From positions 1 to 64,000 of the forward strand of contig DASSIZ010000011.1 in the NCBI GenBank assembly GCA_035691485.1: DNA of 64,000 bases, given 5' to 3'. The DNA comes from Terriglobales bacterium (GTDB lineage: Bacteria > Acidobacteriota > Terriglobia > Terriglobales > Acidobacteriaceae). The translations under genes and the position numbers were made by a program. Under the pieces are notes generated by a model. That model was not told the origin of the DNA and searched no databases. It worked only from the letters and a program-made list of their open reading frames with translations. How positions within the stretch are numbered: position 1 is the stretch's first letter; each line of letters begins with the position of its first letter. Below, one piece after another: positions 1 through 64,000 of this stretch.

Positions 1-294
1 ACTGCGAGGTTCCGTTGGGGTTCGGTACCGCGAAAGCGGCGATCGCATCAGGGGCTGTGACGGTACATGCGTCCACGTCGTTGACTCCCTCGCAGGAGTC
101 GGCGGCTAGACCATAACCAATGTCACGGCCCTTCTAATTTCTGCGGTGAATCTTCCTGAGCTTTTCCCACACTATCTAGATGGGCTCGCGAATTGGCGCC
201 ACGAGCCAACGTTTAATGTTTTGTAGCCCTGCACGGCCTTCCCCAAGACAGCGAAGCACCCCCGCGCCGTAGAGCGTAGGGGTGCAGTCACACG
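1..294. other. window edge, no confident gene
   Basis: No open frame here has a plausible start with a ribosome binding site. One minus-strand frame is open from about position 124 to the left edge and reads like protein, but it has no ATG, GTG or TTG start after an in-frame stop. It could be a gene remnant or chance. Confidence 0.3.
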
Positions 295-786
295 TTAGGT
301 CGTGGAAGGGGTGTAGGTTCCCATGCAGTCGAAGGACGTAGATTGGTCGGGATTGCCCTTGGCATTGCAGGTGCCGCTGGCCTTGCCGCCCTTCATCTTT
401 CCGCCACCCTCGATGAGAGACCATTTGTTGGTCCCGGACTGGAAGGCCCCGTTCTTCATGGTGCCGGAGAATTCATACTTGTAGACGTTCTTGTCGCCGT
501 TGGCCATGCTTTCGACGAATTCACCATGGCCGGTCGCCTTATCGCCCGTGATGTAGAGAAACTCGGTGCCAACACCGGACTTTATCTTGTTTCCGGCGAT
601 GTCGCCTTTGAGGGCAGTACAGTTGATCTGCTCGATAGCATAGGCGTGGCCGGGCTTGTCGCCGACGTTGATGCTGTGCTGATCAGTAGGCTTGTCGCAC
701 TTCCACTGCACATTGGTCTTTCCCTGGGCCAGCGCGACGCTTGAAACCAGGCACATCAAGCATAGAAGCAGAAAGGTGTTCTTCAT
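295..786 (-). CDS. small exported protein of unknown function
   Basis: A 163-residue protein with a clear signal peptide (charged start MKN, hydrophobic core to about residue 18, cleavage near ALA-QG). The mature part is rich in Gly, Lys and Thr and has four cysteines (in WKC, NCT, GTC and FDC), enough for two disulfides in the periplasm. The ATG at 786 is chosen because a strong GGAGGAGG lies 5 bases upstream; a TTG at 801 sits inside that site and is rejected. I do not recognise a family. The protein may be a lipid- or ligand-binding beta protein, but that is a guess. Confidence 0.75.
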   Translation of the reverse strand: MKNTFLLLCLMCLVSSVALAQGKTNVQWKCDKPTDQHSINVGDKPGHAYAIEQINCTALKGDIAGNKIKSGVGTEFLYITGDKATGHGEFVESMANGDKNVYKYEFSGTMKNGAFQSGTNKWSLIEGGGKMKGGKASGTCNAKGNPDQSTSFDCMGTYTPSTT

Positions 787-968
787 TCGTACCTCCTCCA
801 ATTAGACCTGCAAACAACGGGGCGAGCGGATCTATGCATGCGGATGATGAGACGAGCGCGAATACTACACCCCAAATTGGCTAAGGGCAAGAATTCGGAA
901 AGTGGTTAAGAACTTCCCCACATTAGCTCGCGGGGCTCGCAAATGCGGGCCACCCACGAAAAATTATG

Positions 969-1034
969 TGTAGCGGCGGAATTGATTCCGCGGTTCGCGG
1001 CCAGTAATTCGACGGCATAAATTCCGTCGCTCCA
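969..1034. repeat. REP-like compound inverted repeat
   Basis: Outer arms TGTAGCGGCGGAAT (969-982) and ATTCCGTCGCTCCA (1021-1034) are complementary at 12 of 14 positions, and shorter hairpins (GCGGAAT with ATTCCGC) are nested inside. It lies in the 350-base gap between two divergent genes. This looks like a REP-type element or a small non-autonomous repeat. No other copy was seen in this window. Confidence 0.5.
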
Positions 1035-1138
1035 CAACGGTGGGTACGGTTTGTGCTGCTGATCGCCGGCGTGCTAGCATCCGGCCCGCAAACACCGCAA
1101 GAAAGTTTTCAAAATGCAAAGCAGCCAAGGAGGGATGC

Positions 1139-1582
1139 TTGAAGAGAACCTTGTGTTTCCTCGGACTGCTCCTGCTGGCAACCGCGGCATGGCCGCAAGC
1201 CGGCAAGAGCGGCGGGACTGAGCAGGCAATAGCCGACCTGGAGCAAAAATGGCTTCAGTCGCAAAAGGCAAACAATCCTGATTTGATCGCTCCGAGCCTG
1301 GCCGACAAGTTCGTAGCTACCTCGGCGGAAGGCAGAGTCAGGGGCAAAGCCGACTTTCTGCAAGAAGAGAAGGCGACAAAATACAGCAGCATCGACTACG
1401 GCGATGTGAAGGTGACGGCCTATGGCGACAGCGCCGTTGCCATCGGATCTTTTAAGGCCAAGGGGACCGATCCTGCGGGAAAATCTTTTGATCTGAACGA
1501 GCGCTTTACCGACACCTGGGTGAAGACATCCGGCGGCAAATGGCAATGTGTGGCCACCGCAAGTTCAAGCATCAAGAAATAA
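1139..1582 (+). CDS. exported NTF2/SnoaL-like protein (DUF4440 type)
   Basis: A 147-residue protein that opens with a signal peptide (LKRTLCFLGLLLLATAAWPQA) and continues as an NTF2-like fold: an N-terminal helix with EQAIADLEQKW, then the typical AEGRVRGKADFL turn, strands around DVKVTAYGDSAVAIG and a final RFTDTWVK..GKWQCVA. Such domains are ligand-binding cups, some catalytic and many orphan. The start is TTG at 1139, 4 bases after AAGGAGGG; the ATG at 1135 is out of frame and the in-frame start at 1040 would bury the signal peptide. A strong terminator follows. The ligand is unknown. Confidence 0.8.
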   Translation: MKRTLCFLGLLLLATAAWPQAGKSGGTEQAIADLEQKWLQSQKANNPDLIAPSLADKFVATSAEGRVRGKADFLQEEKATKYSSIDYGDVKVTAYGDSAVAIGSFKAKGTDPAGKSFDLNERFTDTWVKTSGGKWQCVATASSSIKK

Positions 1583-1610
1583 GGCTAAGAGTTTGTCCAG
1601 TTGTCCGCGG

Positions 1611-1636
1611 AGCCGCCCCACCAGGGCGGCTTTTCT
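1611..1636 (+). terminator. intrinsic terminator after NTF2-like gene
   Basis: Perfect 7-bp arms AGCCGCC / GGCGGCT with a 7-base loop, followed by TTTTCT. It lies 28 bases after the stop of the exported NTF2-like gene. Confidence 0.75.
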
Positions 1637-1765
1637 GGTGTTCATGACGCAGCAGGCAGGCTCGCCGACCCGCACGCGCACGGGTGAGGTCCATCACCGC
1701 ATTCCCGGCAGCAACGTGATACCCAAGTGCTGAGCGCCCCGGCGAGCGGGCGAAGGAGGCGGCCA

Positions 1766-2575
1766 ATGGCCATCATCACGATTTCCCAGGGAACGTTCAG
1801 CGGCGGCAGGATGCTGGCGAAAGCGGTATCGCGCAGGCTCGGATATCGCTGCATTGACCGCGACCAGCTCATCGACAAGGCGGCGCAGTGGGGCATATCG
1901 CAAGAAGACCTGCGCACCGCGATAGAAAAGCCCCCCACCTTTTTCGGCCAGTCGCAACACACCAAGTACTTGTATCTCGCGTTCATCCAAGCGGCCCTGA
2001 CCGAGGAGGTTCGCAGCGGCAACGTCGTCTACGACGGGCTGGCCGGGCACCTGCTGCTGGGCAAGGGCCCGCACGTGCTGCGCACGCGCATCATTGCGCC
2101 GATGGACTTCCGCGTCTCCATGGTGCAATACCGCCGCGACTGCAGCCGCAAGGAGGCGATCGAGTACATCGAACGCATGGATGAAGACCGCCGCAAATGG
2201 ACGCGCTTTCTCTACGGCGCGGATTGGACCGACGCGTCGCTGTACGACTTGGTGCTCAACCTGGAGCAGATGACGCTGATTGAGGCATGCGACGTCATCT
2301 GCGAGTTGGCCAAATCAAGTTGTTTCCAGACGACGGCGGAAACGCAGCGCGATCTGGACAATCTTGCGCTGTCGAGCTGCGTGAAAGCGAACCTGGCGAT
2401 GAACCCGGATACTTGCGACCTGCAGCTCGAGATTACGGCCCAAGGCGGGTCGATCTCGATCAAGGGCGAGATTGACGCGCCCGCACAGGCAAGAAAGATA
2501 CGCAGCTTCGTGGCGAACATTCCCGGTGCCCGTTCGGTGTCGGTGGAGGAACTGTCGCTGGTGACGCGGATTTAG
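1766..2575 (+). CDS. cytidylate-kinase-like protein with C-terminal BON-like domain
   Basis: A 269-residue protein. Residues 1-200 match the cytidylate-kinase-like family (AAA_26): ITISQGTFSGGRMLA replaces the usual nucleotide-binding loop, followed by a conserved LGYRCIDRDQLI. Members are thought to phosphorylate nucleoside-type substrates but most are uncharacterised. The last 65 residues (about 205-269) look like a BON domain: alternating strands, a glycine-centred ISIKGEIDAPAQARKI and a terminal IPGARSVSVEEL. BON domains usually bind membranes or phospholipids. The ATG at 1766 is preceded by AAGGAGG with 6 bases spacing; the longer frame from 1727 lacks such a site. The fusion is unusual for a small kinase. 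Confidence 0.75.
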   Translation: MAIITISQGTFSGGRMLAKAVSRRLGYRCIDRDQLIDKAAQWGISQEDLRTAIEKPPTFFGQSQHTKYLYLAFIQAALTEEVRSGNVVYDGLAGHLLLGKGPHVLRTRIIAPMDFRVSMVQYRRDCSRKEAIEYIERMDEDRRKWTRFLYGADWTDASLYDLVLNLEQMTLIEACDVICELAKSSCFQTTAETQRDLDNLALSSCVKANLAMNPDTCDLQLEITAQGGSISIKGEIDAPAQARKIRSFVANIPGARSVSVEELSLVTRI

Positions 2576-2710
2576 GGCGTGCCGTTCGTGTTCTTCACTC
2601 TGCGTTCTTTCGGCAAGCAAGGGCTGACGAGGGCAACCTCCGTGTGTCGTGACTGCGCGATGCGAACCGCGAGTGCAGAATGACATCGAATTGGGCTGGA
2701 TCGCCATCAC

Positions 2711-3553
2711 CTACTTGCCGGTGGCGATCAGCTGCTTGATTTGAGTTACCGCAAAAGAAACCTTGGCGTCGGTAAACATTTTGCCCAAATCAACCGTGCT
2801 CTTCGTCTGATCGCCATCGACCCCGGTGCCATCGCCCTCATGCCCCTTGATCAGTTTGTCCGCACGGATCCATCGGGAAGACTTCCCGTTTACCATTTTG
2901 TCGATGTACCGAAGCTCCGAGGTGTCGTCGGTGCCTGCGTGCGAATCGACGGGCCAACCGTGCTTCTTGGCGTAGTCTTTCATGAGCTCCTTTTCTTTGA
3001 AGTACGAGTCCGGGATGTAATAGACGTGGATGCCGTGAGGCGCCCACTCCTTGTTCATCTCTTCCGCAACCTTGGCCAGCTGGATCTGGGTCTGACCGCC
3101 ATGATCGCATAGCAGGACGACGTTCTTGAAACCGGCCGAGATCGCGCTGAGCGCGACATCATGGGCCACCGCGCCGAAGGTCTCTGGCGAAAGATTCACG
3201 CTGCCGGCATACCGCATGTGGCCGTCCTTCTTGGTGGCATCGATGACGCCCGCCCCAGTGTGGCCCCAATCTCCGGTAGGGGCAAAAGGCATGGTTGGAT
3301 AGACCAGAGCATTGCCGAGCTGCGCGGCGATTTTTGTTGCGAGGTAGTGAGCAATAAAATTGTGCTTTCCGAGCGCCATACCGGGCCCGTTTTGCTCAGT
3401 GCTGCCGGCGTAGTAGATTGCCGTAGTCTTGCCGGCGGCGATGGCATCACGCACTTCGGTCCACGTCATGTCTTCGATCAGCAATGAGTTCGTCTGCGCG
3501 GTAATGGCCGCACTGACCATCACAACAACAATTACAACGGCGAGGCACTTCAT
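2711..3553 (-). CDS. exported creatininase-family protein
   Basis: A 280-residue protein with an N-terminal signal peptide (hydrophobic residues 5-18). The rest follows the creatininase / creatinine amidohydrolase fold: GSTEQNGP at 50-57, LGKHN at 61-65, a CDHGGQ block at 149-154 and HAGTDDTSE about 40 residues later. Family enzymes use two metals to open cyclic amides or act on formamides (for example MftE, FAPy deformylase). Known members have His after EQ and Asp in the LGxD block; here these are Asn55 and His/Asn64-65, so the metal site is altered or inactive. It is monocistronic. A periplasmic location is unusual for the family. Confidence 0.75.
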   Translation of the reverse strand: MKCLAVVIVVVMVSAAITAQTNSLLIEDMTWTEVRDAIAAGKTTAIYYAGSTEQNGPGMALGKHNFIAHYLATKIAAQLGNALVYPTMPFAPTGDWGHTGAGVIDATKKDGHMRYAGSVNLSPETFGAVAHDVALSAISAGFKNVVLLCDHGGQTQIQLAKVAEEMNKEWAPHGIHVYYIPDSYFKEKELMKDYAKKHGWPVDSHAGTDDTSELRYIDKMVNGKSSRWIRADKLIKGHEGDGTGVDGDQTKSTVDLGKMFTDAKVSFAVTQIKQLIATGK

Positions 3554-3833
3554 AGTTCACCAACCGGACGTCAGGGTGTTGTCAGTATTTCTATGCGCGC
3601 TGAATGATAACTTGCCCGGGCTCAGCGATGTGATTCCCGTTAACGACATTGCCGCATTTTAGTAGGCGACGGGCGTGACATGCTGGAAGTTGACCCTAGC
3701 GTCAACGGCGTTTGAAATCACTCGCCGGTCAATCCCGCCGAGCTTCACCCAAATCGGGAAGCCGTCGTGAATCGGTGCAAGCGAAGCCACGTCACTGACG
3801 GCGCCGGGGTCTTTTTGTTAACGTCGGCAGGCG
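3554..3833. other. divergent intergenic region
   Basis: The 280 bases between the creatininase-like gene (minus) and yraN (plus) should hold both promoters. No clear -35/-10 pair or repeat stands out. Confidence 0.3.
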
Positions 3834-4286
3834 ATGACGGGAAGATTGGTGGAAGCGGCAGCGCGGGTGCTGGATCGTGCTGCCGGCGCGCTGAAACGGG
3901 ACAATCCCGGGGAACGGCCGGAGCACCTGCGGACCGGGCAGCGGGGCGAGGACGATGCCTATTTCTACTTGCGGCGGCTCGGCTACGTGATGGTGGCGCG
4001 CAACTGGCGCTCGCTGCGGCATCGGGGCGAACTCGACCTGGTGGGCTGGGACGGTGACGTGCTCTGCTTCGTGGAAGTAAAGTCGCGAACGACGCACCAG
4101 GTGGCGCCGGCGGAGGCGGCGGTGGATGGGCAGAAACGCCGCGATCTTGGGGCAGTGGCGCGCGACTTCCTGCACCACATCAAGGGCAATCCAGAGGCAC
4201 GCTTCGACATTATCAGCGTCTATTACGAAGCCAGCGAGAAAACTCCGCACATCACCCTATTCAAAAATGCATTCCCAATGCCTTAA
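3834..4286 (+). CDS. yraN: YraN/UPF0102 family nuclease-fold protein
   Basis: A 150-residue protein of the YraN family, which has a restriction-endonuclease-like fold. The core shows an invariant TGQRGED (about 35-41), then RGELDLVGWDG and FVEVKSR, the PD-(D/E)xK-type signature with Glu, Asp, Glu and Lys in order, and QKRRDL near the end. Family members are linked to DNA processing and are often next to ribonuclease HII or DprA; here the neighbour is galT. The first 30 residues are a non-conserved extension. Start ATG 3834. Confidence 0.88.
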   Translation: MTGRLVEAAARVLDRAAGALKRDNPGERPEHLRTGQRGEDDAYFYLRRLGYVMVARNWRSLRHRGELDLVGWDGDVLCFVEVKSRTTHQVAPAEAAVDGQKRRDLGAVARDFLHHIKGNPEARFDIISVYYEASEKTPHITLFKNAFPMP

Positions 4287-4322
4287 TATGTGTGTACAGC
4301 GTTGTCGGGAGGGGAGTCCTCA

Positions 4323-5375
4323 TTGCCAGAACTTAGAAAAGATCCTGTGGTTGGCCGTTGGGTAATTATCTCGACCGATCGCGCCAAGCGTCCCACGGAC
4401 TTCGCGCGCGAGCAGAACAAGCTGAAGGGCGGGTTTTGCCCATTCTGCTACGGCAACGAAAGCAAGACACCGCCGGAAATACTGGCGTATCGACCGAGCC
4501 ATAACGGAGGACCGCCGGCGAAGGACTCGCCGGGATGGTCGGTGCGGGTGGTGCCGAACAAGTTTCCGGCGCTGGGGATCGAGGGCAACCTGAACCGGCG
4601 GGCGGAGGGAATGTTCGACCGGATGAACGGAGTAGGGGCGCACGAGGTCATCATCGAGACACCCGACCACGCCGCCAGCCTGGCCACCATGCCGGCCAAG
4701 CGCATTGAGGACACGCTGTGGGCATTCCGAGACCGCATCCTCGACCTGAAACAGGACAAGCGCTTCAAGTACATCTTGATTTTCAAGAACCACGGGGAGG
4801 CGGCGGGAGCGTCGCTGGAGCATCCGCACTCGCAACTGATCGCGCTGCCGATTCTGCCCAAGCAAGTGGTAGAGGAGTTGGAAGGCGCCAAGCAGTATTA
4901 CATCTACAAGGAACGGTGCGTCTTCTGCGACGTGATCCGGCAGGAGCTGGAAAACGGGACCCGGATCGTGGGGGAGAACGAGCAGTTCGTCACCCTGGCG
5001 CCGTACGCGCCGCGTTTTCCGTTCGAGACCTGGATCCTGCCGAAGCGGCATGAATCGGCATTCGAGAACTCGTCGTCGGCGATGTTCGAAGACCTGGCGC
5101 GGGCGCTCAAGAGCCTGCTGGCCAAGGCGCACAACGTGCTGGACAATCCGGCCTACAACCTTGTGGTCCACACCTCGCCATGCCAGGACCCGTTCAACGA
5201 TCATTACCACTGGCACATCGAGTTCATGCCGAAGTTGACCAAGACAGCGGGATTTGAGTGGGGCACCGGCTTCTACATCAATCCCACGCCGCCGGAAGAG
5301 GCAGCGAAGTTCCTGCGCGATGCCAGCGTGGAAACGCAGCCGGCAACGCCGGAACCGGCGACCGCGGCACGCTGA
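4323..5375 (+). CDS. galT: galactose-1-phosphate uridylyltransferase
   Basis: GalT exchanges UMP between UDP-glucose and galactose-1-phosphate in the Leloir pathway. The 350-residue protein has the two-repeat HIT-superfamily layout: zinc-site CPFC at 39-42, the substrate loop VRVVPNKFPAL, the catalytic HPHSQ (His167 and His169 in this numbering), a second Cys pair (CVFC) and the C-terminal HWHIEFMP. The start is placed at TTG 4323 because GGGAGGGGAG lies 6 bases upstream and because relatives begin with (M)PELRKDPVVGRW; the ATG at 4290 has no such site. It lies 36 bases after yraN and may be co-transcribed. An intrinsic terminator follows at 5423. Confidence 0.93.
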   Translation: MPELRKDPVVGRWVIISTDRAKRPTDFAREQNKLKGGFCPFCYGNESKTPPEILAYRPSHNGGPPAKDSPGWSVRVVPNKFPALGIEGNLNRRAEGMFDRMNGVGAHEVIIETPDHAASLATMPAKRIEDTLWAFRDRILDLKQDKRFKYILIFKNHGEAAGASLEHPHSQLIALPILPKQVVEELEGAKQYYIYKERCVFCDVIRQELENGTRIVGENEQFVTLAPYAPRFPFETWILPKRHESAFENSSSAMFEDLARALKSLLAKAHNVLDNPAYNLVVHTSPCQDPFNDHYHWHIEFMPKLTKTAGFEWGTGFYINPTPPEEAAKFLRDASVETQPATPEPATAAR

Positions 5376-5380
5376 GAAGA

Positions 5381-5408
5381 GTAGCTGGTAGTTAGGAGCT
5401 AGGAACTG
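5381..5408. repeat. 7-bp degenerate tandem array (galT 3' end)
   Basis: Four consecutive heptads related to GTAGCTG and GGAGCTA start 6 bases after the galT stop. One of the period-7 arrays found throughout this window; no clear opposing arm was seen here. Confidence 0.6.
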
Positions 5409-5422
5409 GTGGGAAACAACGA

Positions 5423-5453
5423 CGCCCACGGCGAACCTGTGGGCGTTTTTGTT
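5423..5453 (+). terminator. intrinsic terminator after galT
   Basis: Perfect 7-bp arms CGCCCAC (5423-5429) and GTGGGCG (5439-5445), followed by TTTTTGTT. It ends the yraN-galT unit. Confidence 0.85.
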
Positions 5454-5507
5454 ACCTCGGACGGGAATTTAGCCCGCCAGAACGTGCGCATCCAACAATA
5501 CAGCAGT

Positions 5508-5657
5508 TCAGGCTACACGGCGACCGGTCGCCAGCTGAATAATGAGCACGATGATGGCGGCCACCAGCAAGAGCCAAAGCCAGGCGCCAATCGTGTAAGT
5601 CCCTACCAGGCCCAAGATCCATGCAATCAGCAGGATCGCAAATATCAACCAGAGCAT
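5508..5657 (-). CDS. small two-helix membrane protein, lmo0937 type
   Basis: A 49-residue protein read directly from the sequence. It starts MLWLIFAILLIAWILGLVG, turns at TYTIGAW, has a second helix of about 18 residues (WLWLLLVAAIIVLIIQL) and ends in a basic tail (TGRRVA). Length and the LG..G.Y..G.W pattern fit the lmo0937 family of tiny membrane proteins, widespread in soil bacteria and of unknown role, often stress-induced. The frame overlaps a longer antisense-type frame that looks spurious. Confidence 0.75.
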   Translation of the reverse strand: MLWLIFAILLIAWILGLVGTYTIGAWLWLLLVAAIIVLIIQLATGRRVA

Positions 5658-6005
5658 AAGCACCTCGACTCCACAAAATCTCTGCGTTCAGCAGATGAGG
5701 TGCTGAATACCGGGATGGGGTTGCTACGCCATCCGTACTGAGATTGTAAGTAGTTGATTCCAAGATGATTTCGTCAATCAAGAATTACAGGACCGCATCC
5801 TGCGGACCAAGGGAATTCAGGCGGTCCTCGCTATGGGAGCGGCGTTCCTTCGGGGTACCGAGAAAACACGAGGTCTCTCGACGCGCTCGCTCTCTCGCTG
5901 CGCTCGGTGAGTAGGGCTCGTGACGACACAATCTGGAATTGCTACCCGGCTCACACCCTTAGGCTTCGCTCAGGGCAGGCTTATGCCGGGCTGTGGAGTG
6001 TTTGG
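5658..6005. other. intergenic region with a REP-like motif
   Basis: These 348 bases separate two minus-strand genes, so they hold the end of the isc operon and the promoter of the small membrane gene. At 5956-5976 is a motif with arms CCCT...AGGG around GGCTTCGCTC, which resembles a repeat found between genes in many environmental bacteria. A weaker relative lies at 13663-13678 ahead of trpE. No gene was seen. Confidence 0.4.
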
Positions 6006-6227
6006 TCAGGCGGCGTGGCGGTCTTCGTACTCCTCGTTCCAGGCCATCTGAATGGCTTCCAGCTTGCCTTCGTTGGACTTCTGGGGATCGTCAACGAAGG
6101 TGGGCAGCTCGGTAATCATGCGGTGCAGTTCGGTGAACCGCACCTCGAGCGGATTGATGTCGGGAAACTTATCGGCAAGCAGGAGGCCGATATCTTCGGC
6201 GTCGTCCCAGTGGAGATCGGTTGGCAT
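6006..6227 (-). CDS. iscX: iron-sulfur assembly regulator IscX
   Basis: A 73-residue acidic protein that closely follows IscX/YfhJ: an N-terminal LHWDDAEDIG, a central PLEVRFTELHRMITELPTF and the DDPQKSNEGKLEAIQMAW block. IscX binds iron and the desulfurase IscS and tunes cluster assembly. It is the last gene of the isc operon, as in enterobacteria. Start ATG 6227 has GGGAG about 8 bases upstream; upstream in-frame residues are encoded by a repeat array and are not credible. Confidence 0.9.
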   Translation of the reverse strand: MPTDLHWDDAEDIGLLLADKFPDINPLEVRFTELHRMITELPTFVDDPQKSNEGKLEAIQMAWNEEYEDRHAA

Positions 6228-6247
6228 AGGATCACTCCCAGTTACTG

Positions 6248-6283
6248 CAATTTGAAATTTTAAGATTTGAAATTTCAAATTCC
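6248..6283. repeat. 7-bp AT-rich tandem array between fdx and iscX
   Basis: Five units of 7-8 bp such as CAATTTG and AAATTTC fill the gap between the fdx stop and the iscX ribosome binding site. Because the units are self-complementary the RNA can fold on itself. Its AT-richness contrasts with the GC-rich surroundings. Confidence 0.6.
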
Positions 6284-6284
6284 C

Positions 6285-6710
6285 TCAGTGTTCTTCTTCC
6301 GGGTGTTCCGAGATGTAGTTGCGGTTCCACTCGGGAACCCGGACAACGATCTCGCCCGGTTTGGCGATGACGCACTGGCAGCCGAGGCGCGAATTGAGCT
6401 GCAGGTCGGCGGCCATGTCGAGGCGGTCGGCCTCATCGTCGTCCATTTCACTGAGCAGTTCGGCCCCCTTGATCACCTGTACGTGGCAGGTGGTGCAGGC
6501 GCAGTTGCCGCCGCAGGCGTGATCGAGAAACACCTTGTGGTTGAGCGCCACGTCGAGCAGCGATTCCGGCTTGCCGTGGTCCTTGTAGGGCAGCTTGCCG
6601 TGCTCGAATTCGACGGTTTTGCCTTCCGGCAAAAAGGTGACGCGAACGGTGTTGGGGCCGGGTGCGTCCACGGTTGCGGCTCCAGTTCCTTGCGATTTTT
6701 CTTCAGCCAT
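6285..6710 (-). CDS. fdx: ISC-type 2Fe-2S ferredoxin
   Basis: A 141-residue ferredoxin that supplies electrons for cluster assembly on IscU. The ligands are seen in the loop CGGNCACTTC plus a distal Cys in LGCQCVIAKPGE, matching the adrenodoxin-like spacing C-x5-C-x2-C-xn-C. The N-terminal 22 residues (polar, Gly/Ala/Thr-rich) are an extension relative to the usual 110-residue protein. It lies 14 bases downstream of hscA and before iscX, the canonical position. Confidence 0.93.
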   Translation of the reverse strand: MAEEKSQGTGAATVDAPGPNTVRVTFLPEGKTVEFEHGKLPYKDHGKPESLLDVALNHKVFLDHACGGNCACTTCHVQVIKGAELLSEMDDDEADRLDMAADLQLNSRLGCQCVIAKPGEIVVRVPEWNRNYISEHPEEEH

Positions 6711-6724
6711 AAATCCTCAGCAAT

Positions 6725-8638
6725 CTAGTCCCCGCTCTCGATTTCCGCCGGCGCGATCGGATGCGGCGATGCGGGACCCTCGCCGACGTTGGCATCGTCC
6801 ATGGACTTGCCCTTGAGGGCGGAAGCCACCGCCGAATCCATCATCAGCTCGGCGAGGCGCATGGTTCCCTGGTTGAGCGCGTCGATGGCATTGCGGATGG
6901 CGTGGTGGTCATCCTGCTCGAGCACGGCGCGCAGGGCCTTTTCCTGCTTCGCGATCTGCTTGCGCTCATCGGAGGTGAGCTGATTCCACGCCGGACTTTG
7001 TTTGCCCTTGTCGAGCGCGGCCAGGATGGTGCCGGCCTCGTTGCGGGCCTCGATGACCTGGCGCTGGCGGAAATCCTCCTCGGCGTAATCGAAGGACTCC
7101 AGGATCATGCTCTCGACCTGATCATCGGTTAGGCCGTAGCTGGGCTGCACGGAAATTTCGGCTTCCTTGCCGCTGCGCTGCTCGCGCGCTGAAACGTGCA
7201 GAATGCCGTTGGCGTCGATGAGGAAGCGCACTTCGATGCGGGGCAGGCCGGCGGGCATGGGCGGAATGCCCTTCAGATCGAAACGGGCGAGAGAACGGTT
7301 GTCCTTGGCCAACTCGCGCTCGCCTTGCAAGACGTGAATCGCGACGTTGGTCTGGCCTTCGACGCCGGTGGTGAAGTGCTCAGTGGCTGACGCCGGTATG
7401 GTCGAGTTACGGTGGATGATTTTGGCGACCACGCCGCCGAGCGCCTCAATGCCGAGCGACAACGGGGTGACGTCGAGCAGAAGCATGTCCTTGGTGGCTT
7501 CAGAACCGCCGCCGAGGATGTTGGCCTGCACCGCGGCCCCGAGAGCAACTACTTCGTCAGGATTCAGCTCCGAGTGAGGCTGGCGCTGGAACAGTTCCGT
7601 GACAATGGCGCGCACGCGCGGAATGCGAGTTGAGCCGCCGACCAGAGCCACCTCGTTAATCTGCTGCGGGGCGAGACCGGCATCACGGATTGCCTGCTTC
7701 ACCGGACCGACGGTGCGCTGGAGAATGGGCTCGATGAGGCCTTCAAACTGCTCCCGCGTGATTTCGCGCTGGTACTTCTTGCCTTCCGGCAGATCGACCT
7801 CAATCGTGGTTTTATCGTTCGCCGAGAGCGCAATCTTGGCGTCAATCACGGATTTGCGAACCGCCTGCACGACTTCGGCATTACGACGGTAGTCCAGGCC
7901 CATGTCGCCGCGGATATCGTCGAGCGCGATGGTGATGAGCAGGTTGTCGATGTCGTCGCCGCCGAGATGGGTGTCACCGGCGGTGGATATGACTTCAAAA
8001 ATTCCGTCGTGCAGGCGCAGGATGGAGACGTCGAAGGTGCCGCCGCCGAAATCGTAAACCGCGACCACGCCATTACGCTGCTGGTCGAGACCGTAAGCGA
8101 GCGCGGCGGCCGTGGGCTCGTTGACCAGGCGGAGGACCTCCAGCCCGGCGATGCGGCCGGCATCCTTTGTCGCCTGGCGCTGGGCGTCGTTGAAGTAGGC
8201 GGGAACGGTGATGACCGCCTTCTTTACCGGCGCGCCGAAGAAGCGTTCGGCGTTGCGCTTGAGCTGGCGCAGGATGAAAGCGGAGATTTCCGGCGGCGTG
8301 TAATCCTTTTCGGCGAGCTTGATGCGCAGGACCTCGCCGGGCTGGAGGTCCTCGGCGAGACGGAAGGGGAACAGCTTCAATTCTTCCTGGATGTCTTCAA
8401 CGCCGCGTCCCATCAGGCGCTTAATCGAGTACACGGCGCGCTCGGACGTCTCAATAAGGTACTTGCGCGCAGGATTGCCGACGATGATCTGGCCCTTGGG
8501 ATCCAGCGCCACCAGCGAGGGGACAAGGTTCAGCCCGTCTTCGCCGGGGATGACCTGGGGCGCGCCATCCGGCCCCATGAAGGCCACCAGCGAGTTCGTG
8601 GTTCCGAGATCGATTCCAACGACACGTTCTTCAGGCAT
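6725..8638 (-). CDS. hscA: Fe-S assembly Hsp70 chaperone HscA
   Basis: A 637-residue Hsp70 with the DnaK nucleotide-binding domain ([14 protein letters not shown] at 8-21, [40 protein letters not shown]) and a substrate-binding domain ([14 protein letters not shown]). It is assigned as HscA rather than DnaK by its place between hscB and fdx in an isc operon. HscA, driven by HscB, binds the LPPVK motif of IscU and promotes cluster release; that motif is intact in the IscU encoded here. The C-terminal tail is acidic. Confidence 0.93.
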
Positions 8639-8655
8639 CTGCTCTCTTAACTTTT

Positions 8656-8710
8656 AGCAATCAGCATTCAGCTCTCGAAACATGCGGCAGACCGCTGAAT
8701 GCTGAGTGCT
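8656..8710. repeat. inverted 7-bp arrays between hscB and hscA
   Basis: Left arm 8656-8672 is made of heptads such as AGCAATC and AGCATTC; right arm 8694-8710 of GCTGAAT and GCTGAGT. The two arms are complementary at 16 of 17 positions, with a 21-base loop. The right arm overlaps the hscB stop codon. In mRNA this forms a strong hairpin between hscB and hscA. Confidence 0.75.
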
Positions 8711-9458
8711 ACTGCTCCAAAACTTCGTTGACGTCGCGCACCAAGTTCCTGATGTAGGAACGGCGATTCAGCAGGCTGATCATCTTGTCGCGCACCGGCT
8801 TGCGCTGCGCCTGGGATGCGTCCCCAGGAAGCGCGTCCCATTCATTCCAGTAGCCGCGCAATTCGTCCATGAGCGCATCATGCTTGGCCTGGAGATCGTT
8901 GCGCGTGCTTTCCACCTCGCGCAGCAGATCGGCGTCGCGATCACCCATCTTCTTGTTCATGCGCGCTTCTTCCAGTTGCATGTTCAATTCGAAAACTTCT
9001 TCCAGCAGTTCCGGGGGAATGACCTGCTTCTTTTCCTCGCCGGTCTGGCGCGCCTTGTCAGTGGCCGCCTTCGACTGCTCCTCCAACTGAACGCCTTCGA
9101 GCTTGAGCAGGTACTCGGTGCGCGCGATGGGATCGCGCAGAGTGCGGTAGGCGTCGTTGAGCTGCGAACTCTTCTCCAGGCTCCAGTGCTGCTCCTGGCC
9201 GGTGGCATGGGCGTAGACATCGGGGTGCAGCTTGCGGCTGAGCACGTAGAACTCGCGCTCCAGCACGGATGTGTCGAGGCTCAGCTTGCGGGGCAGGCCG
9301 AAGAAAGTGAAATAGTCCGTGGGCAAAGCGGGCTGCAGCTTGCCGCAGGAATTGCAGAAGTGTGCCGCGCGCATGTCGCCGCAGGACCAGCAGGCGTGCG
9401 TGATCTTGCCCTGGTCGATGAGCTGGAGCGCGGATTCGGGTTTGTTTCCGGTTGCCAT
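8709..9458 (-). CDS. hscB: Fe-S J-domain co-chaperone HscB with N-terminal zinc finger
   Basis: A 249-residue protein. Residues 23-38 hold two CxxC pairs (CWSC and CNSC) spaced as a zinc ribbon, directly followed by a J domain from about DYFTFFGLP (48) with the HPD triad at 78-80. The C-terminal three-helix part (about 125-249) resembles the IscU-binding domain and is longer than in E. coli HscB (about 171 residues in total). HscB delivers IscU to HscA and stimulates its ATPase. The N-terminal Cys pairs are absent from E. coli HscB but resemble those of eukaryotic HSC20. The C-terminal extension contains basic/acidic heptads that may form a coiled coil. Confidence 0.9.
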   Translation of the reverse strand: MATGNKPESALQLIDQGKITHACWSCGDMRAAHFCNSCGKLQPALPTDYFTFFGLPRKLSLDTSVLEREFYVLSRKLHPDVYAHATGQEQHWSLEKSSQLNDAYRTLRDPIARTEYLLKLEGVQLEEQSKAATDKARQTGEEKKQVIPPELLEEVFELNMQLEEARMNKKMGDRDADLLREVESTRNDLQAKHDALMDELRGYWNEWDALPGDASQAQRKPVRDKMISLLNRRSYIRNLVRDVNEVLEQ

Positions 9459-9466
9459 AATTCAAA

Positions 9467-9553
9467 AGCACTCAGCATTCAGCAGTCAGCATTAAGCCAG
9501 TCAAGCGGTCTTGCTCTGCAGGGCTGAATGCTGACGACTGACTGCCAAGTGCT
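9467..9553. repeat. inverted 7-bp arrays between iscA and hscB
   Basis: Left heptads such as AGCACTC and AGCATTC (9467-9493) face right heptads such as GCTGAAT and GCTGACG (about 9522-9553). The arms are complementary in large part and share unit sequence with the array between hscB and hscA. Confidence 0.7.
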
Positions 9554-9572
9554 CGGCAATTCCTCCCACGCC

Positions 9573-10013
9573 CTACGAAAACGAGGTCCCGCAACCGCAG
9601 GACTTGCTCGCGTTCGGATTGACGAACACGAAGCTCTGCTGCATCAGCGTCTCCTGGTAATCCAGGGTCATGCCGTGCAGGTAGATGAACGATTTGGGAT
9701 CGACGAAGACACGCACATCGCCAAACTGGAAGATGCGATCGCGCTCTCGCGGCTGCGTGTCGAAACGGATGTTGTACGTCAACCCGGAGCACCCGCCGCC
9801 CTGCACGCCCAGACGCAACCCGCCCTGCTCGGGCGAAATGCCTTCCTTCGCCATGGCGACTTTAATCTTGGCCAACGCGCGCTCAGTAACCTGGATGCCC
9901 TTGGCGGGCGGCGCAGCAAGCTTCTGCCCCGGCGGGGAGGGCTGTTGCCCACCGTCCAGCGACACCGCTGCCGAGGTCGCCTGGTCTGCCGGTTTGTCGG
10001 TCATAGTTGCCAT
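9573..10013 (-). CDS. iscA: A-type Fe-S carrier IscA/ErpA family
   Basis: A 146-residue HesB/IscA-family protein with the three ligand cysteines: Cys75 in GGGCSGLTY and Cys139/Cys141 in the C-terminal SCGCGTSF. The fold begins around residue 40 (IQVTERALAKIK); the first 38 residues are a Pro/Gln/Ala-rich extension not found in E. coli IscA (107 residues). It accepts clusters from IscU and passes them to apoproteins. Its place between iscU and hscB defines it as iscA, although sequence alone would also allow erpA. Confidence 0.9.
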   Translation of the reverse strand: MATMTDKPADQATSAAVSLDGGQQPSPPGQKLAAPPAKGIQVTERALAKIKVAMAKEGISPEQGGLRLGVQGGGCSGLTYNIRFDTQPRERDRIFQFGDVRVFVDPKSFIYLHGMTLDYQETLMQQSFVFVNPNASKSCGCGTSFS

Positions 10014-10027
10014 GATAGCGGGCTCTT

Positions 10028-10081
10028 ATTCGTTTGTCGTTGGGCCGAATTGCCATCGCCTATCGGCCAACAACCAGCGAC
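10028..10081. repeat. inverted 7-bp arrays between iscU and iscA
   Basis: Left units such as ATTCGTT and TGTCGTT (10028-10048) oppose right units CATCGCC, TATCGGC, CAACAAC and CAGCGAC (10054-10081, period 7). The arms are imperfectly complementary and end next to the iscU stop. Confidence 0.55.
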
Positions 10082-10085
10082 GTTG

Positions 10086-10526
10086 TTAGTCGCCCGCTTT
10101 CGCCATCGGCGCGTGCGCCTCGGCCGGGGCATGGCCCACGGCAACGCCGTTCTTCTTTTTCCAATCACCGATGGCGGCGCGGATAGCGTCCTCGGCCAAC
10201 ACCGAGCAGTGGATCTTGACCGGAGGCAGCGAGAGCTCGCGAACGATGTCCGTATTCTTGATAGCGAGCGCCTCGTCCACGGTCTTGCCCTTGACCCACT
10301 CGGTGGCCAGCGAAGAGGAAGCGATCGCCGATCCGCAACCGAACGTCTTGAACTTGGCGTCCTCGATGACCTTGGTCTCGGGGTTGACCTTGATCTGCAG
10401 CTTCATGACGTCGCCGCATTCGGGGGCGCCCACCAGGCCGGTGCCGACCGTCTGACTGCTCTTGTCCATGGAACCGACGTTGCGCGGGTTAGTGTAGTGG
10501 TCCAGTACCTTATCGCTGTATGCCAT
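10086..10526 (-). CDS. iscU: Fe-S scaffold protein IscU
   Basis: A 146-residue scaffold on which 2Fe-2S clusters are built from IscS sulfur and iron. All key parts are visible: Cys37 in GAPECGDVMK with the conserved Asp39, Cys64 in FGCGSAIASSS, the HscA recognition motif LPPVK at 100-104 and Cys107 in KIHCSVLAEDA. The last 18 residues (HAPAEAHAPMAKAGD-type) are a non-conserved tail. It lies 70 bases downstream of iscS. Confidence 0.96.
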   Translation of the reverse strand: MAYSDKVLDHYTNPRNVGSMDKSSQTVGTGLVGAPECGDVMKLQIKVNPETKVIEDAKFKTFGCGSAIASSSLATEWVKGKTVDEALAIKNTDIVRELSLPPVKIHCSVLAEDAIRAAIGDWKKKNGVAVGHAPAEAHAPMAKAGD

Positions 10527-10561
10527 TTTTTAACCTTCTCCTAAACTCGAAAACTCGTGTC

Positions 10562-10593
10562 CGTCTCTCAGTCGATCAGACGACTGGCAGACT
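10562..10593. repeat. 8-bp degenerate array between iscS and iscU
   Basis: Four octads such as AGTCGATC and AGACGACT lie just after the iscS stop. Units are partly complementary to each other, so local hairpins are possible. Confidence 0.5.
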
Positions 10594-10596
10594 TGT

Positions 10597-11853
10597 TTAC
10601 CCTTCCGCGGCCCAGCTCACGGTCTTGAGATCGATGCCTTCCTTGGCCATCTCGTAGAGCGGCGAGAGCTCGCGCAGCCGCTTGACGACGTCGATGACGC
10701 GCTCGGCCACGTAGTCCACTTCGGCCTCGGTGTTGAAGCGGCCGATGCCGAAACGAATGGAGCTATGCGCCAGGTCGTCGCCGGTTCCCAGAGCCTTCAA
10801 TACATAAGATGGCTCCAGGGTCGCGGAGGTGCAGGCCGAACCGCTGGAAACCGCGATGTCGTTGATGCCCATCAGCAGCGACTCGCCTTCCACGTAAGCG
10901 AAGCTGATATTCAGGTTATTGGGCAGGCGGTGCTCGATGGAACCGTTGATGAACACCTCGTCCAAATTGCCCATGATCTTTTCCTTAAGGCGATCGCGCA
11001 GGCCGGAGAGGCGCTTGCTTTCCTGCGGCATCTCCTCGTGACAGAGAGAGCAGGCCTTGCCGAGGCCGACGATGCCGGGGACATTGAGCGTTCCGCTGCG
11101 CATGCCGCGCTCGTGGCCGCCGCCGTCAATGATCGGCGACACCTGCACGCGCGGGTTCTTGCGGCGAACGTAGAGCGCGCCGACGCCCTTGGGGCCGTAC
11201 ATCTTGTGGCCGGAGATGGAGAGAAGATCGATGCCCATCTTCTGCACGTCGATGGGAATTTTGCCGACGGCCTGGGTGGCGTCGCTGTGAAAGAGCACGC
11301 CGCGCTCGTGACAGAGCTTGCCGATCTCCGCAATGGGCTGCAGCACGCCGATCTCGTTGTTGGCCGCCATCAGCGTGACCAGGATGGTCTTGTCGTCCAT
11401 GGCGCGCTTGAGATCATCCATGTCAACCCGGCCGTCCTTCATCACGGGAAGATACGTGACGCGGAAGCCGTACTTCTCCAGGCGCTTGCAGGTGTCCAGA
11501 ACCGCCTTGTGCTCGGTGACGGCGGTGATGATGTGGTTGCCCTTCTCGCGGTACATCTCGGCGACGCCCTTGATGGCGAGGTTGTCGCTCTCCGTGGCGC
11601 CGGAGGTGAAAATAATTTCCTTGGTGGTGGCGCCGACCAGCTTGGCAATGCGTTCGCGCGCCTGCTCCACGCCCTCTTCCGCGACCCAGCCGAACACGTG
11701 GTTGCGGCTGGCGGCGTTGCCGAACTTGTCGGTGAAGTAAGGCAGCATCTCTTCCAGAACCCGGGGATCAATCGGGGTGGTGGCGTGATTGTCCATGTAA
11801 ATGGGCAGCTTCACTTCGCCATGCCCGTTGTTTGTCGTCTGCTCGTTGCTCAT
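10597..11853 (-). CDS. iscS: cysteine desulfurase IscS
   Basis: A 418-residue class V PLP enzyme that takes sulfur from cysteine for Fe-S and tRNA thiolation pathways. It begins its fold with [16 protein letters not shown], has [12 protein letters not shown] (cofactor contact), the PLP lysine in [12 protein letters not shown] and the catalytic cysteine in [17 protein letters not shown], whose length marks it as IscS/NifS type I rather than SufS. It is second in the isc operon, directly after iscR. Confidence 0.96.
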
Positions 11854-11871
11854 CGAATTCTCCGTCTGCAG

Positions 11872-11943
11872 GCTCTCAGCTGCCAGCTTTCAGTTATCAG
11901 CAACACCGTTTGGCTGAGAGCTGATTGCTGATAGCTGACAGCT
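11872..11943. repeat. inverted 7-bp arrays between iscR and iscS
   Basis: Left heptads such as AGCTGCC and AGCTTTC face right heptads GCTGAGA, GCTGATT, GCTGATA and GCTGACA. The core TTGCTGATA matches its opposite arm perfectly. The right arm touches the iscR stop codon, so a hairpin would form between the regulator and the structural genes. Confidence 0.7.
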
Positions 11944-12385
11944 ACGTTAACGTCACTAATTCTTCCGGTGTCACGGTTGACGTTGCGCCGTCCCCCATGT
12001 CGCCGATGGTGATCTTGCTCAAAACCTCTTCAATGCTCTGGCTGACCTTGCGCAGGGGCTCGCGGACCGTGCAGCGGCTGGTGTGTCCACACTCGCCGCG
12101 AGTGGTAACGCAGGAAGTCAGAAAGAGCGGGCCTTCAATGGCCCTGATGACCTCGAGGGCGGAAATTGCGCGCGCTTCGCGCGCCAGCATGTAACCGCCG
12201 TTGGTACCATGGTGCGAGGTCAACAGCCGAGCCTTGACCAGCTTTTGCAGGATCTTGGCCAGCAGTTCGGGCGGAATGCCATGCGCCTCGGCTATATCCT
12301 TGGCGCTAGCGGCGGAAACCCCGTTCTCCGCCAGGTAACGCATGGCGATCAGGCCGTAATCGGCCTTCTTGGTCAGCTTGAGCAC
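11942..12385 (-). CDS. iscR: Rrf2-family Fe-S cluster regulator IscR
   Basis: A 147-residue winged-helix regulator that senses 2Fe-2S status and represses the isc operon. The N-terminal DNA-binding part (LTKKADYGLIAMRYLAENG, then AKDIAEAHGIPPELLAKILQKL) is typical. The cluster ligands are seen as Cys92, Cys99 and Cys105, close to the spacing in E. coli IscR. The start is GTG 12385, preceded by AGAGGGA at a somewhat long distance. It is the first gene of the isc operon, so autoregulation is expected; a palindrome lies just upstream. Confidence 0.93.
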   Translation of the reverse strand: MLKLTKKADYGLIAMRYLAENGVSAASAKDIAEAHGIPPELLAKILQKLVKARLLTSHHGTNGGYMLAREARAISALEVIRAIEGPLFLTSCVTTRGECGHTSRCTVREPLRKVSQSIEEVLSKITIGDMGDGATSTVTPEELVTLT

Positions 12386-12407
12386 GCTAGGCCCGTCCCT
12401 CTAATTC

Positions 12408-12422
12408 CGACCATTTTGGTCG
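12408..12422. promoter_or_regulatory. candidate IscR operator
   Basis: The inverted repeat CGACCATTTTGGTCG has 6-bp arms and a 3-base centre. It lies 23 bases upstream of the iscR GTG and about 8 bases downstream of a possible -10 (TAAAAT, minus strand, 12430-12435), so a bound repressor would block transcription start. Rrf2 operators are often such palindromes flanked by A/T. It is assigned by position; binding is not shown. Confidence 0.5.
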
Positions 12423-12588
12423 TACATATATTTTAGACGCCGCAGGCGGCTGAAAGCAACACAAAACAGGGAACGGGGCAATGGCGGGGCGGAGTGTAAG
12501 TCGAAGCGCCCTAAACGGTTACGGAATGGCGATAAAAAAGGTCGGAATTTGTGGGATTGGGCTTGGCGCGGGGAGCGGGCCAGGCGTG

Positions 12589-13407
12589 TCAGAGCTGGAT
12601 TTCCATGCCTTCGGCGGCGGCGCGCACCTTGGGATAATGATCGCGGGCCGTCCTGACGATGGAGTCGATGCACTCGTCGCTATGGTCGGGATCGTGGTGG
12701 AAGAGGACGAGTTCCTTGCTACCGCTTTCCATCACGACGTTGATGGCTTCGCGCCAGTGACTGTGACCCCATCCGCGCTTTTTGGCTTCGTATTCTTCGG
12801 GCAAATACTGGGCGTCGTAGATGAGGATATCGGCGCCTTGGGCCAGCCGGCGCACATTCTTGTCGAAGATGGGATGGCCGGGTTCATTGTCGGTGGCGTA
12901 AACCAGCGTGCCTTCCTTGGTTTCAAGGCGGAAGCCGAGGCAGCCCTGGGGATGATTCAGCCACATGGATTGCACCACCGCATCGTCGAAGGCGATACGG
13001 TCTTCCTCGATGTCATAAAAATTGCGGTGGGCGGCCATTTCCGTCATGTCGACGGGAAAATACGGGTCGGCCATCTGCTCTTCGATGGCGCGCTGCAGAC
13101 CACGACTGCGGCTGGAGGAGTGAAAGAAGAAGTAATTGTCCTTGCTTTCGTAGAGCGGGCCGAAGAAAGGGATGCCTTGGATGTGGTCCCAATGAAAATG
13201 AGAGATGAAGATGTGGGCGTGGATGGGCTTGCCGTCGTATTCGCTGCTTAAAGATTTTCCCAGGTTGCGAAAACCGGTACCGCAATCGAAGACATACACG
13301 CTGCCGTTGACACGGACCTCGACACACGAGGTATTGCCCCCGTACCGCATGTTCTCCGGCTGGGGTGTCGGGGTGGAGCCCCGCACGCCCCAGAATTTCA
13401 CGTGCAT
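12589..13407 (-). CDS. MBL-fold metal-dependent hydrolase
   Basis: A 272-residue metallo-beta-lactamase-fold protein of the PhnP/ribonuclease-Z-like branch. It shows KFWGVRGSTPTP at the start, HFHWDH at 70-75 (HxHxDH), a middle His in WLNHPQG, Asp in YATDNEPG, a further GHSHW and a final HHDPDHSD. Such proteins are phosphodiesterases (cyclic nucleotide, cyclic phosphate or RNA 3' end); the substrate is not evident. Start ATG 13407 fits relatives; an in-frame TTG at 13431 would add 8 residues and has a slightly better-placed GGGA. About 200 bases separate it from iscR, so it is probably a separate unit. Confidence 0.82.
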   Translation of the reverse strand: MHVKFWGVRGSTPTPQPENMRYGGNTSCVEVRVNGSVYVFDCGTGFRNLGKSLSSEYDGKPIHAHIFISHFHWDHIQGIPFFGPLYESKDNYFFFHSSSRSRGLQRAIEEQMADPYFPVDMTEMAAHRNFYDIEEDRIAFDDAVVQSMWLNHPQGCLGFRLETKEGTLVYATDNEPGHPIFDKNVRRLAQGADILIYDAQYLPEEYEAKKRGWGHSHWREAINVVMESGSKELVLFHHDPDHSDECIDSIVRTARDHYPKVRAAAEGMEIQL

Positions 13408-13647
13408 GCGCCTCCGCTGCGCGTTCGACAAACATCCCGGCCGGCGTCAGGCCATAGGACGACGTGCGGTTTCGCTCGAAACCCCTAAAAATCGCGCAGT
13501 ACCGCAAGTATAAGCCAGTTTTCAACGGCAGCGGCACCCCCCGGGTCACAAAAGGCGCAGTTCCGAAGTAGTAAATAGAAGTGGTAAATAGAAGCAGTTG
13601 CGGGGAGGAGCGGCGGCAAGGAGGAGAGGCCCCAGCTCACGGCACCG

Positions 13648-13653
13648 TATAAT
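13648..13653 (+). promoter_or_regulatory. possible trpE -10 element
   Basis: A perfect TATAAT lies 27 bases before the trpE start codon. No good -35 is seen at the usual distance, and a REP-like fragment (13663-13678) lies between it and the gene. Confidence 0.35.
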
Positions 13654-13679
13654 CGCAGCTCTCGTCCTGAGCCGAAGCT

Positions 13680-15167
13680 GTGACCAAACTCATGCTCCGC
13701 CCCGAGTTGCCGGAATTCTTGCGGCTGGCAAAGACCGCCAGCCTGGTGCCGGTGGTGAAGTCGGTCAGCGCCGACTTGCTGACGCCCGTATCGGCGTTCC
13801 TGAATGTTGCCGCCAAGGAACCGCACGCGTTCCTGCTGGAATCGGTGGAAGGCGGGGAAAAGGTGGGACGCTACACGTTCCTGGGAGCGCGTCCGTACAT
13901 GCGGCTGATCGGACGAGGGGACGACGTGGTGCTGGAGCGCGGGCGAGGGCGCGAACAAAGGCAGGGCGGGGCAGTAAGCGTGCTACGCGAGTTGTTACGC
14001 CGGCACGTGCCCGCCAACGTGCCCGGGCTGCCGCCGTTCACCGCGGGCGCAGTTGGATATTTTGCTTACGACGCGGTGCGGAGCTTCGAACGCCTGCCGG
14101 AAAAAGCCAAGGACGATCTGCACGTTCCCGACTGCGTGCTGATGTTTTTCGACCGGGTGCTGGCCTTCGACCATGTGCGGCACCAGATCCACATCATCGC
14201 GTCCGCAGATGTATCGAGCGAAGACCCGCGCCGGGCCTACGATCGCGCCGCCCGCGACATCGCGCAACTGGAGCGGAAGCTGGCGCAAGGAGTGGCGCGC
14301 CGGAAGTTGGCGGCTACGTCGGCCTCCGCCGAGAAGAGGATCCAGCCCAAATCCGCGACGACGCGAGCGGACTTCCTGCGAGGTGTGCGGCGGGCCAAGG
14401 AGTACATCGCCGCCGGCGACGTCTTCCAAGTGGTGCTGTCGCAGCGTCTGGCGTTTGATCCCGGCGCCGCTGCCTTCGACATTTACCGCTCGCTGCGCAC
14501 GGTGAATCCGTCGCCATACATGTATTTTCTGCGGCTAGGCGAGATGACGGTGCTGGGCTCGTCACCGGAGATGCTGGTGCGGGTGGCGGGCAGAAAGCTC
14601 GACTACCGGCCGATCGCAGGCACGCTGCCGCGCGGCGCCGACGAGCAGGAAGACCTTCGGCTGGAAGAGAAGCTGCGCCAGGATGAAAAAGAGCGCGCCG
14701 AACACGTGATGCTGGTGGACCTGGGGCGCAACGACCTGGGCCGGGTCAGCGAGTACGGCTCGGTGCGGGTGCGCGACCTGATGTACGTGGAGCGCTACTC
14801 GCACGTCATGCACCTGGTTTCCGCGATTGAAGGGAAACTGCGCGGCAATCTCGACGCCCTCGATGCATTCGCGGCGTGTTTTCCCGCGGGCACGCTGACC
14901 GGCGCGCCCAAGGTGCGGGCGATGGAGATCATCGAAGAACTGGAACCCATGCGGCGGGGGGTGTACGGAGGCTCGGTGCTGTACGCGGACTTCGCGGGCA
15001 ACCTGGATTCCTGCATCGCTATTCGGACCATGCTGCTGAAGGGACGCAAGGCCTACGTCCAGGCAGGCGCGGGGATCGTGGCGGATTCCGTACCCGAGCG
15101 CGAGTTCGAAGAGTCGCTCAACAAAGCGCAGGCGCTAGTCCGGGCAGCAGAGTTGGCACAGTCGTAG
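13680..15167 (+). CDS. trpE: anthranilate synthase component I
   Basis: A 495-residue chorismate-using enzyme that makes anthranilate with the TrpG glutaminase, the first step to tryptophan. C-terminal catalytic blocks are intact: GDVFQVVLSQR, LGSSPEMLVRV, RPIAGTLPRGADEQED, DLGRNDLGRV, FPAGTLTGAPKVRAMEIIEELE and YVQAGAGIVADSVPEREFEE. The N-terminal region carries the feedback-type element LLESVEGGEKVGRYTFLG. Start is GTG 13680; an ATG at 13692 is possible. No trpG or other trp gene is adjacent, and a strong hairpin follows, so it is transcribed alone. Confidence 0.94.
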   Translation: MTKLMLRPELPEFLRLAKTASLVPVVKSVSADLLTPVSAFLNVAAKEPHAFLLESVEGGEKVGRYTFLGARPYMRLIGRGDDVVLERGRGREQRQGGAVSVLRELLRRHVPANVPGLPPFTAGAVGYFAYDAVRSFERLPEKAKDDLHVPDCVLMFFDRVLAFDHVRHQIHIIASADVSSEDPRRAYDRAARDIAQLERKLAQGVARRKLAATSASAEKRIQPKSATTRADFLRGVRRAKEYIAAGDVFQVVLSQRLAFDPGAAAFDIYRSLRTVNPSPYMYFLRLGEMTVLGSSPEMLVRVAGRKLDYRPIAGTLPRGADEQEDLRLEEKLRQDEKERAEHVMLVDLGRNDLGRVSEYGSVRVRDLMYVERYSHVMHLVSAIEGKLRGNLDALDAFAACFPAGTLTGAPKVRAMEIIEELEPMRRGVYGGSVLYADFAGNLDSCIAIRTMLLKGRKAYVQAGAGIVADSVPEREFEESLNKAQALVRAAELAQS

Positions 15168-15181
15168 GGTTCAATGAAAGT

Positions 15182-15208
15182 GGCCGGCAGAACCATACTC
15201 TGCCGGCC
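15182..15208. terminator. bidirectional hairpin between convergent genes
   Basis: Perfect 10-bp arms GGCCGGCAGA / TCTGCCGGCC with a 7-base loop lie between the convergent ends of trpE and the exported Asp/Arg/His-rich gene. There is no long T run on either strand, so it may act as a weak or factor-assisted terminator for both. Confidence 0.6.
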
Positions 15209-15234
15209 GATAAGAACGCCGAGGGTTATCACTG

Positions 15235-15651
15235 TTAGTGGCGGTCACCGTCGTGATCGCGGTAGCCGGTGTGGACTGGCCGCGCTCGATGAGTGACGAC
15301 CGGAGCGCAATCCGCTTTCTTCGGCTGACCCGGCGGAACATCACAATTTTTCCAACCGGTTTTGTGACCTTCCGACCAACCGCGCGGTTGCCCGTTGCGG
15401 CGGAGCATCGCGTTTTGGTGATGGTTGCGACGTTCGCGCTCACGGGCTTCGAGACGCTCGTGCTCCCGACGCTGATCGCGCCAGTGATCGCGCGCACGGT
15501 CACGGTCGTGATCGCGATCGCGATCGCCAACGATGTTGTGAGTTCCGGATCCCGCTTTATCGCGATCGTGGTCATTGTCGCGGGCCAGGGCGGTACCGGT
15601 GGCCAATGCGGCGCATATTGCTAATGAAGCCAAGAACTTGGTTTTTGTCAT
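15235..15651 (-). CDS. exported Asp/Arg/His-rich protein
   Basis: A 138-residue protein with a signal peptide (MTKTKFLASLAICAALATG, cleavage near ALA-RD). The next 60 residues are almost only Asp, Arg, His and Glu, including alternating DRDRDHDRDR and HERLEARERERRNHH; the underlying DNA is a run of GATCGC-like repeats. A more normal C-terminal part has two cysteines (NCDVPPG, ADCAPV). The composition suggests metal or polyanion binding in the periplasm, similar in style to RcnB-like proteins, but no family is assigned. ATG 15651 has GGAGG 4 bases upstream; the longer frame is rejected. Confidence 0.7.
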   Translation of the reverse strand: MTKTKFLASLAICAALATGTALARDNDHDRDKAGSGTHNIVGDRDRDHDRDRARDHWRDQRREHERLEARERERRNHHQNAMLRRNGQPRGWSEGHKTGWKNCDVPPGQPKKADCAPVVTHRARPVHTGYRDHDGDRH

Positions 15652-15841
15652 CCTGCCTCCGTCTGGGATATCTACAAAGCAGGGGGAGGGCCAAGACACC
15701 GAGGTACGTAAGTAGCTGAACATGCTTAAGTTGGGCAAAGCCCATTGGGATGGTTACCAGGCAGGAGTTGGTATTTTTTACACCTCGTCGTGTTCGCAAA
15801 TACGGTCTGCCATAGAGAATGCCTGATTCGCGAATCGTGGA

Positions 15842-17284
15842 TCAGGCCTGAAGCCGCGCGTGCTCGTAGGCGTGCGCGAGGCGGATCAGCGTGGTTTCGT
15901 CGAAGTGGCGGCCGAGAATCTGCAGGCCGATGGGCAGGCGGTCCTTCGATTCGCCGCAGGGCACGCTGATGCCGGGCACGCCGGCCAGGTCGGCGGTCAC
16001 GGTGTAGATGTCGGCAAGGTACATGGCGAGTGGGTCGTCGGATTTTTCGCCGAGCTTGAACGCAGGAGTGGGCGAGGTTGGCGTAACGATGGCGTCCACG
16101 CTCTGGAAGGCCTGCTCGAAATCTCGCGTGAGAAGAGTGCGGACGCGCTGGGCCTTGAGGTAATAGGCGTCGTAGTAGCCGGCGCTGAGAACGTAGGTGC
16201 CGAGCAGGATGCGGCGTTTGACCTCGGCGCCGAAGCCCTGGTCGCGGGAGAGGCGGTACATTTCCGAGAGCGTGCGCGCCTGCGTCGAGCGGAAGCCGTA
16301 GCGCACGCCATCGAAGCGGGCGAGGTTGGAGGAAGCTTCCGCGGTGGCGATCACGTAGTAAGTCGGGATGGCGTAGCGGGTGTGCGGCAACGAGATGGGC
16401 ACGACCTCGCAGCCGATCTGCGCCATCTTCTGGATGGCAGCTTCCACGGCGGCGCGCACTTCGGGATCGAGGCCTTCCCCGAAATATTCTTTGGGTACGC
16501 CAAGCCGAAGTCCTTGTATCGGCTTGCCAATTTCCTGCTCGTAATCGGGTACCGGCATGGGGGCGGAAGTGGAATCCAGCGGATCGCGCCCGGCGATGTG
16601 GCGCAGCAGGATGGCGGCGTCTTTCACCGTCTTGGTGAGCGGACCGATATGGTCAAGCGAGGAGGCAAAAGCGATGAGACCGTAGCGCGAGACGCGGCCG
16701 TACGTTGGCATCAGGCCGACGACGCCGCAGAAGGATGCTGGCTGGCGAATCGAGCCACCGGTGTCGGAGCCGAGCGCGGCAATGGCCATGCAGGAAGCCA
16801 CTGCCGCCGCCGAACCTCCCGACGATCCGCCAGGAACGCGCGCGAGATCGCGCGGGTTATGAACCGGGTAGTAGCCGGAGTTCTCGTTGGAGGAGCCCAT
16901 GGCGAACTCATCGCAGTTGGTCTTGCCGAGCACCACCGCGCCGGCAACTTCCAGACGCGCCACCGCAGTACAGTCGTAAGGGGAGACGAAGTTGCCCAGG
17001 ATTTTCGAGCCGGCAGTGGAGCGCACGCCGCGCATCATCATTACGTCCTTGATTGCGATGGGCACGCCGGCCAGCGGAGGCAGGGGATCGCCGCGGTCGG
17101 CGATGGCGTCAATGTGCGCGGCCTTTTCCAGTGCGCGCTCGCGGGTGAGGGTGAGGAAGGCGCAGATCTTTTCGTCGGCAGAGGCGATTTTCTTGTAGAA
17201 GCTCTCGGCCAGCGCAACCGCGCTGGTCTGCCGCTCGAGAACGGCGGTGCGGGCGGAGGCGACGGTGAGAAGGTCAATATCCAT
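15842..17284 (-). CDS. gatA: Asp/Glu-tRNA amidotransferase subunit A
   Basis: A 480-residue amidase-signature enzyme that releases ammonia from glutamine for correction of Glu-tRNA(Gln) and Asp-tRNA(Asn). The Ser-Ser-Lys triad is visible: Lys79 in IAIKD, the Ser of GGSSGGS (152-158) and Ser178 in GSDTGGS, with RQPASFCG just after. gatC lies upstream on the same strand; gatB is not in this window, so the complex is encoded at two loci. Confidence 0.95.
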
Positions 17285-17325
17285 GGTCAGGAATAGTGCG
17301 CCATATTCGTGTGGCGTTTGACCTC

Positions 17326-17341
17326 AGCGGCTGAAGCCGCT
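17326..17341. repeat. REP-like palindrome upstream of gatA
   Basis: The sequence AGCGGCTGAAGCCGCT is a near-perfect palindrome in the gatC-gatA gap; about 35 bases on there is a degenerate partner containing ATGAAGCCGTG. This looks like a common intergenic palindrome. It may affect gatA expression but is not a terminator (no T run). Confidence 0.4.
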
Positions 17342-17436
17342 CCTTCTCAGACCCAATGCGGCGCGGATGAAGCCGTGCCCTTCCTAAAGCAGTCCGGGCT
17401 GGCTCGCCATGTTGAGACCGAGTTCTTTCACAAACC

Positions 17437-17464
17437 AGCTGAGAGCCGATGGCTGACAGCTACT
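17437..17464. repeat. 7-bp array at gatC stop
   Basis: Four heptads such as AGCTGAG, AGCCGAT and GGCTGAC run up to and over the gatC stop codon. The unit is close to that of the iscR-iscS array. Confidence 0.5.
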
Positions 17465-17804
17465 TCTCAATCACTTTGGGCACTTTGAAAAATGTGCCGT
17501 CGCTCTCCGGTGCGTTCTCCATGATCACCTCGCGCGGCAAGGAGGGACCGGTCTTGTCATCGCGCATGGCATAGGCAAAGCGCGCAGTGCCGATCTTGCC
17601 CTGGTCAATGCCGTAGCGGTCGGAAGTTTGGGCCATGGGCTCTACGTTAGCCGTGTCCAGCTCGTTGAGGCGCGCGACATAATCGAGAATGGAGTTCAGG
17701 TCTTTGACCATGCGCGCGCGCTCGTCTGCCGTAAGCTCCAGGTTGGCAAGCTCAGCGACATAAACAACATCGTTTTCAGTGATCGGTTGTCGGTCGTCGC
17801 TCAT
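17460..17804 (-). CDS. gatC: Asp/Glu-tRNA amidotransferase subunit C
   Basis: A 114-residue subunit that holds GatA and GatB together. The N-terminal ITENDVVYVAELANLELTADE and the NSILDYVARLNELDT block match GatC, as does the C-terminal EVIMENAPESDGTFFKVPKVIE. The ATG at 17804 overlaps the stop of the upstream gene as ATGA, so the two are translationally coupled. The longer frame upstream is a frame shadow. Confidence 0.93.
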   Translation of the reverse strand: MSDDRQPITENDVVYVAELANLELTADERARMVKDLNSILDYVARLNELDTANVEPMAQTSDRYGIDQGKIGTARFAYAMRDDKTGPSLPREVIMENAPESDGTFFKVPKVIEK

Positions 17805-18127
17805 GCGCTCTGCGACCGCCGGTTGCCGGACAAATTGTTCATGGCTTTGGCAGATTCCTTGACGGTCACAAACTCGATCCGCTTGACCTTGGCGAACTGG
17901 TTGAGGGTGGCGAGATACCTGGGAACAAGCGAGACCAGTTCGGAGCGCCAGAGGGCGTCGGGCACCTCGACCCTGAGCACGCCGTCGGCGTAGTTGAGGG
18001 CGCGAGTGCGTGCCGCGACCGTGGCTCCGCAGGCCAGCGGCCAGCCAAGAATCGGGGCCTCCGCCGCCGGGGCGCGGCGGATGGCATCGACCACGATCTT
18101 CTGCAATCCTTCGCGCGCGCGGTCCAT
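17801..18127 (-). CDS. DUF721 (DciA-like) protein
   Basis: A 108-residue DUF721 protein. The family includes DciA, the ancestral loader/regulator of replicative helicase DnaB. The core shows GWPLACGATVAARTRALNYADGVLRVEVPDALWRSEL and a basic C terminus (VKRIEF...NRRSQSA). No DnaC is in view, as expected for DciA users. It is coupled to gatC by a 4-base ATGA overlap, an odd but stable-looking pairing. Assignment as true DciA is by family only. Confidence 0.75.
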   Translation of the reverse strand: MDRAREGLQKIVVDAIRRAPAAEAPILGWPLACGATVAARTRALNYADGVLRVEVPDALWRSELVSLVPRYLATLNQFAKVKRIEFVTVKESAKAMNNLSGNRRSQSA

Positions 18128-18242
18128 GTGAGCCTCCTTGCGGGCGATGAATTTGGGATTCTACCACTCGTCACCTGCGGAAGATTACCGGCGTAATTTG
18201 CGGGATTCTTTAGGCACGCTAGGATGCGTTTCGGGGTGAGTC

Positions 18243-18368
18243 ATGAAGGATGCGCAGAGGCCGCAGGGGCTGGCCGGAATGATGGAGACCAAGATATGGG
18301 ATTTCCTGACCGTGGCCGTGCTCCTGGTCGTAGTGGCACTGACGTATCTCTGGCTCGCACCGCAGTAG
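18243..18368 (+). CDS. 41-residue single-pass membrane microprotein A
   Basis: An open frame read directly from the sequence: a polar N terminus (MKDAQRPQGLAGMM), then ETKIWDFLTVAVLLVVV-type hydrophobic helix and a short YLWLAPQ end. It has one membrane segment (about 20-38). A second gene 250 bases downstream encodes the same length and pattern (ETRIWDYITFGVLVMLAVV, then YSWLVPH), so coding is supported by paralogy: ET(K/R)IWD(F/Y)(I/L)T, followed by a helix and (Y/S)-W-L-(A/V)-P. GGGGTGAG lies 2 bases before the ATG. No known family; the size recalls small subunit-type proteins of oxidases or transporters. Confidence 0.7.
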   Translation: MKDAQRPQGLAGMMETKIWDFLTVAVLLVVVALTYLWLAPQ

Positions 18369-18445
18369 ACCTTGGAACTTGAATCGGAGCGTTCGATACG
18401 CCGTGACTTGGGGGAGAAACGGCCTAGAGGACGCGCCGAGGTGAT

Positions 18446-18474
18446 GGCACGGTTCGCGCCGTGCCTTTTTTATT
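18446..18474 (+). terminator. intrinsic terminator after microprotein A
   Basis: Perfect 7-bp arms GGCACGG / CCGTGCC, 6-base loop, then TTTTTTATTT. It lies 78 bases downstream of the first microprotein gene and separates it from the second, so each is probably expressed alone. Confidence 0.85.
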
Positions 18475-18491
18475 TCAGCGATTTGCTCCTG

Positions 18492-18512
18492 GCCATTAGC
18501 TGTTAGCCGGAA
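18492..18512. repeat. short 7-bp array
   Basis: Three heptads GCCATTA, GCTGTTA and GCCGGAA follow the terminator. Minor example of the period-7 arrays. Confidence 0.4.
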
Positions 18513-18623
18513 ACCGCTGCTTTTGCGTTACCTCCGGACAATGCGCGTCCGATACCGTGCCTCGGCCCGGCGTAACATTGCCGCCGATGGGCAGGTGGGC
18601 CACCATGAGTATGGGGGTGGGCC

Positions 18624-18749
18624 ATGCCAATCAGCCGCACACAGCACGTACAGACGCCACTGAACGAAACCCGCATCTGGGACTACATCACGTTCGGAGT
18701 GCTGGTGATGCTCGCGGTCGTGATCTATTCCTGGCTGGTACCTCACTAG
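18624..18749 (+). CDS. 41-residue single-pass membrane microprotein B
   Basis: The second of the pair. It starts MPISRTQHVQTPL, then NETRIWDYITFGVLVMLAVV and ends YSWLVPH. Same length (41), same ET(R)IWD-aromatic-T entry to the helix and same Trp-Leu-x-Pro exit as microprotein A, while the N-terminal 14 residues differ. A GGGGGTGG stretch lies just upstream of the ATG. A period-7 array follows the stop. Function unknown; the two could be isoforms in one complex or differ in regulation. Confidence 0.7.
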   Translation: MPISRTQHVQTPLNETRIWDYITFGVLVMLAVVIYSWLVPH

Positions 18750-18760
18750 GGAGTTTCGAG

Positions 18761-18823
18761 TTTCTGGCTTCTGGCTTCTGGCTTCTGGCTTCTGGTTTCT
18801 GGTTTCTGCCTTCTGGTTTTCGG
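18761..18823. repeat. CTTCTGG 7-bp tandem array
   Basis: Nine consecutive heptads with consensus (C/T)TTCTGG run from 12 bases after microprotein B. This is the longest and cleanest period-7 array in the window and has no opposing arm. Confidence 0.9.
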
Positions 18824-18851
18824 TATCCGGAATCAGTGAGGGCAGGATCGA

Positions 18852-20249
18852 TCAGGCGCCGCGCTCGTTTTGAAAGTGCCCCCGCACGAATTCCACCGCC
18901 TGCTCGCGAGTGGTGATGGTCCCTTCCAACTGGCCGTCCTCGACGGTGGAAAGAATTTCGCGGAATCGCGGCCCCGGCCGGTACCCCATTTCCAGCAGAT
19001 CGTGTCCGGTCAGAAGCGGGCGCGGACGAATCTGTTCCGGCGGCGTCTGTTCAATCTTCAGCCGCAGGAATTCGTAGATACCGAGATCACCGTGACTAGC
19101 GAGGCAATCGATACGGTGCATTTCCAGGTGCTCGCCGAATTCAGACTGGCGCATAAAGCGCTTCAGGGTTGAGGGTTTCATCTTGAGCGCATCGGCAAAG
19201 CGCATGTGCTGGCCGACGAGGGCGGCAATCTGCTCTGCATCGTCGTTGGACATGCGTAGCCGGCGCGCAATTTCCCCAGCCATGGCGACGCCGACCTCGA
19301 CGTGATTGTCGAAGCGGATGCGGTCAGGCGCGACGCGGAACGTGGGCGGCTTGCCCACATCGTGTAGCAATGCGCCCCAGCCGAGCGTGCGCGAAGCGGC
19401 CGGCGGCAGCTTTTCCAGCATGAGCAGGGTGTGAATCCACACGTCACCCTCGGGATGAAACTGCGGCGGCTGCTCCACGCCCTTCATCTTCTCCACTTCG
19501 GGCAGGACTTCGTGCAGCAAGCCGGATTCATCCAGCAGCTCGAAGGCGCGGCGGGCGCGGCCCTCGGTGAGCATCTTGGTAAGCTCATCGCGCACACGTT
19601 CGCGGCTGACTTGCGAAACTTGCGGCGCCAACCGGCGAATGGCACGCATGGTAGCGTCATCGATGTGGTAGCCAAAGCGCGCGGCAAAACGCACTGCGCG
19701 CAGCATCCTCAGCTTATCTTCAGCAAAGCGCTGTTCCGGCAACCCGATGGTGCGGATGATCTGGTTCCGCAAATCATCCTGGCCGTTGACGTAATCGAGC
19801 ACCTGGTTGGTGACCGGGTCGAGCAGCAGGCCGTTGATGGTGAAGTCGCGGCGGCGCACGTCTTCACGGGGATCGCGGGTGTAGGTGACCTCGTCGGGAT
19901 GGCGGCCGTCGGTGTAGAGGCCGTCGGAACGGAAGGTGGCGACCTCAATTGTCGGGTGGTTGGTGGCTAGTGGTTGGCAGATGGGAGCCGCGTTCGAAGA
20001 CGAGCGCGTTCCGTGGTTAACCGAATCGACCGGAACCAACACTACGCCGAACTGCGCGCCCACGGCCCAGGTTTGGGGAAAGATGCGCATGACATCGTCA
20101 GGGTGTGCGTCGGTGGAGACGTCGTAGTCAGCGGGCTCGCGGCCGAGCAACAGGTCGCGCACACATCCGCCGACCAGATAACCCTGGTACCCGTGCTCGC
20201 GCAGCGTGCGAATAATTCCGACGGCAGCGGCTTTGGCGGAAGCAGGCAT
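18852..20249 (-). CDS. cca: CCA-adding enzyme / poly(A) polymerase family with HD domain
   Basis: A 465-residue class II tRNA nucleotidyltransferase. Catalytic head: LVGGCVRDLLLG at 25-36, DYD at 41-43, and RRDFTINGL near 133-141; then the RMLRAVRFAARFGY helix and an HD domain with His296-Asp297 (ALLHDVGKP). It matures tRNA 3' ends; whether it adds CCA or only part cannot be told. Residues about 74-99 (DSVNHGTRSSSN...TNHPT) interrupt the strand pair that normally joins VVLV to IEVATFR. The DNA for this insert holds a period-7 array (GTGGTTG, GTGGCTA), suggesting a repeat has entered the gene in frame. Confidence 0.9.
   Translation of the reverse strand: MPASAKAAAVGIIRTLREHGYQGYLVGGCVRDLLLGREPADYDVSTDAHPDDVMRIFPQTWAVGAQFGVVLVPVDSVNHGTRSSSNAAPICQPLATNHPTIEVATFRSDGLYTDGRHPDEVTYTRDPREDVRRRDFTINGLLLDPVTNQVLDYVNGQDDLRNQIIRTIGLPEQRFAEDKLRMLRAVRFAARFGYHIDDATMRAIRRLAPQVSQVSRERVRDELTKMLTEGRARRAFELLDESGLLHEVLPEVEKMKGVEQPPQFHPEGDVWIHTLLMLEKLPPAASRTLGWGALLHDVGKPPTFRVAPDRIRFDNHVEVGVAMAGEIARRLRMSNDDAEQIAALVGQHMRFADALKMKPSTLKRFMRQSEFGEHLEMHRIDCLASHGDLGIYEFLRLKIEQTPPEQIRPRPLLTGHDLLEMGYRPGPRFREILSTVEDGQLEGTITTREQAVEFVRGHFQNERGA
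19956..19983. repeat. 7-bp array inside the CCA-adding gene
   Basis: Four heptads (GTGGTTG, GTGGCTA, GTGGTTG, GCAGATG) lie within coding sequence, exactly where the protein has a non-conserved insertion. Most other arrays are intergenic. Confidence 0.65.
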
Positions 20250-20322
20250 TAGCTTTTGGCTCTTAGCTTTTGGCTCTTCTGTCCAAAAAGCTAATGGCTA
20301 ACAGCCAAGAGCTAGTTGCTAG
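20250..20322. repeat. inverted 7-bp arrays between cca and tsaD
   Basis: Left units alternate TAGCTTT and TGGCTCT, each twice (20250-20277). Right units AAGCTAA, TGGCTAA, CAGCCAA, GAGCTAG and TTGCTAG (20288-20322) keep the same period. The arms are largely complementary. It sits between the two divergent start codons, within 10 bases of each, so it must overlap both promoters or leaders. Confidence 0.8.
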
Positions 20323-20331
20323 TATAGAGAT

Positions 20332-21498
20332 ATGCCTGACGCCTACATCCTGGGAATTGAGAGCTCCTGCGACGAGACGGCGGCGGCGGTGGTGCGCTCG
20401 GGTGAGCAGGTGATTTCCAACGTCGTGCTCTCGCAGATCGCAACGCACCGCCCGTACGGCGGCGTGGTGCCGGAACTGGCGTCGCGCGAACACCTGCGCG
20501 CCATCATTCCGGTAGTGCGGACGGCGCTGGCGGAAGCCGGGCGGGATTACCAGGCGATCGACGCCATCGCGGTCACGCGCGGTCCGGGACTGGCGGGCGC
20601 GCTGCTGGTCGGCATCAGCTTCGCCAAGGCGCTGGCGTATGCGCTCGACAAGCCGCTGATCGCGGTCAATCACCTGGAAGGACACATCCACGCCGTACTG
20701 CTGGAGGAGCGCCAGAAAGGCAATCGCGAAATGCGCTTCCCGGTGCTCGCGCTGGTGGTTTCCGGCGGGCACACGCACCTGTACCTGGCCGAGCAGCGGG
20801 GCGAAAGCTGGACCTACGGGAACATTGGGCACACGCGTGACGACGCTGCCGGCGAGGCTTTCGACAAGGTCGCCAAGCTGCTGGGGCTCGGCTATCCCGG
20901 CGGGCCGATCATTGACCAGCTTGCCGCACACGGAAGCCCCAAGGCAGTGAAGTTCACATTTGCGCAGATCAAACACAGGGATCGGAAAGATCGGGTGGAC
21001 CCGGCCGAGGGCGGCCGGGCTACAGTGGAGAGCCGCGCGACATTCGACTTTTCGTTCAGCGGCATCAAGACGGCGGTGCTGCGCTACGTGGAAACGCACA
21101 AGATGGAACGCGTGATCCAGGCGCGCAGCGCTGCACTGGCCGCCCTTTCCAAACCCACCACTGCCGACATCCTGCGCTACAGCGATCCCACGACGCTCGA
21201 CGTGGTAGCGTCGTTCCAAGCAGCAGTCGTCGGCGACCTTGTGGATAAAACTCTAGCCGCAGCGCGCGAGTACGATGCCGAGACATTGTTTGTCACCGGG
21301 GGCGTCGCCGCCAACAGCGAGCTGCGCCGGCGCTTTGAGGAGCAGGCGGCACAGCAGGGCTTGCCGGTCTTCTTCCCTTCTCGTCCGCTGTCCACCGACA
21401 ATGCGGCGATGATTGCGGCAGCGGCGTATCCAAAATTTGTGGCGGGTGAGTTTGCCGAGCCTGAGCTTTCGGCCGAGGCGGGTTTGCAACTGCGCTAG
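20332..21498 (+). CDS. tsaD: tRNA threonylcarbamoyladenosine synthesis protein TsaD
   Basis: A 388-residue ASKHA-fold protein that moves the threonylcarbamoyl group to A37 of ANN-decoding tRNAs. It begins ILGIESSCDETAAAV, has the metal-binding NHLEGH (His114, His118), SGGHTHLYL, and GGVAANSELRRRF with a final STDNAAMIAAA. It is about 40-50 residues longer than usual: residues about 215-235 (KHRDRKDRVDPAEGG region) precede the conserved FDFSFSGIKTA, and another 20 lie after LRYVETHK. The first insert is encoded by a GC-rich perfect palindrome at 21000-21019. Its stop overlaps that of the convergent receiver gene. Confidence 0.95.
   Translation: MPDAYILGIESSCDETAAAVVRSGEQVISNVVLSQIATHRPYGGVVPELASREHLRAIIPVVRTALAEAGRDYQAIDAIAVTRGPGLAGALLVGISFAKALAYALDKPLIAVNHLEGHIHAVLLEERQKGNREMRFPVLALVVSGGHTHLYLAEQRGESWTYGNIGHTRDDAAGEAFDKVAKLLGLGYPGGPIIDQLAAHGSPKAVKFTFAQIKHRDRKDRVDPAEGGRATVESRATFDFSFSGIKTAVLRYVETHKMERVIQARSAALAALSKPTTADILRYSDPTTLDVVASFQAAVVGDLVDKTLAAAREYDAETLFVTGGVAANSELRRRFEEQAAQQGLPVFFPSRPLSTDNAAMIAAAAYPKFVAGEFAEPELSAEAGLQLR
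21000..21019. repeat. GC palindrome inside tsaD
   Basis: Arms CCCGGCCG and CGGCCGGG are perfectly complementary around AGGG. It encodes the DPAEGGRA part of a non-conserved insertion in TsaD, so it may be a REP-type element that landed in frame. Confidence 0.5.
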
Positions 21499-21875
21499 TT
21501 GACGGCCGCGGACCCCATGGTCGCATCCAGCGCCCTGGTGAGCTGCTGATCGATGTCGATATCCTTGTAGATGACGTAGTCGGCGCGACCCTCGGGCTGC
21601 ATTTCTCGCACGCTGCTGCGCCCGGCCAGCACCACGATGGGAATGCGCGCCATGCGGGCATCGGCCTTGACCGCGGTAATCAGCTCACTACCAGTCATCT
21701 TGGGCATCATTAGGTCGGTCACGATCAGGTCGGGAAGCACGGTGGCGAGGATCTGCATCGCTTCCGCGCCGTTGGTCGCCGAGGTAACCGAGAACCCGCG
21801 CTCCTCCAGGAATCTGCAGACGGTGTGCCGGATCAGCATGGAGTCGTCAACGACGAGCGCGATCTGTTGCAGCAT
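21495..21875 (-). CDS. single-domain response regulator (CheY-like)
   Basis: A 126-residue receiver domain without an output domain. Acid pocket DD at 10-11, phospho-acceptor Asp54 in IVTDLMMPKMTG, and the conserved Lys in the late IYKDID. The usual Thr/Ser after the fourth strand is Ala84 (VVLAGRSS), so the switch may be altered. No histidine kinase is nearby, making it an orphan. The ATG at 21875 has AGGAGA upstream; 8 earlier residues of the open frame are not used. Its stop and that of tsaD share the 4 bases CTAG. Confidence 0.85.
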   Translation of the reverse strand: MLQQIALVVDDSMLIRHTVCRFLEERGFSVTSATNGAEAMQILATVLPDLIVTDLMMPKMTGSELITAVKADARMARIPIVVLAGRSSVREMQPEGRADYVIYKDIDIDQQLTRALDATMGSAAVN

Positions 21876-22079
21876 CGTTTCTCCTGACGTCAGCACCACT
21901 ACACCACGCCGGGGGCGGACGGATTACGCCATGCGACCGGAGTTTGGGTCCTGTAGCTGGAAAGTACCAAAGCGGGGAGAGGCCCCACAAGGTGACAACT
22001 GGGGTGCGGGGTATTACTTCAGTACTATGCGCGGTATTTGCGTTGCAACAAACAGCGCGGGGGATGGTGACAGGGACAT

Positions 22080-23048
22080 TCAGTCGCCGGTCCCTTCCAC
22101 CGCCGGCAGTTCCGCCATCTTGGGATCGGCGCCGGTTTTGGCCTTCACCTTGGCGCTGGTGACCAGCGCGACGGCGGCAACGATAATCACCGAGCCAGCC
22201 AGAATGTAGACGTCCACGGTCTCGTGCAACACCACCCAGCCGAGAAAGACAGCCACTACGGGATTGACATACGCGTAGGTAGCCACCTTCGGCATGGGGA
22301 CGTTTTGCAGAAGCCAGATATAGGCGCTGTAACCCACCCAGGAACCGAACACGACCAGGTAGGCAATGGCGCCGATTCCTGAGGCCGTCCACTGCGCGCG
22401 CGCCGGATCGCCGAGCGCAAACGCCAGTGTGAGGTTAAGGGCGCCGGCGATTGCCATTTGCCATCCGGTGGCGGAAAAGGCATCAATGCCGTGCTGCCAG
22501 CGCTTGGACAGGGCCGACCCCAAGGCCCAGGTGAAAGAGGCGATGGGCAGCGTGAGCGCCGCCAGCAGGACGCGGCGATCCAGTGGATTGGAGGACATCT
22601 CGCGCAGCTTCGGCCATAGCAGCACCACGATCCCGGCAATGCCGAGCAGCAGGCCGGCGACACCGCGCCGGGAGATACGGTCCCCGCGAAATATCCAGGT
22701 ATCGATCAGCAGGAACCAGAGCGGCGTCATGGACACGATGAGCGCCGAAAGCCCGGTAGGGACGACCTCTTCGGCATGCGCCAGGATGGGGTTAGCGAAG
22801 GTCAGAAGCAGCGCGCCTATCACACCGAGCTTTACAGCTTCCGCGAGCGTGACGCGAATTTTCCTTCCGCTCACCGCGCACCAGGCCAGCATCAGCAGAC
22901 CGGCAATCAGGAAGCGCGTGCCGGTCATCAGCAGCGGCGGAATGTGTTCTACGGCGATGCCGATGCCGAGGTAGGTCGAGCCCCAGAACACATACACCAG
23001 CGCGAACGCAAAGATGACGCGAAAGCCGTGCTGGCGCGACTCGGACAT
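22080..23048 (-). CDS. EamA-family (DMT) permease
   Basis: A 322-residue inner-membrane protein with ten predicted helices in two EamA repeats. Typical marks: FWGSTYLGIGIAVEHIPPLLMTGTRFLIAG in the first repeat, FANPILAHAEEVVPTGLSALI, and the second-repeat YAYVNPVVAVFLGWVVLHET. Relatives export amino acids, nucleotides or metabolites (YedA/RhaT-like); substrate unknown. The start at 23048 is chosen because the first helix begins there; the open frame extends 164 codons upstream through a region without coding character. Confidence 0.85.
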   Translation of the reverse strand: MSESRQHGFRVIFAFALVYVFWGSTYLGIGIAVEHIPPLLMTGTRFLIAGLLMLAWCAVSGRKIRVTLAEAVKLGVIGALLLTFANPILAHAEEVVPTGLSALIVSMTPLWFLLIDTWIFRGDRISRRGVAGLLLGIAGIVVLLWPKLREMSSNPLDRRVLLAALTLPIASFTWALGSALSKRWQHGIDAFSATGWQMAIAGALNLTLAFALGDPARAQWTASGIGAIAYLVVFGSWVGYSAYIWLLQNVPMPKVATYAYVNPVVAVFLGWVVLHETVDVYILAGSVIIVAAVALVTSAKVKAKTGADPKMAELPAVEGTGD

Positions 23049-23496
23049 AGGGGGATGGAACTTACGATAACAGATGACGAAAGCGGCAGACCGCTGCACT
23101 AGTGCACCTTTGCCAGAACATGCCCAAGCTGAAGCCTTCGGGAGCGCCGACCGGGCCGCCGGTGTAAACCGGTTACCGTCGTTCCACCGAACCATGTCTT
23201 TTGGTGGGCCGGTTTCGGTGGGCACGGGGCTATAATGGCAGCAGGTTTCAGTATGTCGCGCCCGCTGCATCACGGAAAAATCGAGGCCGCGCCGCCTTGC
23301 CGCTTGCGGCTCATCCTGACCCGTCCGCGCGCCGGGCTGAACTTTGTCCCTTCCCGCTCCCGCCCCAGCTTGTTCGGCGGCGACTAAGCGACTCTCCTCC
23401 GCCCCCGGTACTCCTGCCCGCATAGTTTGCGGGTTGGCACGCTGCATGGTTCTTGCGCCGTCGCCGTCAATGGCCCGGCATTCCTCGGAGGAAGTC
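23049..23496. other. divergent intergenic region with long leader
   Basis: The 448 bases hold the promoters of the EamA gene (minus) and the aminotransferase (plus). A perfect TATAAT lies at 23231-23236 on the plus strand, about 255 bases before the aminotransferase ATG, so its mRNA could have a long leader; no known riboswitch was recognised in it. A GC-rich inverted motif with AAACCGGTTACC lies near 23166-23177. Confidence 0.4.
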
Positions 23497-24885
23497 ATGT
23501 CGAGCACAGTCACCATTCCCGCAGGACCCCATATTCGCACTCAGTTACCTGGGCCGAACGCGCGCCGGGTACTGGAAGGCGATAAGACGTACATCTCGCC
23601 TTCATACACGCGCTCTTATCCGCTGGTCGCCAAGCGCGGCCGCGGTGTTGTCATCGAGGATGTTGACGGCAACGAGTTCCTGGATTTTGCCGCCGGCATC
23701 GCGGTCACCTCGACCGGCCATTGCCATCCCGAGGTGGTCGCCGCCATACAGCAGCAGGCGGCAGAACTGATCCACATGTCGGGCACCGATTTCTACTACG
23801 AGAACATGGTCACCTTCGCCGAGCGGCTCTCGAAAGTGGCGCCGATGAGGGGGCCTCACCGCTGCTATTTCGGCAATTCCGGCGCGGAGGCAATCGAGGC
23901 CGCCATCAAGCTGTCGCGCTATCACACCAAGCGGCAGAACATCATCGCCTTCTATGGCGCGTTCCACGGCCGCACCATGGGAGCGCTGTCGTTAACGTCG
24001 TCGAAGGTGCAGCAGCGCCGCCGTTTCTTCCCGCTGATGCCGGGCGTCACGCACGTTCCCTACCCGAACTTGTATCGACGACCTCAAGGCTCGGATGCAG
24101 AGGAATACGCGGTGGAGTGCGCGCGCTTCATCGAGCAGAAGGTACTGAAAACGACGCTGCCGCCGGAAGAGGTCGCCGCGATTTTTGTTGAGCCGATCCA
24201 GGGCGAGGGCGGATACATTGTCGCGCCGCCGGAGTTTCTGAAAGAACTGCGCCGCATCTGCGACGAGCACGGCATCCTGCTGGTTGCCGACGAAGTGCAG
24301 TGCGGCTCGGGACGAAGCGGTAAGTGGTGGGCGATCCAGCACGCGGGAGTGGAGCCGGACATCGTCTGCATTGCCAAGGGAATTGCCTCCGGCATGCCGT
24401 TGAGCGCAATCGTTACGCGCAAGGAGATCATGGACTGGGTGCCGGGCTCGCACGCCTCCACCTTCGGCGGAAACCCGGTATGCATCGCCGCCGCGCTGGC
24501 GACCATGAACGTGCTGGAACGCGAGGGCATCGCCAACGCCGATGCCGTCGGACGCCACATCATGCAGCGCATCAGCCTCTGGCCGCAGAAGTACGACCTG
24601 GTGGGAGACGTCCGCGGACGCGGGTTGATGATCGGCGTGGAACTGGTCACCAACAAGCAGAGCAAATCGCCCGCGGGACCGGCGCGCGACAAAGTGGTCG
24701 AACTGGCCTTCGAGCGCGGCTGCCTGTTCCTGGGCGCGGGGGAAAACTCCCTCCGCATCTGCCCGCCGCTCATCATCAGCAAGGAGCAGGCGGACATCGG
24801 GCTGGACATTCTGGAACAGTGCATCAGCACGGTGGACAAAGGCTCCAAGGCGGGGGCGGGAAAAGGAAAGCCGCAGGGAGCGTGA
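23497..24885 (+). CDS. class III PLP aminotransferase (acetylornithine/GABA type)
   Basis: A 462-residue fold-type I aminotransferase. Visible are DVDGNEFLDFAAGIAV, FGNSGAEAIEAAIKL (phosphate cup), YGAFHGRTMGALSLT, the Asp-Glu pair in VADEVQCGSGRSGKWW and the PLP lysine in CIAKGIASGMPLSAIV. The sequence is closer to 4-aminobutyrate and lysine-type ligases of the GabT group than to ArgD, but the substrate cannot be fixed. No arg or gab gene adjoins. ATG 23497 has GGAGGAA at a good distance; the longer frame is not supported. A terminator follows. Confidence 0.9.
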   Translation: MSSTVTIPAGPHIRTQLPGPNARRVLEGDKTYISPSYTRSYPLVAKRGRGVVIEDVDGNEFLDFAAGIAVTSTGHCHPEVVAAIQQQAAELIHMSGTDFYYENMVTFAERLSKVAPMRGPHRCYFGNSGAEAIEAAIKLSRYHTKRQNIIAFYGAFHGRTMGALSLTSSKVQQRRRFFPLMPGVTHVPYPNLYRRPQGSDAEEYAVECARFIEQKVLKTTLPPEEVAAIFVEPIQGEGGYIVAPPEFLKELRRICDEHGILLVADEVQCGSGRSGKWWAIQHAGVEPDIVCIAKGIASGMPLSAIVTRKEIMDWVPGSHASTFGGNPVCIAAALATMNVLEREGIANADAVGRHIMQRISLWPQKYDLVGDVRGRGLMIGVELVTNKQSKSPAGPARDKVVELAFERGCLFLGAGENSLRICPPLIISKEQADIGLDILEQCISTVDKGSKAGAGKGKPQGA

Positions 24886-24887
24886 AG

Positions 24888-24999
24888 AGATTGCCGAATT
24901 GCAGACTTGGCCCGGTCAGAATCGGCCGGGCTTTTCTTTTACTGAATCATTGCGGAACAGTTTCGGCGATTCCGCAGTTCGGCAATTCCGCAATTACTG
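24888..24999. repeat. 8-bp inverted arrays around a terminator
   Basis: Octads such as AGATTGCC and GAATTGCA (24888-24903) on the left face GTTTCGGC, GATTCCGC, AGTTCGGC and AATTCCGC (24960-24991) on the right; the arms are complementary. The intrinsic terminator at 24910-24940 sits in the loop, and the right arm ends over the nadA stop codon. Confidence 0.75.
24910..24940 (+). terminator. intrinsic terminator after aminotransferase
   Basis: Arms GCCCGG (24910-24915) and CCGGGC (24926-24931) with a 10-base loop, followed by TTTTCTTTT. Confidence 0.85.
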
Positions 25000-26193
25000 G
25001 ATTTCCAGCATCCGGTCCAGCGCCACCCGGGCCCAGTACTTGACCTCGTCTTTGACCTGGATACGGTTCACGACGATGCCGTCCACCAGGCTTTCGAGCG
25101 CCCAGCACAGGTGCTGTGGCGAGATGCGAAACATAGTGGTGCAGAGGCAGCCGGAATCGTCGAGCGTAATCACCGTCTTGTCCGGCGCGACCTGTTTGGC
25201 GAGCCGGTTGACAAGGTGAATTTCCGTGCCGATCGCGAACTTGGATCCCGCCGGGGCCTGCTCCACCATCTTGATCAGCTTCTCGGTCGAGCCAATGCCG
25301 TCAGCCTTCTGGCAGACTTCCAGGCGGCACTCCGGATGCACGATAACCTTGATGTCGGGATACTTGGCGCGAACTTTATCGACGTGCTCGGGCAGGAAGC
25401 GCTGGTGAACCGAGCAGTGGCCCTTCCACAAAATGACCTTGGCGGCGCGAAGCCGATCCTTGCTTAGCCCGCCTTGTGGCAGAAATGGGTCCCATACCAC
25501 CATATCGCCGAGCGGAATACCCATGCTAAAGGCGGTGTTGCGGCCCAGATGCTGGTCCGGGAGAAAAAGAATTTTCTCGTTCTTGGCGCGGCCCCAGTCG
25601 AATGCGCCGCGCGCGTTGGACGAGGTGCAGACCAGACCGCCGCGCTCGCCGCAAAAGGCCTTGATGGCGGCGGTCGAATTCATATAGGTAATCGGCGTAA
25701 TGCCCCGGCCCGCATCGGTGGTCACGCCCAGCGCGACCAGTTGCTCCCAGCAATCTTCCACCTGCGTAATTTCGGCCATGTCAGCCATGGAGCATCCAGC
25801 ATTGAGATCAGGCAGAACGACCACCTGGTCATTACGGCTGAGCACGTCGGCGCTTTCCGCCATGAAGTGCACGCCGCAGAAAACGATGAACTGGCCACGC
25901 GCTTGCGCCGCCATCTTGGAAAGCCGGTAGGAATCCCCGGTGTAGTCGGCGAAGCGGAAGACTTCGTCGCGCTGGTAATGGTGTCCGAGGACCACGCAAT
26001 CTTCGCCGAGCGCCTGCTTGGCGGCGCCGATGCGCTTATCCATCGAGATATCGGGCAGGACAAGATAATTATCCAGCCTGCAGCTGGAAGCAATTGCTGT
26101 TGCCACTTTCGAACTCGCTTTCAGTCCCGCGCGTTGACCGCGTGGAACGGGGTTGTTGAAAGCATCCTCCGGCTCCAGTAGATCCACTGCCAC
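24994..26193 (-). CDS. nadA: quinolinate synthase NadA
   Basis: A 4Fe-4S enzyme that condenses iminoaspartate with DHAP to give quinolinate for NAD synthesis. The three-repeat fold is seen from LGEDCVVLGHHYQRDEV; cluster cysteines lie in NAGCSMAD, GGLVCTSSNA and DSGCLCTTM. The full frame gives 399 residues from GTG 26193, directly after an in-frame stop. The first 29 residues are unlike relatives, and GTG 26106 is an alternative start. The motif ACGGGGTTGTTGAA occurs twice, at 26147 and 26207, in this uncertain leader. nadB and nadC are not in view. Confidence 0.92.
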   Translation of the reverse strand: MAVDLLEPEDAFNNPVPRGQRAGLKASSKVATAIASSCRLDNYLVLPDISMDKRIGAAKQALGEDCVVLGHHYQRDEVFRFADYTGDSYRLSKMAAQARGQFIVFCGVHFMAESADVLSRNDQVVVLPDLNAGCSMADMAEITQVEDCWEQLVALGVTTDAGRGITPITYMNSTAAIKAFCGERGGLVCTSSNARGAFDWGRAKNEKILFLPDQHLGRNTAFSMGIPLGDMVVWDPFLPQGGLSKDRLRAAKVILWKGHCSVHQRFLPEHVDKVRAKYPDIKVIVHPECRLEVCQKADGIGSTEKLIKMVEQAPAGSKFAIGTEIHLVNRLAKQVAPDKTVITLDDSGCLCTTMFRISPQHLCWALESLVDGIVVNRIQVKDEVKYWARVALDRMLEIQ

Positions 26194-26220
26194 TCAGGCC
26201 CGACCTACGGGGTTGTTGAA
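26147..26220. repeat. 14-bp direct repeat at nadA start
   Basis: ACGGGGTTGTTGAA is repeated exactly at 26147-26160 and 26207-26220, 60 bases apart. One copy lies inside the putative N-terminal coding part and one upstream. Confidence 0.6.
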
Positions 26221-26395
26221 GCCGCTGGTTGTTTCTTGCCTACCCTTACAGATGTTTGCGTCGGGCAAAAAGGTTCAGCCTTCAGCGCAAGCACCCGCGG
26301 GGCGTGCAATCTTCAATTGTGCATCGTGGGAGGTGCGGGTGCAAGACAAAAACCCACTCACCGTCAGGATCGGCCAGGGTTCGGTCAGAACCGGG

Positions 26396-28780
26396 TTATC
26401 GTCCCCCCGGGCCTTTGAAATTGACAACGATGGTGTTCTCCATCTCGATGGGAACACCGTTCAACCGGAAGGGCTCATAGCGCCAGCGTCTTACAGCCAC
26501 AGCAGCCGCTTGCGCGAGGATGGCGTTGCCGCGGACAACCTGCACCCTGGAGACTTTTCCGTCCTTGTCGATGATGGCCTTTAACACGACTTCACCGTTA
26601 AGGCCGGTTGCCCTCCCTGGATAAACAGGTTCGAAGCGCTTCAAAAGCCTGCCGCCAGTCATCTCGGAAACCACCCGCCGCTCCAGCCTGGGCGCCGGCA
26701 CCGGGGTCTTCAGCAAGTTCGCAAGGGTGGAAGAGTTCGGCGAACGTGGGGCGACCTCGCCCATTGCAGGCGCTTCGACGGTCTCGTTTCTGGGGACTTC
26801 GACCGGGGTAATCGACGGGGCGGGAGAGGCAACGCTCTTGACCGTAGTGTTCGCCGGCGAGGTCGTTGTCGTCTTGCCAGGCACGGGCCGGTTCAATTTG
26901 GCCGGGGGTTCCGGCGCCGCTGGCCTGGCGGCGGGAACGGGACCCACCGTGTTAGGGACGAAGGACGCAGGGTTGGCGGTCTCAACGACAGCAGCGGAAG
27001 CAATCGAGGGCGAAGACACAGCCGGTTTCGGTTTGTTTTCGCTGTCCATCGGCGTGCCTCGCGGGGGCGCAATCGCGCGCCAAACCTGCCACCCGCCGAC
27101 CAACAGGACACCCAGTAAAATTGCCGCCCCGGCGATGCGCAGCCGCCATGGCGACGGTTTTTGCAGCGCGCTCTCGAACCTATCTTCCCGGGCCACAGAG
27201 CTCACCAAGCCGATGCCGCTCTGCTGCTGCTCCTCTTCGATATCGAGGGGCACCATGCGCTGCCTTGCCGGAGCTGCCGCCACCGCGCCCATGGCTCCCA
27301 TGACTGCTGGAGCAGGGGATGATCGCGACATGACATCCTCAATGATCGTGGGGGCGGGAACGCTGATGGGACGCGGTGCCGGCATCTGAACAACAGGCCG
27401 CACCGGAACTTCTACTTCTGCTTGGATAGCTGGTGGTGCTGAAGGTTCCGCAGCCGCGACCTCTGCGAGGGGATTCTCTTCTGCAGCGAGTCCCGGCGCA
27501 TCCGGCGCCGGCGCTTCCAATATCGTACTGTCGGCGGGTGACTCGACTTGCCCCGCCGGTAGGGTTGCGGCCGGACTTATTGCTTCCGGGGGGACCGGGT
27601 TCTCCGCGGCAGCGGAACTGTCTGAAAATTCGGACTGCATCTCCACCGGCAACGTTTCGGCGCGCCATTCAGCAGGAGCGATTTCCAGCGGCGACTCAGG
27701 CGGCAGGCCTTCTTGTTCCGATACCATCGGCTCCAGCTCAGCGGACGATGCAGAGCTGGGGCCTTCGCCAAAAATATCTTCCATCATCAACGGCGACTGG
27801 CCGTCCGCGAAGTCGTCGACAGCGAGCGGCTCCTCCGCCAATAACATGTCGACGGAGGTTGCCGCCATCAGCGCCTGCGGGCCGGAGAAGGCGGACGGCA
27901 TCTCTGGCTGACGGACGGCGATTCCCGCCGCCAGGTCCGAAATTCGCCGCAGCAGCAGCACGTCGCTGCTGTGAAAACCATGGGCGCGCGAAGAAAACGC
28001 CTCCAGGACCCCCGCCGGACGTCCGTGGATGCGAATCGGCACAATGACAATGGATCTGAGCTCGAGCTTGCGGCAGACGATCCGGTCAGCGCGGGGATCG
28101 GTTTCAGTGTCCTCGCAACGCACGATTTCTCCGGTGCGCACACATTCGCCCGACAGCCCTGAATTGGGGTCCATCCGGGCTCCCACCGGAGGTGCGTTGC
28201 CGCTGCTGGCACGGCAGAGGATGCTGTCACCGTCCTCGATCGCCAGCGCCGCCCCGGTAGCACGGGTGACGTTGCGCACGCGTTCCACGACCAGGGCCAG
28301 CGCCGCGTCGCCTTCCAGCTTCGCCGAGATCAAGTCGCGACGCAGGGCAGCAATCTCGTCGCGCGCGCGCGGCGGAGGCCAGCCTGGCATCGCGACATTG
28401 GGTCCGCCAGCCACCGATGGCTTGCGCTCAGAGGAGAGCCACTGCGCCAACTGTGCACGAGCCAGTTCCGCGAGTTCCTCGAAACGGATTCCCAGTCGGC
28501 CGGAGCTATCGTTCCAGGCGATCCGGCCCACGGCTTCCACGCGTCCGTCGGTTTCCGGCAGTTCGAAATGCAAGGAAGTGGTAGCGCCGATGGGCGCGCT
28601 GGAAAGCGCCTGCACGCCCATGCCAGTTTCGCTGAGATCGAGCAGTAAAGCGCCGCTCTGGAACGCAAGATCAACCGTTACCAGGTACGAATCGACGACA
28701 TTGCGCCGCTCCGCCAGACGACGGTCATTCGTGCCGGAGAACTTGGGTGGTTGTACGGGTCCCGCTGGTGAGCTGCCCAT
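26396..28780 (-). CDS. PilZ-GAF-TM-TonB chimera
   Basis: A 794-residue protein with a rare order of domains. Residues about 20-118 are PilZ-like (ERRNVVDSYLV, LLDLSETGMGV, then AVGRIAWNDSSGRLGIRF), the fold that binds cyclic di-GMP, though the usual RxxxR is reduced to RRLAERR. About 155-295 is a GAF sensor (NSGLSGECVRTGEIVRCEDTETDPRAD). Residues 300-540 are acidic, Pro/Ala-rich. One membrane helix is at 547-569, a Pro-rich spacer follows, and 710-790 is a TonB C-terminal domain (FEPVYPGRATGLNGEVVLKAIIDKDGKV, RRWRYEPFRLNG). The N terminus is thus cytoplasmic and the TonB end periplasmic. It could link a second messenger or small ligand to TonB-type outer-membrane contact. A small coiled-coil protein is encoded 36 bases upstream. 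Confidence 0.85.
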   Translation of the reverse strand: MGSSPAGPVQPPKFSGTNDRRLAERRNVVDSYLVTVDLAFQSGALLLDLSETGMGVQALSSAPIGATTSLHFELPETDGRVEAVGRIAWNDSSGRLGIRFEELAELARAQLAQWLSSERKPSVAGGPNVAMPGWPPPRARDEIAALRRDLISAKLEGDAALALVVERVRNVTRATGAALAIEDGDSILCRASSGNAPPVGARMDPNSGLSGECVRTGEIVRCEDTETDPRADRIVCRKLELRSIVIVPIRIHGRPAGVLEAFSSRAHGFHSSDVLLLRRISDLAAGIAVRQPEMPSAFSGPQALMAATSVDMLLAEEPLAVDDFADGQSPLMMEDIFGEGPSSASSAELEPMVSEQEGLPPESPLEIAPAEWRAETLPVEMQSEFSDSSAAAENPVPPEAISPAATLPAGQVESPADSTILEAPAPDAPGLAAEENPLAEVAAAEPSAPPAIQAEVEVPVRPVVQMPAPRPISVPAPTIIEDVMSRSSPAPAVMGAMGAVAAAPARQRMVPLDIEEEQQQSGIGLVSSVAREDRFESALQKPSPWRLRIAGAAILLGVLLVGGWQVWRAIAPPRGTPMDSENKPKPAVSSPSIASAAVVETANPASFVPNTVGPVPAARPAAPEPPAKLNRPVPGKTTTTSPANTTVKSVASPAPSITPVEVPRNETVEAPAMGEVAPRSPNSSTLANLLKTPVPAPRLERRVVSEMTGGRLLKRFEPVYPGRATGLNGEVVLKAIIDKDGKVSRVQVVRGNAILAQAAAVAVRRWRYEPFRLNGVPIEMENTIVVNFKGPGGR

Positions 28781-28816
28781 CCGTGATTACCCTGCTTGCG
28801 AATTTTTCGCTGCGCC

Positions 28817-29059
28817 TTAGGGAAACTGCCGGATGCCAATCGAAGGGCTGAGCGTGTCCGCCGGCTTTACGGCAGCAGCCACGGCCGACGCCGACACGCG
28901 CGGGCTTGCCACCGTACCCGAGGAGGTACGCGAACCCGAACTGTCCGCTTCGTTTTCGTCAGCCAACAAGCGCGCCGCCGTGCGCAAAGCTTCGATGTCC
29001 TTCTGCAATTGTTGAATCTCGGCTTCTTTTTGGCGAAGAACGTCGTAGATATTTTTCAT
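28817..29059 (-). CDS. small coiled-coil protein
   Basis: An 80-residue protein. The first half (MKNIYDVLRQKEAEIQQLQK and on to LLADE) is a strong heptad coiled coil; the second half is Ser/Ala-rich and disordered. No membrane segment. It lies immediately upstream of the PilZ-GAF-TonB gene on the same strand and is probably co-transcribed; it may act as a partner. No known function. Confidence 0.7.
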   Translation of the reverse strand: MKNIYDVLRQKEAEIQQLQKDIEALRTAARLLADENEADSSGSRTSSGTVASPRVSASAVAAAVKPADTLSPSIGIRQFP

Positions 29060-29267
29060 AGGGGAATTTCCGGTTCTGTTTCGACTCCTGTTGTCGGTGT
29101 AGGAATACTTTAACCCGACTTGGGTCCCGCTGGAGCACAGAAAATTCGCTTAATCCCAATCCATCCGAAAGAAAATCCGGAACGGCACAACTAGCCTCTG
29201 ACGAGCTTAGCACCGTAAGCAAGCTGGATTGGATAAGAAGAATCACTTAGCGTCGCAGTTTGAGATG

Positions 29268-30287
29268 CTATCCCCCGATATGGACCATCGTCCGGGAGGC
29301 CGGAACGAAGTCCGCTTCCCCGATGTGGTGCCGCGCTTCCTTGTGCTGGATGACGCCGCGAATGAAGGCCACCATATCGTCGTCAGAGGCGCCGCGGCGC
29401 ATCATTCCGCCAAGATCATGATCGAAAACGGAGAACAGGCAGGTGCGGATTTTTCCGTCTGAAGTTACCCGCACGCGACTGCAATGCCCACAAAACGGGT
29501 GGGACACGGGAGCGATAATACCGATTTCGCCGATACCATCGTCAAAGCGGTAGCGCCGGGCGGTCTCGCTGGGCTGGTGGGGAATTTCCACCAGCGGCCG
29601 GAATTCCGCCATGCGCTGCAAGATTTCTTCCAGGCGCACGACGATCTCGGGTGACCAAACCCGGTCTTCTTCCAGCGGCATGAATTCGATGAAGCGCAGC
29701 ACGATGCCTTCCTCGCGCGCAAACTTGCCGAAGGCGGGAATCTGGTCATCATTGAAGCCGCGCAGTAGAACACAGTTGACCTTCACCGGCTCCAGCCCGA
29801 TCTGCCGTGCCTTGCGCACACCCGCAAGCACGGCTTCAAAGCCGTTGGGCACACGCGTGATTCGCGCAAAGCGCTCCGCGTCCACGGCGTCCATGCTGAC
29901 CGTCACCCGGCGCAGCCCGGCGTCTTTCAGCGGCTCCGCCATCTCGGCCAGCAGGTGGCCGTTGGTCGTGATCGCGATGTCGAGAGGCTCACGGTCCAAG
30001 GTGCGCAGCCGCGACAGATCCTTGACGAAATCCACAATGCCGTGGCGCAGCAGCGGTTCGCCGCCGGTAATGCGCACCTTGGTGATCCCCAACGAGGTAA
30101 ACAGGCGCGCAATGCGCAGGTAATCGGCAATCGGCAGTTCGGCATAGAGCGCGCCTTGATTGCCGGTGCGGCAGTACACGCATTTGTAGTTGCAGCGGTC
30201 GGTGATGGCAATGCGCAGGTCGGTAATGGCGCGGCCGTATTTGTCCCTGAGCCTGGTACCCTGCGCGAGTTCAGCAATTGCCGCCAT
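29268..30287 (-). CDS. moaA: GTP 3',8-cyclase MoaA
   Basis: A 339-residue radical SAM enzyme for the first step of molybdenum cofactor synthesis. The SAM cluster is bound by Cys32, Cys36 and Cys39 (RCNYKCVYC), followed by TGGEPLLR-type GGEPLL and the second cluster in CGHCSRVRVTSDGKIRTCLF. The C-terminal GG motif expected of MoaA is present as the final IGG. No other moa genes are in the window. A 240-base structured leader precedes it. Confidence 0.95.
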   Translation of the reverse strand: MAAIAELAQGTRLRDKYGRAITDLRIAITDRCNYKCVYCRTGNQGALYAELPIADYLRIARLFTSLGITKVRITGGEPLLRHGIVDFVKDLSRLRTLDREPLDIAITTNGHLLAEMAEPLKDAGLRRVTVSMDAVDAERFARITRVPNGFEAVLAGVRKARQIGLEPVKVNCVLLRGFNDDQIPAFGKFAREEGIVLRFIEFMPLEEDRVWSPEIVVRLEEILQRMAEFRPLVEIPHQPSETARRYRFDDGIGEIGIIAPVSHPFCGHCSRVRVTSDGKIRTCLFSVFDHDLGGMMRRGASDDDMVAFIRGVIQHKEARHHIGEADFVPASRTMVHIGG

Positions 30288-30299
30288 GGTCGCTTCCGC

Positions 30300-30534
30300 G
30301 CTCCGACATCACTGGGCGAAAACGGAAACTCAGAACTGAGTTTGACGGACGACTCACGTGACAGCAGGTCGCTGTCCACTGGAAGGCGTTTCCTTTCCAA
30401 ATGACCCGCTCAGCGGCGGGCACGGGAGGCGCCGGCGTTCCCACCTGCACCCTGATCCCGAGTGTCTACCCGGGAATCGCCACGAGGGCCTGGGTATTCC
30501 TGAAGGCCCCACGCGGTCGGAAACCACGCACTTG
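30300..30534 (-). promoter_or_regulatory. structured moaA leader, candidate Moco RNA motif
   Basis: Between a TATAAT (30535-30540, minus strand) and moaA lies a leader of about 240 bases with several stable stems: CCCGC/GCGGG around 30403-30420, GGAA/TTCC around a GGAAA loop, GACAGC/GCTGTC, and near the gene a 7-8 bp hairpin AAACTCAG/CTGAGTTT. The order and its place before moaA recall the Moco RNA motif that controls molybdenum cofactor genes by sensing the cofactor. I could not fold it or compare it with the family model. Confidence 0.45.
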
Positions 30535-30540
30535 ATTATA
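30535..30540 (-). promoter_or_regulatory. moaA -10 element
   Basis: A perfect TATAAT on the minus strand, about 250 bases before the moaA start codon. The -35 is unclear. Confidence 0.45.
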
Positions 30541-30584
30541 GATGCGCTCGTCAAGCCCAAGGCCGCAAAAGCCTGAAATTATGC

Positions 30585-30616
30585 TTACAAAAACAAACCC
30601 GGGCTGCACGCCCGGG
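30585..30616 (-). terminator. intrinsic terminator after FecR-like gene
   Basis: Minus-strand stem CCCGGGC / GCCCGGG (7-bp perfect arms, 5-base loop) followed by TTTGTTTTTGT. It ends the FecR-like gene and insulates moaA. Confidence 0.85.
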
Positions 30617-30643
30617 TCGGTGAACTTTGACTGTCGGAGCGGC

Positions 30644-31297
30644 TTAGTGGCCGCTGACCGGCGTCTTGGTGGTCTCGTAAACGATTATTCCGGCGGCCGC
30701 GGCGGCGCCAATGAGGAGTAACAGCAAGGCAGCGGTCGACATTTTGTGGTTGCCAATCCGGCCGGTCGTGGCGGCGGGTTGCGCACCGCCTTGCTCGGAG
30801 GTTTCGGGGTCCGGGATGCTAGCCGTATCACCGTCGGCCACGATTTTTTCGCTGGCGCCGTCGAGAATTTTCACCGAACCATGGAACGCCGCGATCATCA
30901 CCTGGCCATCGCTGCGAATCACTCCATAGCTGGAACGCTGTTGCGCAGCCGCCGGCGAAATCACCAGCCGCTGCACTTGCGTCTTCATTCCCTTCTCGGT
31001 GGTAACCACGGTTGATCCCGAGCCCAGACGCAGCGCTTCGCCTTCGTACACCAGCGACGACACCGGCCCGACCATGACCGTGCTACCCGCGGCGGTAAGG
31101 GTCACGGTCGTATTCGCGGGTGTCTCGATACGGTCGCCGGCGAAAACCGCCGACGAGCGTTCTGCTCCGATCCCGTTGACCTTAACTGGGTTGGAGGTGT
31201 AGAGCATGGCAGCTTGCGTTTCGGCAGACATGGCCGCCGACGGCAGCAGTACTGCCAACAGGCACGCCAAAATCTTTCCGACCACTCGATCCGTCAT
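30644..31297 (-). CDS. FecR-like exported membrane-anchored protein
   Basis: A 217-residue protein with a signal peptide (ILACLLAVLLPSAAMSA) and a FecR-type beta domain: GDRIETPANTTVTLTAAGSTVMVGP, LVYEGEALRLGSGSTVVTTEKGMKTQV and a later IAAFHGSVKILDG. A C-terminal helix (STAALLLLLIGAAAAAGIIVY) anchors it. FecR domains usually measure or pass signals between membranes, but here there is no sigma factor or receptor, so a scaffold or surface role is also possible. Three in-frame starts exist (31363, 31309, 31297); the last is used because it best fits a signal peptide. Confidence 0.7.
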   Translation of the reverse strand: MTDRVVGKILACLLAVLLPSAAMSAETQAAMLYTSNPVKVNGIGAERSSAVFAGDRIETPANTTVTLTAAGSTVMVGPVSSLVYEGEALRLGSGSTVVTTEKGMKTQVQRLVISPAAAQQRSSYGVIRSDGQVMIAAFHGSVKILDGASEKIVADGDTASIPDPETSEQGGAQPAATTGRIGNHKMSTAALLLLLIGAAAAAGIIVYETTKTPVSGH

Positions 31298-31492
31298 TAT
31301 TCCGTCCATGGGCGCATAACGAGGCGCCCCATTTCGGTGGAATCCTAGTTCGATCCGAAACATGGGTCAACGACGTTTCGGCCCCACGTACCCGGCCGGT
31401 AATCCAAACCTACCATGCAATTAGGGGCGGGAGGATAGGTTCCTGTGTACCAAAGTAACTTCGTCCGACGAAGCGCGATACCATAAGTCTGA

Positions 31493-32569
31493 GTGCCCTC
31501 CGTTGTCTCCATTACCGGCCTGGTCCAGCGCGCCGCCGCCAATGCCGGCTTCGACCTCAGCGGAGTCGCTGCTGTCAGCCGCTTCGCGGAACTCGATTAC
31601 TTTCCGGGCTGGATCGCTTCCGGCCACGGCGGGGAGATGCGTTACCTGGAAAGTCGCGGCGAATCCGGCGAACTGAAGCGCGCCTCGCTCGCCGATGTTG
31701 CTCCCTGGGCGCGCTCGGTGATCGTCTGTGCGATCAACTACAACGCTGACGCACCACGGTCGGTGGACCTGCCATCGACTGACGATCATCAGCCATCGGC
31801 TAACTTCGGCTGGATCTCCCGTTACGCCTGGACCGACGAGGACTACCACAACAGCGTTCTTCGTCGGCTGCGCGCGGTGGAATCGAAACTGAAAGAACAT
31901 GCGCCGGAAGCGGAGACGCGCTGCTACGTGGATACCGGACCTTTGCTGGAGCGCGTCTGGGCCAAGTATGCCGGCGTGGGATGGCAGGGCAAGAATACTT
32001 GCATCATCAACCAGCGCATTGGCTCGTGGATTTTCCTGGGCGTGATATTGACTTCACTGGAACTGGAGCCTTCCCTGCCCGCCCCCGATTGCTGCGGCAC
32101 CTGCACGCGCTGCATCGACGCTTGCCCGACGGACGCCTTCATCGCTCCCTACCAGATGAACGCGACGCGCTGCATTGCCTACCTGACCATCGAGAAGCGC
32201 GGAGAAATTGCGGAAGAGCTGCGCGCGGGGATGGGCCGTCATGTATTTGGCTGCGACATTTGCCAAGACGTCTGCCCATGGAACCGCCGCGCGCCAGCTT
32301 CCACCGCGCCCGAGTTCGCGCCCCGCGAAGAGTTGGTGAACCCCGCGCTGGAATGGCTGGCGGCAATGAATGAACAAGAATTTCGCGAGACGTTTCGCGG
32401 CTCGCCGGTAAAGCGTGCCAAGTACGCGGGGCTACGCCGCAATGTCGCCGTCGCCATGGGCAACAGCAGGGATCGGCGATTCGTGCCGACGCTGGAAAAA
32501 ATGGCGGAGGAGGATGATGTCATGGTCGCCGAGCACGCCCGCTGGGCGCTGAAGAAGATCAGGGACTAA
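31493..32569 (+). CDS. queG: epoxyqueuosine reductase QueG
   Basis: A 358-residue cobalamin-dependent, two 4Fe-4S enzyme for the last step of queuosine synthesis in tRNA. Clusters are bound by CCGTCTRCIDACPTDAF and CDICQDVCPWNR; YVDTGPLLER and WQGKNTCIIN are family marks. A C-terminal HEAT-like part (VAVAMGNSRDRRFVPTL) follows. Residues about 96-105 (TDDHQPSAN) are an extra loop whose DNA is a period-7 array. Start is GTG 31493. It ends with a 4-base overlap against the convergent membrane gene. Confidence 0.93.
   Translation: MPSVVSITGLVQRAAANAGFDLSGVAAVSRFAELDYFPGWIASGHGGEMRYLESRGESGELKRASLADVAPWARSVIVCAINYNADAPRSVDLPSTDDHQPSANFGWISRYAWTDEDYHNSVLRRLRAVESKLKEHAPEAETRCYVDTGPLLERVWAKYAGVGWQGKNTCIINQRIGSWIFLGVILTSLELEPSLPAPDCCGTCTRCIDACPTDAFIAPYQMNATRCIAYLTIEKRGEIAEELRAGMGRHVFGCDICQDVCPWNRRAPASTAPEFAPREELVNPALEWLAAMNEQEFRETFRGSPVKRAKYAGLRRNVAVAMGNSRDRRFVPTLEKMAEEDDVMVAEHARWALKKIRD
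31778..31805. repeat. 7-bp array inside queG
   Basis: Heptads ACTGACG, ATCATCA, GCCATCG and GCTAACT encode a loop that is not conserved. The match to the array pattern is weaker than in the CCA-adding gene. Confidence 0.4.
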
Positions 32570-34851
32570 GACTCGACCAGCGCCTCCCGCACCTCGACCG
32601 CATTGGTCTCGCGGCGCTCGGCGAACGACGGTTCCGGTTGTCCCCAGCCGAAAATTGCCGACGCGAGGTAATACGCCACGGCGACCAGGCTCAAATACTT
32701 AAACCCAATTAGCATGGAACTGTATTCGCTCAGGCCACCCAACATGGCTCCCGCGATATTCGCGCCGAAGTCGCGGTCCGGTTGCCGGCTCTGGCCAAAA
32801 GTCACGGCAAAGATCACGCCCGCGAAAAGCACCGGCGCAAACACCAGCAGGCAAGGACCAGCCAACTGCAATGGTGGAGAAGCGCCCCAAAAAGCGCCCA
32901 GCGGGACCACCGCGTTCAAGGCGAGCGACACAATCAGGAAAACGTAGTACGGCGTCAGCAAGCGTGGACGCGCGTACAGCACATACAGGTTGGACGCCAG
33001 GATCATGACAAGAACGGCGAGGAACACGATGGTGTTCACCATCCACGTGCCGCCGAACAGCAGCGCCATCTGCACCACCGCCTTGCATTCAATCAGCATG
33101 AAGCCCGCGCCCAGAAAGAACAAGCGCCAGGAGAACCCGCCCTGCCCCCCGGCTATGCTGCTGTGGCCGCCGCCGGCCCAGATCAGGCCTAACGCCAGCA
33201 GCGCCATCATCAGCGCGGAGCGCACGTTCATGGTTGGAATCATGGGCGACCGTAGATACAGGAATGGCCATGTATCGGTCGCGATGCGCTGCGGGACTGC
33301 TGGTTCTACTGTCGCCAGTCCGAGACCGACATAATTCTGCTCATTTGCATTGGCAATGGAGAAACCGTTGGGGCTGGCCTGCGTCGGCGCCTCGCGCGCG
33401 CGCATCCAGTAACGCGGGCTGCGGCCGAACGCAGAGCGGATGGCGCCCGTGTTTCCCGCGATCAGGATGGTGAAACCGCCACTGAAATCAGGCGTCACGC
33501 GTTCCACGTAAGGCAGCGGCAGGACCAGCGGCTGCTCGTGAAAGACCGTCGTGACCGATTGAAACAGGCGGTCCACGATCCAGCCCTGGCGGAAGTAGTT
33601 GTACATGACGAAATCGCCGCCGGGCTTAAGGCGCGCGCGCACGTCGGCCATGGATTCTGCCGTAAACAGGTAGCTCTCCAGCCGAATGTTGCTGTAGCCG
33701 CTGTGCAACACCAGCGAATCCACCAGCGCGAAAACGATCAAGTCGTATTGCCGAGTCGCCGTGCGCAAGAACTGGCGTCCGTCGTCCAGGTGGACGGTCA
33801 CGCGCGGATCATCATAGGGCCGGTCGGGATGGCGTTCCTTGCCGATGCGGTAGATCCGAGGATCGATCTCGACCGCGTCCACGTGCTCGGCGCCCCACTG
33901 TAAAGCGCGGCTGACGTCGTTCCCGGAGCCGGCGCCGATGATGAGCACGTCCTTGAATGGCGCGCCGCCGCTATCGCGACGCAACAGGTAGGGAACCGAA
34001 TAGGCATACGCGGCGCTCTCGTCGCCGGATTTTTCCCGCGGCACGAAGAATTGATGGCCAATCAGGTTCACGTTGATATTGCCGCGTAGGAAGTCAACCC
34101 GGTAGTAGGGCGACCAGTAATGCTCGGTCACATTCGGCGAAGTTGGCCGCGGAATGCCGGAGGTAAGAAAAGCGCAGTACAGCACTCCTGCAGATCCCGC
34201 CACCGACAATGCAGTCTTGCCGAGGGCATGCGTGTTGGCGTTCGCCCGCAGGCAAAATGCCACTCCCGCAATCACCAGCACGAACCAATACAACGGCGGA
34301 AGTTGCAGGAAGGAACAGGTGGCGAACAGCAGAATGCCCGCGATGCTGGCGCCGATATTAATCGTGTATGCCTGCACCCGTCCGGGAACGCGCTTCAGGG
34401 CGCGGCCCAATTCCTGGCCGGGGCCCAGCATAGCCAGCGCGATCACGAGGAAGAAAAACGCGCCCACCACTTCAATCGGGATGACGAACTGGCCCGGATC
34501 GGCGGCGCTGTATTCGGTGCCAAAGAACACCATTTGCGGCGAGCGCTGGTGGCCGACGTTCACAAACGCCGCGTAGGTATATCGCCATTCCTCGACAAAG
34601 TGCGCTGCCAGCATCGACGCCGCCAGCAACGGCGCCGTCCACACGATCAGATCTTCCTTGCGTCCGGCCATCAGGCAGCCGACCGACATTCCGAGGAAGG
34701 ACGCCAGCAGCACCATGTTGGTGAAGAACGTCAGGAAGATGACGTGAGCCGGGAACCACCGAATGCACGCCAGTTCCAGGAACAGGACAAGCGCGCTGAC
34801 GACAAACAGCTCAATGCCGGCCCGCAGCTTCGCGCTCTCCGTTTGCTTCAT
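32566..34851 (-). CDS. membrane-embedded spermidine-synthase-like protein
   Basis: A 761-residue protein. About six to seven helices come first (residues 10-230), then a soluble Rossmann methyltransferase-like domain (VLIIGAGSGNDVSRAL at 303-318, VDAVEIDPRIY, VHLDDGRQFL, YDLIVFALVDS) as in spermidine synthase, then a C-terminal block of helices (about 560-740). It is related to SpeE-like fused membrane proteins of unknown role. The catalytic Asp for aminopropyl transfer is replaced in the usual D-x-x-D region (ALVDSLVLHSG). Start is ATG 34851 with GAGGGAG upstream; an in-frame TTG at 34869 is less likely. No polyamine genes adjoin. Confidence 0.8.
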   Translation of the reverse strand: MKQTESAKLRAGIELFVVSALVLFLELACIRWFPAHVIFLTFFTNMVLLASFLGMSVGCLMAGRKEDLIVWTAPLLAASMLAAHFVEEWRYTYAAFVNVGHQRSPQMVFFGTEYSAADPGQFVIPIEVVGAFFFLVIALAMLGPGQELGRALKRVPGRVQAYTINIGASIAGILLFATCSFLQLPPLYWFVLVIAGVAFCLRANANTHALGKTALSVAGSAGVLYCAFLTSGIPRPTSPNVTEHYWSPYYRVDFLRGNINVNLIGHQFFVPREKSGDESAAYAYSVPYLLRRDSGGAPFKDVLIIGAGSGNDVSRALQWGAEHVDAVEIDPRIYRIGKERHPDRPYDDPRVTVHLDDGRQFLRTATRQYDLIVFALVDSLVLHSGYSNIRLESYLFTAESMADVRARLKPGGDFVMYNYFRQGWIVDRLFQSVTTVFHEQPLVLPLPYVERVTPDFSGGFTILIAGNTGAIRSAFGRSPRYWMRAREAPTQASPNGFSIANANEQNYVGLGLATVEPAVPQRIATDTWPFLYLRSPMIPTMNVRSALMMALLALGLIWAGGGHSSIAGGQGGFSWRLFFLGAGFMLIECKAVVQMALLFGGTWMVNTIVFLAVLVMILASNLYVLYARPRLLTPYYVFLIVSLALNAVVPLGAFWGASPPLQLAGPCLLVFAPVLFAGVIFAVTFGQSRQPDRDFGANIAGAMLGGLSEYSSMLIGFKYLSLVAVAYYLASAIFGWGQPEPSFAERRETNAVEVREALVES

Positions 34852-34953
34852 TCCAACGCTCCCTCGCAACTTTGCTTCGACGTGAAAGTGGCAGAAGTGT
34901 ACGTCAGCCGCGGCACGCCCCGAGAGTAACGATGGCGCTACGCCCGGTAATTC

Positions 34954-35607
34954 TTATTGCCATCCCGCGCGCCAGCTGGCGTAACAGCGGCACGCGAACC
35001 AGAGCACGGTTGCGATTATGCCCGCCCACGCTATCTTGAAGACCACCGCGGCAATGCGCGTGTCGTATTGCAGCACGCCAAAACGCGAGAACAGGTTGTA
35101 CCAGTCATGCATGCCGGGATCTTGCATTTCATCGCCGCTGAATGACCCCACTCCAATCGCGATATACATCAGCGCGCGCGCCCGCGCATCCGACATGTAC
35201 TTGGCGACGTAGAGCAGGTTTTCGAAAACGATCAGCAGGAACAATGCATACCCCACCGCTTGCCGCCGCACCAGAAAAGCAAGCGCGAGCAACAATGGCA
35301 CCAACAGTTGCAGGATGGTTCCGCCCGCCACCCCGAGAAAGCTTCCGAAGTGTCCGAACAGTGCGTGTCCTCCTTCGTGCACGACTGCGTTACCTGAATC
35401 GAGAACGAGGAAGTCGCCGCCTTGCTTGCCGATCGCGTACCACAAAAAACACACGAAGAAGAGCATCCATCCGATGGCTTTGGCCTGCGACAGCGGCACC
35501 CACTCGGCCTGCCATACCTCCGTGGCGTAGTCGCGGAAATCCCGAAACCACTGAACGATGTTGTTCATTTCATTCAGAGGATTGTAGAACCGCAATGCCT
35601 CTGACAC
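34954..35607 (-). CDS. polytopic membrane protein with HEGGH motif
   Basis: A 217-residue membrane protein with about five helices. VVHEGGHALFGHFGSFLGVAGG (about residues 74-95) carries HEGGH, which fits the zinc-protease consensus HExxH, next to the first periplasmic helix; a possible third ligand is not clear. This resembles the layout of site-2-type or DUF-class membrane peptidases, but the family is not recognised. GTG 35607 and ATG 35568 are both possible. It is divergent from the glycine-zipper gene, with a perfect palindrome in between. Confidence 0.7.
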   Translation of the reverse strand: MSEALRFYNPLNEMNNIVQWFRDFRDYATEVWQAEWVPLSQAKAIGWMLFFVCFLWYAIGKQGGDFLVLDSGNAVVHEGGHALFGHFGSFLGVAGGTILQLLVPLLLALAFLVRRQAVGYALFLLIVFENLLYVAKYMSDARARALMYIAIGVGSFSGDEMQDPGMHDWYNLFSRFGVLQYDTRIAAVVFKIAWAGIIATVLWFACRCYASWRAGWQ

Positions 35608-35635
35608 AGGTATGGACTCAGATACAACTCTCTAT

Positions 35636-35651
35636 GTAAGTAATTACTTAC
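35636..35651. promoter_or_regulatory. perfect 16-bp palindrome, candidate operator
   Basis: GTAAGTAATTACTTAC is perfectly palindromic and lies between two divergent genes, 29 bases from the minus-strand start. Flanks extend it to an ATGTA...TACAT-like pattern, reminiscent of PadR-family operators. AT-rich surroundings contrast with the genome average. A CATAAT (35659-35664) could be a -10 for the plus gene. Confidence 0.5.
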
Positions 35652-35789
35652 TACATGGCATAATTTACATGAAACGGAAGCTCGCTGAAGGGAAAACAAG
35701 CTTTTTTTTCAGCACATTACGGTTGGAGACGCTCCTGCAATCATTCCTTCCGTGTGCGGCTGGGCTCCGGCTCAGCCGGGGAGGAAGAG

Positions 35790-36272
35790 ATGAAGTCCAC
35801 AGTGGTACGCACGGCGATTGTTTCCTCAGTGATCACCGCCGTCTTGGTATCGGCGCTTGGATTGTGGGCGGTACCCAGGCTGATGAATCCGCCGTCTGCG
35901 CAGGCGCAGAACCAGGACGGGGTCATGCAACCGGCGACATATAACGGCGCGCCGGCGCAGAATAACGATCGCCCGTCGCCGTACGTGCGGCCGCCCGCGG
36001 GTCGTGCTGCGGCCGACAACAATTCCACTGACAGCCATGCCAGCTACTCGGCTACGGCCAATGATTCCTACCGCCCGGTGGCGCGCGATCCCTACGGCGA
36101 ACCGGTCCGGCAGCATCGCTCGACGGAGAAGTCGGCACTGATCGTGGCCGGGTCGGCAGGCACCGGTGCGGCCATCGGCGCCCTTGCCGGCGGCGGTAGA
36201 GGAGCTGCGATAGGCGCCCTCTCCGGAGGCGCAGCCGGATTTATCTATGACCGCATGACGGCTAACAAGTAA
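35790..36272 (+). CDS. glycine-zipper exported protein
   Basis: A 160-residue protein. An N-terminal signal or anchor helix (residues 5-28) is followed by a long Asn/Pro/Ser-rich polar region and a C-terminal glycine zipper (IVAGSAGTGAAIGALAGGGRGAAIGALSGGAAGF), the pattern of small membrane-inserted or outer-membrane-associated zippers. Function unknown. ATG 35790 has GGGGAGGAAGAG directly upstream; a longer frame begins at 35754 in a GC-rich leader. Confidence 0.75.
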   Translation: MKSTVVRTAIVSSVITAVLVSALGLWAVPRLMNPPSAQAQNQDGVMQPATYNGAPAQNNDRPSPYVRPPAGRAAADNNSTDSHASYSATANDSYRPVARDPYGEPVRQHRSTEKSALIVAGSAGTGAAIGALAGGGRGAAIGALSGGAAGFIYDRMTANK

Positions 36273-36298
36273 CTGCAGGCCTTGACATAGGCACAGCT

Positions 36299-36346
36299 TC
36301 GGGCGCAAGCCGGTCAGCCGGTGACACTGGCCGCTTGCGCCTGAAG
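36299..36346 (+). terminator. long hairpin after glycine-zipper gene
   Basis: Arms TTCGGGCGCAAGC and GCTTGCGCCTGAA are complementary at 12 of 13 positions around a 22-base loop. It is only followed by a short T run, so termination would be weak. Confidence 0.5.
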
Positions 36347-36414
36347 TCTTTAGCGATTCCGTGGTTCACCTTCATCAGGAAAAGTACTGTGCTGCCGGCC
36401 GGCGTTTGGCCCAG

Positions 36415-36449
36415 CAAAGAAAAACCCTCCCGGCCGAGCCGAGAGGGTT
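36415..36449 (-). terminator. intrinsic terminator after cold-shock gene
   Basis: Minus-strand arms AACCCTC / GAGGGTT with a GC-rich loop, then TTTTTCTTT. Confidence 0.8.
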
Positions 36450-36480
36450 GAGATCCGGGTGTCCGCCCGGGGGGATGGAG

Positions 36481-36684
36481 CTAGCCGCGAACCACGTTGG
36501 CCGCCTGGTATCCCTTGGGCCCCTTCAGGAGGTCGAACTCGACTGTCTCGCCCTCATTTAAGGTGCGGTAACCGTTTTCCTGAATGGCGGAGAAATGCAC
36601 GAACACATCCTCCCCGGTGGACCGCTGAATGAAGCCGTACCCCTTGGCTCCATTGAACCATTTCACAGTACCCTTCTCTCTCAC
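36481..36684 (-). CDS. cspA: cold-shock protein (CspA family)
   Basis: A 67-residue single cold-shock domain. RNP1 is KGYGFI and RNP2 is VFVHFSAI; it ends with KGYQAANVV. It binds single-stranded nucleic acid and acts as an RNA chaperone. The start is GTG 36684, with AAAGGAG 8 bases upstream. Followed by a strong terminator. Paralogue naming (A to G) cannot be decided. Confidence 0.94.
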
Positions 36685-37131
36685 AGCAGCACTCCTTTCG
36701 CCTCAGCACAGGTGAGTAATCTCCCTTGCGGCGGCGGGTACGCACTGAATATCAGGCGCCCGTTCACCGTTGCGGGAGTTGTAGGGCCGAGCGGGCCGGC
36801 AACGGGAGGCCGCGCCAAAGGAAAAGGCCCCCGGTTGCCACACTCGTCTGTGACGGGCGGCGAAGCTCGGGAGCCCAGAACTCTTCGTGCGTCGAATCCG
36901 ACTGCAAGCACCTACACATCAACCCAAATCCACAAGCGCGCCGCGCGTTTCCGGCCGTTCCGGCGGCAAGAGCGCGCCGGGACTGCACCATTTGCGGGGC
37001 GGCAGGGCATAATAACAGGAACTTACATTTCCGCGACAAAAAAATCCGAGCCTGGCAATCCTGAGTACTGAATATCTGAGTACCGAGTACTGGGGTCTGG
37101 CGCGCCGTGGTACTCAGGATCTTAAATTTTA
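36685..37131. other. intergenic region with possible cold-shock leader
   Basis: These 447 bases hold the leader of the cold-shock gene (minus) and the promoter of yihY (plus). Frames here are GC-rich and look like chance. A hairpin array is at 37059-37119. Confidence 0.4.
37059..37119. repeat. inverted 7-bp array upstream of yihY
   Basis: Heptads such as CTGAGTA, CTGAATA and CCGAGTA run from 37061; the outer arms TCCTGAGTAC and GTACTCAGGA are perfectly complementary (10 bp). Confidence 0.75.
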
Positions 37132-38064
37132 GTGATAGCATCCAGCTCGATGGGCTCCGAACCGCGCGCCACCAGGGAACCGGAAATTCTCGCCGCCATG
37201 GGGGCGCCACCGCGTGCCGCGATTCCACCGGGAGCGAACCTTCCGCCGGTCATTCGGCAGCTGGCGCCGACGGCGAAATTTCTGATGCGCACCGAGGTCC
37301 ACACCTTCGCCTTCTCGGTTGCCGCCAATGCCATCCTGTCGTTCTTTCCCTTTGTCGTGCTCTTGCTGGTGGTGACGCGCCGCGTCTTTCACTCGCAGAT
37401 GATGTACGAGACCGTGGTCCGGCTGCTGCGCGATTACCTTCCCAGCAGCCAGGATTTCGTTATCCGCAACCTGAAAGCAATGGCGGGAGCGCGCCGCGGC
37501 ATCCAGATCTTTTCCGTCGTCATGCTGCTGATCGGCTCGACCGGAATTTTCCTGCCGCTGGAGGTCGCACTGAACCATGTCTGGGGATTTGCCAGGAACC
37601 GGTCTTACCTGTGGAACCAGGTGGTCGCGCTGCTGCTCGCCATCGGCTGCGGGTTGCTGGCGCTGATCTCGATCGCGCTCACCGCCGGCAACACCCTGCT
37701 GCTGCAGCACGCGCTGGGCACGACTTCGTATTATGGCTGGAGGGGGTGGATCGTCGCCCACATTTCGCAGATCGTGATGAAGGTTTTCGCCAGCGCCGCC
37801 AGCATCGCCATCTTCTTCCTGGTGTACTGGGTGCTTCCCAACGGCAAGGTGCCGGTGCGCGCCGTCCTGCCCGCCGCGTTTATCGCCGGCTTGTGCTGGG
37901 AGTTGGCCAAATATGCATATGTCCTCGCCCTGCCCTGGCTGAACTTCCAGGAAGTGTACGGGCCGTTCTCGATTTCGGTGACGCTGATCTTCTGGGCTTT
38001 TCTTTCCGGCCTGCTGCTGCTTGGGGGCGCGCACCTTTCGGCCGCCGGGCGGGATTTGTCCTAG
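37132..38064 (+). CDS. YihY/BrkB family membrane protein
   Basis: A 310-residue inner-membrane protein of the YihY (formerly RNase BN) family with about six helices. Typical parts: AANAILSFFPFVVLLLVV, STGIFLPLEVALNHVWGFARNRS and GPFSISVTLIFWAFLSGLLLLGGAHLSA. Its role is unsettled; the old RNase BN label is wrong for this family. The first 50 residues are a Pro/Ala-rich extension. GTG 37132 or ATG 37150 may start it. Confidence 0.85.
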   Translation: MIASSSMGSEPRATREPEILAAMGAPPRAAIPPGANLPPVIRQLAPTAKFLMRTEVHTFAFSVAANAILSFFPFVVLLLVVTRRVFHSQMMYETVVRLLRDYLPSSQDFVIRNLKAMAGARRGIQIFSVVMLLIGSTGIFLPLEVALNHVWGFARNRSYLWNQVVALLLAIGCGLLALISIALTAGNTLLLQHALGTTSYYGWRGWIVAHISQIVMKVFASAASIAIFFLVYWVLPNGKVPVRAVLPAAFIAGLCWELAKYAYVLALPWLNFQEVYGPFSISVTLIFWAFLSGLLLLGGAHLSAAGRDLS

Positions 38065-38252
38065 ACACCTCCAAGCACACATCAGCCAAGCAGGCTGCGA
38101 TGCTTATCTGGACTTGCTCTTGCGCAACCACGGGGATTCCGTTTCGGAACGAGTTTTGGTTCGCGAGAGCGTTGCTGGATTGCATGCGGCGCAGCCGCTT
38201 CCTACACTTCCGCAGTAGCAAAATTGTTTAGCGCCCTGGCACCCTAATACTC

Positions 38253-38765
38253 GTGAAACGATATATTGGCCCATTCTTACTCGTCATGCTGTGGCTCGCT
38301 TCGCCTGCGCGCGCACAGGATCGGGAGCTGCAACAGCTGGCGCGCGAGGCCGGCATTGTCTTCACTGGCACGGTCGATCGCATCGAGGCGGTCCCGCCTG
38401 CCGCTCCCAGCGACATTGGAGTGGTGCGCGTGACCTTCCGCGTCAGCGATGCCCTGCGCGGCGCCACGCCCGGCGCATCGCTCACCATCAGCGAATGGGC
38501 CGGGCTGTGGACCTCCGGCGACCGATACCGCGTCGGCGAAAACCTGCTGCTGTTTCTCTATGCGCCATCCGGGGGACTCGGCCTGACCACCACGGTGGAA
38601 GGCGCTCGCGGTCGCATCTCGTTGGGCGATTCGCCAATTTCGCTGGCTACATTGGCGCTGGAAATTTCGGCTGACTCTCTTCCACCGCCTGTGCCCCAGC
38701 ACACCCGGCCGATCCCGGCGAGGAAACCTTCCCGCTTAACGCACCGGGCGCTGAACCTGGAATGA
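38253..38765 (+). CDS. small exported protein coupled to the pseudo-metzincin gene
   Basis: A 170-residue protein with a signal peptide (MLWLASPARAQ). The central part has GIVFTGTVDRIEA, VVRVTFRVSDALRG and WAGLWTSGDRYRVGENLLLFLY, a beta fold of the kind used for small secreted binding domains. No cysteines in the mature part. Its stop overlaps the next start as ATGA, so both are translated together and probably work together at the cell surface. GTG start at 38253. No family assigned. Confidence 0.75.
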   Translation: MKRYIGPFLLVMLWLASPARAQDRELQQLAREAGIVFTGTVDRIEAVPPAAPSDIGVVRVTFRVSDALRGATPGASLTISEWAGLWTSGDRYRVGENLLLFLYAPSGGLGLTTTVEGARGRISLGDSPISLATLALEISADSLPPPVPQHTRPIPARKPSRLTHRALNLE

Positions 38766-41700
38766 CGATGTACCCGATCCAGGATTTGCGATCATCCCGC
38801 GCCCGGCAGAACCGGCCGGGCCGCTGGTGTTTCCGCGGTAGCTGGTTTCGGAGTCGCGCTGTCCTCATCGTTCTTCTCCTCACGCTTCTGTTGCTGCTCG
38901 GCACGCACGCCGACGCCGGCGGCCCGCTCTATGTCGCCGGCACCGGCTTTAGTCCAGGACTGACCGGCACTCCGCTCGCCTGGTCCGGCGGCCGGATCTC
39001 CTACTACACGGACCAGGGCGATCTCAGCGCAACCCTGCCCGGAGCGGCGGCGAACCAGTTTGTCGCCGACGCTTTTTCGCGCTGGACTTCGGTTTCTACT
39101 GCAGCGCTGGGCGCCTCGCGAGCGGGCCAACTGGACGAAGATGTCAGCGGCGCGAATGTCAGCCGCTCCGGCACCGTGCTGGCGATCCCGGCCGACATCC
39201 AACCGACATCCGCCAAGCCGTTCGCCATCGTTTACGACGCCGACGGGAAGGTGATTGACGCGCTGCTCGGCGCCACTGCTTCCCAGAACTGCGTGAACAA
39301 CGGCGTCGTGGGAGGTCCCGACCGTTTCACCGCGGACGGCCACATCGCGCACGCGCTGCTCATCCTGAACGGCAGCTGCGCGCACACCTCGGCCGACCTG
39401 CCACTGCTTCGCTACGCCCTGGTGCGCATGATCGGACGCTCTCTCGGCCTCGACTGGTCGCAGTTGAATGACAACGTCTTCACCGGCTCGCCCTCTCCCA
39501 CCTCCGACGATCAGGCCGGTTATCCGCTCATGCATCCCGCAGGAAGCTTGTGCAGCGCCTCCTACGGCTGCACTTACAACGCCGACCAGTTGCGCCTGGA
39601 CGACCGCGCCGCCATCTCGCGGCTTTATCCTGTGACCAGCGACAACCTCTCGCAGTTCACCGGCAAATCCGTCCTGGCGACGACCACGGCGCGGATTCGT
39701 GGCCGCATCCTGTTTCCCGCATGGGATTTGATGCCGGGCGCAGGCATGCAGGGCGTTAATATCGTTGCACGATATATTGACCCGACAACCGGGACGCCGT
39801 CGCACGCCCTCGGCGCCGCGTCGGTCTCCGGCTTTCTCTTTCGCGGCAACGCCGGCAACCAGGTCACTGGTTTCGCCGGTGCAACCGGGGACCGCTTCGA
39901 CCACTGGGGCTCCGACGACCCCGCGCTGCGCGGCTCCTACGATCTGGCCGGGCTGGAGATTCCCCAAGGCTACAGCAGCGCGCAATATCAGCTCACCATC
40001 GAAGCGGTCAATCCCGCCTACGTCGGCGCGCTGGCAGTCGGGCCCTACAAGCTGTCGCAGGTGACGCCATCGGGCACCGCGGCGCCCAGAGTGGTGACTG
40101 TCAGCCGGGGCAGTGACGCAGTTGAGGACATCGTCCTGCAGTTCGCCGCCTCCGATCCGCAGGACAGCAGCGAGCCTCATTCGTTTGCCCAGCCCGCGTC
40201 TATTCCGGGAGCGGGTCACTGGATGGCAACGCTTGGCTACTACGGCGATTACGACTGGTACGCGCTGAACGCCGGCGCCCATCGCAGTTTCACCATGGAC
40301 GTCACCGGGCTCGACGATTCCAGTGTCCCAGGTGCGACCAAGGCACTGCCGGTACTCGGATTGTGGGCGGCGGATGCGCTGCAGTCGGATGCGCCGCTTG
40401 CCGCCCAGACCTGGTTCAACGCCGCCGGCGCCACCACGCGGCTCCAAGCCACGATTTCCGCGGCTGCAACCTACAAACTCGCGATCGCCGACGGTCGTGG
40501 CGATGGCCGTCCCGACTTCCGTTACCGCGCCCGCCTGCTCTACCTCAAAGAGGTTTCGCCGGCGCAAGCCACCGCCGGCACCGTCCTGCACGTGACCGGG
40601 CTGGGATTCGTTCCGGGTATGAGCGTGAAAGTCGGCACGGCAGACGCGGCTGTGCTCTCTTACTCAGTGGACGAACTGCTCGTCTCCGCGCCGGCGCTGC
40701 CGGAGGGAGTGAAAGATCTCACTCTCACCGATTCGGCCACCGGGGCCAGCGCGTCGATCATCGCCGCGATCACCTACGGTGGAGGCGGCGTCAGCTCGCT
40801 GCAACTCCTGGTTGGTTCCAATCCGCCAGTGCCGGTCGGCGCTCAAGCCCCAAACCCGTTTCGGGTGCGGGTTCTTGCCTCCGATGGCGCCCCTGTGCCC
40901 AGCGCTGCCGTCACTTTCACCGCGCCCGGGCCTTCAGTGTCGCTGCTGCCCTGCAACACCACGACCTGCATTATCGCCACCGACGGCATCGGGGAAGCCG
41001 AAGTCTGGATGCGAGTAGAGTCCGCCGGGCCGACGACGGTGAGGGCGGCGATTGCCAATGGACAGTCGGTTTCCGCGACCGTCAACGGGGTGAGCGGTTC
41101 GCTGCTGATCTCCGCGGCGCCGCCGAGGATGTATGTCGCGGCCAACACCACCGCTTCGGTGCCGCTGCTGGCGCGCGTCCTCGGTAACGGCGCCGCCCTT
41201 TCCGGACGACTGGTGGAATTTCAGGTACTGCTCGGCTCCGGTTCCCTGACGGCGACGACGCTGACCACCGATTCCGCGGGTGAAGCCCGCTCCTTCCTGA
41301 CCTTGGTGAACCTGATGTCCGAGGTGCGAGTCAGCGCCTGCGTCGGGGTCGCACCGCAGACAGCATGCGATATTTTCTATGTTTATCCGGTCAGCTCCGT
41401 CGGCGGAGTGCAATTGCTGAAGGCCGGCGGCGACGAGCAGTACTTGACCCCGGGCGAGACATTTCTTCCGGTAAAGGTGCGCCTGTCCGACAGCAACACG
41501 CCGCCGAACTCCATCTCCGGCGTGGCTGTGCATTTTCACGTCGCCGTCTTTCGCGCCCAGTCCGCCCCATCACTGCAGCAGGCAGGAGAAGTTGTGACCG
41601 GTCGTGGAGGGCAACCGGTGGCGCTCTATACCTCCGATGTCACAGTTTCGTCCGATGGCTGGGGCCAGGCCGGCTACACGCCCCAGATTCCCGACGCGTG

Positions 41701-41836
41701 GGGCGCCGTGCGCATCGACATCCAAGTCACTGCCGGCGGACAAACTGTAAGCTTCACCCTGCACACGCTCGGGTCCGGCGGATCGCACACGTCGACGAAG
41801 CCAATGCCATTGCGTCGTCGGCAACTTTCAGAGTGA
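38762..41836 (+). CDS. large secreted protein with inactive metzincin-like domain and Ig-like repeats
   Basis: A 1024-residue protein with a cytoplasmic start, a helix at 33-50 (signal), and then domains: a matrixin-like domain at about 60-290, a carbohydrate-binding-like stretch at about 310-580, an IPT/TIG domain at about 595-670 (ATAGTVLHVTGLGFVPGMSV) and Ig-like (Big) repeats at about 680-1000. In the first, ALVRMIGRSLGLDWSQ (219-234) aligns with the zinc site HEIGHSLGLDHS but all three histidines and the glutamate are changed (Arg222, Met223, Arg226, Trp232), while the Met-turn PLMHP (255-259) and LDDRAAISRLYP remain. It is thus probably a non-catalytic adhesin-type derivative. Confidence 0.8.
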   Translation: MTMYPIQDLRSSRARQNRPGRWCFRGSWFRSRAVLIVLLLTLLLLLGTHADAGGPLYVAGTGFSPGLTGTPLAWSGGRISYYTDQGDLSATLPGAAANQFVADAFSRWTSVSTAALGASRAGQLDEDVSGANVSRSGTVLAIPADIQPTSAKPFAIVYDADGKVIDALLGATASQNCVNNGVVGGPDRFTADGHIAHALLILNGSCAHTSADLPLLRYALVRMIGRSLGLDWSQLNDNVFTGSPSPTSDDQAGYPLMHPAGSLCSASYGCTYNADQLRLDDRAAISRLYPVTSDNLSQFTGKSVLATTTARIRGRILFPAWDLMPGAGMQGVNIVARYIDPTTGTPSHALGAASVSGFLFRGNAGNQVTGFAGATGDRFDHWGSDDPALRGSYDLAGLEIPQGYSSAQYQLTIEAVNPAYVGALAVGPYKLSQVTPSGTAAPRVVTVSRGSDAVEDIVLQFAASDPQDSSEPHSFAQPASIPGAGHWMATLGYYGDYDWYALNAGAHRSFTMDVTGLDDSSVPGATKALPVLGLWAADALQSDAPLAAQTWFNAAGATTRLQATISAAATYKLAIADGRGDGRPDFRYRARLLYLKEVSPAQATAGTVLHVTGLGFVPGMSVKVGTADAAVLSYSVDELLVSAPALPEGVKDLTLTDSATGASASIIAAITYGGGGVSSLQLLVGSNPPVPVGAQAPNPFRVRVLASDGAPVPSAAVTFTAPGPSVSLLPCNTTTCIIATDGIGEAEVWMRVESAGPTTVRAAIANGQSVSATVNGVSGSLLISAAPPRMYVAANTTASVPLLARVLGNGAALSGRLVEFQVLLGSGSLTATTLTTDSAGEARSFLTLVNLMSEVRVSACVGVAPQTACDIFYVYPVSSVGGVQLLKAGGDEQYLTPGETFLPVKVRLSDSNTPPNSISGVAVHFHVAVFRAQSAPSLQQAGEVVTGRGGQPVALYTSDVTVSSDGWGQAGYTPQIPDAWGAVRIDIQVTAGGQTVSFTLHTLGSGGSHTSTKPMPLRRRQLSE

Positions 41837-41915
41837 AAAGGGGCCTCGCTTGCGCTCGAGGGCGAGCGCGCTCCATCGAGCGGAGAAAACCGGAAAGTGT
41901 AGCAGGTGCAGTCAG

Positions 41916-41943
41916 GTGATCGGTAATCGGTGATCAGCAATCA
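41916..41943. repeat. 7-bp array downstream of pseudo-metzincin gene
   Basis: Four heptads GTGATCG, GTAATCG, GTGATCA and GCAATCA lie 80 bases after the stop. No opposing arm was seen. Confidence 0.75.
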
Positions 41944-42129
41944 GGAGGTACCCCCAGGATTCTCTTTCAGGATAATTGTGGCCTGCGACGTTCTTTCGGG
42001 GCTGCCCTCTCGATCACCGACGGCCTATACTGGAGTCAGCAGATTTGCGCCCGAGGCCGCTCTGGCGCATCTAATTTCAATAGGACAAAAACGAAACTTT
42101 TCCGCTGATCCCGGGGTTCTCCCAATCGT

Positions 42130-43008
42130 ATGAAACGACATTTTGTTCTGTTTTCGTTGCTCGCAATTGCGTTCACTCTGCCCGTGCTCGCCCAGGAAGG
42201 CCAATTGAGCTCGGCAGAGCCAACCGGCATCACCGTTGACCAGATCATCCAGCGCTTTGCTGCCAAAGAAAAAGAGTTCAAGCAGGCGCGCGATAACTAC
42301 ACCTACCGTCAGGACGTGAAGGTGCAAACGCTGGACGGCAGCACCGTGGACGGCGAATACCACCAGGTGGTGGACGTCACTTTCGACGACAAGGGCCGCC
42401 GCCAGGAAAAAGTCGTCTTCGCTCCGCAGTCCTCGCTGCAACGCGTATCGATGACACGGGAAGACGTGGACGACATCCAGCACCGGCTGCCGTTCGTGCT
42501 CACCTCCGACGAGATTCCCGAGTACCAGATCATGTACGCCGGACAGCAGCAGGAAGACGAACTGCACTGCTATGTCTTTGACATCGCCCCCAAGAACATT
42601 GAGAAAAACAAGCGCTATTTCCAGGGACGCATCTGGGTGGACGACCACGATTTCCAGATCGTGAAGACCAAGGGCAAGACCGTGCCCGACATTCGCACCG
42701 GCAAGAGGGGCCAAGGTGGCGAAAACCTGTTTCCCGCCTTCACTACCTGGCGCGAGCAGGTGGACGGGCGCTATTGGTTTCCCACCTACACCAAGGCCGA
42801 TGACGACCTCCACTTCTCCGGCGGCGATGTGCACATCCGCGAGATCGTGAAGTACACCAACTACAAGCGCTTCGGCTCCAACGTGAAGATCACGTATGAA
42901 GGCCAGGAGCTGCCGAAAGGCCAGAGCGATCAGCAGGGTCAGCCCAGCGGCCAGCAGCAACCCCGGTCCGGACAGCCGCAGGCGCAGCAGCAGAAGCCGC
43001 CGCAGTAG
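42130..43008 (+). CDS. exported outer-membrane lipoprotein-sorting-like protein
   Basis: A 292-residue protein with a signal peptide (MKRHFVLFSLLAIAFTLPVLAQ). The mature part resembles the LolA/LolB-like beta fold: DQIIQRFAAKEKEFKQARDNYTYRQDV, VVDVTFDDKGRRQEKVVFAP, RYFQGRIWVDDHDFQIVKTKGKT. It ends in a Gln/Pro/Gly-rich disordered tail of about 40 residues. Such proteins are common in acidobacteria and may carry lipids; function not shown. A terminator follows closely. Confidence 0.8.
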   Translation: MKRHFVLFSLLAIAFTLPVLAQEGQLSSAEPTGITVDQIIQRFAAKEKEFKQARDNYTYRQDVKVQTLDGSTVDGEYHQVVDVTFDDKGRRQEKVVFAPQSSLQRVSMTREDVDDIQHRLPFVLTSDEIPEYQIMYAGQQQEDELHCYVFDIAPKNIEKNKRYFQGRIWVDDHDFQIVKTKGKTVPDIRTGKRGQGGENLFPAFTTWREQVDGRYWFPTYTKADDDLHFSGGDVHIREIVKYTNYKRFGSNVKITYEGQELPKGQSDQQGQPSGQQQPRSGQPQAQQQKPPQ

Positions 43009-43034
43009 CTTTCCATTTCCCGACTGTAATTTTC

Positions 43035-43062
43035 AGCCCGCCGCGAGCGGGCTTTTTCTTTT
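43035..43062 (+). terminator. intrinsic terminator
   Basis: Perfect arms AGCCCGC (43035-43041) and GCGGGCT (43047-43053) with a 5-base loop, then TTTTTCTTTT. Confidence 0.9.
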
Positions 43063-43134
43063 GCCGAAAGCGCTCCGCCGCCTTTGCCAATCTCTAATCG
43101 TCAATTCGCCATTGTGTAGCTATATTTGACGCGC

Positions 43135-44634
43135 ATGTCGCTGAAGATTGCTGGCACATTGGCGTTGCTGGTCCTCGCCGCGCTGGTCATCTCTCCCATC
43201 TGGGTGGTGGCATATCCACCGCTGCTCGATTATCCCAATCATCTTGCCAGCAGCTATGTGCTGGCGCATCTCCACGACCCGTCCTTCCCGTTCGACCAGT
43301 GGTACGGAGCGAAGTGGGGCCTGTATCCGTATCTGGCGATGGACGTCTCGATGCGCGTCTTGCAATGGTTTCTGCCAGTCGAGTTGGCCGGGCGCGTCTA
43401 CCTGTCGCTCATGCTGCTCGCCTTTCCGCTCTCTACCTGGTTTTTTCTGCGGCAGGCCAATCCCGGGCAGGACTCCGTCGCCTTATGGGGACTTGTGGCC
43501 ACCCACAACATCTTCTTTCTGCTTGCGTTCCTGAATTTTTACGTCGCGATCTGCTTCAGCTTCCTGGCGATGGGACTCTGGCTGAAGTGGCTGGCGCGTC
43601 CGCGTCCCCTGCTCTGGCTGCAAGCAACGGCTGCCGTGACCGCGCTATTTTTCTCGCACTTGATCGCGTTCGCCATTACCGGCATCGCCGTCACCGGCTA
43701 TGGCGTGATGGCTCATTTCCGGCACGAACCTGGAGCGGGCGAAGCGAAAGCGCACAGCGGGACCATGCTCCCGCTGTGGCAAGTTCTCTTCCCGACCTGG
43801 CTCATGTTCGCTCCCGGCGCCGCTTTTTACCTGCTCTCGTCTCGTGTCATCGAGAAGCAGCGGTCTGGCCTCGTTTTCCTTACGTTGCACCAGAAGCTCA
43901 CCCGCATGCACGCACTGATGCAGGGTTATTCCGAGCGCCTCGATTACCTCACCCTGGCTGCGTTCGCCGCTTATTTTCTCCTGGCTTGGGTAGGTAACCG
44001 CGAAGTTCGCTGGAACCGAATGTGGCTCGCGGTCTCGATCATTCTGCTCGTGCTGTACTGGGGAGTGCCGGCGGCCTACGGCGACGGTGCCGACCTTGAT
44101 CTCCGCGTGCTCCCGATTCTTTTCGCAGTACTGCTTGCCGTCGTGAAACCGGGACGGCGCGGATGGTACCTGGCCCCGCTCGTGCTCGCGCTGTTCCTGC
44201 TGCGCGTGGGCAACGTCGTTGAAAACTACCGCGCTGCGCAGCCCGAACTCGCCGGCCTTGCCCGCTCCTTCGCGGTCACGCCGCGGGATGTGCGCGTTTT
44301 GCCCATCGTCCAGGCCGAGCCCGACACTGATCCCCTGCTTCACTCCTTCGCGCACTTCTGGGCTTACGGCGTGATCCGCAAACACTGGTTTTCGCCGTAC
44401 CTGTTCGAACTCCGCGGTCTCAACCCGCTGGTCATCACTCAGGAGTCCTACACGCTCGACGGTTTCTGGGACTTGGAATACACGGAAACACCGGACTGGG
44501 GCGACATCCAGCAGGATTACGATTACGTATGGAATTACAACGCCCGCCAGTACGACGACGGCCTGGCCAAGATCGGAGTGCTGATTTATTCCGACGGCAA
44601 GTTGCGGATGTATCGCGTGAGACATCCGGATTAA
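43135..44634 (+). CDS. polytopic membrane protein, GT-C-like topology
   Basis: A 499-residue membrane protein with about 10 helices and a periplasmic C-terminal part (about 380-499). The first loop has PLLDYPNHLASSYVLAHL, an Asp-Tyr-Pro-Asn-His arrangement similar to the acidic loop of GT-C glycosyltransferases; the family is not assigned. The start is ATG 43135; a TTG at 43126 gives three more residues. Confidence 0.7.
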   Translation: MSLKIAGTLALLVLAALVISPIWVVAYPPLLDYPNHLASSYVLAHLHDPSFPFDQWYGAKWGLYPYLAMDVSMRVLQWFLPVELAGRVYLSLMLLAFPLSTWFFLRQANPGQDSVALWGLVATHNIFFLLAFLNFYVAICFSFLAMGLWLKWLARPRPLLWLQATAAVTALFFSHLIAFAITGIAVTGYGVMAHFRHEPGAGEAKAHSGTMLPLWQVLFPTWLMFAPGAAFYLLSSRVIEKQRSGLVFLTLHQKLTRMHALMQGYSERLDYLTLAAFAAYFLLAWVGNREVRWNRMWLAVSIILLVLYWGVPAAYGDGADLDLRVLPILFAVLLAVVKPGRRGWYLAPLVLALFLLRVGNVVENYRAAQPELAGLARSFAVTPRDVRVLPIVQAEPDTDPLLHSFAHFWAYGVIRKHWFSPYLFELRGLNPLVITQESYTLDGFWDLEYTETPDWGDIQQDYDYVWNYNARQYDDGLAKIGVLIYSDGKLRMYRVRHPD

Positions 44635-44653
44635 GCGAAATGAAGCTTGGAGA

Positions 44654-44719
44654 AAAGGGGCCAGGGGAGGCACGCTTGGTTCTTCAGCCTAGCTTCTAAC
44701 TTCTAGCCCTAGCCCCTTT
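44654..44719. repeat. inverted array with 7-bp units
   Basis: Left AAAGGGGCCAG (44654-44664) opposes right CTAGCCCCTTT (44709-44719), one mismatch; between them units CTAGCTT, CTAACTT and CTAGCCC repeat with period 7. It lies between convergent genes. Confidence 0.65.
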
Positions 44720-44726
44720 AAGTCCT

Positions 44727-45746
44727 CTACGCTGCCGGCGCCATGCTACGCTGCGCAGCCTGCTGGATAAAGCGCTTCATCACCGTGGCCCACATGACTT
44801 TCTTGCGCACCGCACTTTCCTTGACGCCGCGTCCCTGGGCAAACATGGCGAGCAGCGCCTTCATCTTCAGCACGCGCAGGATCGCCTGTTCGGTTTGCGT
44901 GACGCCGTAGGCCTGGAGGAATTCGTCCTGCACTTCGGCGGTGATCATGCGGTTGCAGAAGGGATATTTTTCCAGGGCCTCGACGGAGGCGAGGAACATC
45001 GCGACATCGTGATAGGAGCTGCCGCGAGGCTTCATTTTGGCAAAATCTGAAAAGCCGATGCCTTTTTCGGAGATGATCACATTCAGCGGAGTAAAATCGC
45101 ACAGCACCGCCGAGGAGGGCAGCGCCTTCTTGCTGCGAGACAGGATCGTCTTCGTCCCCGAGATGATGGTATGAACGGCCTCGGCGTCCAGTCCTTCGCC
45201 GCGGCAGCTGTCGCACAGCTTTTCCAAATCCTTCAACAGGCCGCTGGGCTCAAACGGCTCCGGCATGTCGGCGGTGGCGCGGTGAAAGCTCTTCAGCCAC
45301 GCGCCCGTCTGCCGCGCCGCCTCGCTCAGGATGCCGCGGTCGGCATAGCCGGGAAGCAGCGCCGCCTTCATGATGATGGATTGCAGCGGCAGTCCGGTGA
45401 GCTTTTCCGACACCACCGCGCCGAGTTCCGTAAAATCCCCGACCGGCCGCGGTACCCCGGCGAGCCGGCGATTCTGAAAAACGGAGTAGACCTGCGCCAG
45501 GTTCCCCGCTTCCACTTTCGCCATTCCGCGCGCGCCTTGCTGCCCGCACTTGCTGCCGCGATACACCTTGGCCGCCAGCCGTTCGCTGCCCTCGGCGAAA
45601 TCGATCACGATGTCATAGATATAGTGATCGTTTTTCGGAGTGTGTCCAACCACGCGGACGGCCCGCAACTCGCCATGATCCGGGTAATACTCCGTCCCCG
45701 CCCGCTTCAACTCCGAAACAATCTGATCCATCACAGTTTCCGCCAT
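44727..45746 (-). CDS. APH-like phosphotransferase family protein
   Basis: A 339-residue protein-kinase-like phosphotransferase. The Brenner-type motif is LCDFTPLNVIIS (His-Gly-Asp is replaced, leaving Cys-Asp with the Asn intact) and the metal-binding DFG counterpart is GFSDFAKMKPRGSSYHDVAMF. N-terminal Lys candidates are in ERLAAKVYRG. Relatives phosphorylate small alcohols or aminoglycosides, or act in cell-surface sugar pathways; the substrate is unknown. ATG 45746 has GGGAG upstream; the longer frame is rejected. Confidence 0.75.
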   Translation of the reverse strand: MAETVMDQIVSELKRAGTEYYPDHGELRAVRVVGHTPKNDHYIYDIVIDFAEGSERLAAKVYRGSKCGQQGARGMAKVEAGNLAQVYSVFQNRRLAGVPRPVGDFTELGAVVSEKLTGLPLQSIIMKAALLPGYADRGILSEAARQTGAWLKSFHRATADMPEPFEPSGLLKDLEKLCDSCRGEGLDAEAVHTIISGTKTILSRSKKALPSSAVLCDFTPLNVIISEKGIGFSDFAKMKPRGSSYHDVAMFLASVEALEKYPFCNRMITAEVQDEFLQAYGVTQTEQAILRVLKMKALLAMFAQGRGVKESAVRKKVMWATVMKRFIQQAAQRSMAPAA

Positions 45747-46111
45747 GTTGCTCCCAGTAAGGCTGATTAAATCTAAGGTGGTCGCCGCCGGAGGCCTGCA
45801 GTTTCGCGGCGAAGCTCTCCCTTCTCGGTGCAGTTTCCATTCCACCCATTAGCTTGTGGGTTGCAAGCTAAGTCTTTAACCATCACGACGCTTCCAGAGC
45901 TGTAGGATTTACGGGGTGTGGCGATTCGTCGAGTTAGGAATCCCGGTACCCACTTGTGGCAAAAGGAAGGACAGGAACATCATCCAGAGTAGCTGGAAGA
46001 AATTACCTATGTCGAAATTGAGAGTCGAATTGCGGGTTTGCTTGATGCGGATTCACCGGAGCTTATGCTGAATTTTCAATTCGGCAATTCTGCCGTTCTG
46101 CAGTTCGGCAA
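45747..46111. other. intergenic region
   Basis: The 365 bases between two minus-strand genes hold a hairpin TTAGCTTG/CAAGCTAA (45849-45871) upstream of the kinase-like gene and an octad array at 46078-46117. No small gene with a ribosome binding site was seen. Confidence 0.4.
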
Positions 46112-46117
46112 TCAATA
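46078..46117. repeat. 8-bp array at HNH gene 3' end
   Basis: Five octads such as AATTCGGC, AATTCTGC and AGTTCGGC overlap the HNH stop codon. The unit is very close to the right arm at 24960-24991, 21 kb away. Confidence 0.7.
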
Positions 46118-46720
46118 GAAGAGGTACTTCCTCCACTTCGCGTCGGAGTGTCCGAGCAGCCGCATGATATGACGGCTGGTATGCAGATTGAAGGCGCGGG
46201 GCTCGCGGATGAGTTTCATGTTCGCTTCCAGGGGAAGCTGGTTTCCCTTGCGGCGATTGCAGCTGTGGCAGCACGCCACCAGGTTTTCCCACGTCGACAA
46301 TCCCCCGCGCGAGCGCGGCACTACGTGGTCCAGTGTCAGGTCGCTGGACGCCAGCAGTTCGCCACAGTACTGGCAGCTGTTGCGGTCGCGCAGCAGGATG
46401 TTCTTGCGTGACAGCGCCCGCGTCTGATGCGGGATGCGGCGGTATTCAAGCAGGCGAATCACCGAAGGCACGCGGATAGCCAGCCGCGCGGCATGCAGGA
46501 AGTGGCCGTTTTCCTCTTCCGTCATGGCGACGCCCTTCAGCACGAGCACGATCGCCCGCCTTGCCGCGCACACGTTGATGGGCTCGTACGATGCGTTCAG
46601 CACCAGCACCGGCGCGTGCATCACGCCGTGTCCGTTGCTCTCCGAGACCGGCGCCGGCGTCGCATCTACCATCGGCTTGCGATGTGCGTGTCCCGAAATG
46701 TGTCCTTTGCCGCCTGACAT
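46112..46720 (-). CDS. HNH endonuclease
   Basis: A 202-residue HNH nuclease of the type found next to ordinary genes. Zinc cysteines CQYC and CHSC flank the catalytic [24 protein letters not shown]. The N-terminal half ([26 protein letters not shown]) is shared by this family. Its cellular role is not known; it is not next to phage genes. Confidence 0.88.
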
Positions 46721-46727
46721 AGTTGTA

Positions 46728-46795
46728 AGTCGCTCAGCCTGTCAGTCTCTCAATCGGCCGCACGAAAAAACGAATGACTGAGCGACTGAAAGACT
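46728..46795. repeat. inverted 8-bp arrays between HNH and ComF genes
   Basis: Left octads AGTCGCTC, AGCCTGTC and AGTCTCTC (46728-46751) face right octads GAATGACT, GAGCGACT and GAAAGACT (46772-46795). It lies between the comF stop and the HNH start. Confidence 0.75.
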
Positions 46796-46797
46796 CC

Positions 46798-47745
46798 TCA
46801 CGCGCGCGCCGCCATCACCCGCGGTGACTCTTCCGCGGCTGTGAACTCCGGATCTTCCATCCCGGAAATATCGACACGCTGCGCTTCCGGCTTCAACACC
46901 CGTGCCACGGTCGCGACAAAAACCCGTTTCGCTCTTGCCCGGCATAGCACACGGGCACATTCCGAGACCGTCGTTCCGGTGGTGAAAACATCGTCAATCA
47001 ATAAGATGTCGCGCCCGCTGACCTGGTGGGGGTGAGCCACGTGGAAGGCGCCGCGGACGTTTTCCCGCCGTTGCGGCGACGTCAATCCTGTCTGCGATAC
47101 CGTGGCACGGCTACGCACCAATGCGGTGGTATTCAGTTTCACGTCCAGCGCCGCCGGCTTCAGCTTCAGCATGGCCCGCGCGATCAGCTCCGACTGATTG
47201 AAGCCACGCTCCCGCATCTTCGACGCGTGTAGCGGAACCGCGATCACCACCGGCGGCTCCGGTGCGAACGCCTGGGACAAGTCGGCCACCACCTCCGCCA
47301 GCATTCTGCCCAATACGTTCGCCGCTGGGCGCACCCGCTCATACTTCAGCAAGTGAACCAGGTCGCGCATGCCGCCGTCATAGCTGGCGTAGGCTGCGGC
47401 CCTGGCGAAAGCCGGCTCGTTCTGCATGCACTGCAGGCACAAGGGAGAGCCGTCGCGCTCCGACAGCAGCGGGCTGACCAACCGTTCGCCGCAGGCAGCG
47501 CACACGGCTGCCTCATTGGGGCGGATGGCCTCCAGACAAGCTTCGCAGACTGGCACCCTCGACAGGCGCGTGAGCGGCGCTTGGCAAAACCTGCAATGTG
47601 AAGGAAACAGGACGGATAGCGCTCCGTCAGCTAAGGAAAAGACAAACGAACGCCCTCTGCGGCTGGGTACCGCGACCGACCGGGTTGAGTCCCCGCTACT
47701 GCTGAAGACGACCCTCCTCGCGGCGCAACGACCAAGACGGCCCAT
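46798..47745 (-). CDS. ComF family phosphoribosyltransferase-like protein
   Basis: A 315-residue ComF-like protein. An N-terminal zinc-ribbon part has FPSHCRFCQAPL, CEACLEAI, CAACGERL and CLQC; the C-terminal domain shows the PRPP-binding DILLIDDVFTTGTTVSECARVL and AVPLHASKMRERGFNQSELIA. ComF is needed for DNA uptake in transformable bacteria, but many carriers are not transformable. The start is uncertain: the first 35 residues before LADGALSVLFP are poorly conserved. Confidence 0.85.
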   Translation of the reverse strand: MGRLGRCAARRVVFSSSGDSTRSVAVPSRRGRSFVFSLADGALSVLFPSHCRFCQAPLTRLSRVPVCEACLEAIRPNEAAVCAACGERLVSPLLSERDGSPLCLQCMQNEPAFARAAAYASYDGGMRDLVHLLKYERVRPAANVLGRMLAEVVADLSQAFAPEPPVVIAVPLHASKMRERGFNQSELIARAMLKLKPAALDVKLNTTALVRSRATVSQTGLTSPQRRENVRGAFHVAHPHQVSGRDILLIDDVFTTGTTVSECARVLCRARAKRVFVATVARVLKPEAQRVDISGMEDPEFTAAEESPRVMAARA

Positions 47746-48077
47746 CGTGCCGCAGCTCTAGTATAGCTACTTGCCCTCCGGGCGGCAACGGGCCTCCAAT
47801 TACCGAAGTTGGGGCCGCCTCATTTTCAGGACATAGCCATTGGGACGATGGCTGGATTGAGGAGTTCCGCGTGCAGCTACTGGCGCGCACTGTGGTGACG
47901 AAAACTGCCCAACTCGGACTTGTTTCGTAACCGCCGCCCGCAGTAGCTTTCAGCACACCTGACGTCAGCGGCGTGTGCGGTTTGCAATCTTCCCACCCGC
48001 TTACGACCAGCGTAGAATCAGCAGGCTGTCATCGGGCCCGGCCATCATTCCCGGGTCCCTGAATCGAGGATTCCTCC
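47746..48077. other. divergent intergenic region
   Basis: Contains the promoters of the comF-like gene (minus) and the OPT transporter (plus). A frame at 47696-47956 (minus) lacks features of a gene. No repeats stand out. Confidence 0.3.
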
Positions 48078-50141
48078 ATGAGCACCACCATCAACCAGGC
48101 GCCGCCGAAAAAATTCCAGCCCTTCGTGCCGCCGACCATGAAGATGTCCGAATTTACCGGGCGCGCCATCGTGCTCGGCCTGCTCATGACTGGAATCCTT
48201 GGCGCGGCGAACGCCTACCTCGGTTTGCGCGCGGGCATGACCATTGCCGCCACTTATCCGGCAGCCGTCATCAGCATGGCAGTTCTGCGCCTGGTGAAAG
48301 GCTCTATCCTGGAAGAAAACATCGCCCGCACCATTGGGTCGATTGGCGAATCCGTCGCCGCCGGTGCAGTGTTCACCATCCCCGCCTTTGTGATTGCCGG
48401 CCTTTGGCGCGACGATGCCGGAAATCCCGCGCTCAGCACCGGAAGATACTGGCAGTCAGTGGCGCTGATGGTGCTGGGCGGACTGCTCGGCATCCTGTTC
48501 GTCACCCTGCTCCGCCGCGTGATGGTCGAAGACCCCGAGCTTCCTTTCCCCGAATCGGTGGCCGCCTCCGAAATTCATAAAGCCGGGCAACAAGGCGCCA
48601 AGGCCGCAAAAATCCTGTTCGCCAACATGGGATTTGGCGCCGTGATGTACTTTCTGAGCCAGATCAACCTGTTCTGGTATGTGCGCACCATCCTGGTCCG
48701 CATTCCGACCATGGCGCAGGGACTGCGCGTCGGCCGCTCCGCCACCGCGCCCATCGTCGCCACCGGCGGCATGACCACGTTTGACACGCCCGCCATCAGC
48801 CCCGCCTATCTCGGCGTCGGCTACATTATCGGGCCTCGCCTCGCGGCGCTGAACTTTGCCGGCGGCGTGGTGGCCTGGGGGCTGCTGGTTCCACTGCTAG
48901 TCTACTTCCTCGGGCCTGGTATCCAGGCTAGTTTGCCCGCGGGAGCCACCATGGACTGGGCCGGCTTGGCCAACAACATGTGGTTTGCCATCGTTCGCCC
49001 GATCGCGGTTGGCGGCATGCTGGTGGGGGCAGGATTCACGCTCTTCCGAATGCGCAAGCAACTCGGCCTGGGCATGAGCCGCGCCATCTCCGACCTGAAA
49101 AAATCCGCCGCCGTGCATGAAGTCACCGACCGCACCGAAAAGGACTTGAACGCCAAGGTTGTTTTCCTCGGCGTTGCCATCGTCCTGGTGGCCATGATCG
49201 CGCTCTACTGGTTCTTTATCTCCGGCGCGGGCAACATACCCGGGGGCAAGGTGATGACGGGCGCCATCGTCGCCGCGGTCGTCATGATCGTGCTCGGCTT
49301 CTTCTTTGCCGCTGTTTCCGGAAATCTGTGCGGCATGATCGGATCCTCCAACAATCCTGTCTCCGGCTTGACGCTGTGCACGCTGGTGGTCGCCGCGCTG
49401 TTGATGGTCGCGCTCGGAGTTGGTGGAACCGGAGGGGTCGCCGCCGTGCTGGGCGTGGCGGCGGTGGTTTGCGTCTCGTCCGCCGTGGCCGGCGAGATGC
49501 TCCAGGACCTCAAGGTCGGACACATCCTCGGGGGCACGCCCTCGCGAATGCAGATTGGCGATATGTTCGGCGTCATCGTCGCCTCCCTGGTTTTGTTCTT
49601 CCCGCTGATGATTCTCGACAAGGCCTATCACTTTGGCAGCGCCGCCCTGCCCGCCCCGCAAGCTGGCCTGATGGCCATGCTCGGCCAGGGCATTGTCGGC
49701 GGCAACATGGCTTGGCCGCTGGTCGTGGTTGGCATCTTCATGGGATTCGCGCTGATCATGGTGCAGGTGAAGAGTCCCATGCTCTTCGCCGTTGGCATGT
49801 ACCTGCCTCTTCAAACCACGTTCGCCATTTTCGTCGGCGGCGTCATTCGCTGGATTACCGACCTGCTCCGCGATCGCCGCGGCTTGAATGACGCGCAGAA
49901 AGCGCGGGTCGAAAACGCTGGCGTGCTCACCGCCTCCGGCCTGATCGCCGGCGAAGCGCTCTGCGGCCTGGTGATTGCGGCCATCGTCGGCACCGGCCAC
50001 ACCATGCCCGACGTCAAGATTGGCGACGCCTGGATCAGCGGCTTGATCGGCCTCGCGCTGCTGGTGAGCGTCATGATCAAGCTGCCGCTCGCCAATGCCG
50101 GTAGCCCTGACGAACCGGCGCCGCCGACCGCGATTATGTGA
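48078..50141 (+). CDS. OPT-family oligopeptide transporter
   Basis: A 687-residue polytopic transporter of the OPT superfamily with about 14-16 helices. It begins EFTGRAIVLGLLMTGILGAANAYLGLRAGMTIAATYPAAV, has a cytoplasmic linker near VTDRTEKDLNAKVVFLG and a NNPVSGLTLCTLV block. OPT proteins import peptides or metal chelates with protons; the prokaryotic branch is little studied. No peptidase adjoins. Confidence 0.9.
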   Translation: MSTTINQAPPKKFQPFVPPTMKMSEFTGRAIVLGLLMTGILGAANAYLGLRAGMTIAATYPAAVISMAVLRLVKGSILEENIARTIGSIGESVAAGAVFTIPAFVIAGLWRDDAGNPALSTGRYWQSVALMVLGGLLGILFVTLLRRVMVEDPELPFPESVAASEIHKAGQQGAKAAKILFANMGFGAVMYFLSQINLFWYVRTILVRIPTMAQGLRVGRSATAPIVATGGMTTFDTPAISPAYLGVGYIIGPRLAALNFAGGVVAWGLLVPLLVYFLGPGIQASLPAGATMDWAGLANNMWFAIVRPIAVGGMLVGAGFTLFRMRKQLGLGMSRAISDLKKSAAVHEVTDRTEKDLNAKVVFLGVAIVLVAMIALYWFFISGAGNIPGGKVMTGAIVAAVVMIVLGFFFAAVSGNLCGMIGSSNNPVSGLTLCTLVVAALLMVALGVGGTGGVAAVLGVAAVVCVSSAVAGEMLQDLKVGHILGGTPSRMQIGDMFGVIVASLVLFFPLMILDKAYHFGSAALPAPQAGLMAMLGQGIVGGNMAWPLVVVGIFMGFALIMVQVKSPMLFAVGMYLPLQTTFAIFVGGVIRWITDLLRDRRGLNDAQKARVENAGVLTASGLIAGEALCGLVIAAIVGTGHTMPDVKIGDAWISGLIGLALLVSVMIKLPLANAGSPDEPAPPTAIM

Positions 50142-50160
50142 TGACGATTGAAAACACAGG

Positions 50161-50227
50161 TTTCACGTTTCACGTTTCGAGTTTCACGGATTGTGCAGCG
50201 TGAAACGTGAAACTTGGAAACGTGAAA
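50161..50227. repeat. inverted 7-bp arrays at yggS start
   Basis: Left heptads TTTCACG (twice), TTTCGAG, TTTCACG (50161-50188) face right CGTGAAA units (50199-50227). This is one of the clearest examples: seven of eight units match a single consensus and its complement. The right arm contains the candidate start codon of yggS. Confidence 0.85.
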
Positions 50228-50938
50228 CCTATTTTAACGATCAAAGAAAACCTCGCCGCCGTCCGCGAGCGCATCGCAGCCGCCGCACGCCGCGCCGGCC
50301 GCTCTCCCGACGAAGTCGCGCTGATGGCAGTCACCAAGACCTTCGGTCCTGACGCCATCCGCGCCGCCCATGACGCCGGCCAGCGTCTGTTCGGCGAAAA
50401 CCGCGTGCAGGAGTTTGCGGAAAAGGCTGCCACGGTGCGCGATCTCGACGGCGCGGAATTTCACATGATCGGCCATCTGCAGACCAACAAGGCCGCCAAG
50501 GCGGTCGAGATTTTCTCCACCGTAGATTCCGTGGATTCGCTTCGCCTCGCCGACAAATTGAACGCAGCCGCTGCGCACCTGCGCAAGCGCCTGCCTGTGC
50601 TTATCGAACTGAATCTGGGCAGCGAAGAATCGAAGAGCGGGCTGAATCCGGTTTCCACGGGCTTTGGCGAATTGCTGGAAGCGGCGGCCCGCCTCGATCA
50701 CCTTGAATTCCGCGGCCTCATGACCATTCCGCCTTTCACCGACGATCCGCGGAGCGCCCGCCCCTACTTCCGCCGTCTGCGTGAAATTCGCGACAACATC
50801 GCCCGCCGCAATCTTCCTGGCGTCCGCATGGACGTGCTTTCCATGGGCATGTCGCACGACTTTGAAGTCGCCGTCGAGGAAGGCTCCACTTGTGTGCGGT
50901 TGGGCACGGCAATCTTCGGTGGCCGTGCAAAAGCGTAA
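50207..50938 (+). CDS. yggS: YggS family PLP homeostasis protein
   Basis: A 243-residue PLP-binding protein without known catalysis that balances B6 vitamers and amino acids. Lys in VALMAVTKTFG binds PLP; GENRVQEF, HMIGHLQTNKA, LNLGSEESKSGL and LSMGMSHDFEVAVEEGST are family blocks. GTG 50207 and GTG 50222 are both possible starts and both lie in the right arm of a hairpin array, so the ribosome site would be in a stem. Confidence 0.93.
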   Translation: MKLGNVKPILTIKENLAAVRERIAAAARRAGRSPDEVALMAVTKTFGPDAIRAAHDAGQRLFGENRVQEFAEKAATVRDLDGAEFHMIGHLQTNKAAKAVEIFSTVDSVDSLRLADKLNAAAAHLRKRLPVLIELNLGSEESKSGLNPVSTGFGELLEAAARLDHLEFRGLMTIPPFTDDPRSARPYFRRLREIRDNIARRNLPGVRMDVLSMGMSHDFEVAVEEGSTCVRLGTAIFGGRAKA

Positions 50939-51104
50939 ACCACGAAGGGTACAGTGGACCACGAAGGAACGCGTGCCCCGGCATGGTTCGAGTTTGGGCA
51001 GGCCCGGGGGTTTTACGTTACGAGGTCAGGCCGGTGAGCGCGGCCGACAACAGAAGCAACCAACGAGAAACAGGCCTTCGCGCCCCTTTGTGTCCTTCGT
51101 GGTT
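50938..51104. repeat. inverted AACCACGAAGG repeat
   Basis: AACCACGAAGG (50938-50948) and CCTTCGTGGTT (51094-51104) are perfectly complementary; ACCACGAAGG also recurs inside at 50959-50968. This motif is a frequent intergenic sequence in acidobacteria. It overlaps the ends of yggS and the small membrane gene. Confidence 0.6.
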
Positions 51105-51321
51105 ACCTGGTTTTTGGGTTAGCAGCGTGGTGCGCTTTGCGTACCCGGATGATCATTCCGGCGACAAACAGGATGGTGAAGAAGATCAGAATTCTCGCCC
51201 ACATCGGCGCCGGGATCAGTACGGCGACCACCAGCGCAACCGCCGCCAGGGCCGCACGCCCCAACGCTTCCCGCGCCGCTTTCGCGAGTTCGCTTTCCTG
51301 CCCCGCGCCGCCTGTCGCCAT
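51103..51321 (-). CDS. small membrane protein of unknown function
   Basis: A 72-residue protein. A polar N terminus with an amphipathic helix (ELAKAAREALGRAAL) leads to two helices (about residues 27-41 and 46-60) and a basic tail. It lies on the opposite strand between yggS and yggU. ATG 51321 follows AAGGTG; GTG 51330 is an alternative. No family recognised. Confidence 0.6.
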   Translation of the reverse strand: MATGGAGQESELAKAAREALGRAALAAVALVVAVLIPAPMWARILIFFTILFVAGMIIRVRKAHHAANPKTR

Positions 51322-51430
51322 CACCTTCACCTTCGACCCGCCATACTAGCATCCGGCCACGACGCACGAAGCAGTACGAACGCATTTTCCTTCGTGATCG
51401 TTTGTGTCCTTTATGGTTAAGTAGAAAATC

Positions 51431-51733
51431 ATGGTTGTGCACGACACTGCAGCCGGCGCCACCTTCACCGTACGTCTTCATCCGCGCGCGAAGAAGAATG
51501 CCATCACCGGCGAACTCGGCGACGCGCTCAAGCTCTCGCTAACGGCGCCTCCGCTGGAAGGCAGGGCGAATTCCGCTTGCATTGAATTTCTCGCCGATCT
51601 TTTGAAGCTGCCGCGTTCCTCGATTACCATAGCCGCGGGCCAGACCAGCCGTAACAAGCTCATTCGGGTTTCCGGCCTCACTGCCGCCGAGGTGGAAGCG
51701 CGCTTTCGCGCAGCCGGAACTTGCAGTTGGTAG
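51431..51733 (+). CDS. yggU: DUF167 (YggU) family protein
   Basis: A 100-residue protein of the DUF167 fold: TVRLHPRAKKNAITGE near the start and LTAPPLEGRANSACIEFLADLLKLP with AAGQTSRNKLIRV. Function unknown. It often lies near yggS and yggT, which fits its position here, though a small membrane gene on the other strand separates it from yggS. Confidence 0.9.
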   Translation: MVVHDTAAGATFTVRLHPRAKKNAITGELGDALKLSLTAPPLEGRANSACIEFLADLLKLPRSSITIAAGQTSRNKLIRVSGLTAAEVEARFRAAGTCSW

Positions 51734-51779
51734 TACCCGAGGGACCAGCAACCGACTCCCGTCATACGAGGAGGCCAAT

Positions 51780-53180
51780 TTGACCTTCGCTTCGCGCGTG
51801 CGCGAGATTCGCACCGGCTTCGAGCGCCCCTTCTGGGTCGCCAACATCACGGAAATTTTCGAGCGCCTCTCCTACTACGGCGCGTTTTCCTCGCTCGCCC
51901 TCTACCTGCAAGGGAAATTGAATTTCTCCACCCAGCAAACCGGAACGCTGACCGGCATTTTCGGCGGCATGGTGTGGTTCCTGGCGATCTTCGGCGGCGC
52001 CACAGCCGACCGTCTGGGCTTCCGCCGCGCCCTCTCCATCGCTTACTTCATTCTCGCTACCGCCTACTTCCTGATCGGCTCCATTGGCGCGCCCTGGCTC
52101 GCCCCGGTCCGGTCCGCCGTTCCACTCGGCCTGTTTGTCGGCTTCATCCTTATTCTTCCCGCGCTCGGAGTGGCGCTGGTAAAGCCATGCGTGGTCGGCA
52201 CCACGGCGCGCGCTTCGAAAGAGAACGTGCGCTCCATCGGCTATTCCATCTATTACACGATGGTTAATATCGGGGGCGCCGCCGGCCCGTTGGTGGCCTC
52301 CTGGGCGCATCGCCAACTCGGGGTGGAAAACGTCTACCGTGTTGCCGCCCTCAGCGTCTTCGCCATGTTCTTCGTAGTCCTGATTTTCTTCCGCGATCCG
52401 CGCAAGGCCGGCGAAGCTCCTCCGCCCTCGATTGCCGAGGTCGCGCACAACTTCTGCGTTGTACTGGGAAATTACAAGCTGGTGCTGCCGGTGCTCCTGG
52501 TCGCCATCGTGCTCGTTGGCGCTTCGCTCGCCGGCGTGGCGGTGCCGTGGTGGGTGTGGATCATCGTTCTCGTTCTTGCCATGGCCGGCATGAGCCGCTT
52601 CATGTGGTTCCTGGTTCTGTTCACCGGCTACTGGGTTGTCTTCTGGCAGCAATACATCAGCCTTCCGGGCTATATTCATAACTACATCGACGCCAGCGCG
52701 CCCGTAGAAGCGATTCTCATCACCGATGGCCTGGTGGTCATCTGCTTCACCATTGCGGTGAACTTCATCACGCGCAAGATCCCGGCCTTTCCGTCGGTGA
52801 TCCTCGGCACCGTGGTGACATCGATCTCGTGGCTGATACTCGCCTTTCGGCCCAGCATCACGGGCGTGGTGCTATCGCTGATCGTGCTCGCGCTTGGCGA
52901 GATCATCCAGTCACCGCGCTATTACGAATACATCTCCCGGCTCGCGCCCCCCGGCCAGCAGGGCACCTACATGGGCTTTGCGTTCTTGCCGATCGGAATT
53001 GGATCGCTAGTTGGTGGATGGTTTGGCGGACAACTGGCACATCACTACGGGGAAGTGACAGGCCACCCGCGCAACCTGTGGCTCGCCGTCACAGCTGTCG
53101 GCCTGATCACGGCCGTGGCCCTGGCGATTTACAACCAGATTGTCCGCCCGGTGCAGGCCGACAAGAGCGCGAGCAGCTAA
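51780..53180 (+). CDS. POT-type MFS transporter
   Basis: A 466-residue MFS permease with about 12-14 helices. The motif EIFERLSYYGAF near residue 24 is the ExxERxxYY signature of proton-coupled peptide transporters, and the later AFLPIGIGSLVGGWFGG is typical. Predicted substrate: di- or tripeptides. The start is TTG 51780 with GAGGAGG at a good distance. Confidence 0.88.
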   Translation: MTFASRVREIRTGFERPFWVANITEIFERLSYYGAFSSLALYLQGKLNFSTQQTGTLTGIFGGMVWFLAIFGGATADRLGFRRALSIAYFILATAYFLIGSIGAPWLAPVRSAVPLGLFVGFILILPALGVALVKPCVVGTTARASKENVRSIGYSIYYTMVNIGGAAGPLVASWAHRQLGVENVYRVAALSVFAMFFVVLIFFRDPRKAGEAPPPSIAEVAHNFCVVLGNYKLVLPVLLVAIVLVGASLAGVAVPWWVWIIVLVLAMAGMSRFMWFLVLFTGYWVVFWQQYISLPGYIHNYIDASAPVEAILITDGLVVICFTIAVNFITRKIPAFPSVILGTVVTSISWLILAFRPSITGVVLSLIVLALGEIIQSPRYYEYISRLAPPGQQGTYMGFAFLPIGIGSLVGGWFGGQLAHHYGEVTGHPRNLWLAVTAVGLITAVALAIYNQIVRPVQADKSASS

Positions 53181-53345
53181 GCGGGTCGGAAGCGCCAACT
53201 CGCTTTTCCAGAGTCGTTGTCTCACCCCCTTGACGACGCTGCACTCGCAATTACCAATACAAAACTTTACAATTCTCGGGTTACTCACGGAGTGCTTCCA
53301 GTTGCTCCCGTGTTACGGTGAAGAATAGGATAAGGCCAGCGCGTG

Positions 53346-54572
53346 ATGCCTCAGTTTCTATTGTTCGTCGCCATCATGGGGCTTGTTAGCTCGACCGGCT
53401 TTCTGGTGCTGGTCATGGTGGCCGCGCTACGCTTTCGCGCAAGAGCCCGCATCGCTGGGGCAGCCTCTCCGCGGCTCGTCGATGAAGAGTGGCCTCCCGC
53501 CAGCATCATCAAGCCTGTATTCGGCCTCGAGCCCATGCTCGAGCAAAATCTGGAATCGATTTTTCAGCAGGACTATCCCAAGTTTGAGCTGATTTTCGGC
53601 GCGCGCACGCCCGAGGATCCTGCCATCGCTGTCATCAACAGCTTGCGCCAGCGCTATCCCAACGTGAAGGTGCGCTGCGTTTATTCCGGCGAACCTATCT
53701 GGCCGAATCCGCGCGTCTATTCCGAGCACAAGATGATTGCAGCCGCCGAGCACGAAATCGTGGTCATCGGCGATAGCGACGTCCGCGTGCCGCGTGACTA
53801 CCTGCGCAACATCGTCGAACCGCTACGCGATCCCCAGGTTGGGTTGGTCACGTGCATCTATCGCGGCAAGCCCAGCGGAGGCATCTGGTCCCGGCTTGAA
53901 GCGGCCGGATTTTCCGTTGAACTGACCTCCGGCGTGCTCGCCGCCGATCTGCTGGAAGGCATGAAGTTCGCCCTCGGTCCAACTACTGCCACCCGTAAGG
54001 ACGTACTCGCGCGCATTGGCGGAATCCGCGTGCTCGCCGATTACCATTCCGACGACTACGAAATCGGCCGCCGCATCGACGCCGCCGGTTACCGGGTGGT
54101 CCTGTCGCACGTGGTCATTGACCACATCACGCTGAACCGCGCCATGATCAGCCGCCAGATCCGCTGGATGCGCAGCACCCGCTTCTCGCGCCCCGCCGGC
54201 CACATCGGCAACGGGCTGACCTTCGCAACACCGTTCGCGCTGCTGGGCTTCATTGTCGCCGCGGCTTGGGGATACTGGCCGCTTGCACTTACGCTGCTCG
54301 GCTGGGGCTTGGCGAACCGCTGGCTGCAAGCGCTGGTGGTCGGCTGGGGCGTGGTACAGGATCCGGAAGTCCCGCGCTATCTCTGGTTTTATCCCGTCCG
54401 CGATCTGCTGGGATTCTTCTTCTGGCTGGCCAGCTTTACCGGCCGCAACTTCACCTGGCGCGGTGAACCTTATCGCTTCGGGCCCGGCGGGCGCGTTATC
54501 AGCTTGCGCAACGAATCCCCCGCCGAACCTGCCTCCCGCGCCGCCTCCGTGCACACCACCGGCAGCGACTAG
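53346..54572 (+). CDS. hpnI: HpnI-like glycosyltransferase (GT21, hopanoid or ceramide type)
   Basis: A 408-residue membrane glycosyltransferase. A signal-anchor helix at 5-28 precedes a GT-A domain with DSD at 143-145, SDDYEIG at 235-241 and QIRWMRSTR at 271-279 (the Q/RxxRW motif), and C-terminal helices follow. This fits HpnI, which adds N-acetylglucosamine to bacteriohopanetetrol, and is close to ceramide glucosyltransferase. No other hpn gene is nearby, so the acceptor is an inference. GTG 53343 or ATG 53346 starts it. Confidence 0.82.
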   Translation: MPQFLLFVAIMGLVSSTGFLVLVMVAALRFRARARIAGAASPRLVDEEWPPASIIKPVFGLEPMLEQNLESIFQQDYPKFELIFGARTPEDPAIAVINSLRQRYPNVKVRCVYSGEPIWPNPRVYSEHKMIAAAEHEIVVIGDSDVRVPRDYLRNIVEPLRDPQVGLVTCIYRGKPSGGIWSRLEAAGFSVELTSGVLAADLLEGMKFALGPTTATRKDVLARIGGIRVLADYHSDDYEIGRRIDAAGYRVVLSHVVIDHITLNRAMISRQIRWMRSTRFSRPAGHIGNGLTFATPFALLGFIVAAAWGYWPLALTLLGWGLANRWLQALVVGWGVVQDPEVPRYLWFYPVRDLLGFFFWLASFTGRNFTWRGEPYRFGPGGRVISLRNESPAEPASRAASVHTTGSD

Positions 54573-54632
54573 CTGCTTTCGCGGTCACCACCGATCGTCC
54601 GTGCTACACTGCCCGTTTTTCCGGAGTCCAAC

Positions 54633-56024
54633 ATGCGCCTGCGTGTCGCGTTTTTCCTGGTTTTTGCCTTCCTTGCAGCTCATGCCCAGCAGCCGCGCCC
54701 GCTGATTCCCGATGACATTCGCCACCAGATGGACGCCGCCGCGACCGAGATTCTCGCCTCCAGCGGGGTGCCCAGCGCATCTGTCGCCATCGTCAAAGAC
54801 GGTCAAATCGCCTATAGCAAAGCCTACGGCGAAGCGCGTTTGGAGCCGCCGACACCAGCCCGTCCCGACATGCGTTACTGCATCGGATCGATCAGCAAGC
54901 AGTTCACCGCCGTCGCGCTGCTTCTTTTGCACGAGCAAGGCAAGATCTCGCTCGACGACCCGATCGGCAAATACTTCCCTAACCTGACGCGCGCTTACCA
55001 GGTCACGGTCCGCCAGTTGCTGACTCACACCTCCGGCTACTCGGATTTCTGGCCGCAGGACTATGTCATGCCCGCCATGTTGAAGCCGACCACGGCGGAA
55101 AAGATCATGCAGACTTGGGGCCGCAAGCCCCTTGACTTCGAACCCGGTACCCGCTGGCAGTACAGCAACACCGGATACACCATCGCCGGCGCCATCATCG
55201 AAAAGGTGACTCGCAGGCCCTACTACGAATTCCTGCGCGACAACATTTTCAGCCCTCTGAAGATGACCAGCGTGGTCGATTTCGATCAGAACAAGCTCGG
55301 CCCGTCCGATCCCGTTGGCTACATGCGTTACGGCCTGGGCCCGGCGCGCGTTGCCCCCGACGAAGGCAGCGGCTGGATGTACGCTGCCGGGGAACTTGCC
55401 ATGACGGCAGAGGATCTCGCCAAATGGGATGTCGCGCTGCTGGCACACAAGCTGATGAGCGCCGCCTCCTACCAGCAATTCCAGACTGAAACCGTGCTCG
55501 CTAACGGCCTGGGCACGCAGTACGGGCTCGGCGTCGCGGTGCGCTCCGACTCCGGACACCGCGTGCTCACCCATGGCGGCGAGGTTTCCGGATTTACCGC
55601 CACCAATACCGTTTTCCCGGACGATGATGTTGCTGTCGTCGTGCTTACCAATCAGGACGCGGCCGGCGCTTCCGGCGATATCGCCAAAAGGCTGGCCACG
55701 CTTGCTCTTCAGGACATCGATACCGCCCGCTCGCTGCAACAGGCGCAGCAGATTTTCAGCGGGCTACAGAAGGGCGAGATCAATCGCTCGCTTTTTACCG
55801 ATAACGCTAACTCGTACTTCAGCGACCAGGCACTTGCGGACTTCGCCTCCAGCCTCGGTCCGCTGGGCACGCCTAAGGACTTTTCACAAACCAACCAGTC
55901 GCTGCGCGGCGGCATGGTCCTTCGCGTCTACCGGGTGAAGTTCGCGGACCGCGCGCTGCGCGTATGGACCTTCGAGCTGCCCGACGGCAAACTGGAGCAA
56001 TACCAAATCGCGGCCACGGACTAG
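54633..56024 (+). CDS. exported serine hydrolase, class C beta-lactamase type
   Basis: A 463-residue protein with a signal peptide (RVAFFLVFAFLAAHAQ). The beta-lactamase / DD-peptidase fold is shown by Ser86-x-x-Lys89 (SISK), Tyr177-Ser-Asn179 (YSN) and HGG in LTHGGEVSG. C-terminal about 80 residues form an extra domain of the kind in Pab87-like hydrolases. Substrate unknown; such enzymes are often esterases or D-amino-acid peptidases rather than resistance enzymes. Confidence 0.9.
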   Translation: MRLRVAFFLVFAFLAAHAQQPRPLIPDDIRHQMDAAATEILASSGVPSASVAIVKDGQIAYSKAYGEARLEPPTPARPDMRYCIGSISKQFTAVALLLLHEQGKISLDDPIGKYFPNLTRAYQVTVRQLLTHTSGYSDFWPQDYVMPAMLKPTTAEKIMQTWGRKPLDFEPGTRWQYSNTGYTIAGAIIEKVTRRPYYEFLRDNIFSPLKMTSVVDFDQNKLGPSDPVGYMRYGLGPARVAPDEGSGWMYAAGELAMTAEDLAKWDVALLAHKLMSAASYQQFQTETVLANGLGTQYGLGVAVRSDSGHRVLTHGGEVSGFTATNTVFPDDDVAVVVLTNQDAAGASGDIAKRLATLALQDIDTARSLQQAQQIFSGLQKGEINRSLFTDNANSYFSDQALADFASSLGPLGTPKDFSQTNQSLRGGMVLRVYRVKFADRALRVWTFELPDGKLEQYQIAATD

Positions 56025-56055
56025 CTCTGAAATCGAAAGCGCTCGAAGGAGAATT

Positions 56056-56637
56056 GTGGTGAAGCCGGCACGCAGCAGGAAGGCCCCCAAACCGGATCTC
56101 GGCTCCGTCTTCGATCTGCACGTCAAGTGCGAGTTTGAAGACCGTGACGTCGATGCCACCATGCGCACCATGACCGAGGAGCCCTACGTGCACAATGTTC
56201 CGGTGCTCAAGGGCGGTTACGGCCGCGCTGGTGTTGATGATTTCTACCGGCGATTTTTCGTTGGCAAGATGCCCGCGGATATCCGTGTCGTTCCCATCTC
56301 GCGCACCGTCGGCCACGATTGCGTGGTCGATGAACTGATCTTGTGCTTCACCCACGACATCGTCATCGAATACATGCTTCCCGGCATTGCGCCCACCGGG
56401 AAATACGTCGAACTGCCGCACGTGGTGGTAATGAAAATGGAGAATGGCAAGGTCGCCCACGAACACATTTATTGGGACCAGGCTTGCCTGCTGGCGCAGG
56501 TCGGACTCATCGACCCGCAGAAACTTCCCGTCACCGGCAGAGAGCAGGCGGCGCGTCTCCGCGAGTTGGCCAAGCCGCCAGCAGCGCGCCCTTCGCGGAC
56601 TAAGCAGAGTAGTAGTTCCCGTACTAAGAATCTTTAA
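56056..56637 (+). CDS. SnoaL/NTF2-like protein
   Basis: A 193-residue cytoplasmic protein. The SnoaL fold appears as FEDRDVDATMRTMTEEPYVHNVPVLKGG, FYRRFFVGKMPADIRVVPISRTVG and YVELPHVVVMKMENGKVAHEHIYWDQA, with conserved His pairs suggesting a hydrolytic or ligand-binding cup. The last 30 residues are basic and disordered. GTG 56056 follows AAGGAGA. It starts 31 bases after the serine hydrolase and is likely in one operon with it. Confidence 0.8.
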   Translation: MVKPARSRKAPKPDLGSVFDLHVKCEFEDRDVDATMRTMTEEPYVHNVPVLKGGYGRAGVDDFYRRFFVGKMPADIRVVPISRTVGHDCVVDELILCFTHDIVIEYMLPGIAPTGKYVELPHVVVMKMENGKVAHEHIYWDQACLLAQVGLIDPQKLPVTGREQAARLRELAKPPAARPSRTKQSSSSRTKNL

Positions 56638-56771
56638 CGCTGGCGTTCCGCGCTATTATCTTCTGGTTAACTCTCCAGAACACCTGGTTTGAACCAACAA
56701 CTGAAGTTAGGGTCGGTCGCTCTCTCAATGCACGAGGAAATTCTGAAAAATCATTCCTCAAGAATGGCTTT

Positions 56772-58145
56772 TCATTTGTTTGAGGAGGACGCTGCGGCCT
56801 CAGACTTGATTGGGATCTTCATCGGCTGCAATTGTCCGTAGGTCAGCGATCGCCAAGCCCACTCCGCCGGCCCGAAGCGGTAGTGAGCAAGCCACCACTT
56901 GCTTAGCTTTAACTCCAACGCGTATATCGCGAGGCTGAGCACCATCAACCATGCCAGGTGCACTTTAAGGAACAGCCCCCCGCCATAGCCATAAAAGATC
57001 GTGGTGCAGAAGATGGTTTGGAACAAGTAGTTGGAAAGCGCAGTGCGTCCGATCGCAGAAAATGGTACGAGGCGCTTCGCCCAGCTGGTATCCAAAAACA
57101 AAAGGGCCACGGCGGAGGCATAGCACATGCTGAGGGCAGGACGTCCCCAGAAGAAAAGGGCGAAGCCGAATACTTGAAAAGGCGTCGGCGGCCCACTCTG
57201 GTTCGCGGCATCGGTCACATGCATGATGTAAGTCGCGCCAATATTTGCCGGGATCCCGGCCAGCGCTCCTATGATCAGCGCTTTCCTCAACTCCTTTCGG
57301 TGTGCCCGCGGGTCCTGGAATATGCCGCGGCGATAAACCAGCAGGCCGAGCATGAAGATGGGCAGCGTCATGAGCATCGCGAAGGGCTGGGTGCGGTTTT
57401 CGTGCCATAGTTCGCCAAGCCGCTCGTTGTAGATCTTCACGACACTGCCGGTCTGGTAGACCTTGACCGACTGCCACATCTCGGCTACGCGCTTCTTCCG
57501 CTCCTGTTCGTCCTTCTTTCTCTCCTCCGCCGCCTTCTGCGGAGGGAGCGGCCGGTAATGTCGAAACGCGCTGTAGCCGGCGGCCCCGACGATCGGGAGC
57601 GCCATCATGCACAGGGCCCAGATGAGAATGGTTTTGTTCTTGCGCTTGCGAAACAGGATCAGCAGAAAGCCGTTGAGAGCATAGGTGATCAGCACGTCGC
57701 CCCACCAGAACAGCAACTGGTGCAGCGCTCCTATCAGCAGGAGCGCCAGCAGCCGGCGCGTGTAAACGCGAACGAACCGTCCCTTCCGCTCCACCGCCCG
57801 GGTGAATTGCAGCGCGAAGCCGACTCCGAACAGGAAAGCAAAGATGGTGATGAACTTGCCCTGGATAAAGGTATCCACGAACGCCTGCACCCAGAAGTCG
57901 AGGCGCGTAGTCCAGACCAACTCGGGGCGGAAATATGCGTAGAGCGGGCCGGCGAAGCCGCGCATGTTCGCCGCGATGATGCCGAAGAGCGCCAGTCCGC
58001 GCAGCACGTCGATCAAGGCAATGCGCTCACCGGGTTGGACCGGTCCCCAAGACAACGCGCTCACTGTGACACCGCCGGCGGGCGCCGTGGCTTCCACCAC
58101 GGCAGCTTCGTTCCCCAGCGACCCATCCCCGACTTCGTCTGCCAT
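56772..58145 (-). CDS. DUF418 family membrane protein
   Basis: A 457-residue membrane protein with about 8-10 helices of the DUF418 / YeiB-like group. Opening RIALIDVLRGLALFGIIAANM and closing GPAEWAWRSLTYGQLQPM match the family; QGKFITIFAFLFGVGFALQ is also typical. A charged cytoplasmic stretch (KAAEERKKDEQERKKR) splits the helices. Function unknown; related to acyltransferase-like transmembrane proteins. Confidence 0.87.
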   Translation of the reverse strand: MADEVGDGSLGNEAAVVEATAPAGGVTVSALSWGPVQPGERIALIDVLRGLALFGIIAANMRGFAGPLYAYFRPELVWTTRLDFWVQAFVDTFIQGKFITIFAFLFGVGFALQFTRAVERKGRFVRVYTRRLLALLLIGALHQLLFWWGDVLITYALNGFLLILFRKRKNKTILIWALCMMALPIVGAAGYSAFRHYRPLPPQKAAEERKKDEQERKKRVAEMWQSVKVYQTGSVVKIYNERLGELWHENRTQPFAMLMTLPIFMLGLLVYRRGIFQDPRAHRKELRKALIIGALAGIPANIGATYIMHVTDAANQSGPPTPFQVFGFALFFWGRPALSMCYASAVALLFLDTSWAKRLVPFSAIGRTALSNYLFQTIFCTTIFYGYGGGLFLKVHLAWLMVLSLAIYALELKLSKWWLAHYRFGPAEWAWRSLTYGQLQPMKIPIKSEAAASSSNK

Positions 58146-58316
58146 GTGGCGCGGATTATAGCGTCAAATGTTCCAGTGTAGGTTACAAGTGTTGGCAAAA
58201 TCTCCGCTGCCGCCGGCCTTCACGATGTCCACGGTCCCATCGGGCTCATTCGTCGGCTGAGCAGCGGCCGCTCACTTGCTGCTGCTACAATGGCGAAAAG
58301 TCCCAGCGAGTGAACG

Positions 58317-59825
58317 ATGATTCATTTCCCCGTCCCCGAGGCCCTCACGTTTGATGATGTGCTGCTGCTGCCGGCGAGGAGCGACGTGGTTCCCGCCGCG
58401 GTAAACACGCAGACTCACGTCACGCGCAACATCATCCTGAATATCCCCATTATCAGCGCTGCGATGGACACGGTGACGGAGGCGCAGATGGCGATTGCCA
58501 TGGCGCAGCAGGGCGGCATGGGCATCGTGCATCGCAACATGACGATCGAGCAGCAGGCCGGCGAAGTGGATAAGGTGAAGCGGTCGGAAAGCGGCATGAT
58601 CGTGGATCCGATCACCATGTCCCCTGACGACAAGGTGAGCGACGCGCTCAAGGTGATGGAGCGCTACCGCATCTCCGGCGTCCCCATTACCAAGAACAAG
58701 AAACTGGTCGGCATTCTTACTAACCGCGACCTCCGGTTCGAAACCCGCACCGACATTCCCATCAGCAAGGTGATGACCCGAGAAAACCTGATTACCGTGC
58801 CGGTAGGGACCACGCTCGAGCAAGCCGAGCAGATCCTGCACAAGCATCGCGTCGAGAAGCTGCTGGTGGTCGATGACAAGTACACGCTCAAGGGCCTGAT
58901 CACGGTCAAGGACATTCAGAAGAAGCTGAAATATCCCTACGCCGCCAAGGACGCCCAGGGCCGCCTGCGAGTGGGCGCGGCCATCGGCGCCACCGGCGAT
59001 TACCTGGAACGCGCCCAGGAACTGGCGCGAACCAAGGTGGACGTAATCGCGATTGACAGCGCGCACGGTCATTCAACGCGCGTGCTGGAGGCGATTCGGA
59101 CGGTGAAAGCGAAGTTGCCCGAGGTCGACCTCATTGCCGGCAACGTGGGGACGTTCGATGGCGCCTGCGAAGTGGCGAAGAGCGGCGCGGACGCGGTCAA
59201 GGTCGGCATTGGGCCAGGTTCGATCTGCACCACGCGCATCGTCACCGGCGCCGGGGTTCCGCAGATCACCGCCATCGCGGAGGCGTTCCGCGCGGTGCGC
59301 GACGCGCAGATTCCCATCATCGCCGACGGCGGCATCAAGTATTCCGGCGACGTCACCAAGGCCCTGGCTGCGGGCGCCGGCGTGTGCATGATCGGATCGC
59401 TGTTCGCAGGAACCGACGAAAGTCCCGGTGAAACTATTCTGTACCAGGGCCGCACCTTCAAAGCGTATCGCGGGATGGGTTCGCTGGCGGCGATGTCGGC
59501 GGGTGGCGGCGAGCGCTACTTCCAGGAATCCAGCGGCAGCGATTCTTCCGTGCCGGTCAGCCGCGAAGACGGTGAAGGCAACCGTCTGGCGAAGCTGGTG
59601 CCGGAAGGAATCGAGGGACGCGTACCTTATCGCGGCCCGCTGTCGATGATCATTTACCAACTGGTGGGCGGGCTGAGGTCGGGCATGGGCTACACCGGAT
59701 CGGAGTCGATTTCCGACTTGCAGCAGAAAGCTCGCTTCGTGCGCATCAGCAATGCCGGCATGCGCGAGAGCCATGTACACGACGTGACCATCACCCGTGA
59801 AGCGCCCAATTATCGCGTGGAATAG
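58317..59825 (+). CDS. guaB: IMP dehydrogenase
   Basis: A 502-residue enzyme that oxidises IMP to XMP, the first committed step to GMP. It has the TIM barrel with two CBS domains inserted (about 95-215: [25 protein letters not shown] and [22 protein letters not shown]), the catalytic loop [18 protein letters not shown] (Cys near 304) and the flap [11 protein letters not shown] 7-codon open frame ends 3 bases before the ATG. guaA is not in view. Confidence 0.96.
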
Positions 59826-59918
59826 CTGCGGGCTGCCCACACCTGGCAAATTGCCGGTATATGCGCCTGTTACGTTGGCGGGCAAGCGCTGATCGCCAGC
59901 GATGAAGCGCGCGTCGCA

Positions 59919-60437
59919 ATGGCGATTGAAAGCACGAGTAGACCCTTAATACGCGCATGGGCGCCGGCGCTGCTGTGGCTGGCAGTCATCGCGCTCGAGT
60001 CCACGACGGTAGCCTCCTCGGCAAATACGTCGAGAATTCTTCGTCCGCTCATCCTGTTTCTTGATCCCCACATTACCGCCGCGCAGTTTCGGTTCGTGCA
60101 TGACTTGTTGCGCAAGCTTGGCCATTGCTTCGGTTACGCGATGCTGAGCCTGTTGATGTTGCGCGCCTGGTGGGCAACACTGATGCTTCCGCGCGGCGCG
60201 ATTCGGGTTCCGCCATGGAGCGCGATGGTAAAGGCGTGGAGCTTGCGCGCGGCGGGAGCCGCGTTTCTGGCAACGGTTGCGGTCGCGGGACTGGATGAGT
60301 GGCACCAGACGTTCCTGTCGGGACGAACGGGAAGCGCTCACGATGTCGCGCTCGACTCGATGGCCGCTGCGTGCGTGCAACTGCTGCTGATTGCCTTCAG
60401 CAGTGTCAAAAGCAAGCACGCGGCGGCTGGGAACTAG
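59919..60437 (+). CDS. VanZ family membrane protein
   Basis: A 172-residue protein with about four helices. The VanZ signature is in LRKLGHCFGYAMLSLLML and DEWHQTFLSGRTGSAHDVALDSMAA. VanZ in enterococci gives low teicoplanin resistance; this is a general membrane protein of unknown role. It follows guaB at 93 bases on the same strand. Confidence 0.85.
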   Translation: MAIESTSRPLIRAWAPALLWLAVIALESTTVASSANTSRILRPLILFLDPHITAAQFRFVHDLLRKLGHCFGYAMLSLLMLRAWWATLMLPRGAIRVPPWSAMVKAWSLRAAGAAFLATVAVAGLDEWHQTFLSGRTGSAHDVALDSMAAACVQLLLIAFSSVKSKHAAAGN

Positions 60438-60486
60438 TGGAGTGCCATGGCTTGCTCGCACTTCACGGGAACGAGGCCGGAATGAC

Positions 60487-60510
60487 GAAAGGCCGCGCAC
60501 ACGCGCGACC
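60487..60510 (-). terminator. possible terminator after rplQ
   Basis: On the minus strand GGTCGCGC and GCGCGGCC (one G-U pair) around GTGT, followed by TTTC. It lies 78 bases after rplQ and may end the alpha operon, though the T run is short. Confidence 0.45.
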
Positions 60511-60587
60511 TCCGATTAACGTCTTCCCTGAGACGGCGCGCTCTCCGACGTACAATGCGACTCCGGAGATCGCGGCCGCCGCTTCCG

Positions 60588-61097
60588 TTATTCTTTTTCG
60601 CCTTCGCCCTTAGCTTCACCTTCGGCCGGAGTTTCGGCTGCGGCGTTCTGGGCTTCGGCTTCTTCCATCGCCTTCTTGGCTTCCTCGCGGCGCTTAGCGC
60701 GGGCTTCGGCGCGCTTGTGCTGCTTCTCGGCAATGGTCTTCTCGCTGCCGATCAACTCGATGAAAGCCTTCTCGGCGCCGTCGCCCTTCTGCCACCCGGT
60801 GCGAATGATACGCAGGTAGCCGCCGTTACGGTCCCCCATGCGCGGCGCGACCGTGTCGAACAGTTTGTCGACGGCGGCGCGGGTCATCAGGTAGGAGGCG
60901 GCAAGGCGGCGCGCCGCGACATCGCCCCGCTTGCCGAGGGTGATCATCTTCTCGACGTGCGGGCGCATGGCCTTGGCCTTGGGTTCGGTGGTTTCGATGC
61001 GCTCTTCCAGAATGAGCGAGGTGACCAGGTTGCGCAGCAGGGCGCGACGATGGCTGGTGTTCCTTCCGAGCTTCTTACCGGCTTTAAGATGACGCAT
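60588..61097 (-). CDS. rplQ: 50S ribosomal protein L17
   Basis: A 169-residue protein. The first 118 residues are standard L17 (MRHLKAGKKLGRNTSHRRALLRNLVTSLI, VEKMITLGKRGD, RNGGYLRIIRTGWQKGDGAEKAFIEL); the rest is a 50-residue Lys/Glu/Ala-rich charged tail likely to form a helix. L17 sits at the polypeptide exit tunnel. Last gene of the alpha operon. Confidence 0.96.
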   Translation of the reverse strand: MRHLKAGKKLGRNTSHRRALLRNLVTSLILEERIETTEPKAKAMRPHVEKMITLGKRGDVAARRLAASYLMTRAAVDKLFDTVAPRMGDRNGGYLRIIRTGWQKGDGAEKAFIELIGSEKTIAEKQHKRAEARAKRREEAKKAMEEAEAQNAAAETPAEGEAKGEGEKE

Positions 61098-61121
61098 GAT
61101 GATTCCTTGTCAGGGTCGCTG

Positions 61122-61166
61122 GCCGTTAGTCGTTAGCCGGATTGGCCAACGACCAACGACGAACGA
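61122..61166. repeat. inverted 7-bp arrays between rpoA and rplQ
   Basis: Left GCCGTTA and GTCGTTA face right CCAACGA (twice) and CGAACGA. It is within the alpha operon, directly after rpoA. Confidence 0.7.
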
Positions 61167-61174
61167 CGGCATTT

Positions 61175-62209
61175 CTACTGCTGGTGCTCGATGGAGCCGA
61201 AGCCCATGGCCACGGATTGCGCCGGCTGAGCAGCGGCCACGGCATTGCCGTGCTCGTCGATCTTCATGCCCAGGCTGAGTCCCATCGAGGCCAAAATTTC
61301 CTTGATCTCGTTCAGCGACTTGCGGCCGAAATTTTTGGTCTTGAGCATCTCGGCTTCGGTCTTCTGCACCAGTTCGCCGATGGTCTGGATATTGGCGTTC
61401 TTCAGGCAGTTGTAGCTGCGAACGCTGAGTTCCAGCTCCTCGACGGAGCGATTCAGATTCTCGTTGCGAATCTCAGGCTTGCGCTCCTCGCTGGCGGCGG
61501 AGGTCTCCATCTCCTCTTCGAAGTTGATGAAGATGTTCATGTGGTCCTTCACCAGCTTCGCGGCCAGGCCGATAGCGTCGGCGGGAGCGACAGAACCGTT
61601 GGTCCAGACTTCAAGCGTGAGCTTGTCGTAGTCAGTGATCTGCCCCAGGCGCGCCGCTTCGACGGTGTAATTACATTTGCGCACCGGCGAGTGCACGGAG
61701 TCGATGGGAATAAAGCCAATGCCGAGGTCTTCCTCAAAGTTCTTGTCGGCGGCGATGTACCCGCGTCCGCGCTTGAGCCGCATTTCCATGTCGAGCTTGC
61801 CGCCTTCGCTGACGGTGGCAATGTAAACGTTCTTGTCGAGGACCTCGACGTCCGCGTCCGCCTCGATCATGCCTGATGTGACGACGCCAGGCTGGTCGGC
61901 GCGCAGATAGATGGCTTTGGGGCCTTCGCCGTTGAGCTTGAACGGGACCTGCTTGAGGTTGAGGATGATGTCGGTTGCGTCCTCAACCACGCCGGGGATC
62001 GACTGAAACTCGTGAAGCACGCCCTCGATTTTGACGGCGGTAACAGCCGCGCCCTCGATGGAGCTGAGCAGCACGCGGCGGAGTGCGTTGCCGATGGTGG
62101 TGCCGAAGCCGCGCTCGAAGGGCTGTGCCCAGAAGCGACCGTACTTGTCGGTGAGGGTTTCGGTGTCAGCGGCGAGGCGCTTGGGTTTCTGAAAACCTTT
62201 CCAAAGCAT
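61175..62209 (-). CDS. rpoA: RNA polymerase alpha subunit
   Basis: A 344-residue subunit. N-terminal dimerisation domain ([38 protein letters not shown]) and C-terminal DNA- and activator-binding domain ([34 protein letters not shown], then [21 protein letters not shown]) are complete. The extra C-terminal 20 residues are Ala/Gln-rich. Position between rpsD and rplQ is standard. Confidence 0.97.
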
Positions 62210-62313
62210 TTGTTTCTCCTTCGGCCATGTGGGTCAAGGCGACATCCTCACGCGGCCCAGGCGTGAGGTGCTTCGTCGCGCAAGCCTGATCTGGCGCGAA
62301 TGGGGCCAAAAAA

Positions 62314-62373
62314 GTCTGTCAGCATGTCAGTCTTTCAGTCGATCAGCAGAAGCCGAACGACTGAAGACTGAAA
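62314..62373. repeat. inverted 8-bp arrays between rpsD and rpoA
   Basis: Left octads such as GTCTGTCA, GCATGTCA, GTCTTTCA and GTCGATCA face a right arm with ACGACTGAAGACTGAA. It fills the rpsD-rpoA gap. Confidence 0.7.
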
Positions 62374-62378
62374 AGCGC

Positions 62379-63008
62379 TTACTTCGAATAAAGTTCGACG
62401 ATCAACTGTTCGTTGACCGGCAGGTTCACGTCTTCACGCTTGGGAATCGCGGTGACGCGTCCCTTCATGTTCTCGCGATCGATCTCCAGCCAGTTCGGAG
62501 TCGGCTGATGGCTGCTGTACTCAATCGAAGAAGCAATGATGGGTAGCTTCTTGCTCGGCTCGCGAACCGCAATCTCGTCTCCGGCTTTCACCTGGAACGA
62601 CGGAATATCGACCTTGCGGCCGTTCACCTGGATGTGCCCGTGACGCACCAGTTGACGCGACTGGCGGCGCGAGGTGGCAAGTCCGAGGCGGTACACCACG
62701 TTGTCAAGGCGGCGCTCCAGTTGCTGCAGGAGCACTTCGCCGGTGACGCCCTTGGTGCGCGAGGCCTTCTCGTAATAGTTGCGGAACTGGCCTTCGTTGG
62801 TGAAGTAGATGCGCTTGGCTTTCTGCTTCTCGCGCAACTGCAGGCCGTAGCCGACAATCTTCGCCTTGCGGTCCTTGCCGTGCTGGCCGGGAGCGAAGTT
62901 GCGGTTCTCGATGGGGCATTTATCGCTGAAGCACTTCGCCCCTTTAAGGAAGAGCTTCATGCCTTCGCGTCGGCAAAGACGGCAAACTGCGCCTGTATAT
63001 CGAGCCAA
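62379..63008 (-). CDS. rpsD: 30S ribosomal protein S4
   Basis: A 209-residue S4 with the zinc-type N terminus: CRLC, then CFSDKC, after (M)ARYTGAV. The S4 domain contains [47 protein letters not shown]. The start is TTG 63008, with AAGGAG 7 bases upstream; this restores the usual length. The longer frame to 63152 adds non-conserved residues. S4 starts 30S assembly and may repress its own operon. Confidence 0.96.
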
Positions 63009-63079
63009 TGTTCTTCTCCTTATTTCTACCGGTGACGATCGGTTTACGCGCTTGGCCCGCGCTTCGTCCCGATCCAAAA

Positions 63080-63118
63080 CGTTTCCCGTTGCACGTTTCG
63101 CGTTTTGAAACGCGAAAC
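63080..63118. repeat. inverted 7-bp array between rpsK and rpsD
   Basis: Heptads CGTTTCC, CGTTGCA, CGTTTCG and CGTTTTG run into the complement AAACGCG, AAACC. The unit is the same as at 50161-50227, 13 kb away. Confidence 0.75.
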
Positions 63119-63121
63119 CTT

Positions 63122-63553
63122 CTAAACTCTGCGCCGTTTGGGTGGACGGCAACCGTTGTGCGGAATCGGGGTGACATCGCGAATGTTTCGCACCTCGATG
63201 CCGGCGGCAGCCAGGGCGCGAATCGCCGACTCGCGGCCCGAACCGGGACCGCTGACACGCACTTCCACCGAGCGGAGACCATGCTCGCGCGCCATGTTGG
63301 CGGCGTTCATGGCCGCCTGCTGCGCCGCAAAAGGCGTTCCCTTGCGCGATCCGCGGAACCCCAGCGATCCCGAACTCTTCCAGGAAAGCACGTTGCCCTC
63401 GCTGTCGGAGATGGTGACGATGGTGTTGTTGAACGAAGCCTGAATGTGCGCCACCCCGAAGGGGACGTTTTTGCGCTCACGCTTCTTGAATTTCTTGGTC
63501 TTGCCTTTTTTTGCCGGCGCGCCGGCGGTAGTTTCTGCTGCTGGTTTCGCCAT
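63122..63553 (-). CDS. rpsK: 30S ribosomal protein S11
   Basis: A 143-residue S11. [43 protein letters not shown] at the start and [23 protein letters not shown] at the end are full matches. The first 20 residues (Ala/Thr/Lys) are an extension. Between rpsM and rpsD, as expected. Confidence 0.97.
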
Positions 63554-63563
63554 ATTTCTTCTC

Positions 63564-63648
63564 AGTCGTTAGTAGCTTGGAGTTGAGAGTTAGTTAAACG
63601 AGGAGCTGCGCTTCGCGCTGACTCCCAACCAGTAACTCCTAACTATTA
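63564..63648. repeat. inverted 7-bp arrays between rpsM and rpsK
   Basis: Left units AGTCGTT, GGAGTTG and AGAGTTA (63564-63592) face right ACTCCCA, ACCAGTA, ACTCCTA and ACTATTA (63621-63648), which end on the rpsM stop codon. Confidence 0.75.
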
Positions 63649-64000
63649 CGTCTTGGTCGCTGCCTTCTTCTTGTTGGCCACAGTTCCCTTGCGCGGGCCC
63701 TTGCGGGTACGAGCATTGGTGTGCGTGCGCTGGCCGCGGACCGGCAGGTTACGGCGGTGCCGGAAGCCGCGGTACGAGCCGATTTCAATCAACCGCTTGA
63801 TGTGCATCGAGACATCCTTACGCAGGTCGCCTTCGACGTTGCCCTCACTCTCGATGACCTGGCGGATGCGGTTGACCTCTTCTTCGTTGAGGTCCTGCAC
63901 CTTCTTTTCGCCATCGACGTTGGCGGTTGCGACAATCTTGGCGGCGCGCGGATGACCGATACCGTAAATGTAGGTCAGCGCGATGCGTGTGTGCTTGTTG
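63646..64000 (-). CDS. rpsM: 30S ribosomal protein S13, 5' part missing
   Basis: The frame is open to the window edge and reads through [17 protein letters not shown], then [17 protein letters not shown] and the C-terminal [25 protein letters not shown], which is S13. The ATG seen at 63900 is internal; the true start is outside the window. S13 contacts tRNA and the intersubunit bridge. Confidence 0.97.

Follow-up and report, generated by a model that had tools for sequence, protein, structure and literature searches.

Two diverged predicted membrane microproteins and a conserved hairpin between dciA and cca in a genus of Acidobacteriaceae

CydX, KdpF, AcrZ and MgtS are small single-pass membrane proteins of bacteria which serve as regulators or as accessory subunits. 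Two 41-residue proteins predicted from an acidobacterial genome, here called A and B, resemble these proteins in size, in the possession of a single helix and in having little outside the membrane. Unlike proteins of this kind, A and B reach the cut-off of no Pfam or NCBIfam family and lack a recognised partner gene at their side. Other described systems connect a short protein with an RNA. In Salmonella, TimP is a short inner-membrane protein and TimR represses timP by binding to its mRNA (PMC7667032). VcdRP of Vibrio cholerae is a dual-function RNA, whose protein VcdP (29 aa) binds citrate synthase and whose RNA part has known targets; four consecutive cytosines are reported to be required (PMC8672173). 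Moreover, most small protein families in global catalogues such as GMSC lack an assigned domain, with 15.3% predicted to be transmembrane or secreted (PMC11364881). Like TimP, A and B are short proteins of the membrane by prediction and have an RNA connected to them; unlike the TimR arrangement, the RNA at this locus has a downstream position on the same strand, and local pairing was looked for without success. With VcdRP, the A locus would share a small ORF and an RNA segment on one RNA, but the run in its loop consists of guanines and not of cytosines. With the uncharacterised families of the GMSC type, A and B have in common the lack of an assigned domain and the predicted transmembrane character. 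A limited search of open-access papers, which says little on novelty, listed no title that deals with this family or with the combination of small proteins and small RNAs in the Acidobacteriota.

The locus lies in a stretch of 64,000 nucleotides of a Terriglobales bacterium (assembly GCA_035691485.1, contig DASSIZ010000011.1, positions 1 to 64,000), hereafter the window. A first-pass annotation had described two 41-residue frames, 255 nt apart, and both are present in the ORF list of the window (Table 1). A and B have ET(K/R)IWD(F/Y)(L/I)T in common, and likewise a single hydrophobic stretch and W-L-x-P, as that annotation had noted. Its proposal that they are paralogs is borne out by BLASTP, in which A and B of the window were identical at 12 of 27 core residues with an E value of 1e-9 in one single comparison, and by hhalign, which gave 98% probability when the four-sequence alignment of A was compared with that of B. 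Across the genus the shared pattern is (D/E)T(K/R)xWD, followed by one hydrophobic stretch and by W(L/F)xP. Separate diagnostic residues are retained by A and by B across species, an indication of two roles. In two genomes of the genus (G001 and G002) B is shorter, with 38 residues in place of 41, owing to an in-frame 9-base difference.

Table 1. Coordinates of the features of the A-B locus in the window.
Feature	Position	Strand	Description	Basis
Promoter-like boxes and short leader upstream of A	18197-18242	+	TTTGC 18197-18201, 18 bases, TAGGATGCG 18220-18228	
Gene A	18243-18368	+	41-aa single-pass membrane protein (predicted) MKDAQRPQGLAGMMETKIWDFLTVAVLLVVVALTYLWLAPQ	
Conserved hairpin	18384-18439	+	Invariant loop ACTTGGGGGAG; putative 3' UTR of A	Folds, alignment A12, model R2
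Hairpin and T run following A, similar to an intrinsic terminator	18446-18475	+	GGCACGGTTCGCGCCGTGCC then TTTTTTATTT	Terminator scan, folding
B leader	18525-18623	+	Imperfect inverted repeat (TTACC...GTAA) and conserved G-rich ribosome-binding-like GGGGGT	Alignment A9
Gene B	18624-18749	+	41-aa single-pass membrane protein (predicted) MPISRTQHVQTPLNETRIWDYITFGVLVMLAVVIYSWLVPH	

AlphaFold2 predicted one helix in each protein, comprising residues 9-38 of A (mean pLDDT 74.8, nine-sequence alignment) and residues 12-38 of B (mean pLDDT 77.5, four sequences), in both cases with confidence limited to the middle. The best 18-residue hydropathy ranged from 2.0 to 2.6 over the eight A and B sequences of the genus. 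By these predictions A and B would consist of a single hydrophobic helix and little else, as do small single-pass membrane regulators. The predicted helices, together with the constraint at the protein level described below, are in line with the earlier designation as membrane microproteins. Thr, Trp and Asp are fixed at the helix mouth and one Trp stands near the opposite end. These residues look like a combination of anchoring and a putative specific contact, as for docking. The N-terminal parts carry charges of both signs, so that charge favours neither end as the cytoplasmic one. The first-pass annotation knew of no family for the proteins, and Pfam, NCBIfam and PHROGs agree with it. No Pfam or NCBIfam family scored above its cut-off for A or B, the best sub-threshold matches being Ost4 for B (E 0.15) and VirB10 for A (E 0.19), both non-significant, and none of the PHROGs families was matched. 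A polar N terminus followed by a short hydrophobic C-terminal half would also suit an exported or processed signal, pheromone or leader-like, with the helix as signal sequence. However, the conserved residues stand before the helix and at its ends and only about three residues follow it, so almost nothing would be released, and inspection of the window by eye showed no recognisable gene for processing or export next to the pair. We regard such signals as very unlikely.

Selection on the two frames was estimated according to Nei and Gojobori for six genome pairs. The dN/dS ratio was 0.19-0.34 for B and 0.46-0.78 for A. For the core of A (residues 15-41) it was 0.54-0.62, except in the closest pair, G001 and G002, where a ratio of 1.10 derives from four changes only (3 nonsynonymous, 1 synonymous). 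The observed BLOSUM62 similarity was reached by randomly placed base changes in at most 5% of trials for 11 of the 12 ordered pairs of B and for 10 of the 12 of A; the ordered pairs are not independent, and the exceptions belong to the closest pair. Judged by these values, B is clearly under purifying selection. A is constrained as well, though less tightly; its substitutions are conservative, and its case is partly carried by the homology to B. The first-pass annotation had held that neutral ratios in relatives would speak against the pair. B is clearly non-neutral, while A lies nearer to neutrality and is upheld by the BLOSUM62 test and by its homology to B. The frames could also be chance frames and not genes. 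They are short, and random substitution left the frame open in 28-92% of trials, so that an open frame alone is weak evidence; the ratio of A is moderate as well. Against this stand the homology between A and B, the recurrence in four of four genomes and the conservative substitutions, and we consider chance frames extremely improbable.

The A-B pair occurs in the same order in all four genomes of the genus examined, the window's own (G000) and three relatives (G001-G003). One lone homolog, MSLRTKVRAQSWETRAWDFITVAVMLVTAFSCAIWMVRS, was found in G018, a genome of another genus of the same family, with an E value of 0.001 using A alone and of 6.4e-6 using a profile from which this homolog had been excluded. 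This homolog is located downstream of a reductase-like gene and adjoins sugar-nucleotide genes (gene names by eye), a setting unlike that of the genus pair. No further convincing members came from samples of 300 genomes of the family, 397 of the order and 399 of the class, which overlap; only the best 18-24 candidates per genome were scored, and weak members may have escaped. As found here, the distribution is narrow, comprising one genus and one lone homolog. No relatives of A or B were present in the viral contigs, plasmids and phage records searched, which makes a mobile-element gene unlikely.

Several weaker candidates were set aside. The family search gave 19 weaker places with E values from 7.8e-5 to 0.05, of which ten were read, together with G603 and G623 from the class search. 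The best of the weaker places, G055 (ETRSWGW, E 3.3e-4 with profile A11), lies inside a 781-codon frame, and several others are segments of long frames. G050 (PWDSISF) is antisense to a 544-codon frame; when 18 other genomes of its genus were searched with its peptide, three of them gave matches, all weak (E 0.05-0.08). G282 (TRAWDFLT, in a 34-codon frame) has no helix. The remaining nine places were judged from the table only, eight of them in frames of 110-894 codons and one (G151) in a 66-codon frame, as were two places from the order search in frames of 436 (G324) and 334 codons (G379). Two of the weak single-query matches (E 0.3 or more) were read. Peptide patterns from B alone matched, among GTDB contigs, the G001 record and one Bacteriovoracaceae MAG; the latter match covers 15 residues only and was dismissed as chance.

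Within the genus the pair sits between cca and a DUF721 gene, which we take to be dciA. The gap measures about 730 bases in the window and is made up of A, the RNA element and B. For comparison, we extracted the dciA loci of 22 genomes together with about 1.5 kb of flank per side; 18 of these genomes lie outside the genus. gatA lies near dciA in all 18 outside loci; a cca match was found near dciA in five, and 13 have no cca in the fetched flank. In four of the 18 (G006, G008, G009 and G012) the matched ends of dciA and cca are roughly 50-240 bases apart and the pair is missing, and the A/B motif was seen near dciA in none of the 18 (flanks of roughly 1.5 kb). The simplest reading, though not a proven one, is that the pair was inserted into an older dciA-cca pairing. 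Since the neighbouring genes are housekeeping genes, they indicate no partner for A or B, and no partner gene was recognised among the neighbours. In G007, the dciA-cca gap of about 780 bases holds a different ORF, by eye response-regulator receiver-like (locus L090, about 2100-2490); genes may have been gained repeatedly at this gap.

The first-pass annotation had also placed a strong terminator between the two genes. A terminator was indeed called at 18446-18465, by a scan for which 0.8 such sites are expected in shuffles. In front of it stands a larger, conserved hairpin, which the annotation had not mentioned. In the window, this predicted hairpin starts 15 bases past the stop of A, and the terminator follows directly. 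Folded alone, it gave z-scores of -3.8 in the window's genome, -5.5 in G002, -4.3 in G001 and -5.6 in G003, with none of 200 shuffles as good in each case; its ends were picked after the first fold, which flatters these scores. The whole spacer folded with a z-score of -2.0 in the window and of -6.2, -5.2 and -4.6 in the three relatives. All four genomes have the same loop, ACTTGGGGGAG, while the outer stem strands vary yet still pair. Covariation over the alignable stem was not above shuffles (reached by 133 of 500, with only four sequences); the structure thus rests on folding energies and paired outer stems and not on the covariation test.

Hairpin-only model R2 matched five of 300 family genomes, namely the four of the genus and G085, where the match is false, lying in a gene that by eye is sugar kinase-like and lacking the loop. 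The hairpin is, as far as this family sample goes, specific to the genus, with four of four genomes positive and nothing credible among the other 296. With model R1, which includes the terminator, 109 of 200 family genomes had a match at E 0.05; the ten best foreign matches share only a G+C-rich terminator-like or palindromic hairpin. R1 had a second match within the window's own genome (C108, 32.8 bits). Twelve sites from a loop-pattern search, the query of which had wrong flanking bases and missed the true sites, were folded and one (G049) was read further; none was convincing. In Rfam, no family reached the gathering score over 18150-18860. The best match, BSnc120 (22.8 bits against a gathering score of 114), was discarded as weak, and a scan of the whole window at gathering score gave nothing near the pair. 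Elsewhere in the window, two tandem nadA riboswitch matches (26117-26163 and 26171-26223, 40.2 and 57.1 bits) and a molybdenum/tungsten cofactor riboswitch match (30374-30534, 46.2 bits) lie on the minus strand.

The hairpin opens two further explanations of the locus. A has a conserved ORF and a terminator-like site, and a transcript of about 240 nt is presumed; the sigma-70 scan gave no promoter. This transcript could encode the membrane protein and carry the hairpin as well, with a G-rich loop that pairs with target mRNAs or binds a protein, whereas B would be protein-only. Stacked stems that beat shuffles in four genomes, a loop that is invariant while the outer stems vary and still pair, the position between the stop of A and the terminator, and the restriction to the genus in the family sample all agree with such a dual-function RNA. 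On the other hand, pairing of the loop with A, the B leader and the dciA leader was no better than in shuffles (start regions, four genomes), the stem covariation stays within shuffles and a structured 3' UTR may merely stabilise the message. We consider the dual-function RNA unlikely, although it is the main rival. It is likewise doubtful that the A locus is a genus-born dual-function RNA, combining a microprotein and a hairpin regulator with a fixed CUUGGGGGAG loop beside a paralogous protein-only gene. The other explanation, possible with less support, takes A and B as membrane toxins of the type I toxin-antitoxin kind, similar to TimP and restrained by an RNA. Size, single hydrophobic helix, tandem paralogs and an adjacent structured RNA fit this type. 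Yet the conserved RNA lies on the same strand and is not antisense, its loop pairs with the start regions of A or B no better than in shuffles, the plasmids, phages and viral contigs searched gave no relatives, and B, whose charged motif is fixed, changes slowly under purifying selection. Type I toxins are accordingly improbable in our estimate.

Upstream of A, both TTTGC and TAGGATGCG are invariant in the four-genome alignment. Since the canonical sigma-70 scan found no promoters, an A promoter is inferred from these boxes. G-rich ribosome-binding-like stretches precede both starts by eye. The B leader did not fold clearly better than shuffles, with z-scores of -0.1 in the window and of -1.8, -2.4 and +0.8 in relatives. 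The arms of its inverted repeat differ together between genomes (alignment A9), and the repeat could be an operator or an RNA stem. In the window the repeat lies at 18525-18590, and it was seen in the same stretch of L002, L003 and L004, reading TTACCTC...GAGGTAA in G002 and CTTACTTT...AAAGTAAG in G003. The pair had further been described as bounded by a CTTCTGG array. This array (TTCTGGC in tandem) is present at 18753-18819, between B and cca and 3 bases past the stop of B, but on the right side only, and it is absent after B in the three relatives. It is not part of the A/B feature. A 14-base repeat (TTAGCTTTTGGCTC) was noticed at 20249-20278.

Based on the computed frames, homology, conservation, helices and hairpin, we favour, with a probability of roughly 0.5, that A and B are real, translated and diverged copies of one small protein, acting as single-pass accessory or regulatory proteins from separate transcripts. 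Each protein would insert into the membrane by its one helix, with a juxtamembrane Glu/Asp-Thr-Arg/Lys-x-Trp-Asp and a Trp near the far membrane face. By means of this helix and the motif at its mouth, it would, like other small single-pass proteins, dock to a larger membrane protein complex, the stability or activity of which it would tune. A and B may serve different partners or conditions. With separate promoters, the A gene would combine conserved upstream boxes of its own with a structured 3' UTR and the terminator, and B would have its own leader.

Without a phenotype, A and B are one more family among the many families of small proteins that are uncharacterised. A hairpin that acts in trans would represent a dual-function RNA in the phylum Acidobacteriota, for which a narrow literature search listed none. 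A dual-function A would moreover place two natural versions of the same protein side by side for comparison, one with an attached regulatory RNA and one without it. As it stands, the locus suggests a genus-restricted family of membrane microproteins, with two diverged copies that are both under selection and lie, between two housekeeping genes, in a variable gap.
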